Assembly: GCA_014879445.1 (NCBI GenBank)
Contig: JACSSC010000014.1
Location: forward strand, 1 to 39,842
Length of the DNA stretch: 39,842 bases
Reading direction: 5' to 3'
DNA from: Candidatus Competibacteraceae bacterium
GTDB lineage: Bacteria > Bacteroidota > Bacteroidia > CAIKAF01
Under the pieces are notes generated by a model, which saw only the letters and a program-made list of their open reading frames with translations, made no database searches and was not told the origin of the DNA. Made by a program: the position numbers and the translations under genes. Shown piece after piece: positions 1 to 39,842 of the stretch. The stretch's first letter is position 1, and the number at the start of each line of letters is the position of its first letter.

Positions 1-19
1 AGATGTGTATAAGAGACAG
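1..19 (+). other. Nextera/Tn5 mosaic-end adapter (library artefact)
   Basis: The first 19 bases, AGATGTGTATAAGAGACAG, are exactly the Tn5 mosaic end used in Nextera library adapters. This is technical sequence and not genomic DNA. It introduces an in-frame stop (bases 10-12) just before the coding sequence that follows, so it hides the fact that the first gene runs off the contig. Confidence 0.96.
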
Positions 20-21
20 GT

Positions 22-1386
22 ACTAATTTTGTTGGTACCACCGACAATATTGGCCTCGATTTTAGAACTAATAATACCAACCGTATTCGCATATACAACT
101 CAGGATTAGTACAAGTAGGTGCTGTTGCTAATGCAGCCGGCGATTTTATGCTGGTAACCGGCAATACAACGAATCCCTGGTCGCTCAATGCTACTAGTGG
201 TGGAAATGGGGGAGCCGGATATTTTGAAATTTTATCAGGTAATACAACCAATTTCTCTTCAATTGATGCATATAATCAGGGATCAGGTGCCGGTAATGCT
301 ATATTGGGCACAAGAGATGGCACTTCTACCGGCTCAGGAGTGTCCGGTATGACTAATTCAACCAATGTACAAAGTTCCGGAGTGCGTGGAACCTTTTACA
401 ACGCATTAAATGGAACAGGATTTTCGGGTACGCTTACACGTGCTGCCGTTCGGGGCGAGGCCACTCAAACAGGTACTTATAATTTTGGAACAATGGGATT
501 TGGTGGTATCTCAACAAGAAGCGGAGGAGTGGTGGGATATGATCAAATCGGAGCAACAGTATATGCTAGAGGCGCATTAGGGTATTGGGGTTCTGCCGGC
601 GATTTTTCTGTCTATGGGTTTGGATTAGCTTATACTACCGGCGTAGCAACAGGTATGCTTCCAACCGAATTTAATCTGTTGCATCCATACAACGAACCAC
701 TGCCATCTGTAAATTCACATACCGGTCTGGGTATCTATGGCGGCATGATGGGTGGTTGGATTAGAGGACTGGTATATGGCACACACCTAAAAGGCGATAA
801 ATACAGCTTGTATGTGGATGGCAAAACACTTACCAATCACCCCATATCCGAATTGATGGATAATGGCTCAGACAAACGTGCAGTGGGATATGCACAAATG
901 GGATTATCCGCCGACTTAACTTTCAAAGGAAAGAGCCGTTTGCAAAACGGATATGCCAAAATTGAACTCCCTGCGGAAATTCACACATTGCTGATGAATG
1001 ATCAGGTCATCGTAACAGTTACCCCAACCGGAAAATGCAACGGTTTGTATATTGAAGAATCTTCTAACACAAGTTTTGTAGTTCGCGAACTGGGTGATGG
1101 AGCTTCAAATGTAGGTTTTCACTGGATTGTAGTAGGCGAACGTAAAATAAATTCAGCACCTATTTCAAAAGAAATATTAGCCGGCGACTTCGACAAAAAA
1201 ATGAATGGAGTCATGTTTAATGATGCCAATACCGAAGAAAATGCTCAACCTATGTGGTGGGATGGCAAACAAATGCGCTTTGAGTCCATGCCCGAAGATG
1301 TTTTCTACGAATACAAAGGCAAACATATAGAAGAGCAAAAGAAAATCAATGAGCAAAATATGCCGGCCTTCAGAAAAAGAAAATAA
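22..1386 (+). CDS. 5'-truncated fibre-like surface protein
   Basis: The frame is open from base 22, directly after the adapter, to the TAA at 1384-1386. The first ATG (148) is therefore probably not the start and the N-terminus is missing. The first visible residues (GTTDNIGLDFRTNNTNRIRI) match a repeat style common in long Bacteroidota surface proteins with tail-fibre-like stalks. The middle is rich in Gly, Ser, Thr and Asn (many GNTTN and SGSG-type segments), as expected for beta-structured fibre or adhesin regions. The last 150 or so residues form a more ordered domain with the stretch YAKIELPAEIHTLL followed by QVIVTVTPTG, then a charged tail ending FRKRK. No type IX sorting domain is visible at the C-terminus. 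The function is not established; a cell-surface fibre or contractile-apparatus-associated protein is an inference. Confidence 0.75.
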   Translation, partial: TNFVGTTDNIGLDFRTNNTNRIRIYNSGLVQVGAVANAAGDFMLVTGNTTNPWSLNATSGGNGGAGYFEILSGNTTNFSSIDAYNQGSGAGNAILGTRDGTSTGSGVSGMTNSTNVQSSGVRGTFYNALNGTGFSGTLTRAAVRGEATQTGTYNFGTMGFGGISTRSGGVVGYDQIGATVYARGALGYWGSAGDFSVYGFGLAYTTGVATGMLPTEFNLLHPYNEPLPSVNSHTGLGIYGGMMGGWIRGLVYGTHLKGDKYSLYVDGKTLTNHPISELMDNGSDKRAVGYAQMGLSADLTFKGKSRLQNGYAKIELPAEIHTLLMNDQVIVTVTPTGKCNGLYIEESSNTSFVVRELGDGASNVGFHWIVVGERKINSAPISKEILAGDFDKKMNGVMFNDANTEENAQPMWWDGKQMRFESMPEDVFYEYKGKHIEEQKKINEQNMPAFRKRK

Positions 1387-1438
1387 TTTCTGACGATCTT
1401 TCATTTCTTGTAATCATACAACCCAAAATAATTTATGC

Positions 1439-1446
1439 TATTTTTG
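1439..1446 (+). promoter_or_regulatory. -7 promoter element before the AAA ATPase gene
   Basis: TATTTTTG fits the Bacteroidota TAnnTTTG -7 consensus. It ends 10 nt before the ATG at 1457, which would give a very short leader. No well-placed TTG -33 element is visible, so this call is moderate. Confidence 0.4.
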
Positions 1447-1456
1447 GTTGTATTAT

Positions 1457-2038
1457 ATGCAAGCCCTTTCTTATAAAATCATCATTACCGGCGGACCGGG
1501 ATTTGGCAAATCGAGTATCATTTCTGCCCTTGAAAATCGTGGGTTTCTAGTTTTTCATGAAGTATCTCGGCAAATCATCAGCCGGCAAATCAGCGAAGCA
1601 GGCGATATTTTACCCTGGCGCAATCATACGGCCTTTCATCATACCGTATGGCAACAACGCCTGTTTCAATTTGAACAAGCATCCGGCTTATGCTTTTTTG
1701 ATAGGGGCCTCCCCGACTCTGTGGCATACCTAATGGCCGACAATATCCCCGTACCCAAGCAACACGCCAATTCGCCTGTTCTTAAATCTTATTATCCCAC
1801 TGTGTTTATTACACCACCCTGGCCCGATATATTTCATAACGACAGCGAACGAAAAGAATCGTTTGATAAAGCCGTGCATATACATACGCAATTAACCAAT
1901 CTATATGCTCAACTCGGATATACCTGCACCGAAATCCCTCTAGGCAACATCATGCAGCGAGTTGATTTTGTACTCAAGTACCTTGCCGAAATGCAAATCC
2001 CCATAGTCAACCCCACCTCTCATGCCCAGCATCCATGA
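1457..2038 (+). CDS. AAA_28-type ATP-binding protein
   Basis: This 193-aa protein opens with a P-loop, TGGPGFGKSS, about 10 residues from the start, followed by the EVSRQII segment typical of the AAA_28 (NadR/Ttd14-like) P-loop family. A FFDRG motif near residue 78 fits a Walker B-like or nucleotide-kinase LID-proximal aspartate, and SVAYL follows as in other members. The family is thought to bind and perhaps phosphorylate small substrates, but most members are uncharacterised, so no substrate is assigned. ATG at 1457 is chosen over the in-frame TTG at 1448. The last 17 bases overlap the start of recQ, so the two genes are probably translated from one mRNA. Confidence 0.8.
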   Translation: MQALSYKIIITGGPGFGKSSIISALENRGFLVFHEVSRQIISRQISEAGDILPWRNHTAFHHTVWQQRLFQFEQASGLCFFDRGLPDSVAYLMADNIPVPKQHANSPVLKSYYPTVFITPPWPDIFHNDSERKESFDKAVHIHTQLTNLYAQLGYTCTEIPLGNIMQRVDFVLKYLAEMQIPIVNPTSHAQHP

Positions 2039-3932
2039 TATATTAAAGCAATATTGGGGCTTTGAAAGCTTTCGCCCTATGCAGGAGGAAATCATTTCTT
2101 CCGTATTGGCCGGTCGCGATACCCTGGCTCTCTTGCCTACAGGCGGTGGAAAATCCATCTGCTTTCAAATTCCTGCGCTCCACAAACCGGGTATATGCCT
2201 TGTTATAAGCCCCCTCATCGCTCTGATGAAAGATCAGGTTCAAAACCTTAAAAAACGGGGCATCAAAGCGACTGCAATATATGCCGGTATGAGTTACAAA
2301 GAAACAGATACCGAACTCGACAACTGCGTTTTTGGCAATTACAAGTTTTTGTACGTTTCACCCGAACGCCTCAAAACGCAACTCTTTATCGAACGGTTCA
2401 AACGCATGAACTGCAACCTGATTGCGGTTGATGAATCTCACTGCATTTCTCAATGGGGATACGACTTCCGACCTCCCTATCTCGACATTGCCGATATTCG
2501 CGTCTATCACCCCCACACACCCATACTGGCGCTTACCGCAACCGCCACATCTTTAGTGATTGATGATATTCAGGAGAAACTGCTTTTCCCCAAAAAAAAT
2601 GTGTTGCGAAAAAGTTTCTATCGCCCAAACATCGTTTATACTGTTCAGCATACCGAAGACAAATTCTCAGAACTGGAGAAAAACATTCGCAATACCGAGC
2701 AAAGCGTTATCGTATATGTTCGCAACCGCAAACGCACACGTGCCATTGCCGAATGGCTCATGAAAAAAAATATTACAGCCCATTTTTATCATGCCGGGCT
2801 CGACCACGCAACACGCAACGAACGACAGGAAGCATGGCTCAACAACCAATTCCGTGTTATGGTTGCTACCAATGCCTTTGGTATGGGAATTGACAAACCG
2901 GATGTTCGCCTTGTGGTTCACATGGATTTGCCCGATTGCATTGAAGCATACTTCCAGGAAGCTGGCAGAGCAGGAAGAGACGAAAAACAAGCCACCGCCA
3001 TCCTCCTCTATCAGCAGCACGATATTGACGAACAGAAGCGATTCCTCGAAGAACAATTTCCGCCCATCGAAGAAATTAAACATTGCTATAATGCCCTTTG
3101 CGATTACCTTTCTCTGGCTGTCGGATCAGGCGAGAACAGCACTTTCTCTGTTGACTTGGGCGACTTCTCTTATCATTTCAAAATCCCCGTCAATACCCTG
3201 TTTCATGCATTGCGCTTTCTCGAAAAACAAGGATGGCTCAGCTTTACCGACCGCGAAGAGGCATTCTCAAAAATTCATATTCATAAACCGGATGTATTTT
3301 ACACATCATTGCCTTCCGATTTCGATCGCGAACTTATGCAAATGCTTGTTCGTTCGTATGAAGGTCTTTTCGATCAGTTTGTATGGATTCAGGAAAGCAC
3401 GCTGGCTCGCAAAATGCAAACTTCTACCGAACGCATCGTAAATCATCTACGTATGTTGCACCGCCTCGATGTGCTCCGCTATGCACACAAAAAAACAGGT
3501 TTCCGTATCACTCTCCTCTCCCCTCGCCTGCCTCAAAAAGATTTAATCATATCAAAAAAAATGTATGATGAACGCAAAAAATCAGCTACACGAAACATGG
3601 AATCGGTCATTCATTATGTTTCGCAAACCGACAAATGCCGCAATCTTGTACTATTGCATTATTTTGATGAAAATAGAAATGATAATTGTCGCCGGTGTGA
3701 TGTATGTCTTCAGACGCTAAGTCGCGAATCCGATACTTTTGCTCGTATCGTTCAACAGTTACAAAAACAACCCGACGATTTAATTTATCTGCCCGTTTTA
3801 GAACAACTCATCCCAGATATCAAATTCGACCAATATAAATATTTACGATGGTTGAGCGATCATCACATCATTCATATCAATCCGATGAATATGGTGATTA
3901 TTGACAGAATAAAATTGAATACCCTGCATTAA
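2022..3932 (+). CDS. recQ: ATP-dependent DNA helicase RecQ
   Basis: This 636-aa superfamily 2 helicase unwinds DNA 3' to 5' in recombination and replication-fork repair in the cytoplasm. Visible motifs: motif 0 near residues 14-21 (FESFRPMQ), Walker A TGGGKS at 40-45, the DESH Walker B box at 137-140 followed by CISQWG, and motif VI QEAGRAGRD near residue 320. A zinc-binding cluster of four cysteines (C539, C556, C559, C562) marks the RecQ C-terminal zinc subdomain. Only 74 residues follow it, which is short for a complete winged helix plus HRDC domain, so this resembles the short RecQ paralogue that often accompanies a longer RecQ in Bacteroidota. The start overlaps the preceding ATPase gene by 17 bp. 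The stop lies 8 bases from the convergent neighbour. Confidence 0.95.
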   Translation: MPSIHDILKQYWGFESFRPMQEEIISSVLAGRDTLALLPTGGGKSICFQIPALHKPGICLVISPLIALMKDQVQNLKKRGIKATAIYAGMSYKETDTELDNCVFGNYKFLYVSPERLKTQLFIERFKRMNCNLIAVDESHCISQWGYDFRPPYLDIADIRVYHPHTPILALTATATSLVIDDIQEKLLFPKKNVLRKSFYRPNIVYTVQHTEDKFSELEKNIRNTEQSVIVYVRNRKRTRAIAEWLMKKNITAHFYHAGLDHATRNERQEAWLNNQFRVMVATNAFGMGIDKPDVRLVVHMDLPDCIEAYFQEAGRAGRDEKQATAILLYQQHDIDEQKRFLEEQFPPIEEIKHCYNALCDYLSLAVGSGENSTFSVDLGDFSYHFKIPVNTLFHALRFLEKQGWLSFTDREEAFSKIHIHKPDVFYTSLPSDFDRELMQMLVRSYEGLFDQFVWIQESTLARKMQTSTERIVNHLRMLHRLDVLRYAHKKTGFRITLLSPRLPQKDLIISKKMYDERKKSATRNMESVIHYVSQTDKCRNLVLLHYFDENRNDNCRRCDVCLQTLSRESDTFARIVQQLQKQPDDLIYLPVLEQLIPDIKFDQYKYLRWLSDHHIIHINPMNMVIIDRIKLNTLH

Positions 3933-3937
3933 CAGGG
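3922..3937. terminator. Small hairpin between convergent recQ and the PLP-enzyme gene
   Basis: CCCTG and CAGGG form a 5-bp stem with a 6-nt loop, overlapping the recQ stop codon. There is no U-tract on either strand, so it is at best a weak shared terminator or RNA-end stabiliser. Confidence 0.3.
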
Positions 3938-3940
3938 CGA

Positions 3941-5086
3941 TTAGTATATGCCCAATGCCTGCTCCAAGTCGGCAAGCAAATCATCTATATCTTCAACCCC
4001 CACACTCAGGCGCAACATATTATCAACCACTCCAGCTCGAATACGCTCTTCTGCTGGTATCGAGGCATGTGTCATCGTTGCCGGATGATTCACCAACGAC
4101 TCAACACCTCCTAATGATTCAGCCAAACTGAAAACATGAAAAGAGGAAGCTATTCTGAAAGTTTTTTCCATGTCGGCATTTTTCAGCACAATGGATATCA
4201 TGCCCCCAAATCCACGCATTTGCTTACAGGCAATATCATGATTGGGATGATCCTCAAAACCCGGCCAATATACTTTTTCAATGGCAGCATGTTGACGCAG
4301 ATAGCGTGCTATTCGTTCGCCATTTTCGCAATGTCGTTGCATACGAAGATGTAGGGTTTTTATGCCACGCAGCACAAGAAAACTATCCATGGGGCCGGGC
4401 GTGGCGCCACACGAATTATGTATAAATGCTAAACGCTCATATAAATTCGTGTCATTGGTACACAAAGCGCCCATCACTACATCGCTGTGCCCTCCCAAAT
4501 ACTTGGTTACCGAGTGCATCACAATGTCTGCACCAAGGTCGGACGGATTCTGCAAATAGGGTGATGCAAATGTATTGTCAACACCTAATATCAATTCATG
4601 TTTGCGAGCCAATTCGGCACATGCTGCTATATCCACTATCTGCATCGTAGGGTTGGTAGGGGTTTCTATCCATATCAAACGGGTTTGTGCATTGATGTGA
4701 GCGGCAATCGCCGAGGCATCACTTAAATCAATAAAATGAAAGCGTATGCCCATAGGGGCAAATACTTTTGTAAACATGCGGTATGTGCCACCATACAAAT
4801 CACTGCCTGTTATCACCTCCTCCCCCGGTTTCAACAATTTAATGACGGCATCAATAGCACCCATACCACTCGAAAAACAAAGGCCATATTGGGTGTTTTC
4901 AAGCGACGCAATGCATTGTTCAAGCGCCTGCCGTGTAGGATTTTTTCCGCGGGCATATGCATATCCTTTATGCTTGCCAGGCGATTCCTGCACATAGGTT
5001 GATGTTTGAAAAATCGGCGTCATAATAGCGCCTGTGCCTGCATCAGGATGCTGACCGGCATGTATTACTTTGGTGTTAAATTTCAT
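3941..5086 (-). CDS. Cystathionine gamma-synthase/lyase family PLP enzyme
   Basis: This 381-aa protein is a full-length member of the Cys/Met-metabolism PLP-dependent family (MetB/MetC/CGL), acting in the cytoplasm on cystathionine or O-acylhomoserine. Family marks: Y43-A-Y-A-R near the N-terminus (phosphate-binding Tyr/Arg of the neighbouring subunit), SSGMGAI at 72-78 (cofactor-phosphate loop), D170-N-T-F-A-S, and the Schiff-base lysine K195 in SVTKYLGGH. The sequence does not by itself separate gamma-synthase, gamma-lyase and beta-lyase activities, so no symbol is given. It lies 57 bp downstream of sucC on the same strand with no clear promoter of its own, and may be read through from the sucC promoter. 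Confidence 0.9.
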   Translation of the reverse strand: MKFNTKVIHAGQHPDAGTGAIMTPIFQTSTYVQESPGKHKGYAYARGKNPTRQALEQCIASLENTQYGLCFSSGMGAIDAVIKLLKPGEEVITGSDLYGGTYRMFTKVFAPMGIRFHFIDLSDASAIAAHINAQTRLIWIETPTNPTMQIVDIAACAELARKHELILGVDNTFASPYLQNPSDLGADIVMHSVTKYLGGHSDVVMGALCTNDTNLYERLAFIHNSCGATPGPMDSFLVLRGIKTLHLRMQRHCENGERIARYLRQHAAIEKVYWPGFEDHPNHDIACKQMRGFGGMISIVLKNADMEKTFRIASSFHVFSLAESLGGVESLVNHPATMTHASIPAEERIRAGVVDNMLRLSVGVEDIDDLLADLEQALGIY

Positions 5087-5143
5087 TCCAACAAGCTTTA
5101 ATGTTGTGTCATCTTTGGGCCGAACTCAACCCCTTGCATCTCG

Positions 5144-6334
5144 TTAGGCCAATACCGACTTCACCTTCATGGCTGCTTCTTGCAACTCAATGGCCGATAG
5201 CACTTCTAAGCCCGACTCATCTATCAGTTTTTTGGCTATTTCTGCATTGGTGCCTTGTAATCGTACAATGATTGGCACGTGAATGTTGCCAATGTTTTTA
5301 TAGGCATCCACAATACCCTGCGCCACACGGTCGCAACGCACAATTCCGCCAAATATATTCACTAAAATGGCTTTTACATTATCATCTTTCAATATAATGC
5401 GAAACGCCTCTTCTACTCGCTTGGCATCGGCCGTGCCTCCCACATCCAAAAAGTTGGCCGGCTCTCCTCCACTTAGCTTAATCATATCCATTGTTGCCAT
5501 AGCCAACCCGGCACCATTCACCATACATCCTACATTTCCGTCCAGCTTCACGTAGTTCAGATTATATTTTCCTGCTTCTACTTCGGTAGGATCCTCTTCG
5601 CGTATGTCGCGGTAAGCATATAAGTCCTGATGACGATATAAGGCATTTTCATCTAAATTCACCTTCGCATCTACGGCAATAATTTTGTCGTCCGACGTCT
5701 TTAACACCGGATTAATTTCAAACATCGAAGAATCGGTTTGCTCATACGCCGTATAAAGATTGGTTACAAAACGCACCATTTCCTTGTAAGCATTGCCCGA
5801 CAATCCGAGATTAAATGCCACTTTTCGTGCCTGAAATGGCATCAATCCGGCCTTGGGGTCAATCTCTTCTTTAAAAATCAAATGTGGCGTTTTTTCAGCA
5901 ACTTCTTCAATGTCCATCCCTCCTTCTGTCGAGTACATGATGATGTTACGGCCTGTGCTACGATTTAGCAACACACTCATATAAAATTCTTTGGGCTCTG
6001 ATGCGCCCGGATAAAAAACATCCTGCGAAACCAATACCATGTGCACTTGCTTGCCTTCAGCACCTGTTTGCTTGGTCACCAAATTCATACCAATAATTTG
6101 CGATGATAAATCACGCACTTCATCCAATGTCTTAGCTAATTTAATACCTCCGCCTTTTCCACGCCCTCCGGCATGCACCTGTGCTTTTATCACCCACCAC
6201 TGTGTGCCCGTCTGCTCTGTAATCTTTTTGGCCGCCTCTACCGCTTCTTCTGCACTGTGTGCCAAAATGCCTTCCTGAATGGCCACGCCATAACGCTTCA
6301 ACACTTCCTTGGCCTGATATTCATGTATGTTCAT
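5144..6334 (-). CDS. sucC: Succinyl-CoA synthetase, beta subunit
   Basis: This 396-aa protein is the nucleotide-binding beta subunit of succinyl-CoA ligase, which couples succinyl-CoA hydrolysis to ADP or GDP phosphorylation in the TCA cycle. It begins with the family hallmark MNIHEYQAKEVLKRYG, so the ATG at 6334 is preferred over an upstream in-frame start at 6382. ATP-grasp features are visible: KAQVHAGGRGKGGG near residue 45, EINPV (metal/nucleotide region) near 200, and the C-terminal GG(T)ADA and NIFGGI segments of the CoA-ligase-like domain. Length and motifs are normal. The alpha subunit gene (sucD) is not in the window, so the subunits are unlinked here, which is common in Bacteroidota. 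Confidence 0.96.
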   Translation of the reverse strand: MNIHEYQAKEVLKRYGVAIQEGILAHSAEEAVEAAKKITEQTGTQWWVIKAQVHAGGRGKGGGIKLAKTLDEVRDLSSQIIGMNLVTKQTGAEGKQVHMVLVSQDVFYPGASEPKEFYMSVLLNRSTGRNIIMYSTEGGMDIEEVAEKTPHLIFKEEIDPKAGLMPFQARKVAFNLGLSGNAYKEMVRFVTNLYTAYEQTDSSMFEINPVLKTSDDKIIAVDAKVNLDENALYRHQDLYAYRDIREEDPTEVEAGKYNLNYVKLDGNVGCMVNGAGLAMATMDMIKLSGGEPANFLDVGGTADAKRVEEAFRIILKDDNVKAILVNIFGGIVRCDRVAQGIVDAYKNIGNIHVPIIVRLQGTNAEIAKKLIDESGLEVLSAIELQEAAMKVKSVLA

Positions 6335-6360
6335 ACTATAGATTTTACTGTTTAAGGGCA

Positions 6361-6390
6361 CAAATTTAATCGAATCGCCCAAAGCAACAA
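6361..6390 (-). promoter_or_regulatory. sucC promoter
   Basis: On the minus strand TTG (6388-6390) is followed after 19 nt by TAAATTTG (6361-6368), a full match to the Bacteroidota TTG-N19-TAnnTTTG pattern. It sits about 27 nt upstream of the sucC ATG and supports the start at 6334. Confidence 0.65.
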
Positions 6391-6432
6391 ACCCGTTGAT
6401 GCACTATTTATGTTTTCTTTTTTAAGTTCATT

Positions 6433-6592
6433 TTATGGGCGCCTTTTCCGTCTCCGGCTTCAAGCGTCGTTGTAGTGCAGGGTGGCGCCACGTTGTGCGG
6501 GGTCTGGCATGACTGGCTGCCAGCCGCCACCGCCTGCCGCCTCCATCTGCACTTCTGCCACCGGCTTTACTCCTTCGCTGGGGCGCATCAAT
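6433..6592. other. GC-rich noncoding block, possible interspersed repeat
   Basis: Roughly 160 bp between sucC and the sensor gene is far more GC-rich than its surroundings, which return to AT-rich sequence at once on both sides. It holds the palindrome GTGGCGCCAC (6482-6491), the inverted repeat CTGGC-T-GCCAG (6513-6523) and GGCGG-type strings on the minus strand. A 64-codon minus-strand frame across it (6428-6622) has low-complexity Arg/Ala/Gly-rich translation and no recognisable domain, so I do not call it a gene. The rest of the 6335-6639 gap contains only the sucC promoter and AT-rich filler. Confidence 0.5.
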
Positions 6593-6639
6593 ATTTAATT
6601 GTGTTTTGTATTCATCTTTCACCTCAGCAATCCATCATG

Positions 6640-7254
6640 CTAATTGAGCATATGGTCTTTCGGCTTGCTTAACGGAAATATCGTCTTCGATGAAAATACA
6701 AGCACTTGTAACACAACCAATATGATGATAATGATGATGAATGCAAATTGCGACGATGACTTAATCGTTGCATACTCTGATTCTGCTTGCTGCATAATCA
6801 GCTTCGACTCCTCCAACTGAATGGAAGAAAGCTGAATAAGTAATAGCAGTGATTTGTTTGTATAAAAATAATGATTGTCTGAAATGTTTTGTTCTATCTT
6901 CTTAAAATAATCGAGCAATGCCGTGGCAGTTACACTTTCAGTTTCCGTTAGTTTCGTTTTCATATAGGCATTATACAACTCATAAAACTCATGATTTAAA
7001 CTTCGTAAGTTCTCAGCTTTCATTCGCTGATCCATGTCGGCTTGTAACTCTTCCCTGATTTGATAAATAATGGATGTCATTTTTAAAATATATCCCTCAG
7101 CTATCAAACGGTCTTCATACAATGTGGCTATTGATTTTTTTACTTTGTTTGTATGAACCCTGTCAAGATAGTTGCTGAATAATACCAACAAGCAAAGTGA
7201 AAAAAGTAAAGCGGATGCAAAAATTTTATTTCTAACGCTATATGTCCATTTCAT
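6640..7254 (-). CDS. Membrane four-helix-bundle sensor protein without output domain
   Basis: This 204-aa protein has a transmembrane helix near residues 11-29, a long charged helical region (about 30-165), a second hydrophobic helix (about 171-189, with a run of isoleucines) and a 15-residue cytoplasmic tail. The arrangement is that of the 4HB_MCP periplasmic ligand-sensing bundle of chemoreceptors and histidine kinases. HAMP, kinase and methyl-accepting domains are all absent. It sits at the downstream end of a run of minus-strand signalling genes, 264 bp after the REC-PAS-kinase gene, and may act as a detached sensor for a soluble kinase next door. That partnership is inference from position only. 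Confidence 0.6.
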   Translation of the reverse strand: MKWTYSVRNKIFASALLFSLCLLVLFSNYLDRVHTNKVKKSIATLYEDRLIAEGYILKMTSIIYQIREELQADMDQRMKAENLRSLNHEFYELYNAYMKTKLTETESVTATALLDYFKKIEQNISDNHYFYTNKSLLLLIQLSSIQLEESKLIMQQAESEYATIKSSSQFAFIIIIIILVVLQVLVFSSKTIFPLSKPKDHMLN

Positions 7255-7321
7255 CGTTTATATCATTTATCACTTTGTTATATTCTTCTCCTCAAAAATT
7301 TTATACCATAATATCATTACT

Positions 7322-7329
7322 CAAATATA
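7322..7329 (-). promoter_or_regulatory. -7 element upstream of the four-helix-bundle sensor gene
   Basis: The minus strand reads TATATTTG (TAnnTTTG) about 67 nt before the ATG at 7254. No well-spaced -33 TTG is visible. The surrounding 264-bp gap (7255-7518) contains nothing else I can identify. Confidence 0.35.
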
Positions 7330-7518
7330 GAAAAAAATGATGCCATCAGCTCCCACAAAATAAGTTTCTGTAATCTTCTAATTTCTTCCATTATGCGATA
7401 CTAATTAAAGGACTGATGCATTGTCAAAGTACAAAAAATCAAATATTGAAATCATGTATGGCATACTCTGATGGAATTTCTTTTTTAAATTTGGTAATGC
7501 ACAAGCCAATCAATACAC

Positions 7519-8910
7519 TTAAATGCTCTGTAAAGGTATCGAAATATCAAAGGATACGCCTTTGGGTAAATTTTCTATGTGCAACACCCCATTTAATAAT
7601 GATACACGTCGCTTAATGGACTGAAAATTGCTGGCTAATTTTAAATCTTTTTCTGGTATCCCATTGCCATTGTCGCTGTACCCAATCATCAAATTGCCAT
7701 CATCTTGCATAATCTCTATTTGTATTTGCGTGGCATTGGCGTGTTTTAGTGTGTTGTTGATACACTCCTGCAATATCCTGAATATATGAAAACGCGTATT
7801 GTAGCTTATATAATCATCTATTGTTTCTTCCGACTCAAACGCCATACTGATCTTACTCAATGCGTTTATCCTACTTACCATACCTTGCATGGTTTTATGT
7901 AACCCAAAATCGGCAAGTTCTTTGGGACGCACATCATTCATGATGGCTCTACATTCGGTGATGGTGCTATTTAGCAGTTTTTCAAACACACTTACTTGTT
8001 TGTCGTCAGCATCTATGTTATGTGATTCTTTGATAAAAGAAAAAAACTGCCTGAGTGCTACTAAATTTTGTGCAATGCTATCATGTATCTCTGACGCAAA
8101 TCGCTCTTTCTCTTGGTCTTCAATACTTATCATGTCAATATATGCCTCCTTGAGGCGTTGTTGCACATGCAACATGCCCGACACATCATTAATCAACATC
8201 AGCATGGCCGGCTCATTATTATATGGCAACGGACTTTGTGATACTTCCGCCCAAATTGATTCGCCTGTTCGTGTATGAAAATACGATAATCCTTCTCTAA
8301 GCTTCAGTATCTCCTTTTGTTCTTCGGGCACAGGCGTCAACAGGTCGTCTATTGTCAATTGCAAAAAATTAGAGTGTTGATAACCGAATTGTCGCATTGC
8401 GGCCTGATTCACATCCATTATACGTCCGTCCGATTTTCGATACACCCACATCGGATTGGGGGTTAAATGAAATAATTGACTATACAATCGCTGTGATTCT
8501 TCCAACTGCCTCTGTGTCATTTTTCGCTCTTTGCTATACAACAAACTTTTGTATAATGCGGCGGCATCCAATTGGTCTTTGTTCAAATAATCCGAAACTC
8601 CCAAATGCAAAGATTTCAAACTAAAATGAATATCCTGAAATCCTGTAAGCACAATCACCGGAACATGATGACACAACGATAGCATTCGATGCAACAAATC
8701 TTCTCCACTCAAATCCGGCAACGACAAATCCAATAGCACAGCATCAAATGGGTGAGATGATTCAGACAAATATCGTCTGGCTTCTTCAAAATTTTTAGCA
8801 TGACAAATGGTAGGCGATTCAATAGATTCGAGCAAATACTCATCTACCAAGCAATAATCGCCGGCATTGTCCTCAATTACCAAAATAACAAATGGATGGG
8901 TATCCTTCAT
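7519..8910 (-). CDS. REC-PAS-HisKA_3 hybrid histidine kinase (NarX/DegS type)
   Basis: This 463-aa soluble kinase has an N-terminal receiver domain (about 6-125; acidic pair E13-D14, phospho-acceptor D61 in LLDLSLPD, T89), a PAS domain (about 140-245, NPMWVYRKSDG), a HisKA_3 dimerisation/phosphoacceptor helix with H276 in EIHDSIAQNL, and a HATPase_c domain with N-box N386 (ECINNTLKHAN) and G-box SDNGNGIP near 412-419. HisKA_3 kinases normally phosphorylate LuxR-type regulators, and one is encoded at 15620-16327. With the receiver at its N-terminus its activity could be set by another kinase in the island, giving a relay. No transmembrane helix is present. I chose ATG 8910, 7 bp after the preceding stop, because the receiver begins right there; the upstream in-frame start (8964) would overlap that gene by 47 bp. 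Confidence 0.88.
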   Translation of the reverse strand: MKDTHPFVILVIEDNAGDYCLVDEYLLESIESPTICHAKNFEEARRYLSESSHPFDAVLLDLSLPDLSGEDLLHRMLSLCHHVPVIVLTGFQDIHFSLKSLHLGVSDYLNKDQLDAAALYKSLLYSKERKMTQRQLEESQRLYSQLFHLTPNPMWVYRKSDGRIMDVNQAAMRQFGYQHSNFLQLTIDDLLTPVPEEQKEILKLREGLSYFHTRTGESIWAEVSQSPLPYNNEPAMLMLINDVSGMLHVQQRLKEAYIDMISIEDQEKERFASEIHDSIAQNLVALRQFFSFIKESHNIDADDKQVSVFEKLLNSTITECRAIMNDVRPKELADFGLHKTMQGMVSRINALSKISMAFESEETIDDYISYNTRFHIFRILQECINNTLKHANATQIQIEIMQDDGNLMIGYSDNGNGIPEKDLKLASNFQSIKRRVSLLNGVLHIENLPKGVSFDISIPLQSI

Positions 8911-8917
8911 TTGGCAA

Positions 8918-9349
8918 CTAGTTAAGGGTTGGCAATTGTACGATGGTAATCCAAAAATTTTCAATCTGGGTTACAACACGCAAAAAGTCATCCACCTCAA
9001 CAGGTTTTACAATATAGCAATTGGCATGGTTGAGGTACGATTTATTCACATCCATTTCTGATGAAGAAGTGGTAAGCATAATCACGGGAATCTGCTTCAA
9101 ATGTGCGGATTGTTTGATATAAGCAAGTACTTCGTGCCCATTTTTACGTGGCAAATTCAAATCCAAAAGTATTAAATCAGGTATATCTACCTGCTCGTAT
9201 TGATGCCTCCGCTCAAGATAATCAATGGCTTCCTGCCCATCAAATACGACTGTAAGACGGTTCACAATGCGTCCATCCTCCAACGCTTCTCGTGTCAATA
9301 ATATATCTCCTTCGTTGTCTTCTACTAATAGTATATGTATAGGTTTCAT
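8918..9349 (-). CDS. Single-domain response regulator, Rcp1-like
   Basis: This 143-aa protein is a receiver domain with no output module. Visible residues: acidic pocket E10-D11, phospho-acceptor D63 in LILLDLNLPRKNG, switch T93/T94 and K115 in YIVKP. The DNEGD start and the LNLPRKNG context are typical of Rcp1-type regulators, which partner with phytochrome-like or PAS histidine kinases. It lies 10 bp after the kinase gene 9360-10571 and 7 bp before the REC-PAS kinase, so it is probably co-transcribed with both. It may shuttle phosphate between kinases or bind a target protein; it has no DNA-binding part. Confidence 0.93.
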   Translation of the reverse strand: MKPIHILLVEDNEGDILLTREALEDGRIVNRLTVVFDGQEAIDYLERRHQYEQVDIPDLILLDLNLPRKNGHEVLAYIKQSAHLKQIPVIMLTTSSSEMDVNKSYLNHANCYIVKPVEVDDFLRVVTQIENFWITIVQLPTLN

Positions 9350-9359
9350 AAAAAGTGGC

Positions 9360-10571
9360 TTAAGGTTTTGAAAGAGTAAATTTAATACAAGTTCCTATAG
9401 CTTGTACAGGTTCAACCCAAATTTTTCCTCCATGCTTTTCTACTATCTTTCTACAAAGTGCTAAACCAATGCCACTTCCGGGATATTCGCGGGCCGAATG
9501 AAGCTTGGCAAAAACCTCAAATATCTTTTCATGTTGATCGGCTGATATGCCAATTCCATTATCGCTTACCGATATTTGCCAACTATCTTCCTTTTCTTCT
9601 ACCTCTATCCTGATTATCGGCGAAGCTCCCTGCTCATGAAATTTTAAAGCATTGCCAATCAAATTATACATGATTTGTTGCATGGCCACCAGCGATGCAT
9701 ACACCTCAGGCAATGTATCAAATATGATTTGTGCATTCTTTTCGGATATGCTGAGCTTGTATAACTCAATGATGTCAAGCATCAATGATTGTAAATTAAC
9801 TGACGACTTTTTCATCTCGGAACGTATGCTTCTTGAATAAGCCAACAAATCCTTAATCATGCGCTCCATTCGCTCAGCTCCGTCGGCTGCAAAAAATATA
9901 TATTGCTTCCCTTTATCATCTAATACATGACTGTATTTTTTTTCGAGCAGCGACATAAACGACTTTACCATTCGCAATGGCTCAACCAAATCGTGCGATA
10001 CACCATAAGCAAAGGCGTCTAACTCTTGTATGCTCTCCTGCAAACGATTGTTGGCATTGTTTAATTCTTTGTTTTTTATTATCAATTCGCGACGGGTATT
10101 GATCAACTCATTATTTATTCTGCTCATCTCTTCCAATAACTCATCTGGCGGTATCAAAGCATGATGCATTGCATATAATGAGTGTAATTGTTTTTCATTT
10201 CTGCGAATAATGTTTTGTTGTTCATTATTCATTTTTAACAGCTCTTCGGCTATATGCAAGGTATGATGCGTGCCATACACAACAGCCAGCCAAACATTTT
10301 CATCTGACCAAATGGCTGTAACCATACAGGCAATCGGATTATCACCCCGCTTGAAGTTTAATGGATAACTGCAAATCAATCCATGCTTTGATAATGATTT
10401 CCAAAACGAAATACCATCTTCTTTACTAAAATCATGCAGCAAATCATGAAATGACGTGGAGGCATCAAGCGGAGGCATAATGGAAAGTTGATCGTGATGC
10501 ACTTGTTTTATGATTGCATCGAACGAGCAATTCATAATAGTGGAAGTAACTAATGATGTTGATTTTTTCAT
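9360..10571 (-). CDS. Soluble sensor histidine kinase (phytochrome-like HisKA/HATPase core)
   Basis: The 403-aa protein has an N-terminal region (1-105) that may be a degenerate PAS domain but is not clearly recognisable. A helical/coiled-coil segment (about 107-185) is followed by HisKA with phospho-acceptor H193 in YGVSHDLVEPLRM, and HATPase_c with N307 (IGNALKF), D337 (SDNGIGIS) and GSGIGLAL. The SHDL.EPLRM box is the type found in phytochrome and PAS kinases that pair with Rcp1 regulators, and one is encoded 10 bp downstream. Its ATG overlaps the stop of the cobalamin-binding gene by 4 bp (10568-10571), pointing to translational coupling and a shared function. No membrane segment is present, so it should act in the cytoplasm, perhaps reading out the B12 protein. 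Confidence 0.9.
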   Translation of the reverse strand: MKKSTSLVTSTIMNCSFDAIIKQVHHDQLSIMPPLDASTSFHDLLHDFSKEDGISFWKSLSKHGLICSYPLNFKRGDNPIACMVTAIWSDENVWLAVVYGTHHTLHIAEELLKMNNEQQNIIRRNEKQLHSLYAMHHALIPPDELLEEMSRINNELINTRRELIIKNKELNNANNRLQESIQELDAFAYGVSHDLVEPLRMVKSFMSLLEKKYSHVLDDKGKQYIFFAADGAERMERMIKDLLAYSRSIRSEMKKSSVNLQSLMLDIIELYKLSISEKNAQIIFDTLPEVYASLVAMQQIMYNLIGNALKFHEQGASPIIRIEVEEKEDSWQISVSDNGIGISADQHEKIFEVFAKLHSAREYPGSGIGLALCRKIVEKHGGKIWVEPVQAIGTCIKFTLSKP

Positions 10572-11587
10572 GATGGGTTTGTCATTTTTGTAGCTTGTTT
10601 CACGGCCTCATCTGCTGATTCGGCAAATCCGTCAGCGCCCACTTGCTTACAAAGTCCAGGGTGTGTTTTAAATGCATAGCCACCCACTATGATGTGAAGT
10701 GAGAAACTACATGTTTTGCGTATATGTTTTATCAATTGCATAACTGCCGAGACATGATAAGGCATGGTAACAGAAAATGCAACCACATCAGGGCGGCGTT
10801 CTTCAATGGTTTGCACAAGCTGCACCTCAGGCATATTCGCGCCCAGATAATAAGTATCCCATCCTTCTAATTCAAAAAAGTCGGACACCATCCGTATGCC
10901 TAGCTCATGTAGCTCGCCAGCAACGGCAGAAGCCACTAATGTTTTTCCAATACGGGGCGTAGTAAATATTTGCTTATACAAACCTGACATAATAAGCTGC
11001 GTTGCTGCTGTACAGTAATGCTCATGCGCCACTGTAATTTCGTGGGTTTGCCATAACCGGCCCATTTCATATTGCACGGGCTGAAAAATATATTCATAGA
11101 TGTTTTTTACATGGGTCATACGCAGCAAATCGTCAATCAAAAGGGATGCTTCTTGTCGCTTTCCCTGCAACAACATATTGAGATATTGATGGGCTGCATG
11201 ATGAAAGGGATTGTCGTTTTTGATGAAGGAATCAAATTGTATGGAGGGTGCATTCATCCGATGTCGTGCTTCTTGTATGCATTTTTGATAGCTCAGTATG
11301 TGCACGACATCTTGCTTTTGAGATATTTCGACGGATAACGCATTCAAAAAACTATCCAATTCCGAAATAGGCATTTGACGTGCTTTCAACAATGAAATAG
11401 CCCACTCCATGTATGTGGCAAATATATCAGGGCAATCGAGCTTGACGGCTTCGTGTAAATAACGTAAATGAAATTGCACATCTGAAAAAGCAACTCTCTG
11501 GCTTTGGTCTGACAATTGCATATATTGGCAAATTCGCTCAGCCAGCATTGTATCTTCTTCGTATCCGTTCGGTGTGTTTGTTGTCAT
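10568..11587 (-). CDS. Cobalamin-binding putative photosensor (CarH-like, no MerR domain)
   Basis: The 339-aa protein has an N-terminal helical region (about 1-120) of no recognised family. A helical B12-binding cap domain follows (about 125-205), then a Rossmann-type B12-binding domain (about 213-335). The cap carries W179, then nine residues, then E189-H190 (WQTHEITVAHEH). This is the W-x9-EH signature with which CarH shields the adenosyl group of adenosylcobalamin. The B12 domain has E225-L-H227-E-L-G, matching the ExHxxG lower-ligand histidine motif, and VGGYAF near 301. The known CarH family uses light to break the Co-C bond and release a MerR-type HTH from DNA; that HTH is missing here. 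The gene is fused by a 4-bp overlap to a histidine kinase, so output through a phosphorelay is inferred. Non-light B12 sensing is possible. Confidence 0.87.
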   Translation of the reverse strand: MTTNTPNGYEEDTMLAERICQYMQLSDQSQRVAFSDVQFHLRYLHEAVKLDCPDIFATYMEWAISLLKARQMPISELDSFLNALSVEISQKQDVVHILSYQKCIQEARHRMNAPSIQFDSFIKNDNPFHHAAHQYLNMLLQGKRQEASLLIDDLLRMTHVKNIYEYIFQPVQYEMGRLWQTHEITVAHEHYCTAATQLIMSGLYKQIFTTPRIGKTLVASAVAGELHELGIRMVSDFFELEGWDTYYLGANMPEVQLVQTIEERRPDVVAFSVTMPYHVSAVMQLIKHIRKTCSFSLHIIVGGYAFKTHPGLCKQVGADGFAESADEAVKQATKMTNPS

Positions 11588-11662
11588 CTATTCAAATATT
11601 AACATGCTGAATTATACAAATCATAAAGAAAACTCATAAAAGGTGATAGGCCACGATGATAT

Positions 11663-14600
11663 TCATGCTTCACGATGTTGATTCTTCAAAGTAAAAAAGA
11701 ATGTGCTGCCTTTGCCCGGGTATGATTCAACCCAAATTTTCCCGCCTAAGGTTTCAATTATTTTTCGCACAACGGCAAGGCCAATACCTGTACCCGAAAA
11801 TTGTTTTGTGCTATGCAATCTTTGAAACACTTCAAATATCTTTTGATGGTGTTCGGGCTCAATGCCAATACCATTATCTTTCACCCAACACAACCATTCA
11901 CTTCCTTGCTGACTGCATCCTATTTCAATTTCTGGAGGCGTATGCGGTGATGAAAATTTAAGCGCATTGGCTAAGAGGTTATGAAAAACTTGCCGTACCG
12001 GTGCTTTGAATGTTTGTATTACAGGCATGAGGCCACTTTCAACCTTCGCCCGCTTATCATTTATCCGTGCTTGATTCATGAATATTACATCATCAATCAC
12101 ATTGTTTAGATTAACCGGCTCGGGCATATAGCGTTCGTGACCTATTTTGGAATAATCAAGTAGGTCCAAAATAAGTTGCCGCATTTTCTTTGCTCCTCCA
12201 ATGGCAAATTCAATATACTTTTTACCCTTTTCATCCAATGCATGGTTGTACTTTTTTTCAATTTGCGACAAAAATCCGATAACCATACGCAGGGGCTCTT
12301 GCAAATCATGCGATGCAACAAAGGCAAACTGCTCAAGCTCTGCATTAACTGCCGATAAATGCTGTGCCTGCTTTTTCAACTGCATATTCATGCGTTGCAA
12401 ACGTCGTTCATATCGCTTACGCTTGGTTATATCATGAAAGAATACACTCATGCCATCAAACGATGGATATGCATGCGCCTCAAACCATTGCTTAATCGGT
12501 GGTAAGTATTCTTCAAAATGCACAATATCTTTCTCCTTAAATGCACGCTCTAAATGCTGAAAGAATTGTAAGCGGTTAGCATCAGGAGCGGCATCAAACA
12601 GTGATTTACCCAATAGTTGTTGGCGCGAAATACCAAAAACTCGCTCTGCTTCTTTGTTCCAATACACTACTTTCCAATCCTTATCAAGGGACATAAATCC
12701 TTCTGATATGGTTTCTAATAAATCTCTCTTTTCGCGTACCGACTTTGATAATGCTTCTTCGTATTTTTTCTTTTCATCTACGTCTTGCACACTGCCAAAA
12801 AGTCGAACAGGTTTGTTGTGCAAATATTCAACATCAGCAATGATACGAACCCAAAATGGCTGTTGTGGATGTTTTACCAGAAGTTCAAGGTCAATGTGCT
12901 TTTCTTGCTCTATGGCCTCCTTAATGCTTTCAAGAAACACCAATTTATGAAGTGGAATGAACAAATCACTCCATGCTTCAATATGAGATACGGTTGCCGC
13001 TTCGCGATCAAAAATGAGTGATGTAATACACGACCAACGCAATTCACCGGTATGAATATCCGCTTCCCATCCGCCAAATCGTGCCATGTTGCCGGCCTTT
13101 TCTACCAATAGTTCTTGCTCCTTTCGCTCTGTAATATCTTTGCCCGATGCTATACACAAATCGGTAGCTTGCTGAAAACTGCAAGCCCACATCACCCATC
13201 GGGTTCTTCCGTCATTTGTCAGCATTCGGGTTTCAAAATTGGCCTGACCTGTTTGAATGAGCAAGGCCAATGCATCCAATACTTGTTCTTTGTCGTCGGC
13301 ATGCACCAATTCAGTAAAAGTAGTTGAATGCAACTCATGCAATGTATAGCCCAATAATGAAGTAACAGATGGGTTCGCTTTTCTGAAATATCCGCCTGAA
13401 TCAATCATGCAAAGCATATCAGGGCTGGTGCTAAATACTTGCGACAGCTCCTCCTCCATTTGCTTTTTTCTTATTTCAATACCCAAGTAATGCCCAATGG
13501 TATCGAATAAATTACCAAACAAGTATTCCGTCTCTTCTTTGTTGCTCATAAAAAGCAACAAAACGCCTATTTTCTCTTGTGCATAGATTAATGGAATGGA
13601 ATAGGCCGATTGCAACCCGGCAAGAACTGCTTCTTCTTTGCGTAAAAAAAACTCGGCCCGCTCAAGTGAAGGAACAAACAATTGCCCTGTTTGTTGAAAA
13701 GCAAACCCCGGCAGCCCTTCTCCTACTTTAAATCCAAGATTTTCGCCCGATTTATGATAAAAAGATAAAATAGCCGGTGCTTGGGCATGTCGCGCCTCCA
13801 AATACAAAATACGACTTTGCGTATCAGTGAGCCATATTTCGGCCAATGCAAAATGCCCAAAACGCACAATGTGTTGCAGTACCTCATTGAGCAATGCCTG
13901 CATGGATTGGTCTGGTAAAGATTGAGTGAAAAGGGTATGTAGCGTTTGTGAAAAATCGTTTCGGTTCTTTTCTGTTTTTAATCCGGTAATATTTCGATGT
14001 ATGCCCAGAAAATGTGTGCAAATTCCCGCAGCATTTCGTATCGGACTGATTGAAATATTGACATTATACGTACTACCGTCTTTGCGATAATTGATGGTTT
14101 CTACTGTACATCCCTCATGACGGTGAATAGATTCACGCATGATACGCGTTGCATCTTTACTGCTTTCAGCACCTTTGAGGATGCGAGGTGTTAGCCCGAT
14201 TACTTCTTCAGGCGAATAGCCGGTAAGCCGAACAAACGCTTCATTGACATATACAATGTGAGGACCGGTTTCCAAATTTGCGTCTGTTATCACGATTGCA
14301 TCAAGGGATTGGTGCAATACCGATGCGTATGTTGAAGTTGAAAAATCTGAATCTGTAGGTATGGTTCGCAATACCATGATATATGCATCTGGTTGGGTGA
14401 CCATCAGTAATGTACCCGATACACAAACAGAAGATAATGCACCGTGCGACATTATGCCATCAAACAACACAGGCAATTGCAAGGAAAATGACTGAGAAAT
14501 AAGCAATGAAAAATCAGAACATGATGAAATCTGAATAACGGAAGAAATATCTATGCCTTGTACCTGACGGGAGTCAAGGCCAAGTATGGTACAGGCAGAA

Positions 14601-14722
14601 GAGTTGGCGTGTAATACTTTTCCGTCTTTATCCAAAACAAATAAGGCGTCAGCGCAGGAAGCCATACGACGATACCATTCCGAACCGGATAGGGAATCAG
14701 ATATGTCAACATGTTCATCCAT
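11663..14722 (-). CDS. Multi-PAS/GAF hybrid-sensor histidine kinase
   Basis: This 1019-aa soluble kinase has, in order, PAS1 (about 15-120), PAS2 (about 130-250), GAF (about 262-410), PAS3 (about 415-535), a PAS-like module (about 545-660), PAS5 (about 670-785), HisKA with phospho-acceptor H805 (VASHDLQEPLRM) and HATPase_c with N919 (LANALKF), D949 (VKDNGIGI) and GTGIGLAV. Core motifs are complete, so it should be active. PAS2 resembles LOV/PAS sequences (NEAFVRLTGYSPEEVIG) but has GLTPRILKG where LOV photoreceptors carry the flavin-reactive Cys, so it is not a LOV light sensor. The GAF lacks an obvious bilin Cys. It lies 75 bp upstream of the cobalamin-binding gene on the same strand and its core is very similar to that of the kinase at 9360-10571. 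Confidence 0.92.
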   Translation of the reverse strand: MDEHVDISDSLSGSEWYRRMASCADALFVLDKDGKVLHANSSACTILGLDSRQVQGIDISSVIQISSCSDFSLLISQSFSLQLPVLFDGIMSHGALSSVCVSGTLLMVTQPDAYIMVLRTIPTDSDFSTSTYASVLHQSLDAIVITDANLETGPHIVYVNEAFVRLTGYSPEEVIGLTPRILKGAESSKDATRIMRESIHRHEGCTVETINYRKDGSTYNVNISISPIRNAAGICTHFLGIHRNITGLKTEKNRNDFSQTLHTLFTQSLPDQSMQALLNEVLQHIVRFGHFALAEIWLTDTQSRILYLEARHAQAPAILSFYHKSGENLGFKVGEGLPGFAFQQTGQLFVPSLERAEFFLRKEEAVLAGLQSAYSIPLIYAQEKIGVLLLFMSNKEETEYLFGNLFDTIGHYLGIEIRKKQMEEELSQVFSTSPDMLCMIDSGGYFRKANPSVTSLLGYTLHELHSTTFTELVHADDKEQVLDALALLIQTGQANFETRMLTNDGRTRWVMWACSFQQATDLCIASGKDITERKEQELLVEKAGNMARFGGWEADIHTGELRWSCITSLIFDREAATVSHIEAWSDLFIPLHKLVFLESIKEAIEQEKHIDLELLVKHPQQPFWVRIIADVEYLHNKPVRLFGSVQDVDEKKKYEEALSKSVREKRDLLETISEGFMSLDKDWKVVYWNKEAERVFGISRQQLLGKSLFDAAPDANRLQFFQHLERAFKEKDIVHFEEYLPPIKQWFEAHAYPSFDGMSVFFHDITKRKRYERRLQRMNMQLKKQAQHLSAVNAELEQFAFVASHDLQEPLRMVIGFLSQIEKKYNHALDEKGKKYIEFAIGGAKKMRQLILDLLDYSKIGHERYMPEPVNLNNVIDDVIFMNQARINDKRAKVESGLMPVIQTFKAPVRQVFHNLLANALKFSSPHTPPEIEIGCSQQGSEWLCWVKDNGIGIEPEHHQKIFEVFQRLHSTKQFSGTGIGLAVVRKIIETLGGKIWVESYPGKGSTFFFTLKNQHREA

Positions 14723-14774
14723 CTCTGCATTACTGTTTTAAGATAACCGGAAAACGTAGTCATATTATTTATTT

Positions 14775-14782
14775 CAAAAGTA
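14775..14782 (-). promoter_or_regulatory. -7 element for the signalling-island operon
   Basis: The minus strand reads TACTTTTG (TAnnTTTG) about 52 nt upstream of the 14722 ATG, inside the 78-bp gap after the secreted-protein gene. No -33 TTG at the best spacing is visible. It could start the transcript covering 14722 down to about 7519. Confidence 0.45.
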
Positions 14783-14800
14783 TGCAAAATCAATCAGAAT

Positions 14801-15412
14801 TTACTTATTGATAAAAATCTTCTTAAAGTTAGTGAGTAATGGCGACGACACAGAAACAACAATCATCTTTTCAAGGGGTTTGGATGTTTCAATTACAATT
14901 TCGTTCAATCCTTTTTTAATATGATAGTGTGATTGAAACACCATCAAACCATTTACATCCATTATAGTAATTTGGGCATCGCGTTCAGTTGAACACCAAA
15001 TTTTTAACACCTGAGAACCATCCATACTCATCATGCAAAATTTCTGATCGTCAATATCGGCCTGACAAGATGCACTCACCATATCTTGATACAATATCAA
15101 ATAATCGTAGCTAAAAATACTGACACGGAAATATGCTTGTTCAGAAGGGCGAACAGGAAGCAACGATTCGTAATGAGCAGAAGCGCCCCACACACCTGTA
15201 GCCCACAAAGTATCAACCGGATTCCATATTACACCATCTGCGCTTTGCTCTACCAAATAAAATAGAACCTGCTCTTCAACCGGCACATCAAATTCAAGCA
15301 TCACTTGTTCTATATTGATGCATTTGGTTTGCAATGAGCTGAAGGTAATGTTGCTTGCATACAACATGTATCCCGATAAAATAGTGGCGATAGTTATAGT
15401 AAATTTTTTCAT
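14801..15412 (-). CDS. Secreted protein with type IX-sorting-like C-terminal domain
   Basis: The 203-aa product has a Sec signal peptide (MKKFTITIATILSGYMLYAS, cleavage near residue 20). A central beta-rich region contains LFYLVEQSADG, reminiscent of fibronectin/Ig-like modules of Bacteroidota exoproteins. The last 85 residues carry the pattern ITIMDVNGLMVFQ...GLNEIVIE...KMIVVSVSS...KKIFINK, which resembles the type A C-terminal sorting domain read by the type IX secretion system, although the usual glycine-rich GIYIV strand is degenerate. The cargo part is too short to suggest an enzyme; it may be a small surface or structural protein. The gene is divergent from the LuxR regulator at 15620, sharing a 207-bp intergenic region. 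Confidence 0.65.
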   Translation of the reverse strand: MKKFTITIATILSGYMLYASNITFSSLQTKCINIEQVMLEFDVPVEEQVLFYLVEQSADGVIWNPVDTLWATGVWGASAHYESLLPVRPSEQAYFRVSIFSYDYLILYQDMVSASCQADIDDQKFCMMSMDGSQVLKIWCSTERDAQITIMDVNGLMVFQSHYHIKKGLNEIVIETSKPLEKMIVVSVSSPLLTNFKKIFINK

Positions 15413-15532
15413 GGCGTATATGTTTTGAATTTGGTGGCAAGATAGGTTGTGAAATACGCGATGCGCAAATTGGTAACTGCTGATTTTTGCGTGTAATTAC
15501 AAAAATCTGTTCGTGGAAACTACGCAAAATGT

Positions 15533-15578
15533 TACGTATTACTACGTATTTTTTGTTTACGAATTAGGAATATACGTA
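15533..15578. promoter_or_regulatory. Three helically phased TACGTA palindromes (candidate operator)
   Basis: The palindrome TACGTA occurs at 15533-15538, 15543-15548 and 15573-15578. The start-to-start distances are 10 and 30 bp, close to one and three helical turns, so all copies face the same side of the helix. The sites lie 42-87 bp before the LuxR-regulator ATG, between divergent genes. Autoregulation by that regulator is a reasonable guess; it is not shown. Confidence 0.5.
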
Positions 15579-15608
15579 GGCAATGATTAAATTTCGAAAC
15601 CATAAAAA

Positions 15609-15614
15609 AGGAGG
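15609..15614 (+). promoter_or_regulatory. Strong Shine-Dalgarno before the LuxR regulator
   Basis: AGGAGG, a perfect match to the anti-SD core, lies 5 nt before the ATG at 15620. Strong SD sites are rare in Bacteroidota and the neighbouring genes lack one. It fixes this start over the in-frame ATGs at codons 12 and 14. Confidence 0.75.
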
Positions 15615-15619
15615 AATAA

Positions 15620-16327
15620 ATGCAAATTACTGAACTTCGAAAGCTAAATGAAATGGAGATGCTGCTCAGGCGAAAGATTCGCATCGTATTGGTTGAAGAT
15701 CATGAGATGTTCAGAGAAGGTCTGCAGCTGTTGCTTTCTTCAATATCAAGTATCGAAACCACAGGCAGCTTCTCAAACGGGGACGAGCTCAAGAAATTTC
15801 TGAAAACAGAAACTGAACCCGATGTTATACTTATGGATATTAAGCTGAAAGATGAATCGGGAATTGATTTAACATCCTATCTCAAACGAGAATATACGAA
15901 GATACGCGTAATCGCGCTATCTATGTTTGACAACCCCAATATCATTCTAAAAATGATATCGTCGGGTGCTTGTGGGTATTTGATGAAAAACGTAAGCAAA
16001 GAAGAATTAAAAACGGCCATTACCAATGTGATACAAGGCGAAGAATACTATTGCAAAGAAGCTGCCCACCAGGTGATGCAACACATGGCAAAAAAAGAAA
16101 AACAAACCATGTCGGGCGATTTAAATTTGCGTGGATTCACCCTGCGTGAAATCCAAATCATTCGTATGATCTGTGATGGCAAATCAAACAAAGAGATTGC
16201 CGAATCGCTTTATATTAGCTCACGAACTGTTGAATCGCACCGTATGCGCATCATGCGAAAAATGGAAGTATCCTCCTCCGCCGAACTGGTGAAATTTGCC
16301 ATTCGAAACGATATGTATCAGGTATAA
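15620..16327 (+). CDS. NarL/FixJ-type response regulator (REC-LuxR HTH)
   Basis: This 235-aa cytoplasmic transcription factor has a receiver domain (about 20-135) with E26-D27, phospho-acceptor D73 in VILMDIKLKD, S101 and K123 (LMKN), and a C-terminal LuxR/GerE helix-turn-helix (about 171-232: FTLREIQIIRMICDGKSNKEIAESLYISSRTVESHRMRI). An 18-residue N-terminal extension precedes the receiver; the perfect Shine-Dalgarno site supports it. The likely cognate kinase type is HisKA_3, present at 7519-8910 on the other strand. The gene is divergent from the signalling island and sits behind phased TACGTA palindromes. A PgpH-like gene follows after 37 bp on the same strand and might be co-transcribed. 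Confidence 0.95.
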   Translation: MQITELRKLNEMEMLLRRKIRIVLVEDHEMFREGLQLLLSSISSIETTGSFSNGDELKKFLKTETEPDVILMDIKLKDESGIDLTSYLKREYTKIRVIALSMFDNPNIILKMISSGACGYLMKNVSKEELKTAITNVIQGEEYYCKEAAHQVMQHMAKKEKQTMSGDLNLRGFTLREIQIIRMICDGKSNKEIAESLYISSRTVESHRMRIMRKMEVSSSAELVKFAIRNDMYQV

Positions 16328-16364
16328 ACAAATTTATCTACTTTAGCTGTCAGGTATTTGCATC

Positions 16365-18401
16365 ATGGCAAAAGGAAAAAGAAACCAGCAAATTTCATTG
16401 GCGGGATTTATTATATGCACCATCTGCATAACAGCTCTATTGCCACGTCGCACATCGCCTTCATTTGAATACGAACAAGGTCGCATTTGGCAACATGCCG
16501 ATTTGGTGGCGCCTGTTAATTTCCCGATACTAAAAACAAACGCCGAATTGCAACAAGAAATACAAGCTGCTGAACAGCGAAAAAAATTGTATTTCAGATT
16601 CAACCCCAATGCCCTCCAACAATCCATTCAAAATCTTGAGGAAAATATACAACATGAAACCCGTTGGAGCGAAAAAGAAAAAAAAGAAAACATAAGCCAA
16701 GGTGTCAACATTCTAACAAAAACATTCAAGCAATCACTGATATCACCGCCATCCATTACACCGGAAATTGATGCTTCACGTGTTATTTATGTGCTGTACG
16801 AAGGAAACCGATATGAAGAAAAACTCTATGGAACATTTTTACCTGTCAAAAGCTGGACTCCTGTCGTCAAAGGCATTCATATCACAGGCGATACCACCGA
16901 TATATCCTTATTCGTTGAATACCTAAAAAAATCCATCATACCCTCTATCACTTTCGATGCCGGATTTACCGACAAAATGCATCAGGAATATCTACGTAAC
17001 ATACCTTCAGCCAAAGGGATCTTCATGAAAGGAGAAACCATCATTCGTAAAGGCGAACTCATTTCAGCAGATAAAAAAAACCTGCTCGACTCTTACAAAG
17101 TAGAGTTTGCTGACCAAAAAAATAGCGTGGCCAATCAGATCGTTGTTTGGATTGGGCAATTTCTCTTCTCAGGCACATTCCTGCTGCTCCTGTTTTTGTT
17201 TCTAGTTCTGTTTCGGCAAAAAATAGTACGAAATTATCGTAAGGCATTTTCAATACTAAGCTTAACCTTATTGATTGTAGGCCTGAGTTCATTGGCATTT
17301 CACATGAAAGCGCCATCCATATACATCGTGCCATTTGCCATTTTGCCCATACTTGTTCGCTCATTTTATGACACCCGTATCGCACTTTTTTCACATATCA
17401 TAACACTGATACTAACAGCCGACTTTGCTACTAACAGCACCGAATTTCTTATTCTACAAACCGGCGGTGGAATGGTTGCCATTTTCAGCTTTATCAACTT
17501 CAGAAAAAGAGCACAACTCTATACATCAGCCATCCTGATATGGATTACATACAGCGTTTTATACACCGCACTGCATCTGACAAAAGAAGGAAGCATCCAT
17601 TCTATCGAATACGAATCCTATTTATGGTTTTTAATTAGCTGTATCGGCGTGCTGTTTGCTCTACCTCTCATCTATATTTTTGAAAAGCTCTTCGGACTTT
17701 TTGGCGAACTTTCCTTACTCGAACTAACCGACACAAACAACCGTCTGCTTCGCGAATTATCGCATAAAGCTCCTGGCACTTTTCATCACAGCATACAAGT
17801 AGCCAACTTGGTCGAATCGGCCATTGAAGAAATTGGTGGGAACACCCTGTTGGCAAGAGCAGGCGCGCTCTATCACGACATTGGAAAAATAAATAATCCG
17901 CATTTCTTTATCGAGAACCAAATACCCGATACCAACCCACACGATGAACTAAAATTTGAAGAAAGTGCAGAAATTATTATTTCGCACGTAGCAAAAGGTG
18001 TGGAACTCGCAAAAAAACACCACCTGCCCGAAATTATTATTGACTTTATTCGAACCCATCACGGAACCCTTACAGTTCAATACTTCTACAAAAATTATAT
18101 CAAATCTTTCCCAGGTGCAGAAGCTGATATTGATAAATTCTCATACCCCGGCCCCGTGCCACACAGCCGTGAAATGGCCGTGCTAATGATGGCCGATTCG
18201 GTTGAAGCAGCTTCCAGAAGCTTACAAAATCACAACTTAGATAGCATCAGCCGGTTGGTAAACAAAATTATTGACTTCCAATTAGCCGAAAAACAATACA
18301 TCCATAGCGAACTGACATTAAAAGATATTGAACACATTCGCAAAAACTTTATCCGACATTTGCTCAATCTGTATCATGTACGCATCGAATATCCCGAATA
18401 A
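16365..18401 (+). CDS. pgpH: 7TM-HD phosphodiesterase, PgpH-like (probable c-di-AMP hydrolase)
   Basis: The 678-aa membrane protein has one N-terminal helix (about 12-28), an extracytoplasmic 7TMR-HDED region (about 45-265) and a block of roughly seven hydrophobic helices (about 270-460). A cytoplasmic HD domain follows, with H474/H475 (FHHSIQVANL), the metal-binding H504-D505 pair in YHDIGKINNPHFF, ISHVAKGVELAKKHHLP, RTHHGT and DSVEAASRSL. This is the architecture of PgpH, which hydrolyses the second messenger c-di-AMP. No c-di-AMP cyclase is encoded in the window, so the substrate is inferred from family. It lies 37 bp downstream of the LuxR regulator. The motif set is complete. Confidence 0.9.
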   Translation: MAKGKRNQQISLAGFIICTICITALLPRRTSPSFEYEQGRIWQHADLVAPVNFPILKTNAELQQEIQAAEQRKKLYFRFNPNALQQSIQNLEENIQHETRWSEKEKKENISQGVNILTKTFKQSLISPPSITPEIDASRVIYVLYEGNRYEEKLYGTFLPVKSWTPVVKGIHITGDTTDISLFVEYLKKSIIPSITFDAGFTDKMHQEYLRNIPSAKGIFMKGETIIRKGELISADKKNLLDSYKVEFADQKNSVANQIVVWIGQFLFSGTFLLLLFLFLVLFRQKIVRNYRKAFSILSLTLLIVGLSSLAFHMKAPSIYIVPFAILPILVRSFYDTRIALFSHIITLILTADFATNSTEFLILQTGGGMVAIFSFINFRKRAQLYTSAILIWITYSVLYTALHLTKEGSIHSIEYESYLWFLISCIGVLFALPLIYIFEKLFGLFGELSLLELTDTNNRLLRELSHKAPGTFHHSIQVANLVESAIEEIGGNTLLARAGALYHDIGKINNPHFFIENQIPDTNPHDELKFEESAEIIISHVAKGVELAKKHHLPEIIIDFIRTHHGTLTVQYFYKNYIKSFPGAEADIDKFSYPGPVPHSREMAVLMMADSVEAASRSLQNHNLDSISRLVNKIIDFQLAEKQYIHSELTLKDIEHIRKNFIRHLLNLYHVRIEYPE

Positions 18402-18444
18402 AGAAGTTGTCTTTATTTTGATTCTTTCTCATCAAAAATAAACA

Positions 18445-18452
18445 TACCTTTG
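18445..18452 (+). promoter_or_regulatory. -7 promoter element of the cyclase gene
   Basis: TACCTTTG (followed by CA) matches TAnnTTTG. It is repeated almost exactly before rpoD, and the same octamer occurs before umuD and the small membrane gene at 33315. The predicted leader is about 25-30 nt. The nearest TTG is 24 nt upstream, longer than usual spacing. Confidence 0.55.
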
Positions 18453-18485
18453 CAGCGTCCGTAAACAGAACCCCGGATAGCTTTT

Positions 18486-19502
18486 ATGACCAAATACACC
18501 AAATTACGCTTAGGCAACTGCATCAAAGCAGGTTTTTTGGGCGCTATCCTTACGATTTTTTCTATTTTAGAAGAAGGTGATTTTAAAATTCAATACCCCA
18601 TCGTGGGCTTTATCTCCGGATTCTTTACCGGCGTATTCGAACTATTTGTTTACCGCGAACGCCTGCGAAAACTGCCCTTCATTATCGGTCTGTTCATCAA
18701 ATCCACATCTTATACCATCACTGTTTATGCCCTCATCCTATTAGCTCTTTCTCTCACCTACAAAATTACCGGAAATACCAGCGCAGGAAATATTCTTGAC
18801 AACTTCATGAAAAAAGAATCTATCATGCTGGCACTGCAGGCATTTAAAGGTTCTGTATTCATCGTTTTCCTATTTCAACTCGATACCTTACTAGGCGACG
18901 GCGCATTCAGACGATACGTGTTTGGCAAATATCATATCCCTCGCAAACAGGATATGGTGTTTATGTTCCTCGATATCAAATCATCAACTAAACTGGCTGA
19001 AATGCTCGGCGATGAAAACTACTACTCGCTGATAGATGACTTTTTTCATGACATATCTGAGCCCATCATTGACTCTGATGCCGAAATTTACAAATACGTA
19101 GGGGATGAAGTGATTATCTGTTGGCCCATCGAAAAAGGCCTTGCTCCGCCTACCGCCGTTGACTTGTTTTTCAATATCAAACAAAAGATTCGTAAACGCA
19201 AAGACCATTACATCGCCCGATATGGCGTTATCCCCGAATTTAAAGCAGGCATACATGAAGGGTCCGTCATTTCTGCCCTGATAGGCGACATCCGAAAAGA
19301 AATTGTATATAACGGCGACGTGCTGAACACAACCGCCCGATTGCAAGAAATCTGTAACGAACAACAGGCCGAGCTTCTCATCTCTGATAGCTTATACCAT
19401 AAACTAAAATGGACAGGCCGATACACAGCACAATCGCTCGGCGTGGTTCAGCTTAAAGGAAAACTTAAACCCATTGAAGTGTTTTCTATCAACGAACATT
19501 AA
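18486..19502 (+). CDS. Membrane class III adenylate/guanylate cyclase
   Basis: This 338-aa protein has four or so hydrophobic segments in residues 12-140 and then a cytoplasmic class III cyclase homology domain (about 155-335). The two metal-binding aspartates are present at canonical spacing, D163 in MFLDIKSST and D207 in YKYVGDEVIICW, and the domain continues with KAGIHEGSV, GDIRKEIVYNGDVLNTTARLQE and LLISDSLY. It should make cAMP (or cGMP) from the nucleotide triphosphate, probably as a dimer. The substrate-choice residues cannot be set confidently by eye. The N-terminal membrane part is of no recognised sensory family. It sits next to a c-di-AMP-type phosphodiesterase gene, so two second-messenger enzymes are adjacent, but with a separate promoter. 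Confidence 0.9.
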   Translation: MTKYTKLRLGNCIKAGFLGAILTIFSILEEGDFKIQYPIVGFISGFFTGVFELFVYRERLRKLPFIIGLFIKSTSYTITVYALILLALSLTYKITGNTSAGNILDNFMKKESIMLALQAFKGSVFIVFLFQLDTLLGDGAFRRYVFGKYHIPRKQDMVFMFLDIKSSTKLAEMLGDENYYSLIDDFFHDISEPIIDSDAEIYKYVGDEVIICWPIEKGLAPPTAVDLFFNIKQKIRKRKDHYIARYGVIPEFKAGIHEGSVISALIGDIRKEIVYNGDVLNTTARLQEICNEQQAELLISDSLYHKLKWTGRYTAQSLGVVQLKGKLKPIEVFSINEH

Positions 19503-19582
19503 CCGCAAAACAGAATTTATTCTGTCTGATCTTAGCTCATTTCTAATCCATAATAATCCGTTTCGCTCTGAAAAATTTTACC

Positions 19583-19590
19583 TACCTTTG
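19583..19590 (+). promoter_or_regulatory. -7 promoter element of umuDC
   Basis: TACCTTTG, a full TAnnTTTG match, lies about 75 nt upstream of the umuD start. The -33 region has TTT instead of TTG at the best spacing. It is followed 13 nt later by the inverted repeat at 19604-19630. Confidence 0.55.
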
Positions 19591-19603
19591 GTGGGTAATT
19601 ATG

Positions 19604-19630
19604 TCTTGTTGTATTCCGGCCATAACAAGA
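19604..19630. promoter_or_regulatory. Inverted repeat downstream of the umuDC promoter (candidate LexA-type operator)
   Basis: TCTTGTT (19604-19610) and AACAAGA (19624-19630) are perfect 7-bp inverted arms with a 13-nt spacer. The repeat lies around the expected start of transcription, where a repressor would block umuDC. An RNA hairpin is the alternative reading. No known Bacteroidota SOS box was matched; the operator role is inference. Confidence 0.45.
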
Positions 19631-19664
19631 TTGCTTGCTTAACATACTTAATATTTCTTATCTC

Positions 19665-20129
19665 ATGAAGCAACAAATCCCTTACAGGGAAACTCGGCTG
19701 GAGTTGTTTCCCGTTTCTGCTCAAAAGTATCAGCCCTTACCCCTGATGCCTTTTCCGCTTAGCGCCGGATTCCCGTCACCTGCTCTTGATTTCACAGACA
19801 ACAGCATTGATCTCAACAATCTTCTCATTGCTCATCCCTCGGCCACTTACTTCGGACGCGTACAGGGCAACTCCATGAAAAATGCTGGCATACACGATGG
19901 CGACCTGCTGATTATTGACAAAAGCATTGCCCCAGAAAATGGGAAAATTGCCGTATGCTATCTTAATGGCGAATTTACTATTAAACGCATACAAATCAAT
20001 GCATCCGGCCTTTGGCTTATGCCCGAAAACGAACAATATAAACCCATCAAAATTGAAGAAGATATGCAGCTTACTATTTGGGGCGTAGTTACCTACATCA
20101 TCAAAAAACCACTGCCATGTTTGCCCTGA
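19665..20129 (+). CDS. umuD: UmuD-like S24 peptidase, DNA polymerase V accessory protein
   Basis: The 154-aa protein belongs to the LexA/UmuD S24 serine peptidases. In the family, RecA-stimulated self-cleavage yields the active UmuD' partner of UmuC for translesion synthesis. The probable cleavage site is A34-G35 in [11 protein letters not shown]. The catalytic dyad is S70 (GNSMKNAGI) and K107 (FTIKRI), 37 residues apart as in E. coli UmuD (S60/K97). ATG 19665 is chosen; an upstream in-frame start at 19635 would add ten residues and approach the inverted repeat. The N-terminal arm is longer than in E. coli by about ten residues. It overlaps umuC by 13 bp, so the two are translated together, and both are probably SOS-controlled. 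Confidence 0.94.
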
Positions 20130-21376
20130 TTGACTGCAATAACTTCTATGCATCCTGCGAACGGGTTTTTCGACCCGAACTCAATCATCAACCTATCGTT
20201 GTTCTCTCCAACAACGACGGATGTGTCATCGCCCGTAGTAATGAAGCCAAAGCGCTTGGCATTCCCATGGGCGCACCCGCTTTCGAATACCAAAAATGCT
20301 TCCGGCAACATCAAGTGCATGTATTCTCGGCTAATTTCGCACTGTATGGCGATATGAGCCGACGTGTCATGAATATTCTCGAAGAATATAGCCCCGAAAG
20401 CGAAATATACAGCATTGACGAAATATTCCTGAATCTCTCCGGAATGGATGCATACAACTTGCATGAATATGGCATCTCTATGCGTGAAAAAGTATGGAAA
20501 TGGACAGGCATACCTACCAGCATAGGGATAGCACACACCAAAACATTAGCTAAAGTAGCCAATCGCATCGCAAAAAAATTCCCTGATCCCACAAAAAACG
20601 TACACCTTATACTCAGCAATGAACAACGTATCAAAGCGCTTAAATGGATCGATATACAAGATATTTGGGGGATAGGAAAACAACACGCCCATCGCCTCAA
20701 AACAATAGGCATACACAAAGGATATGACTTTACTCAACTCTCTGCCGAGTGGATAAGAAAAAATATGGGGGTGGTAGGATTGCGCCTGCAACAAGAATTA
20801 TTGGGCACTCCAACTTTGGCAATTGAATATCCCAAACCTAGAAAAAATATCGCGACTACCCGCTCTTTCGAAACGCTATACACCGATATTGATGCCGTCA
20901 AAGAACGTATCAGCGCCTTTGCCGTATCTTGTGCCGAAAAACTTCGCAAACAACATACTTGCTGCCTGTCTATCACTATCTTCATCTGCACACCACAGCA
21001 CCAAACCCATTTGCCGCAATACAGCCGAAGCATACACATCAAACTACCCTACCCCACTCATTCAGCCATTGAGCTTAGCCAATTCGCCACACAAGCATTA
21101 CTTAAAATCTTTAAACCCGGATATGCATACAAAAAGGCCGGCGTAATCGTTCACAACCTGATAAACGAAAACCAACTGCAAAAAAAACTGTTCGAAAATC
21201 GCAACGAACAGCACATCCCTCTCATGCAAGCCATTGATAAAATAAATCAGATGATAGGTCAACAAAAAGTGCGACTGGCCTCACAAGACTTAAAACAAGT
21301 ATGGAAAATGAAACAGGAAAAACTATCGCCACGTTATACCACCCGATTAGAAGATATTATCACCATATACTGCTAA
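20117..21376 (+). CDS. umuC: UmuC-like Y-family DNA polymerase V catalytic subunit
   Basis: This 419-aa protein is the catalytic subunit of translesion DNA polymerase V. The palm active site is visible: D6 in [17 protein letters not shown], and D101-E102 in [21 protein letters not shown] and the thumb helix-hairpin-helix ([12 protein letters not shown]) follow, then the little-finger domain and a C-terminal DUF4113-like end ([23 protein letters not shown]). ATG 20117 is chosen because the conserved N-terminus starts there; an upstream TTG frame extension is not credible. It overlaps umuD by 13 bp. Its stop (21374-21376) overlaps the stop of the convergent gene at 21373, leaving no room for a terminator between them. 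Confidence 0.96.
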
Positions 21377-22206
21377 CGAGGTACATTGGGCTTGCCCTCC
21401 TTCCCAAGTAATGACCGTATGCCTGTCCACAAACCGCTTAATCGTGGTGGCTGATGCAACATATCCAGCGTTTGCTCAATAACATGATCAGGCAGGCCCG
21501 ATACTGTAATCTGCAAACGAGATTGTGAAAGAAAATCCTCCGACCATTCAGGACGCAAACGACAACTGCTGCCAACCAATCCTTTCAGCATCAAAGAGGG
21601 TTGGTAATACTCGTTTGATACATGATTGACCCACGATGTAGGTATTCGACTCAGCGGTAATGAAACGGGTGCAAAATGAAGAATGATACGGTTGAGATCG
21701 GGCTGTGACATATCCATAGGCGGAAAGGTATCAAAAAACCAAAGCCCTTCACGCCATGCAAAATTACGCAACGTAGGATGAAACCCCACCTGTACCCCCG
21801 ATTGCAAAAAATCTATTGTTTGTGCCAATAGCGCTTTTAACAAAGCAATGCATGATTCCCTTTCGCCTGTCATCATCCGATAGCGTACCAATTCATCGTC
21901 GGCAAAAGGCGACTGTACTACTACCAAAAAATTACGACTATGGCGTTCCACTAAGTGCAAAAAAGTATCAGGAATTTGCACGCCGGCATGCTGCAAACAG
22001 GATACATAAGATGCATGATGTGAAACAATTTGCAAAGCCAGCTCTTTGCTTCTTACTGGCTTATATATCTTCATCACCAACGGATTCATCCCCTGAGGAT
22101 AGATTCGAAAGGGTTGCGAAAAAAAACCGAGGTTGGTGATGCGCTGAAACCCCTTCCCCTTTTTTTCATACCATTCATCAAAAATATGCTGCAATGCTGA
22201 ATCCAT
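21373..22206 (-). CDS. Hypothetical protein with kinase-fold-like pattern
   Basis: The 277-aa protein is not confidently recognised. The order of elements resembles a degenerate protein-kinase/aminoglycoside-phosphotransferase fold: a possible nucleotide-anchoring strand with lysine (PLVMKIYKP near residue 42-50), a helix, a hinge-like VVVQSPF near 95, then [23 protein letters not shown] (about 141-163). The last could be a catalytic-loop H-x4-N and a D-containing metal loop. Residues normally Asp in the catalytic loop are absent, so it may be a pseudokinase; the similarity to DUF6206-type proteins is only a suggestion. No signal peptide or membrane helix is seen. It is convergent with umuC and upstream of no clear partner. 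Confidence 0.55.
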
Positions 22207-22247
22207 AAGCTTTGCCGAAAATAAGCATTCCTTTTGAGAAAATTGAT

Positions 22248-22496
22248 TTATGGCAATTCCTCATAATCACCATCTTCTGTATCTGAAGACGATTGCGATG
22301 ACGAAGGTTGCTTCATGAGGAAAGCGGCTATCAACAACACTATGCCCAACAAACAAAACAAACCTGCCACCAGAAAAGCAAAAATACGTGGATAGGCAAA
22401 TATCAATAAGCCGGTAATCAATAAAAAGAATCCTGCATACAATGCAACACGTCGTGTAGCACGTGCCCCATTAATAAAAAAATTAAACCCATTCAT
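22248..22496 (-). CDS. Small two-helix membrane protein
   Basis: The 82-aa protein has a short basic start (ARATRR), two hydrophobic helices (about 16-35 and 38-62) joined by a short turn, and a Ser/Asp/Glu-rich cytoplasmic-type tail. No family is recognised; it resembles small DUF-type inner-membrane proteins. ATG 22496 is preferred because the upstream in-frame GTG start (22547) lies within the hairpin that terminates hsp20. It is 41 bp upstream of the kinase-like gene on the same strand. Confidence 0.6.
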   Translation of the reverse strand: MNGFNFFINGARATRRVALYAGFFLLITGLLIFAYPRIFAFLVAGLFCLLGIVLLIAAFLMKQPSSSQSSSDTEDGDYEELP

Positions 22497-22530
22497 GAGA
22501 TAGAAAATAAAAAAATGGAAAGGCCCAAAA

Positions 22531-22566
22531 AGTAACAATCCCGCCACAAAGAGCGGGACTGTTACT
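22531..22566 (-). terminator. Intrinsic terminator of the hsp20 gene
   Basis: On the minus strand AGTAACA-G-TCCCGC pairs with GCGGGA-T-TGTTACT across an 8-nt loop, a 14-bp stem that includes one G-U wobble, and it runs straight into TTTTT. The plus-strand reading has an A-C mismatch at that place and no U-tract, so the element is directional. It ends the hsp20 transcript (stop at 22598) before the small membrane gene. Confidence 0.85.
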
Positions 22567-22597
22567 AATCAACCCTAACCATCCAAATTTTAATATG

Positions 22598-23038
22598 TTA
22601 TGCAACTGCAACTACTTTTTTACCGGTATGTGCAGCTGTTTGCTTCTTCGGCACTTCGATAACGATGATCCCATTTTCATATCGCGCTTCAATTTGAGCG
22701 CTATCGGCATCATCAGGAATCTGAAAAGAACGATGAAAACTGCAAGGTCTAAATTCAAAACGCAAATATGATTCTGCATTTACCTCTTGGTTCTCTTTGT
22801 GGTCGTATGATACAGTTAATATCCCTCTTTCACTCTCTACCTTTATCTGCTCTTTCTGTATGCCCGGCACCACCAACTCTATCAAATAACTTTTTTCGGT
22901 CTTGAGTACATTAACTTGTATAGTTTCATACTCAATTGCGCGGTCAAAATTAATCAAATTTTTATTCCCAACTAATTTTTGCAGAAAAAAAATTTCATTT
23001 TTTTTCGGTTTAACATTTTTATAGTACATCATAACCAT
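22598..23038 (-). CDS. Hsp20 / alpha-crystallin family small heat-shock protein
   Basis: This 146-aa cytoplasmic holdase keeps unfolding proteins soluble without ATP. The alpha-crystallin domain is visible from about residue 40: YLIELVVPGIQKEQIKVESERGILTVSYDHK, then the conserved FRPCSFHRSFQIPDDADSAQIEARYENGIIVIEVPKK. The C-terminal IxI/V-type tail is short (VVAVA). Three ATGs are clustered at 23029, 23032 and 23038; the longest is reported. It has its own strong terminator. No TAnnTTTG element was found in front of it, which may mean a different control; a 13-bp palindrome lies about 85 bp upstream. Confidence 0.93.
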   Translation of the reverse strand: MVMMYYKNVKPKKNEIFFLQKLVGNKNLINFDRAIEYETIQVNVLKTEKSYLIELVVPGIQKEQIKVESERGILTVSYDHKENQEVNAESYLRFEFRPCSFHRSFQIPDDADSAQIEARYENGIIVIEVPKKQTAAHTGKKVVAVA

Positions 23039-23120
23039 AATTTTTATACATCAAACCCTATCAAATGCTATACCCCTAATAAAAACCAGTCAAAATGTCA
23101 CTACTCTCCATCACAAAGCA

Positions 23121-23133
23121 AGACAAATTGTCT
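23121..23133. promoter_or_regulatory. 13-bp palindrome upstream of hsp20
   Basis: AGACAA-A-TTGTCT is a perfect inverted repeat between the end of the MORN/trypsin gene and hsp20. There is no U-tract, so a terminator role for the upstream gene is weak; an operator for hsp20 is possible but unproven. Confidence 0.3.
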
Positions 23134-23163
23134 TTCGATGTGTAGTGATGATCGGAAATTTAG

Positions 23164-24978
23164 TTATCTTACTTTAATCAAAGGTACATACATGCGAATC
23201 TGCTTAAGCTGATCGGTAACCGGCCATGAACCTAGCTTCGATGAAGAGGGGTAGTCGGGCAAAGCCGGTAATAAATCAAGAAGCGCTTTGAGATAACTCG
23301 CTTTAATTGCAAAGGCAACATTGTCGGCATAAAACAACTTGGCATTGATAATACCTAATATATTCCCTTGATAATCAAATAGTGGACCACCGCTATTGCC
23401 CGGCTGTACCGGTGTTGACACCTGGTACGCACTAATCATTCCCTCGCTTCCTGTACGTGCATTGATGGTACCTTCCGTAAATTTCAACTCTGTGCCCAAA
23501 GATGAAAAAGCCAATGGATACCCCAACGCATATACTGCCGTTCCTACATCTGCTAAATCTGTTTTCAAACTATATGGAATGGCCGGCAATGGTACATATG
23601 CGCTATCGCTTATGCGTAATATCGCTAAATCATTAGCTTTATCCTGCAAAAATACTTCACATACATAGGTCATCGTATTCCCGTCACGAATCAACTCCAC
23701 TTCTACCTCATTGGCTTTATCCACCACGTGCTGATTGGTAACAATATATCCTTCGGTTGAAACAAAGAACCCACTTCCCGTACTTCTCCAGACATTTTTT
23801 CGACGACGACTTGTATAATTAGGCGACAAAAAAGGCGCATCCGTCTCCTCTACCGTCGAAAATGATATAAAATATACTTCAGACCTTGCATCAGCCACAA
23901 AACCAATTTGACCTCCTGCATTGCCTGGCGCCGGCTTGTGATGAACCTTCGAAAAACCTATATAATATTCAATAGAATCATTACGTCGTGTAAGACCTAT
24001 ATAATGACTACTCTCTTGATCATCGTATAAGGCCGCAACACCCGTTTTATACACCTGCTCAATACCCTTTTGCATACTCCCAATTTTGTAATAGCCATTA
24101 TCTGCCAATCGGATAAACTCATAATTTTCATCATCTACAAAAGCCCACACTAAGCCATGTGTTGCATTCGGAGAAGTTTTACGAGTTATAAATGAAATAT
24201 CTACATCAAAATTCCCAGATGTATTAATAGGATGCTGAACCACTCTGATTCCTTCTTGATTCTTTGTTTTAAGCAAATATCCTTCCGGCTCCATGGATGA
24301 AGTAGCGTTTTTATCTTTTGTCAAAGGCCAGTTTGACACATCCGTTGCTTCGGCCATATCATATGTTAAATATGAATGCCAATCTATGGCAAAATCTGAA
24401 TATCGCTCTTTTTTCGTATTTGGATTTTTCTTGCTTATTTTTTTGCTTGCAAACTGCTGTGAAAAAACGCGGGTACAAACCCCAAATTCGTCACAAAAAA
24501 CAGATTCATTCCCAACCAACATCCCTTCATTATATACTGCATAATTTATCAACTCACCGTTTTCGTACCACGCCACCGTTAAACCATGTAATTGGCCATT
24601 TTTATATCTTGTTTCCGACTCCAATCCACCATTTTCATACCATGTTTTGTATGTGCCATGTTGTTTATTACTATTAAAATTTCCCTGCGCCGACTTATTA
24701 CCATTTTTATAATACCAGGTACACAATCCCTCTTTACGACTATTCGCTCCTCCTTTATCAATATATGAAAACCGCCCCTCCCATTGCAACTCCCCACTCA
24801 CAAAATAATCTCTTACTACACCCACCGGAATGCCTTTATCATCATAGCTGATGAGACGATAATAGGATGCCGACAAAGAGTCACACGGACGCCATCGCTC
24901 ATCAAAAAATTCTTTTTTTGCTTGCCCAAACAACCCTATTGACAAGACATACAAGACACTTAAGAAAAGATTTTTCAT
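23164..24978 (-). CDS. Secreted MORN-repeat/trypsin-like serine protease fusion
   Basis: The 604-aa exported protein starts with a Sec signal peptide (MKNLFLSVLYVLSIGLFGQA). Residues about 35-165 hold five or so MORN-type repeats (WYYKNGNK, GTYKTWYENGG, HGLTVAWYENGE). A middle beta-rich region (about 225-385) resembles LamG/3-keto-disaccharide-hydrolase-like modules (IRLADNGYYKIG). A C-terminal trypsin-like domain carries an intact triad, H417 (VTNQHVV), D450 (NDLAIL) and S529 (QPGNSGGPL), of the HtrA type. No PDZ domain follows, unlike the DegP homologue at 34807. The protein probably acts in the periplasm or outer surface. The combination of MORN repeats and protease is uncommon. It is divergent from folC, 121 bp away. 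Confidence 0.85.
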   Translation of the reverse strand: MKNLFLSVLYVLSIGLFGQAKKEFFDERWRPCDSLSASYYRLISYDDKGIPVGVVRDYFVSGELQWEGRFSYIDKGGANSRKEGLCTWYYKNGNKSAQGNFNSNKQHGTYKTWYENGGLESETRYKNGQLHGLTVAWYENGELINYAVYNEGMLVGNESVFCDEFGVCTRVFSQQFASKKISKKNPNTKKERYSDFAIDWHSYLTYDMAEATDVSNWPLTKDKNATSSMEPEGYLLKTKNQEGIRVVQHPINTSGNFDVDISFITRKTSPNATHGLVWAFVDDENYEFIRLADNGYYKIGSMQKGIEQVYKTGVAALYDDQESSHYIGLTRRNDSIEYYIGFSKVHHKPAPGNAGGQIGFVADARSEVYFISFSTVEETDAPFLSPNYTSRRRKNVWRSTGSGFFVSTEGYIVTNQHVVDKANEVEVELIRDGNTMTYVCEVFLQDKANDLAILRISDSAYVPLPAIPYSLKTDLADVGTAVYALGYPLAFSSLGTELKFTEGTINARTGSEGMISAYQVSTPVQPGNSGGPLFDYQGNILGIINAKLFYADNVAFAIKASYLKALLDLLPALPDYPSSSKLGSWPVTDQLKQIRMYVPLIKVR

Positions 24979-25064
24979 GGGTTGAATGTATAACTATTTT
25001 ATCAATAACACAAATCGCCAAAACTTATTATTTTCTCCTCCTAAAAATATTAATCATTTTATGA

Positions 25065-25094
25065 TTGGGCAAACAAACATACTTTATACTTTTG
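25065..25094 (+). promoter_or_regulatory. folC promoter (near-leaderless)
   Basis: TTG (25065-25067), 19 nt, then TACTTTTG (25087-25094) is an exact TTG-N19-TAnnTTTG promoter. The -7 element ends 5 nt before ATG 25100, so transcription should start at or within a few bases of the start codon. Confidence 0.7.
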
Positions 25095-25099
25095 TCGTC

Positions 25100-26428
25100 A
25101 TGACATATCAAGATGCCCTCGATTATTTGCTGAACACATTACCCATGTTTCAAAATATAGGCGCTCCGGCTTACAAAAAAGATATGGGTAATATTCATAA
25201 AATCTGCCAATACCTGAATAACCCTCAACAACATTTTAAATCCATTCATGTTGCCGGCACCAATGGAAAGGGATCAACCTCTCATTTTCTTGCATCCATA
25301 TTGCATGAACATGGGCTTAAAACCGGTCTTTATACCTCTCCCCACTTAATCCGTTTTAATGAACGAATCAAATGCAACGGCATTGAAATTACTCCCGATT
25401 TTGTAACTCAATTTGTTGAAAAACATATTTCATATTTTAAAACACTGGATGCATCCTTTTTCGAAATATCTGTGGCTATGGCTTTTTCATATTTCGCTGA
25501 AAAAAAAGTGGATATCGCCGTTATTGAAACCGGTATGGGCGGACGACTTGATTCAACGAACATTCTGACCCCAACATTAAGCGTCATCACTCAAATTGGA
25601 TGGGATCATAGCCAGTTTTTAGGAAATTCTCTTAAAGAAATTGCTGCTGAAAAAGCCGGTATCATCAAGAAAAAAACACCTGTCGTTATTTTCGAAAGAC
25701 AGGAAGATGTTCAAGACGTTTTCATGCAAAAAGCAAATCTCGAAGATGCTCCCTGCCTATTTGCTGATGACGTATATGAACTTCAATCATACCAAATCAT
25801 TACCGAAGATAATACACCTTATTTGCAAGCAGAATTTCTGCACTGGATAACTGATGAGAAAATTAATGTTGTTTCCGGCCTGACCGGATTATATCAACTT
25901 CGTAATCTGGCAGGTGTTTTAACGGTTGTAGATGAATTGGAAGAAAACGAAATCGTTTGTATTGATAGAGATGCTGTGCTTGGCGGAATTAAAAATGTGA
26001 TACTCAATACAAAGCTTATGGGAAGGTGGCAACAGGTGCACCAGCAACCTGCAATTGTGTTGGATATTGCTCATAACGAACCTGGCCTGAAAGCTGTTTG
26101 GGAACAGTTACAATCCGTATCATACCAAAAACTACGAATGGTGGTAAGTGTTGTAAAGGATAAAGATATAGACGCAATGTTGGCTTTGTTACCCAAAGAA
26201 GCCAAATACTATTTTACACAATCATCTGTCCTTCGATCTTTGGATGAAAAATCGCTTCAAGAAAAAGCCAAATCATTTGATCTAATCGGTCATTCATACC
26301 ACAATCCGTCGCTGGCTCTATCAGCTGCACTCAATGAGTCGCATCCTGAAGACATCATTCTTGTTTGTGGTAGTGCTTTTGTAGTGGGTGATATTTTACA
26401 AAATCCACCTAATTTTTTGGCAATTTAA
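25100..26428 (+). CDS. folC: Bifunctional folylpolyglutamate synthase / dihydrofolate synthase
   Basis: This 442-aa cytoplasmic ligase adds glutamate to dihydropteroate and to folates, using ATP. The Mur-ligase-type P-loop VAGTNGKGSTSHFL is at about 51-64. TSPHLIRFNERI follows near 80, then EISVAMAFSYFAEKKVDIAVIETGMGGRLDSTN (Walker B/omega loop) and the lysine-rich EKAGIIKK (carbamylated-lysine region). LDIAHNEPG and the C-terminal VCGSAFVVGDIL segment complete the family pattern. ATG 25100 is chosen over in-frame ATGs at 24986 and 25061 because the conserved start (MTYQDALDYL) and the promoter both point to it; either upstream start would lie before the promoter's -7 box. tRNA-Val follows closely downstream. 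Confidence 0.95.
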   Translation: MTYQDALDYLLNTLPMFQNIGAPAYKKDMGNIHKICQYLNNPQQHFKSIHVAGTNGKGSTSHFLASILHEHGLKTGLYTSPHLIRFNERIKCNGIEITPDFVTQFVEKHISYFKTLDASFFEISVAMAFSYFAEKKVDIAVIETGMGGRLDSTNILTPTLSVITQIGWDHSQFLGNSLKEIAAEKAGIIKKKTPVVIFERQEDVQDVFMQKANLEDAPCLFADDVYELQSYQIITEDNTPYLQAEFLHWITDEKINVVSGLTGLYQLRNLAGVLTVVDELEENEIVCIDRDAVLGGIKNVILNTKLMGRWQQVHQQPAIVLDIAHNEPGLKAVWEQLQSVSYQKLRMVVSVVKDKDIDAMLALLPKEAKYYFTQSSVLRSLDEKSLQEKAKSFDLIGHSYHNPSLALSAALNESHPEDIILVCGSAFVVGDILQNPPNFLAI

Positions 26429-26446
26429 AATTTGACTGTATATTTG
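26417..26446 (+). promoter_or_regulatory. tRNA-Val promoter overlapping the folC stop
   Basis: TTG (26417-26419), 19 nt, then TATATTTG (26439-26446) matches the TTG-N19-TAnnTTTG consensus exactly. It covers the folC TAA (26426-26428). Transcription would start near 26453, giving a leader of about 130 nt that includes both tRNA-fragment repeats. Confidence 0.7.
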
Positions 26447-26480
26447 CACTCCCAATTCTTTGAATCATTCATTTATTAGT

Positions 26481-26594
26481 GGTTCAGAGCATCTGCTTCA
26501 AATGCAGTGCAGACATATTGGGGAGCATATCCGCCTTTGGCGGATGGTTCAGAGCATCTGCTTCAAATGCAGTGCAGACATATTGGGGAGCATA
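26481..26594 (+). repeat. Two 49-bp direct repeats made of tRNA-Val fragments
   Basis: Bases 26481-26529 and 26546-26594 are identical over 49 bp, period 65. Each copy has the tRNA-Val D-loop to anticodon-stem stretch (GGTTCAGAGCATCTGC), then an altered anticodon loop (TTCAAAT), GCAG, a short linker, and GGGGAGCATA, the tRNA 5' end. Between the copies the hairpin TCCGCCTTTGGCGGAT replaces the 8-bp GCTCAGCT of the real gene. The last copy runs into the true tRNA at 26586. No T-arm or 3' acceptor strand is present in the repeats, so they cannot be functional tRNAs. Confidence 0.9.
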
Positions 26595-26663
26595 GCTCAG
26601 CTGGTTCAGAGCATCTGCCTTACAAGCAGAGGGTCACAGGTTCGAATCCTGTTGCTCCCACCA
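26586..26663 (+). tRNA. tRNA-Val (anticodon UAC)
   Basis: The full cloverleaf is visible: acceptor arms GGGAGCA (26586-26592) and TGCTCCC (26653-26659), discriminator A, encoded CCA (26661-26663), D-arm with GCTCAGCTGGTTCAGAGC, anticodon stem TCTGC/GCAGA with loop CTTACAA (anticodon TAC at 26621-26623), and T-arm ACAGGTTCGAATCCTGT. It decodes GUN valine codons. A strong promoter (26417-26446) and a strong terminator (26672-26707) frame it as a single-tRNA transcript. Confidence 0.97.
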
Positions 26664-26671
26664 ATAAAATC

Positions 26672-26707
26672 AAAAAACCTCCGCTGCTTGGCGGAGGTTT
26701 TTTTTTT
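26672..26707 (+). terminator. Intrinsic terminator of tRNA-Val
   Basis: CCTCCGC (26678-26684) and GCGGAGG (26691-26697) form a 7-bp GC-rich stem with a 6-nt loop, preceded by six A and followed by ten T. It should stop the tRNA transcript efficiently. Confidence 0.93.
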
Positions 26708-26834
26708 CATCAACGAGGTGCAGGATGTTATATAATTGACTCTTCAAATGAAGCATATACCAACACTTATTATTTCAGCCAATTGGTGAGTAAAATGTGA
26801 ATAACTTTATACCTCAGGCGCTGATGAAAAATAA

Positions 26835-26842
26835 TATATTTG
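26835..26842 (+). promoter_or_regulatory. -7 element before dnaN
   Basis: TATATTTG (TAnnTTTG) ends 17 nt before the dnaN ATG at 26860. No TTG is found at the proper upstream spacing. It supports ATG 26860 over the in-frame upstream starts. Confidence 0.45.
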
Positions 26843-26859
26843 TTCAAAATTATGAATCC

Positions 26860-27990
26860 ATGAATTTTGCAATCACTAGTAAAACGCTGCTTCAGCAGTT
26901 GCAGGTAATAGGCGGAATAATCAGCAATAACAGCACAGTTCCTATTCTCAACGATTTCTTATTTGAAGCAGGAGAGGATGGTTTAACCATTTACGGTTCC
27001 GACTTAGAATCATCTTTTTCAGCACGGGTCGGTTCCGACCAAGTTAATGTAAAAAAAGACGGCAGCATTGCCATTCCTGCCAAACTCCTTTTAGATACGA
27101 TGAAAACATTTGCCGACATGCCGCTTGTTTTTACCGTTGATGCCAAAACAAATGGAATTGTAATATCTTCCGAAACAGGAAAATACAAGCTTAGTGGGCA
27201 CAACCCTGCTGATTTTCCTCGAATGCCGGAGATTGCGACTGAAAACAAAATGGCTGTTGACTCAATGACCTTGGCGCATGCGATTAACAAAACCATTTTT
27301 GCTACCGGTAATGATGATATCCGTCCTGTCATGTCGGGTGTATTATTTGAAATGTCGCCTACCGGCTGCAATTTTGTTGCCACCGATGCGCACAAATTGG
27401 TACGATATCATCGAAAGGATGTAACATCCTCAGGCAATGGCTCCATCGTTTTGCCTAAAAAACCTCTCAATCTGTTAAAAAACATTCTACTTTCTTATGA
27501 TACGCCTGTCGATGTATCATACAACGACACGAATGTATCTTTTTCCTTTGAAAACTACCGTGTTGTCAGTCGCCTTATTGATGGCAAGTTTCCTAATTAC
27601 GAAGCCGTATTCCCCAAAAACAATCCCAACCGTCTCATGGTTGACAAAACGCCTTTGCTAAATGCCATTCGTCGTGTTAGTATTTTCTCTAACAAAACGA
27701 CTTATCAAGTTCGTCTCAAAATTGCCGGCAGTGATTTACAGATTATGGCCGAGGACCTTGATTTTGCCAATGAAGCATTTGAACGTCTAACTTGTCAATA
27801 CGACGGTGATGACCTCGAAATTGGATTCAACTCACGTTTCCTGATTGAAATGATTCAAAATATTGACAGCGAAAATGTCGTGTTTGAATTGAGTGAACCC
27901 AATCGTGCAGGTATTGTCAAACCCGGTACTTTTGATGCTGAAGTGGAAGATATCACCATGCTGGTGATGCCCATCATGCTAAACCATTAA
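26860..27990 (+). CDS. dnaN: DNA polymerase III subunit beta (sliding clamp)
   Basis: This 376-aa protein is the ring-shaped processivity clamp of the replicative polymerase. It starts MNFAITSKTLLQQLQVIGGIISNNSTVPIL, the usual N-terminal domain pattern, and goes on through TDAHKLVRY and the C-terminal MLVMPIMLN, the conserved end of the clamp that forms part of the partner-binding pocket. Length is normal. ATG 26860 is chosen because the conserved sequence begins there and the -7 element lies just upstream; a GTG at 26797 would be needed for the longer form. No dnaA or recF is adjacent, so this is not a canonical origin region. Confidence 0.96.
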   Translation: MNFAITSKTLLQQLQVIGGIISNNSTVPILNDFLFEAGEDGLTIYGSDLESSFSARVGSDQVNVKKDGSIAIPAKLLLDTMKTFADMPLVFTVDAKTNGIVISSETGKYKLSGHNPADFPRMPEIATENKMAVDSMTLAHAINKTIFATGNDDIRPVMSGVLFEMSPTGCNFVATDAHKLVRYHRKDVTSSGNGSIVLPKKPLNLLKNILLSYDTPVDVSYNDTNVSFSFENYRVVSRLIDGKFPNYEAVFPKNNPNRLMVDKTPLLNAIRRVSIFSNKTTYQVRLKIAGSDLQIMAEDLDFANEAFERLTCQYDGDDLEIGFNSRFLIEMIQNIDSENVVFELSEPNRAGIVKPGTFDAEVEDITMLVMPIMLNH

Positions 27991-28014
27991 TTTAGTCAAC
28001 ATACATTTTTATCA

Positions 28015-28695
28015 TCAGGGCGTATGCGGTATCATAAATGCATACTGTATCAGATTGGCTCCCATGCGTAATGCTTTCAGTCGGGTTTCTTCTGAGTTTT
28101 TATGTACTTCGGCGTCTTCCCATCCATCACCTAAATCACATTCGTAATCATAGAATACTACCAGCCGACCATTGTGAACAATACCAAATCCCTGTGCTGG
28201 CTTGTTGTCATGTTCGTGAATCTTGGGTAATCCATTAGGAAAATCAAACTTTTGATGGTAAATGGGATGTTGTGTCGGCAACTGAATCCATTCAGCATCA
28301 GGCAACACTTTCTTCATTTCTCTACGCACGTATGGATCCATTCCATAGTTGTCTGAAATATGCAAAAACCCACCACCCAAAAGATATTTTCTTAAGTTCA
28401 ACGCCTCTTGCACTGTAAAAAACACGTTACCATGGCCGGTCATATGAACAAAAGGATACAAAAACAAAGATTCACTTCCGGGTTCAACTACTACTGGATC
28501 AACATCTATGCGTGTACGCAATTCCTGGTTACAAAAACGAGCCAAGTTAGGAAGTGAGGTAGGGTTGGCGTACCAATCACCACCACCGCCAAATTTTAAC
28601 AACGCCAACTTTATTGTGTTCTGCCCTGTTGATGTGAGTGAAATAATCACCAACCATGTAGTACACACTATACGTATCCATAGGTTTTGCTTCAT
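28015..28695 (-). CDS. DUF4159-domain exported protein
   Basis: The 226-aa protein has a signal peptide (MKQNLWIRIVCTTWLVIISLTSTGQ) and then LLKFGGGGDWYANPTSLPNLARFCN, the characteristic start of DUF4159. The rest follows the family (FLYPFVHMTGHGNVFF, GGGFLHISDNYG, DGWEDAEVHKNSEETRLKALRMGANL). Members often occur next to AAA/vWA (MoxR/BatA-like) operons and their role is unknown; that context is absent here. ATG 28695 is used, since the signal peptide begins there, rather than the longer 28740 start. It lies 60 bp downstream of gcvT on the same strand and is probably in one transcript with it. It faces dnaN tail to tail. Confidence 0.85.
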   Translation of the reverse strand: MKQNLWIRIVCTTWLVIISLTSTGQNTIKLALLKFGGGGDWYANPTSLPNLARFCNQELRTRIDVDPVVVEPGSESLFLYPFVHMTGHGNVFFTVQEALNLRKYLLGGGFLHISDNYGMDPYVRREMKKVLPDAEWIQLPTQHPIYHQKFDFPNGLPKIHEHDNKPAQGFGIVHNGRLVVFYDYECDLGDGWEDAEVHKNSEETRLKALRMGANLIQYAFMIPHTP

Positions 28696-28755
28696 GCTAA
28701 TCCAATAACGCCATTGCATACTTTTGATTGTATAAGTCAACGGCAGTGATATGAT

Positions 28756-29841
28756 TTATTTTGATAGAAAAGGTGTTTTTACTACACGAGCTTTGAGTTT
28801 TTTATCTCGTATCTCGATGCATATCTCTGTTCCAATTGCCGAAAACGATGTTTGAACATATCCCATGCCAATGGCTTTGCCTAAGGTAGGTGATTGCGTG
28901 CCGGATCTAACATCTCCAATTATTTCGTCTGATGCTGAAAAAATACGATATCCTTTGCGGGGTATTCCTTTATCAATCATTTCGAACCCGACTAGCTTTC
29001 GACTTACACCCTGCTCTTTTTGTTTTAGTAATGAGGTTTTATTGATAAAGTCCTTATTAAATTTTGTTATCCAACCCAATCCGGCCTCAATGGGTGAGGT
29101 TTCATCATCAATATCATTCCCGTACAAACAAAAACCCATTTCAAGTCGTAAAGTATCACGTGCTCCCAAACCGGCAGGTTGCAATCCATGCGATTGGCCC
29201 GATTTGATGATGGCATGCCATGCTTCAACGGCTAATTCGTTGGGTACATAAATCTCAAATCCGCCGGCACCTGTATATCCTGTATTTGAAAAAATGACAT
29301 TGTCGTATTCCAAAAATCGCCCTGTTGTAAAATGATAATACGGAATATCTGCCAGCGATACCGATGTCAATGGCTGAAGAATTTCGATGGCTTTAGGCCC
29401 TTGCAACGCAAGCAAAGATGTTTTGTCGGATGCATCGTGTAAATTTACACCAAATGCAGTATTGTGCTTTTGCAGCCATTGCTTATCTTTCGACATATTG
29501 GAAGCATTCACAACCAACATATACTTTTCAATACCAAAACAATAAACCAACAAATCATCTACAATTCCTCCATGTTCGTTAGGCAAACAACTGTATTGCA
29601 CCTGTCCGGGCTGTAATTTGGATACATCATTGCTGGTTACATATTGCAAAAAAGCAAGAGATTGTGGTCCTTCAACCCAAAATTCGCCCATATGTGATAC
29701 ATCAAAAAGTCCTGCATGATTCCTTACTGCATGATGCTCTTCAAGCAAGTTCTTATATTGTATTGGCATATAATATCCGGCAAATTCAACCATTTTAGCG
29801 CCGAGTGCCTGGTGTACTGATGTTAATGCTGTGTGATTCAT
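28756..29841 (-). CDS. gcvT: Glycine cleavage system T protein (aminomethyltransferase)
   Basis: The 361-aa folate-dependent enzyme takes the aminomethyl group from the H protein to tetrahydrofolate, releasing ammonia. Family features: [13 protein letters not shown] near residue 17, [18 protein letters not shown] near 38, [12 protein letters not shown] near 188, the folate/catalytic [33 protein letters not shown] and a C-terminal [21 protein letters not shown]. Length is standard. ATG 29841 ([16 protein letters not shown]) is preferred over an in-frame start at 29865. gcvP and gcvH are not in this window, as is common in Bacteroidota. Confidence 0.95.
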
Positions 29842-29920
29842 CTTCCCCAATTTTAATTTCATCACAAATGAACAGTATTTTTTTTTAACTCACAACCAAT
29901 TTGCATTCATTATATAATGA

Positions 29921-29948
29921 AAAAAACCCCTGTCAGCAAACAGGGGTT
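29921..29948 (-). terminator. Intrinsic terminator of the DUF4476 gene
   Basis: AACCCCTGT (29925-29933) and ACAGGGGTT (29940-29948) form a 9-bp stem with a 6-nt loop. On the minus strand it is followed by a run of seven T. It lies 21 bp after the DUF4476 stop. Confidence 0.9.
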
Positions 29949-29969
29949 CTGATGGTTAAAAAAAATGTT

Positions 29970-30896
29970 TTAGCGTGGGTTTTGTCGGATATAAAGATTC
30001 AATTCTTCAATGCTTGACTCAAATGTGAATGCATCGTTTAATTGATAATAGTTGCTGGGATCGGTTGATCTTCGATATGCATATTTGGCAAAGTCAAGTT
30101 TTGATTCTTCAAATGTGAACAATTGCATAATCTCTTTGATTTGTTTTGATGATAAACAATTGGCATCAACCACCTGCTTGGCAACCGTAAGCTTAGTATC
30201 CTCAAATGATTTGCCTGAAATAGATGCTTTGGCAGCATTAAAATCAGAACCCGACATCGCATATACACAGCCGGTTTGGGGCTGAACATTACCTGTTTCG
30301 TTAGTGGTTGTGGTTGTGGTGGTTGTATATGTAGTAGTAGTCGTACCAGTCATTTGTGTATTGTCGGTGATGGAGACATTCATTGAAACGCCGCCCACAT
30401 TCACATTAGCTCCAACATTATTAGGAGATTCATTGATGGTGGTGGTCATGGTGGTCGTAGTGGTGGAAGTGGTAGCACCACGCACAACATTTCCATCATT
30501 AGGTGGTACCTGATTATGATTGTAGGAGGTTTGCCCTGATGTGTTAACCGGCGTTTGTGCTATCGGCGTTTGATTGAAATATAGCAAAACATATTCTCCC
30601 TTCTTGTTCTTTTTGATAATATACGTTATCTCTTCACCCATAGCCAACATCACGTTTTTATCAATGTCGGGAATATTCGTATTGTCAAAAATTATTTTTA
30701 CCTTAAATGCATCAGAGCGCAAATCGGTAACACGAATATTGGTTTCAGGATTGTCGTTGATGCGTAACGCATTCATCACAACAGTAAATTTTTCGCCTTG
30801 TTCGGAAAAGAACACCACATTAGCTGTTTGAGCAACAACATGAGCAGAAACAAAAACGCTGGCAAGTAATAATAATAAGTGTAATTTGATTTTCAT
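29970..30896 (-). CDS. Exported DUF4476 protein with Thr-rich linker
   Basis: The 308-aa protein begins with a Sec signal peptide (MKIKLHLLLLLASVFVSAHVVAQ). An N-terminal beta-rich domain (about 25-110, VVFFSEQGEKFTVVMN...) is followed by a linker (about 112-205) with two Thr tracts (TTSTTTTTMTTT and TTTTTYTTTTTTTT), and a C-terminal all-helical DUF4476 domain (about 212-306: MSGSDFNAAKASISGKSFEDTKLTVAKQVV...LTFEESKLDFAKYAY...). DUF4476 proteins are common in Bacteroidota and uncharacterised. The Thr-rich part is probably a flexible, possibly O-glycosylated spacer, which is inference. It is 62 bp downstream of sppA and may share its mRNA. Confidence 0.85.
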   Translation of the reverse strand: MKIKLHLLLLLASVFVSAHVVAQTANVVFFSEQGEKFTVVMNALRINDNPETNIRVTDLRSDAFKVKIIFDNTNIPDIDKNVMLAMGEEITYIIKKNKKGEYVLLYFNQTPIAQTPVNTSGQTSYNHNQVPPNDGNVVRGATTSTTTTTMTTTINESPNNVGANVNVGGVSMNVSITDNTQMTGTTTTTYTTTTTTTTNETGNVQPQTGCVYAMSGSDFNAAKASISGKSFEDTKLTVAKQVVDANCLSSKQIKEIMQLFTFEESKLDFAKYAYRRSTDPSNYYQLNDAFTFESSIEELNLYIRQNPR

Positions 30897-30958
30897 AAGT
30901 ATATATATATTAAGTAAACAATTCGCGATGATGTAAACAAGAGTTATGCCAAAGAGAA

Positions 30959-32749
30959 TTAATACACATCAATGCTAAAAGGCATACGTGCCTGCACGCC
31001 TTTTAGTAGTGTAGCACGATTCAGATGGTCGTAATATTTGTATGATTCCTGTAAACCCTCTTTTATCATACGCTTGGCCATGGTACCTGACAATTCGCTA
31101 AAGAAACTCTCAAATGGGTCTTCGTCTTGCGGATACGCCACTATTTGATAACTATCAATGCCGGCCATTGAGGAGGCAATCTGAACGGCTTTTTCCAAAC
31201 CTCCTAATACATCTACCAGGCCAAGCTTCAATGCATCAGCGCCTGTCCACACTCGCCCCTGCGCAATGCTGTCAACCTGCTGAACTGTCATATTACGACC
31301 ATCCGACACTCGTTTCAAAAACAAAGTGTATATATGATCTACCTGACGCTGCAAAATGCTTTTTTCTTCTGCTGTAAAAGGTCTTGACAGATTCGGAAAA
31401 TCAGCATATCTGTGCGATTTTACTGTATCAGTTGTAATCCCCAAATGCTCATTCAGCATTTTTTGCATGGAAAACAGTATGCTGAATACACCAATTGATC
31501 CAGTGATGGTAGTATGGTCGGCCACAATGGTATCTGCATTGCACGAAATATAATATCCGCCCGAAGCGGCATAATTACCCATCGAAACAACCAAGGGTTT
31601 TTGTTTTTTGGCTAGTTCCAATTCATGCCACATTAGTTCAGACGCCATAGCGCTGCCACCTGGTGAGTTCACACGAAGCACAATGGCTTTAACCGACTCA
31701 TCGTTTCTTGCCTCTCGTATAATCTTTACAAATTTATCACCTCCAACATCATTGCTTCCTCCATTGCCATCTACGATATCGCCTGATGCATATATCACGG
31801 CAATCTTATTTTTATTCTTTTTGTTTAAATGCCTTGATACTTTCTTGGCATATTTTTCAATGGGCACCACATTGGTTGCATTAAGCGAATCAATACCAGC
31901 TTTTTTCTTTAAAATGTCCAAAAACTCATCTTCGTATGTTAATCCAGTTACCATGCGATATTGGTATGCATCAGAGGCCAAACTGATTACATAATGATTG
32001 GCATAATGATTTAATGTGTCTATTGATTTTCCGGTTGTAGCATACATGTCTTGTACCCATTTGCCCCAAAGCGATTGCAACATCACATCTAATTGCAAAC
32101 GATTGGATTCACTAGCTTTATCAAGAATAAACGGCTCAACAGCACTTTTAAATCGGTTGCCCGTCGGACGAATCACTTCGGGCTGCAATCCTAATTTTTC
32201 TAACGTCTTACTAAAAAACATCAACTCAAAAGCCAATCCTTTGAAATCCATAAAACCTGCCGGATTCAAATAAACCTCATCGGCTACTGATGCCATATAA
32301 TAGGCCTTTTGGGTTAGATAATCGCTGTAGCAAATGATAAATTTTCCTGACTCCTTAAATAACAACAATTCATTTCGAATCTCTTCTAATGTAGCCATGC
32401 CCGAAGGCAAACTTGTGAGATGAAGATACAAACCGGCAATATGCTTATCTTCTCTGGCATATCGAATATTGGCTAACAGTTCATCCAACCCAAGCGTAGA
32501 TTTGGGCTTCATCGAAGAAAAATCCATATTGGAAAAAGGGTTATTGCTTGTACGATCGTTGATTGTATAGTCAAGCTGAAGCTTCAGTACCGAATTTTTG
32601 GATATCGTCACTTCAGATTTAGAAGTTCCAGATTGAAAAAACGAGCCAATAATAATAGCAACCCCTACCAAGATAATAACAGAAGCCACAATGCCGGCAA
32701 TAACAGCTCCTGCAATAGCGCCTAAAAACGAACCCCAGAAATTTTTCAT
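30959..32749 (-). CDS. sppA: Signal peptide peptidase SppA (67-kDa type)
   Basis: The 596-aa inner-membrane protease cleaves leftover signal peptides. A transmembrane helix (about 10-36) anchors it. The tandem peptidase S49 layout is visible: the general-base lysine K201 in NRFKSAVEPF and the nucleophile S396 in YAASGGYYISC, about 195 residues apart as in E. coli SppA, with RVNSPGGSAMASE and TGSIGVF flanking. Length equals the 67-kDa class. The 31-nt leader area holds only a poor -7-like match (TAAACTTG on the minus strand). Confidence 0.95.
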   Translation of the reverse strand: MKNFWGSFLGAIAGAVIAGIVASVIILVGVAIIIGSFFQSGTSKSEVTISKNSVLKLQLDYTINDRTSNNPFSNMDFSSMKPKSTLGLDELLANIRYAREDKHIAGLYLHLTSLPSGMATLEEIRNELLLFKESGKFIICYSDYLTQKAYYMASVADEVYLNPAGFMDFKGLAFELMFFSKTLEKLGLQPEVIRPTGNRFKSAVEPFILDKASESNRLQLDVMLQSLWGKWVQDMYATTGKSIDTLNHYANHYVISLASDAYQYRMVTGLTYEDEFLDILKKKAGIDSLNATNVVPIEKYAKKVSRHLNKKNKNKIAVIYASGDIVDGNGGSNDVGGDKFVKIIREARNDESVKAIVLRVNSPGGSAMASELMWHELELAKKQKPLVVSMGNYAASGGYYISCNADTIVADHTTITGSIGVFSILFSMQKMLNEHLGITTDTVKSHRYADFPNLSRPFTAEEKSILQRQVDHIYTLFLKRVSDGRNMTVQQVDSIAQGRVWTGADALKLGLVDVLGGLEKAVQIASSMAGIDSYQIVAYPQDEDPFESFFSELSGTMAKRMIKEGLQESYKYYDHLNRATLLKGVQARMPFSIDVY

Positions 32750-33266
32750 GATTTAATGTTTTAGCAGTGCAAGTTTAGTTATTTAAATCCGCTTTCACAA
32801 CACAAACTACCCGCCTTTTAAATATCTTTTGCTTTTGTATTGATACGAAAATGACAAAGTACAAATGTGATATCCCTTTCTCCTTCAAGCCACCTGTCCG
32901 CATATAGCCAAGTAGGAGCTTAGCAGCTACGCTACGGAATTTATAACCATTCCATTTCTGACAAACACAGTTTGGCATTTGCCACTACCGGAATATTACC
33001 CGGGAAGCAGCCCCTTCATGTAAAAAATCAGGTAATGATGTCGTTATGGGTGAATCGCAACGTGGGTGTTGGCGATTTTACAGCAGCAACATGACAAACA
33101 TGATGATTTTTAAATATAATTTGAAATCGGAATTCGGCTCAACGCCATACAAAGTACAGCTATATGAATGCCCCATTTACCCATTGTTCATTTGCCTGAA
33201 TATCAAGCATAAATAATTTCCTCAAATAAAATTACATAAAAAACTGTGGAAACTTTTTTCAATCTC
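32750..33266. other. Intergenic region without a recognisable gene
   Basis: This stretch between sppA and the small membrane genes contains no ORF with a recognisable domain. A 67-codon minus-strand frame (32775-32978) and a 56-codon plus-strand frame (33046-33216) give translations with no family marks and no ribosome-binding or promoter signals. The composition is patchy, with more GC-rich pieces near 32995-33015 and 33050-33080. It may hold a decayed gene or unannotated RNA, but nothing visible decides this. Confidence 0.5.
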
Positions 33267-33298
33267 TTGGTTTCCGCTTTGAAATATCTTTACCTTTG
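33267..33298 (+). promoter_or_regulatory. Promoter of the small membrane gene pair
   Basis: TTG (33267-33269), 21 nt, then TACCTTTG (33291-33298) fits the Bacteroidota promoter pattern. The ATG at 33315 follows 16 nt later. Confidence 0.65.
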
Positions 33299-33314
33299 TA
33301 GAAAATTTCATATT

Positions 33315-33521
33315 ATGGAAAATACACCTAATAAAGAAACTCCTGAAACCATCTGGCAGGAGCTAAAAAGCAAAAAGGTGAGCGATGTTGGTATATTCAA
33401 GGTGCAAGCCGGCGAATTTATCTTAATCCGTATTTTTAAGCATGCTGTAAATTACACGGCGTATGGATTTATTATGTTTATGACTTTCATGGTTGTGTTA
33501 ATTACTTTTCTTGTCATCTGA
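33315..33521 (+). CDS. Small single-helix membrane protein
   Basis: The 68-aa protein has a polar N-terminus (ENTPNKETPETIWQELKSKK, about 1-22), a short amphipathic region and one hydrophobic helix near the C-terminus (about 48-67: AYGFIMFMTFMVVLITFLVI). I do not recognise a family. ATG 33315 is chosen over a longer in-frame start (33246), since the promoter's -7 box lies at 33291-33298. Its TGA overlaps the next gene's ATG by one base (TGATGA), so the two are probably co-translated. Confidence 0.65.
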   Translation: MENTPNKETPETIWQELKSKKVSDVGIFKVQAGEFILIRIFKHAVNYTAYGFIMFMTFMVVLITFLVI

Positions 33522-33922
33522 TGAGTCGTTGTCGCATCAGTTTTTTGGTATTATCGGTTTTGCTCTGTATCAACCAAATGCTTGAAGAATGTCATGTTAT
33601 TATATATCCGCTGCATTGCTATGCTGATGATTTGCTATGTATTCCATGGATGCTTTCGGCATATCAATCCATACGTGAATGGCAGGCAGTAAAATCGGGA
33701 AAGCAATTTGAATTAGAAACCTGGATGTACGTTATGCCTGTCATTTTTTTCAGCATTTATTTTGAAGGCATACTACCCTACTTTCATCCCCGCTTTACGG
33801 CAGACGTGATAGACATCCTGATGTATGCTTCGGGCAGTTTGCTATATGCCGGATGGCAAAGACACTCTTATTCCATTTCTAATGTACCATCAAAAACTTT
33901 AATTGCCGGTCCTGAAAGATAA
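33521..33922 (+). CDS. Hypothetical multi-pass membrane protein
   Basis: The 133-aa protein has an N-terminal hydrophobic segment (about 6-22), a second near 30-47 (IIYPLHCYADDLLCIPWML), a third (about 68-86: WMYVMPVIFFSIYFEGILP) and a fourth (about 95-112), so three or four membrane helices. The HCYADDLLCIPW stretch is distinctive, but I cannot tie it to a known activity. It starts inside the stop of the preceding gene (1-bp overlap) and its last 55 bases overlap the 3' end of dapF on the other strand, which makes the final residues unusual in constraint. Confidence 0.6.
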   Translation: MSRCRISFLVLSVLLCINQMLEECHVIIYPLHCYADDLLCIPWMLSAYQSIREWQAVKSGKQFELETWMYVMPVIFFSIYFEGILPYFHPRFTADVIDILMYASGSLLYAGWQRHSYSISNVPSKTLIAGPER

Positions 33923-34662
33923 ATCTCTGAAAATTGCTCCGACTGAAATGTAAATTTAACGGATAGCTCTCCTCCGGGTGTAATAATCTTATCAGGCACA
34001 AAACCCATCAACAAATAACATGCAATAGAAGACGCCACCACGCCTGTTCCGCACGAATAGGTTTCATCTTCCACCCCACGTTCGTAGGTACGAACATGCA
34101 AGATTTGACTCTCCCTTTCAATAAAGTTCACATTAATACCATCTTGTTCAAAACGGCTATTATATCTTATTTTTCGGGCCATAGAAACAATATCGGCCTG
34201 AGCAAGGGATGTACAGTTCTTCACAAAATGAGGCGAGCCGGTATGCACTATCAGTTCATTATCGGATGTAATTTCCCAAGAATTCACATCCTGCATTTGC
34301 AACTCCACTTCAAAGCCATGAGACAGTGTGCGTAGGATGTGAGCTTTGTGTATGCCATCTGCTGCCAGAAATCGAATTTCATTTTGCTTATCCGACAATC
34401 CCATATCAATAGCAAATGCTACGATACAGCGTCCGCCATTACCACACATGGTACTCTCTCTGCCATCGGCATTATAATATCGCATTGTAAAATCGGCCTC
34501 TATCGAAGATTGCAGCAAAATCAAGCCATCAGCGCCAATCCCAAAACGACGATGACAGAGCCGTGTAATCATGTCTTGCGACAATGACCAGGTCATATGC
34601 CGATGATCGATGATGATAAAATCATTACCAGTTCCTTGATATTTACAAAATGCTATTTCCAT
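33868..34662 (-). CDS. dapF: Diaminopimelate epimerase
   Basis: This 264-aa cytoplasmic enzyme converts LL- to meso-diaminopimelate for peptidoglycan and lysine synthesis without cofactor. Both catalytic cysteines are in place: C73 in STMCGNGGRC and C204 in ETYSCGTGVVASS. The start FCKYQGTGNDFIIID is canonical. Length is normal. It overlaps the convergent membrane gene by 55 bp. Upstream, between dapF and htrA, lies a cluster of palindromes that may hold the divergent control region. Confidence 0.97.
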   Translation of the reverse strand: MEIAFCKYQGTGNDFIIIDHRHMTWSLSQDMITRLCHRRFGIGADGLILLQSSIEADFTMRYYNADGRESTMCGNGGRCIVAFAIDMGLSDKQNEIRFLAADGIHKAHILRTLSHGFEVELQMQDVNSWEITSDNELIVHTGSPHFVKNCTSLAQADIVSMARKIRYNSRFEQDGINVNFIERESQILHVRTYERGVEDETYSCGTGVVASSIACYLLMGFVPDKIITPGGELSVKFTFQSEQFSEIYLSGPAIKVFDGTLEME

Positions 34663-34695
34663 TTACAATATTTAACATACATTTTTCATTTCGAT

Positions 34696-34780
34696 GCGCT
34701 AATTTAGCGCTACAAAAAAGGGTTAACACTAATTAACCCTAAAAAATTAATCCAAATATACACGGATTACGTTAAACGTA
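34696..34780. promoter_or_regulatory. Palindrome cluster between divergent dapF and htrA
   Basis: Three perfect inverted repeats lie in 85 bp: GCGCTAA-T-TTAGCGC (34696-34710), AGGGTTAA/TTAACCCT with a 6-nt loop (34719-34740) and TACGTT-A-AACGTA (34768-34780). The middle one is flanked by A-runs (T-run on the minus strand) like an intrinsic terminator, yet no minus-strand gene ends there. They may be operators or RNA-level switches for either gene. Confidence 0.45.
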
Positions 34781-34806
34781 TCGTTTGTCTAATTAAAACT
34801 AAAGAA

Positions 34807-36249
34807 ATGATGATGAAGAAAATGCTTGGTACTTTTCTGATTGCCTTAACCGGCGGGCTTGTTTCAATAGGCGTGTACACAAAGATACGACCATCACACA
34901 CGCCGGTTACATACCAACATGATGTTCCTTACACACAAAAGGCGGTAAGCGTTTTAGATGAAATTCCATCCAACATGGATTTTACGTTGGCAGCTGGGCA
35001 AACCGTAAACGGTGTTGTGCACATCAAAACTTTAATTCATAAATCAAACACTCGCCAATATGTAGATCCTTTCGAGCAATTTTTCTTCGGGCTGCCATAC
35101 AACACTCAACCCATGCCACAACGTGGTGCCGGCTCGGGAGTGATTATTGCCTCTGACGGATATATCATTACCAACAATCATGTGATAGATCAAGCCGATG
35201 AGATAGAAGTAACACTCAACAACAAACGCACCTATAAGGCACGGCTGATTGGTTCCGACCCCAATACAGATTTGGCTGTAGTTAAGATTGAGGAAACCAA
35301 TTTGCCCATTGTTCCTTTTGGGAATAGTGATGAGTTAAAATTGGGCGAATGGGTATTGGCTGTGGGCAATCCTTTCAACCTTACATCCACTGTTACAGCA
35401 GGCATTGTTAGCGCCAAAGGAAGAAACATTGATATTATACAAGAGAATTACAAAATTGAATCTTTCATTCAAACCGATGCTGTTGTAAATCCGGGAAACA
35501 GTGGAGGAGCATTGGTTAATACCAAAGGTGAACTTGTTGGCATTAATACAGCCATATCTTCACGTTCAGGATCGTATGAAGGGTATGCTTTTGCTGTTCC
35601 ATCTAATCTGGTTCAAAAGGTAGCCCGCGATTTGATTGAATTTGGCACTGTGCAGCGCGGAATACTAGGAGTAAACATTCGTGAGATTACAGCCGACTTT
35701 GCAGCCGACAAATCATTAAATGCGTTAGAGGGCGTATGGGTAGAAGCGCCAATTGCCGGCAGCGCAGCCGAAGAAGCCGGGCTCAAATCAGGCGATATTA
35801 TTTTAAAAATTAATGACGTGAGTGTAAATAGCGTTTCGGCACTACAGGAGCAGGTGGGATTACATCGCCCTGGCGACCGTATCACGCTGCTTGTGCGAAG
35901 AAACAATAACGAAATTCCTGTTCATGTTGTACTGAAAAACAAATCGGGATCAACACAACTCATGGATAAACCTACCGAAGTAAATAAATTACTCGGCGCC
36001 AGATTTCGACCCCTTTCCGATTCTGAATTAAATAAATTCAGATTGAAAAATGGTGTGATGGTTGAAGAGGTAAGCAATGGCAAACTTCGCATGGCCGGTG
36101 TAAAAGCAGGATACATCATTACCGAAATCAATGGAAAATCCATACGTACTTTGGATGATATCACCACGGCGCTGAATCATAACAAAGGTGTATTTTACAT
36201 TGGCGGAATGTATCCTTCGGGTGAAAAGGTTTTTTATTCTTTCAACTAA
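34807..36249 (+). CDS. degP: DegP/HtrA-type periplasmic serine protease with two PDZ domains
   Basis: The 480-aa protein has an N-terminal membrane/signal segment (about 5-26) and a trypsin-like domain with intact triad H125 (ITNNHVI), D155 (NTDLAVV) and S232 (NPGNSGGAL). Two PDZ domains follow (about 285-370, RGILGVNIREI...KSGDIILKINDVSV; and about 390-475, GVKAGYIITEINGKSI). A Q-rich loop (FEQFFFGLPYNTQPMPQRGAG) precedes the H strand, like loop LA of DegP. The role is periplasmic quality control and stress response. The three consecutive ATGs make the exact start uncertain by one or two codons. The palindrome TACGTTAAACGTA lies 27 bp upstream and may be part of its control. Confidence 0.93.
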   Translation: MMMKKMLGTFLIALTGGLVSIGVYTKIRPSHTPVTYQHDVPYTQKAVSVLDEIPSNMDFTLAAGQTVNGVVHIKTLIHKSNTRQYVDPFEQFFFGLPYNTQPMPQRGAGSGVIIASDGYIITNNHVIDQADEIEVTLNNKRTYKARLIGSDPNTDLAVVKIEETNLPIVPFGNSDELKLGEWVLAVGNPFNLTSTVTAGIVSAKGRNIDIIQENYKIESFIQTDAVVNPGNSGGALVNTKGELVGINTAISSRSGSYEGYAFAVPSNLVQKVARDLIEFGTVQRGILGVNIREITADFAADKSLNALEGVWVEAPIAGSAAEEAGLKSGDIILKINDVSVNSVSALQEQVGLHRPGDRITLLVRRNNNEIPVHVVLKNKSGSTQLMDKPTEVNKLLGARFRPLSDSELNKFRLKNGVMVEEVSNGKLRMAGVKAGYIITEINGKSIRTLDDITTALNHNKGVFYIGGMYPSGEKVFYSFN

Positions 36250-36322
36250 GCAGAAAATACACTTAAAAAGCAATAATTAAAACCATATTGCGTTTTTGCT
36301 TGAATTTCTGAACAATTTGTAT

Positions 36323-36330
36323 TACCTTTG
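36323..36330 (+). promoter_or_regulatory. -7 promoter element of rpoD
   Basis: TACCTTTG, followed by CA, is a full TAnnTTTG match about 40 nt before the rpoD ATG. A TTG lies 24 nt upstream (36296-36298). The primary sigma gene thus appears to be read by the same promoter type it recognises. Confidence 0.55.
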
Positions 36331-36369
36331 CAACCTGTTTCTATTAAAAAATAACCTTTACACAAATCT

Positions 36370-37233
36370 ATGAGGCAGTTAAAGATCACCAAATCAATTA
36401 CTAACCGTGAAAGCCGTTCTCTCGACAAGTACCTTCAGGAAATAGGAAAAGAAGAACTGATAACAGCAGAAGAAGAGGTAGATTTAGCTAGAAAAATTAA
36501 GCAAGGTGACCAAGTTGCTCTCGAAAAATTAACCCGCGCCAACCTCCGTTTTGTGGTCTCGGTGGCCAAGCAATATCAAAATCAAGGTCTTACACTGCCC
36601 GACCTTATCAACGAAGGAAATTTGGGATTGATAAAAGCCGCCCAGCGTTTTGATGAAACGCGTGGTTTTAAATTTATTTCTTACGCCGTTTGGTGGATTC
36701 GGCAATCTATCCTTCAAGCCATTGCTGAACATTCTCGTATTGTTCGGCTACCGCTTAATCAGGTGGGATCGCTCAACAAACTAAATAAAGCTTTTTCCAA
36801 ACTTGAACAAGAGTACGAACGCGAGCCGACTGAAGAAGAATTGGCAACCATTTTAGATTTGCCTGAAGACAAAATCAAAGATTCTATCTCTATTTCCGGT
36901 CGTCATATATCAATGGATGCACCGTTGGTTTCAGGTGAAGAAAGCACCCTGTATGATGTGATGGTGAATAAAGATTCGCCTCGTGCCGACCGTTCGTTGA
37001 TCAAAGAATCACTGCAAACAGAAATAGAACGTACGCTTGACACTCTCAACGAACGAGAAAAAGAAATCATTAAACTGTATTTTGGTATTGGTATGAATCA
37101 TGGCCTTACCATTGATGAAATAGGTGAAAAGTTTGAATTAACCCGCGAACGGGTTCGTCAAATTAAAGAAAAAGCGCTTAAGCGACTTCGCCAAAGTAGT
37201 CGTAGCAAATTGTTACGCACTTATTTGGGATAA
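36370..37233 (+). CDS. rpoD: RNA polymerase primary sigma factor RpoD (short Bacteroidota form)
   Basis: The 287-aa sigma-70 factor directs RNA polymerase to housekeeping promoters. Regions are visible in order: 1.2 ([27 protein letters not shown], about 17-45), 2.1-2.4 ([12 protein letters not shown]...[37 protein letters not shown], about 57-115), 3 (about 130-200) and 4.1-4.2 with the helix-turn-helix ([28 protein letters not shown], about 246-275). Region 1.1 and the large non-conserved region are absent, which is normal for Bacteroidota primary sigma. A strong terminator follows. Confidence 0.97.
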
Positions 37234-37255
37234 CCTTTTTTAACTAAAACATACG

Positions 37256-37284
37256 AAGCCATCCGTTGCGATGGCTTTTTTTTT
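37256..37284 (+). terminator. Intrinsic terminator of rpoD
   Basis: AAGCCATC (37256-37263) and GATGGCTT (37270-37277) form an 8-bp stem with a 6-nt loop, running directly into a nine-T tract (37276-37284). It ends 17 bp before the next ATG. Confidence 0.92.
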
Positions 37285-37301
37285 ATTGCATTTTTGCAGG
37301 C

Positions 37302-38405
37302 ATGATTCGCCTATTCTCCCTTTCATTCCTCATACTAACTTTAATAATTAGCGGATGTAGTGTTCGTAAAGCACGCATTCAAACAGGTGCACCCAATATC
37401 GAATCCTATAAATCGTTTGACAATTATCATTTTAGCAACCACAATACTCCATTCTGTTTTGATCAATGCCCCAACACCTCTTTGCGGGGCGAACAAATAT
37501 TTGTAAACAAAAGCGCACTAAATACCAACGCTGTGCCGCTAAGAGAATTTCTTGAAAACACACCCACTGTCGCCTTTGCTATTATCCGAAACGATTCAGT
37601 ATTGTATGAATACTATGAAGAAGAGTTCGACGAAACTAAAATTGTAACTTCATTTTCAGTAGCCAAATCTTTTGTCTCGGCTGTATTAGGTATTGCCATT
37701 CATGAAGGATATATTCAATCTGTAGAAGAACCCATTACACGCTATCTGCCCGAGCTAAGTGATAAACGATTTGAGAATATTCGTATTCGTCACGTACTTA
37801 ATCATGTTTCAGGCATTCAATTTCCGTCACTCGCTTGGACATATTACACACACGACAACAACCGATTGTTGCAAAAAATGAAATATGGCAAAGGCCCGGG
37901 CAAAGAATATGTGTATGCCAATTGCAATACACTGCTTATAACATTAATCATTGAACATGCCACAGGTCGTAAATTCCAGGATTATTTTCATGAGAAAATA
38001 TGGAGCAAGATTGGAACAGAATACGAAATGCTTTGGAGCATGGACAATAAAAAAGATCAAAACCTAAAAACATTTTGCTGCATAAACGGACGCATGCGTG
38101 ATTTTGCTAAATTCGGAAAACTATACTTGCAGCGAGGAAAATGGAATGATGAACAGATTATTCCATCAACATGGATTGACCAAACACTCAAATACGATCT
38201 CACCGACGGTAGCACATGGGACAATGAATACTTTTGGTATCTCGGCCCCAAAGAATATGGATATTATTATGCCGCCGGATTATATGGGCAATACATTCTT
38301 ATATATCCCAAAAAAAATATCATTATTCTGCGCTTTGCCAAACGTGCATTACATTTCAACTTTATGTGGCAGGATCAACTCATTCAGATATTAGATCAAT
38401 TATAA
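37302..38405 (+). CDS. Lipoprotein serine hydrolase (class C beta-lactamase fold)
   Basis: The 367-aa protein starts with a lipoprotein signal (lipobox LIISGC, C19), so it is probably anchored in a membrane facing the periplasm. The serine beta-lactamase/DD-peptidase-type fold is shown by the S119-V-A-K122 motif and Y205-A-N207, with GIAIHEGYIQSVEEPITRYLP and VLNHVSGIQFP typical of PF00144. The third KTG/HxG-like motif is not obvious (AAGLYGQYILIYP near the end may serve). Substrate is unknown; it could be an esterase, peptidase or amidase rather than a true beta-lactamase. ATG 37302 is chosen, since a start at 37266 would lie inside the rpoD terminator. It has no clear promoter of its own. 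Confidence 0.85.
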   Translation: MIRLFSLSFLILTLIISGCSVRKARIQTGAPNIESYKSFDNYHFSNHNTPFCFDQCPNTSLRGEQIFVNKSALNTNAVPLREFLENTPTVAFAIIRNDSVLYEYYEEEFDETKIVTSFSVAKSFVSAVLGIAIHEGYIQSVEEPITRYLPELSDKRFENIRIRHVLNHVSGIQFPSLAWTYYTHDNNRLLQKMKYGKGPGKEYVYANCNTLLITLIIEHATGRKFQDYFHEKIWSKIGTEYEMLWSMDNKKDQNLKTFCCINGRMRDFAKFGKLYLQRGKWNDEQIIPSTWIDQTLKYDLTDGSTWDNEYFWYLGPKEYGYYYAAGLYGQYILIYPKKNIIILRFAKRALHFNFMWQDQLIQILDQL

Positions 38406-38435
38406 AAAAAGGGGTAACCCGAAAGCCACCCCTTT
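38404..38435 (-). terminator. Terminator shared by the convergent serine hydrolase and YceI genes
   Basis: AAAGGGGT (38408-38415) pairs with ACCCCTTT (38428-38435) over a 12-nt loop. On the minus strand it is followed by seven T, so it ends the yceI-like transcript; on the plus strand it has only three T. Confidence 0.8.
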
Positions 38436-38455
38436 ATCTCAGAGAATATTTTGAA

Positions 38456-39118
38456 TTAGGGCTTTGCTTTCAAATCAAGTTCAAATTCGATCGCATCATT
38501 TATCAACTTATCACCCAAATTTTTGAAAAATTTACCTGAGTTGTATTTGATATCCCATTCAGTTCGGTCAATAGAAAAAACAGCTACTGCATGAAAAGAA
38601 CCTTCCTGAATATCCACTTTAGCAGGAATTGAAATGTTTTTGGAAATATCCTTTATCGTCAGATTGCCTGAGATTGTATAATTATTTCCTTTATCATCAG
38701 CTGCTGCTAATTTTTCGGCCGATGTAATTTCAAATTTACTCGTTGGAAATGAAGCAATATTAAAAAAATCAGGAGATGCCAGGTGGTTTTTCAATTTGGT
38801 ATTGTACTCCTCTTCCTTTATATCATCCACAACAATAGAATTCATATCTACCATAAAAGAACCGGCTTTGATTATGTCATTTTCCAAATTCATTGCACCC
38901 GATTGAATGTTGATGGTGCCAAAATGCTCGCCGCCCAATTTTGTTCCTTTCCACTTGAGAAAACTGGCTGCAACATCTACTTTAAATTCTTTAGATGCTT
39001 CAGTGGCAACAGCTGTGGGCTGCTCTGCTACGGGTTCAACGGTTTTGGTTTTATTACCGCAAGATGACAAAAAGATAAGCACTGCGGCTACGCCTGTAGA
39101 AAACGCTTTTAGATACAT
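38456..39118 (-). CDS. YceI-family lipoprotein
   Basis: The 220-aa protein has a lipoprotein signal (MYLKAFSTGVAAVLIFLSSC, lipobox LSSC, C20), then a spacer rich in Val/Ala/Thr/Glu (about 22-44). A YceI lipocalin-like beta barrel follows (about 45-218: FLKWKGTKLGGEHFGTINIQSG, FMVDMNSIVVDDI, HLASPDFFNIASFPTSKFEITS, NYTISGNLTIKDISKNISIPA, FSIDRTEWDIKYNSGKF). The family binds isoprenoid or polyisoprenoid-type lipids in the envelope; the ligand here is unknown. Length is normal. Confidence 0.93.
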   Translation of the reverse strand: MYLKAFSTGVAAVLIFLSSCGNKTKTVEPVAEQPTAVATEASKEFKVDVAASFLKWKGTKLGGEHFGTINIQSGAMNLENDIIKAGSFMVDMNSIVVDDIKEEEYNTKLKNHLASPDFFNIASFPTSKFEITSAEKLAAADDKGNNYTISGNLTIKDISKNISIPAKVDIQEGSFHAVAVFSIDRTEWDIKYNSGKFFKNLGDKLINDAIEFELDLKAKP

Positions 39119-39142
39119 GATTTTTTGTTTTAAGATTTATCA

Positions 39143-39170
39143 CAAAAATAAAACAACAAAACATAACCAA
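39143..39170 (-). promoter_or_regulatory. Promoter of the YceI-family gene
   Basis: The minus strand has TATTTTTG (39143-39150) with a TTG (39168-39170) 17 nt upstream, a little shorter than the usual 19. The ATG at 39118 lies 24 nt downstream. Confidence 0.45.
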
Positions 39171-39233
39171 TCCCAATATGTTGAGAATGTTTCGTTAAAA
39201 AAAATAAAATCGGTAATATCTAAAGATGTTATT

Positions 39234-39812
39234 TTATCTCTGCTTACCTTCAATAGCACAAAGAAGAATGCCCATAGCAATAGCAAACTCAGGCGAGAAC
39301 GAGGGGTCTTCTTTCAACATAACCACCTGCACTTTGCTAAGAAACGGATTAAAATTATTTCGATAATGAGCAACTTCAGCATTATTAACCATAACATGAA
39401 AACGTTGAGGAATCAGATTGGTAATAAACCTTCTCAAGAGAGCCATCATGGTACTATCTTCTTTGATATTACCTATTTCTCGGTCATCCAAATCCATGAT
39501 AATCCATTCATCGCGAAGAATTGACTTCCATCCTTTGCGCTTAGCAGCACCAATTTTCTGTCCGGTACGGCTGTCATAAAAATCATATGCAGAGGAAAAG
39601 TCAATAATTTTTCTGGCTTTAATCTGAATCACTGCTTCACTCTTTGTTTCGTCGGTATAAAGCGTAATATCTTCCTTCAATTTGAATGCTTTAAGATGAG
39701 CGAAGAGAATTTGCCTTTGATTCTCATCAAAAACCTGAAAATCAGACCCTAATAGCTTCAAAAACTTCTTCTTAATCAGAAATTGTTTACCTGTAATTGC
39801 AACTGCTGTCAT
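39234..39812 (-). CDS. Tubby/LURP-one/scramblase-like protein
   Basis: The 192-aa protein resembles the Tubby-like C-terminal fold shared by LURP-one-related and phospholipid-scramblase proteins: alternating strands such as FLIKKKFLKLLGSDFQVFDENQRQILFAHLKAFKLKEDITLYTDE, RKIIDFSSAYDFYDSRTGQKIGAAKRKG and WIIMDLDDREIGNIKED, ending in a hydrophobic helix (EFAIAMGILLCAIEG) as in scramblase-type members. No signal peptide is visible. The true function in bacteria is unknown. The end at 39812 is 30 bp from the window edge, so its promoter is not seen. Confidence 0.6.
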   Translation of the reverse strand: MTAVAITGKQFLIKKKFLKLLGSDFQVFDENQRQILFAHLKAFKLKEDITLYTDETKSEAVIQIKARKIIDFSSAYDFYDSRTGQKIGAAKRKGWKSILRDEWIIMDLDDREIGNIKEDSTMMALLRRFITNLIPQRFHVMVNNAEVAHYRNNFNPFLSKVQVVMLKEDPSFSPEFAIAMGILLCAIEGKQR

Positions 39813-39842
39813 ATTTTTATATTTTAAATGAATACAATGATA

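Follow-up and report, generated by a model that had tools for sequence, protein, structure and literature searches.

A predicted globin-first photocobilin and a partner-specific coupler in the adjoining histidine kinase gene of a Candidatus Competibacteraceae bacterium

To our knowledge, the characterised photocobilins are either stand-alone proteins of unknown output or proteins fused to a cyclase. Photoglobin-B12 proteins were reportedly predicted by Schneider et al. 2022 (CSBJ 20:261; cited in PMC11796333 and PMC10151467), who are said to have suggested that the globin and the B12 domain form a bundle for light sensing in the neighbourhood of signal-transduction domains. Photocobilins were characterised by Zhang et al. 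2024 as B12-plus-bilin photoreceptors (PMC10979010): in SasPcob, the bilin is contacted by Asp270, the main biliverdin contact, and by Trp296, while AbDPcob binds biliverdin poorly and is yet light-responsive. The same paper mentions a group with a C-terminal B12 domain, from predicted structures (PMC10979010), and the signature of light-responsive cobalamin domains has been given as GxxW, EH, GxxH and GxxxP (PMC11796333).

The analysed DNA, called here the window, is a stretch of 39,842 nt from contig JACSSC010000014.1 of Candidatus Competibacteraceae bacterium (GCA_014879445.1; the own genome, G000 in our set, is 100% complete). One of its open reading frames encodes P0001, for which a CarH-type B12 site without a DNA-binding domain had been predicted from the letters alone. 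All the motif pieces were found with the right spacing in the sequence (G176-R-L-W179, nine residues, then E189-H190; G224-E225-L-H227; G249-A-N-M-P253), and the four parts out of four of the light-responsive cobalamin signature are present. Pfam matched B12-binding_2 at residues 132-201 (E 1.6e-12) and B12-binding at 217-329 (E 7e-22), so that these motifs are not a matter of chance, and neither Pfam nor curated-model searches revealed a MerR or any other DNA-binding domain in P0001, as the original prediction had it. The upper-ligand site is indeed of the CarH type; the closest solved relatives are, however, the photocobilins 8j2x/8j2w/8j2y (E 3e-21) and not CarH (2e-6). The AlphaFold2 (AF2) model of P0001 reached a pLDDT of 94.2, with five N-terminal helices in 8-111, and residues 126-336 superposed on SasPcob 8j2w with a Z score of 26.6. 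This structure search aligned the B12 half only, as expected with a permuted domain order and a result list full of B12 domains, and the globin assignment rests on sequence profiles and the AF2 helices. Promoter and terminator scans of the window gave nothing above chance. No P0001 homologue was present in three other genomes of the genus, whose contigs are either too short to compare with the window or without synteny to it beyond PgpH/LuxR. The coordinates of all features are collected in Table 1.

Table 1. Features of the window and of related loci (window positions, unless preceded by a locus name)
Feature	Position	Strand	Remarks
Predicted photocobilin P0001	10568..11587	-	339 aa, ATG start; N-terminal photoglobin and C-terminal CarH-type B12-binding domains
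Phycobilisome-type globin (photoglobin) domain of P0001, residues ~8-125	11213..11566	-	Profile of 28 relatives, PF00502 in relatives, AF2 helices
B12-binding_2 cap (four-helix) domain of P0001, residues 132-201	10985..11194	-	Pfam; holds W179-x9-E189-H190
Rossmann B12-binding domain of P0001, residues 217-329	10601..10939	-	Pfam; lower-ligand H227, GxxxP
ATGA overlap (4 bp), photocobilin stop/kinase start	10568..10571	-	
Partner histidine kinase P0002	9360..10571	-	403 aa; HisKA and HATPase_c preceded by a PAS-like domain (10-98) and a motif-bearing linker of two helices
Coupler motif 1 of P0002, NNEQQNIIR (residues 115-123)	10203..10229	-	
Coupler motif 2 of P0002, NNELINTRR (residues 153-161)	10089..10115	-	N153, N154, L156 and R161 invariant in 26/26 and 45/45
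Rcp1/RcpA-type single-domain response regulator P0004	8918..9349	-	phmmer vs PDB: RcpA 2.9e-35, Rcp1 5.6e-35
REC-PAS-HisKA_3 kinase P0005	7519..8964	-	Overlaps P0004
Multi-PAS/GAF histidine kinase P0003	11663..14722	-	75 bp upstream of photocobilin gene
GGDEF diguanylate cyclases replacing the kinase downstream	L060:5938-6924, L061:2608-3597, L069:5936-7681		
GGDEF diguanylate cyclases replacing the kinase downstream	L077:5947-7425, L100:5918-7330, L111:2937-4040		
ChuW/HutW-like radical SAM, upstream	L076:3621-4913 (Tangfeifania), L090:3493-4785 (Perlabentimonas), L099:3490-4860, L107:3531-4844		
ChuW/HutW-like radical SAM, downstream	L106:6086-7444		

Relatives of P0001 were gathered at 84 loci, 80 from one genome scan and four from class genomes, and 82 sequences were aligned. 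W179, E189 and H190, which figured in no search pattern, were invariant in 82/82, as was the B12-ligand H227, whose conservation is partly by construction since one search pattern contained LHE. Many of these relatives come from anaerobes and sediment organisms, sediment archaea included. Globin-B12 photocobilins were observed in archaeal MAGs, most of them with a kinase partner, the assignment following the MAG bins: Lokiarchaeota (L047, L056, L073, L101), Bathyarchaeota (L098) and Hermodarchaeota (L102).

The N-terminal 120 residues had been described as an unrecognised helical region. They are helical, but profile searches made the region recognisable as a phycobilisome-type globin. A profile built from the N-termini of 28 relatives matched allophycocyanin-type proteins best (1.1e-8), then smURFP (7.5e-7) and the bilin domain of SasPcob (1.4e-6); Pfam PF00502 (Phycobilisome) matched 19 of these 28 relatives, at best with 1.5e-10, and the whole-family profile matched the SasPcob globin together with many phycobiliproteins. 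The PDB search also gave a faint second alignment, of P0001 residues 37-89 on the C-terminal bilin-binding globin of SasPcob and AbDPcob. The P0001 N-terminus by itself had no match to PF00502 or another Pfam globin family; P0001 aligns throughout with D36 and W62. On the strength of the profile matches, of PF00502 in the relatives and of the AF2 helices, the region was assigned as a photoglobin, which together with the B12 domain makes P0001 almost certainly a photocobilin as far as its sequence tells. Its domain order, globin then B12, is the less studied one.

In the profile alignment, D36 of P0001 corresponds to SasPcob Asp270 and W62 to Trp296, the numbering of the SasPcob paper being the chain index plus 6, as fixed by W61 and E71-H72. 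D36 was kept in 76 and W62 in 80 of the 82 aligned homologues; two copies (L005 and L006) have neither of these residues, nor an output partner. The N-terminal globin is probably bilin-binding, and P0001 is predicted to use two chromophores. A covalent bilin cysteine (CxxD) was looked for and rejected in P0001: position 33 is an alanine (A33), and a cysteine stands there in 28/82 sequences.

According to the original prediction, the output of a protein devoid of a DNA-binding domain would pass by the kinase gene coupled to it through a 4-bp overlap, and this received strong support. Directly downstream of the photocobilin and on the same strand, the 84 loci carry a histidine kinase in 71 cases and a GGDEF protein in six, the others being two contig edges and five loci with neither. 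The kinase genes mostly overlap the photocobilin gene or lie within 20 bp of it. This pairing of photocobilin and output gene is kept across phyla, from Bacteroidota to archaeal MAGs. In most partners we found a common coupler, which consists of a PAS-like domain, without any Pfam match in P0002, followed by two helical NNE[QL]xNxxR motifs about 36 residues apart. The motif occurred in 67 of 69 partner kinases and in three of 50 further kinases encoded at these loci; two of these three carriers (L104, L106) pair with broken photocobilin genes, and setting them aside leaves 1/48. Five of the GGDEF partners (L060, L061, L069, L077 and L111) hold at least one coupler motif and the sixth, L100, a looser form. 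In 295 class genomes, the coupler profile gave two matches, both adjoining a photocobilin. In 17 of 18 photocobilin genomes, several of whose sequences are in the profile and six are not, it gave one match per photocobilin, all adjoining and none elsewhere; Aquiflexum lacus has two photocobilins and two matches. The P0002 kinase is therefore very likely the direct output of P0001, to judge from these gene and motif patterns.

Some partners, namely Paenibacillus kinases and the cyclase beside L109, carry the linker motif without the PAS-like domain, from which we infer that contact with the photocobilin would be made by the linker helix and not by the PAS-like domain. The AF2 model of P0002 has a layout resembling the LOV-kinase YF1. 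At L109, the cyclase is a PAS-GGDEF protein encoded directly upstream of the photocobilin (L109:3767-4840), and its N-terminus is made of the linker motif only (LNNELVNLQREL), with no PAS-like domain.

The remaining genes of the run are also signalling genes. The kinase half of P0002 has bacteriophytochrome kinases as its nearest solved structures, and the response regulator P0004, encoded 10 bp downstream of P0002, is over its full length closest in sequence to RcpA/Rcp1 among named solved structures. Both matches further back the kinase link, and the arrangement in the window resembles an output of phytochrome type with a separate B12/bilin protein as its predicted sensor. P0005 probably follows P0004 in this signalling cluster. 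A multi-PAS kinase upstream of the photocobilin, as P0003 is here, was also seen in several relatives. P0003 was considered as a second, LOV-type photoreceptor and rejected on reading its sequence: one of its PAS domains scores with LOV-kinase models, but the flavin-adduct cysteine motif is missing (GLTPRILKG). Downstream of the signalling run, positions 6640-7254 encode a small membrane protein; it carries a 4HB_MCP sensory module and has no obvious partner. Elsewhere in the own genome (G000:C47:73990-74406, L002), a separate CarH-like MerR-B12 regulator with W-x9-EH was observed, so that a second B12 photoregulator in this cell is likely from its sequence.

What is computed here is the domain identity, the residue conservation, the conserved gene pairing and the partner-specific coupler. 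By homology to SasPcob and CarH, P0001 would form a head-to-tail dimer, bind adenosylcobalamin base-off/His-on through H227 and hold its adenosyl group across the dimer by W179 and E189-H190. The N-terminal globin may hold a linear tetrapyrrole via D36/W62 next to the corrin, which would widen the usable light range. Light would break the Co-C bond and alter the P0001 dimer, as SasPcob and CarH suggest; the change would reach P0002 by protein contact, most likely at the NNE[QL]xNxxR linker helices in view of their strict co-occurrence and conservation, and P0002 would then phosphorylate the Rcp1-type regulator P0004. As a whole, this proposal of a globin-first B12/bilin photocobilin signalling by contact to P0002 and on to P0004 is held with good confidence. 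Counting against it are the missing haem oxygenase described below, the lack of a Pfam globin match for P0001 by itself, A33 in place of a cysteine, the possibly dark habitats of many relatives and the three genomes of the genus that have no homologue.

One alternative concerns the second chromophore. Haem oxygenase (PF01126) was undetected in the own genome and in 47 of the 51 other family genomes searched (48/52 in all), so that the supply of biliverdin is unexplained; the own genome also gave no PHY-domain phytochrome, no bilin reductase (PF05996) and no DUF2470-type enzyme. These absences in haem degradation are to be read within the limits of MAG incompleteness and of haem-degrading families as yet unrecognised. 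DUF2470/HugZ-type enzymes were considered as an alternative source of biliverdin and, being found in 2/52 family genomes and not in the own genome, were rejected; with bilin reductase over the cut-off in 2/52 as well, both are too rare to account for the missing haem oxygenase. The globin might then be without tetrapyrrole here, serving as a structural or docking surface only, with a sensor working on B12 alone (green light). The response of AbDPcob to light despite its poor binding of biliverdin and the absence of the covalent cysteine in P0001 are in agreement with this alternative, as is the missing haem oxygenase. Against it, sequences from genomes without haem oxygenase retain D36 in 46/49 and W62 in 49/49, and haem oxygenase or HutW-like genes adjoin the photocobilin in several relatives. 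We regard an empty globin as the less probable reading, though a serious one.

Where haem oxygenase was found in the family, it often adjoins the photocobilin: it lies 94 bp upstream in L095, a divergent copy lies 255 bp away in L055, and the genes at G328:C1 (L112) 2058-6173 encode, in direct succession, a photocobilin (globin-like repeat in three tandem copies), a kinase, a bilin reductase (PF05996, 7e-8) and a haem oxygenase (2.5e-11). The reading frame of the L112 kinase is broken near 3946-3997, by a frameshift or an assembly error. Five Bacteroidota relatives have instead a HemN-type radical SAM gene in the photocobilin gene run, directly upstream in four. Their products matched TIGR04107 (ChuW/HutW/HmuW) best, with 255-292 bits over nearly the full length, below the curated cut-off of 400; the HemW models (157-182 bits) and HemN models (124-137 bits) scored far lower. 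Enzymes of the ChuW/HutW/HmuW group open haem by a reaction that needs no oxygen; their product, anaerobilin, has its absorption near 445 and 795 nm (PMC10404700). The linkage suggests an anaerobic bilin source, and some photocobilin members may use a linear tetrapyrrole made in this way. No haem oxygenase or HutW-like gene was found near P0001 in the window genome, and a HutW candidate of the own genome was rejected, its score of 163 bits being within the range of HemW/HemN-type relatives. Binding of a second chromophore by P0001 in this organism is, on balance, somewhat favoured.

A further alternative keeps the same complex of P0001 and kinase and changes the signal to cobalamin status, that is to AdoCbl availability or redox/ligand state, the apo/hydroxo or AdoCbl form setting the kinase activity. 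Light may be absent where many of the relatives live, among anaerobes and in sediments with their archaea, which makes light uncertain as the physiological signal; it is the adenosyl group as such that the upper-ligand site senses, and the own genome has a cobalamin adenosyltransferase (PF01923) among other B12 proteins. On the other hand, the invariant CarH-type W/E/H site is the published light signature, the bilin-type globin is kept across the aligned members and the output proteins resemble phytochrome outputs, which makes cobalamin status an unlikely signal. Light is probably the natural signal of P0001. The remaining possibility, an ordinary methyl-transfer corrinoid protein beside a kinase by chance, has in its favour a fold common to MtbC/MttC/MetH corrinoid domains and is dismissed as highly improbable, given the far better matches to photocobilins, the invariant CarH-type W-x9-EH, the absence of a methyltransferase gene among the ORFs adjoining P0001 and the kinase/cyclase neighbour conserved across phyla.

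A wider and rather doubtful reading would have these proteins form a separate, phylum-spanning class of two-protein photocobilins, whose outputs (kinase or diguanylate cyclase) would be interchangeable via the dedicated coupler and whose members without haem oxygenase would carry an anaerobilin-like chromophore from HutW-like radical SAM enzymes. If this were true, anaerobes would own an oxygen-independent bilin photoreceptor. 

The bilin residues kept without haem oxygenase and the linked HutW-like genes of some anaerobes make oxygen-free bilin photoreception testable. The gene for the output adjoins that of the photocobilin, is conserved in most relatives and has a recognisable coupler, so that light-to-kinase coupling of the predicted photocobilin is directly testable; with the coupler common to kinases and diguanylate cyclases, the adjoining pair would offer a ready split optogenetic module.

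Compared with described systems, P0001 is nearest to the photocobilins SasPcob (8J2W/8J2X) and AbDPcob (8J2Y), with which it has in common a CarH-type B12 domain and a phycobilisome-type globin, including W-x9-EH, E/DxH and the equivalents of Asp270 and Trp296. It differs from these by the reversed order, with the globin first, by the lack of a fused output, by an output in trans via a kinase with a dedicated coupler and by an own genome without haem oxygenase. CarH/LitR proteins (TtCarH, 5C8A) have the B12 domain, the adenosyl pocket residues and the histidine lower ligand in common with P0001; unlike it, they carry a MerR domain and no globin, and their sequence match is weaker. Against the curated CarH model P0001 scored 48.8 bits (cut-off 400), and against the NCBIfam MtbC/MtgC models 48-52 bits (cut-offs 350-370). 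AerR/PpaA and the AppA SCHIC domain (Z 20-21) are, like P0001, of the B12 fold without DNA binding of their own and act by protein contact; their partner is a transcription factor, they have no globin and they are less similar than photocobilins. Among solved structures, Cph1/bacteriophytochrome-Rcp1 systems are closest to the kinase half of P0002 and to the regulator P0004, but P0001 and P0002 have no GAF/PHY bilin module and the photosensor would be a separate B12 protein. ChuW/HutW/HmuW (TIGR04107), the best model for the radical SAM genes of the five relatives, is absent from the window. In the open literature, Schneider et al. 2022 being outside that scope, no description of the coupler or of anaerobilin-type photoreceptors was found. 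The known kind is thus the photocobilin, and what is new, in a comparison that does not take in Schneider et al. 2022, is its globin-first form with a dedicated trans coupler.
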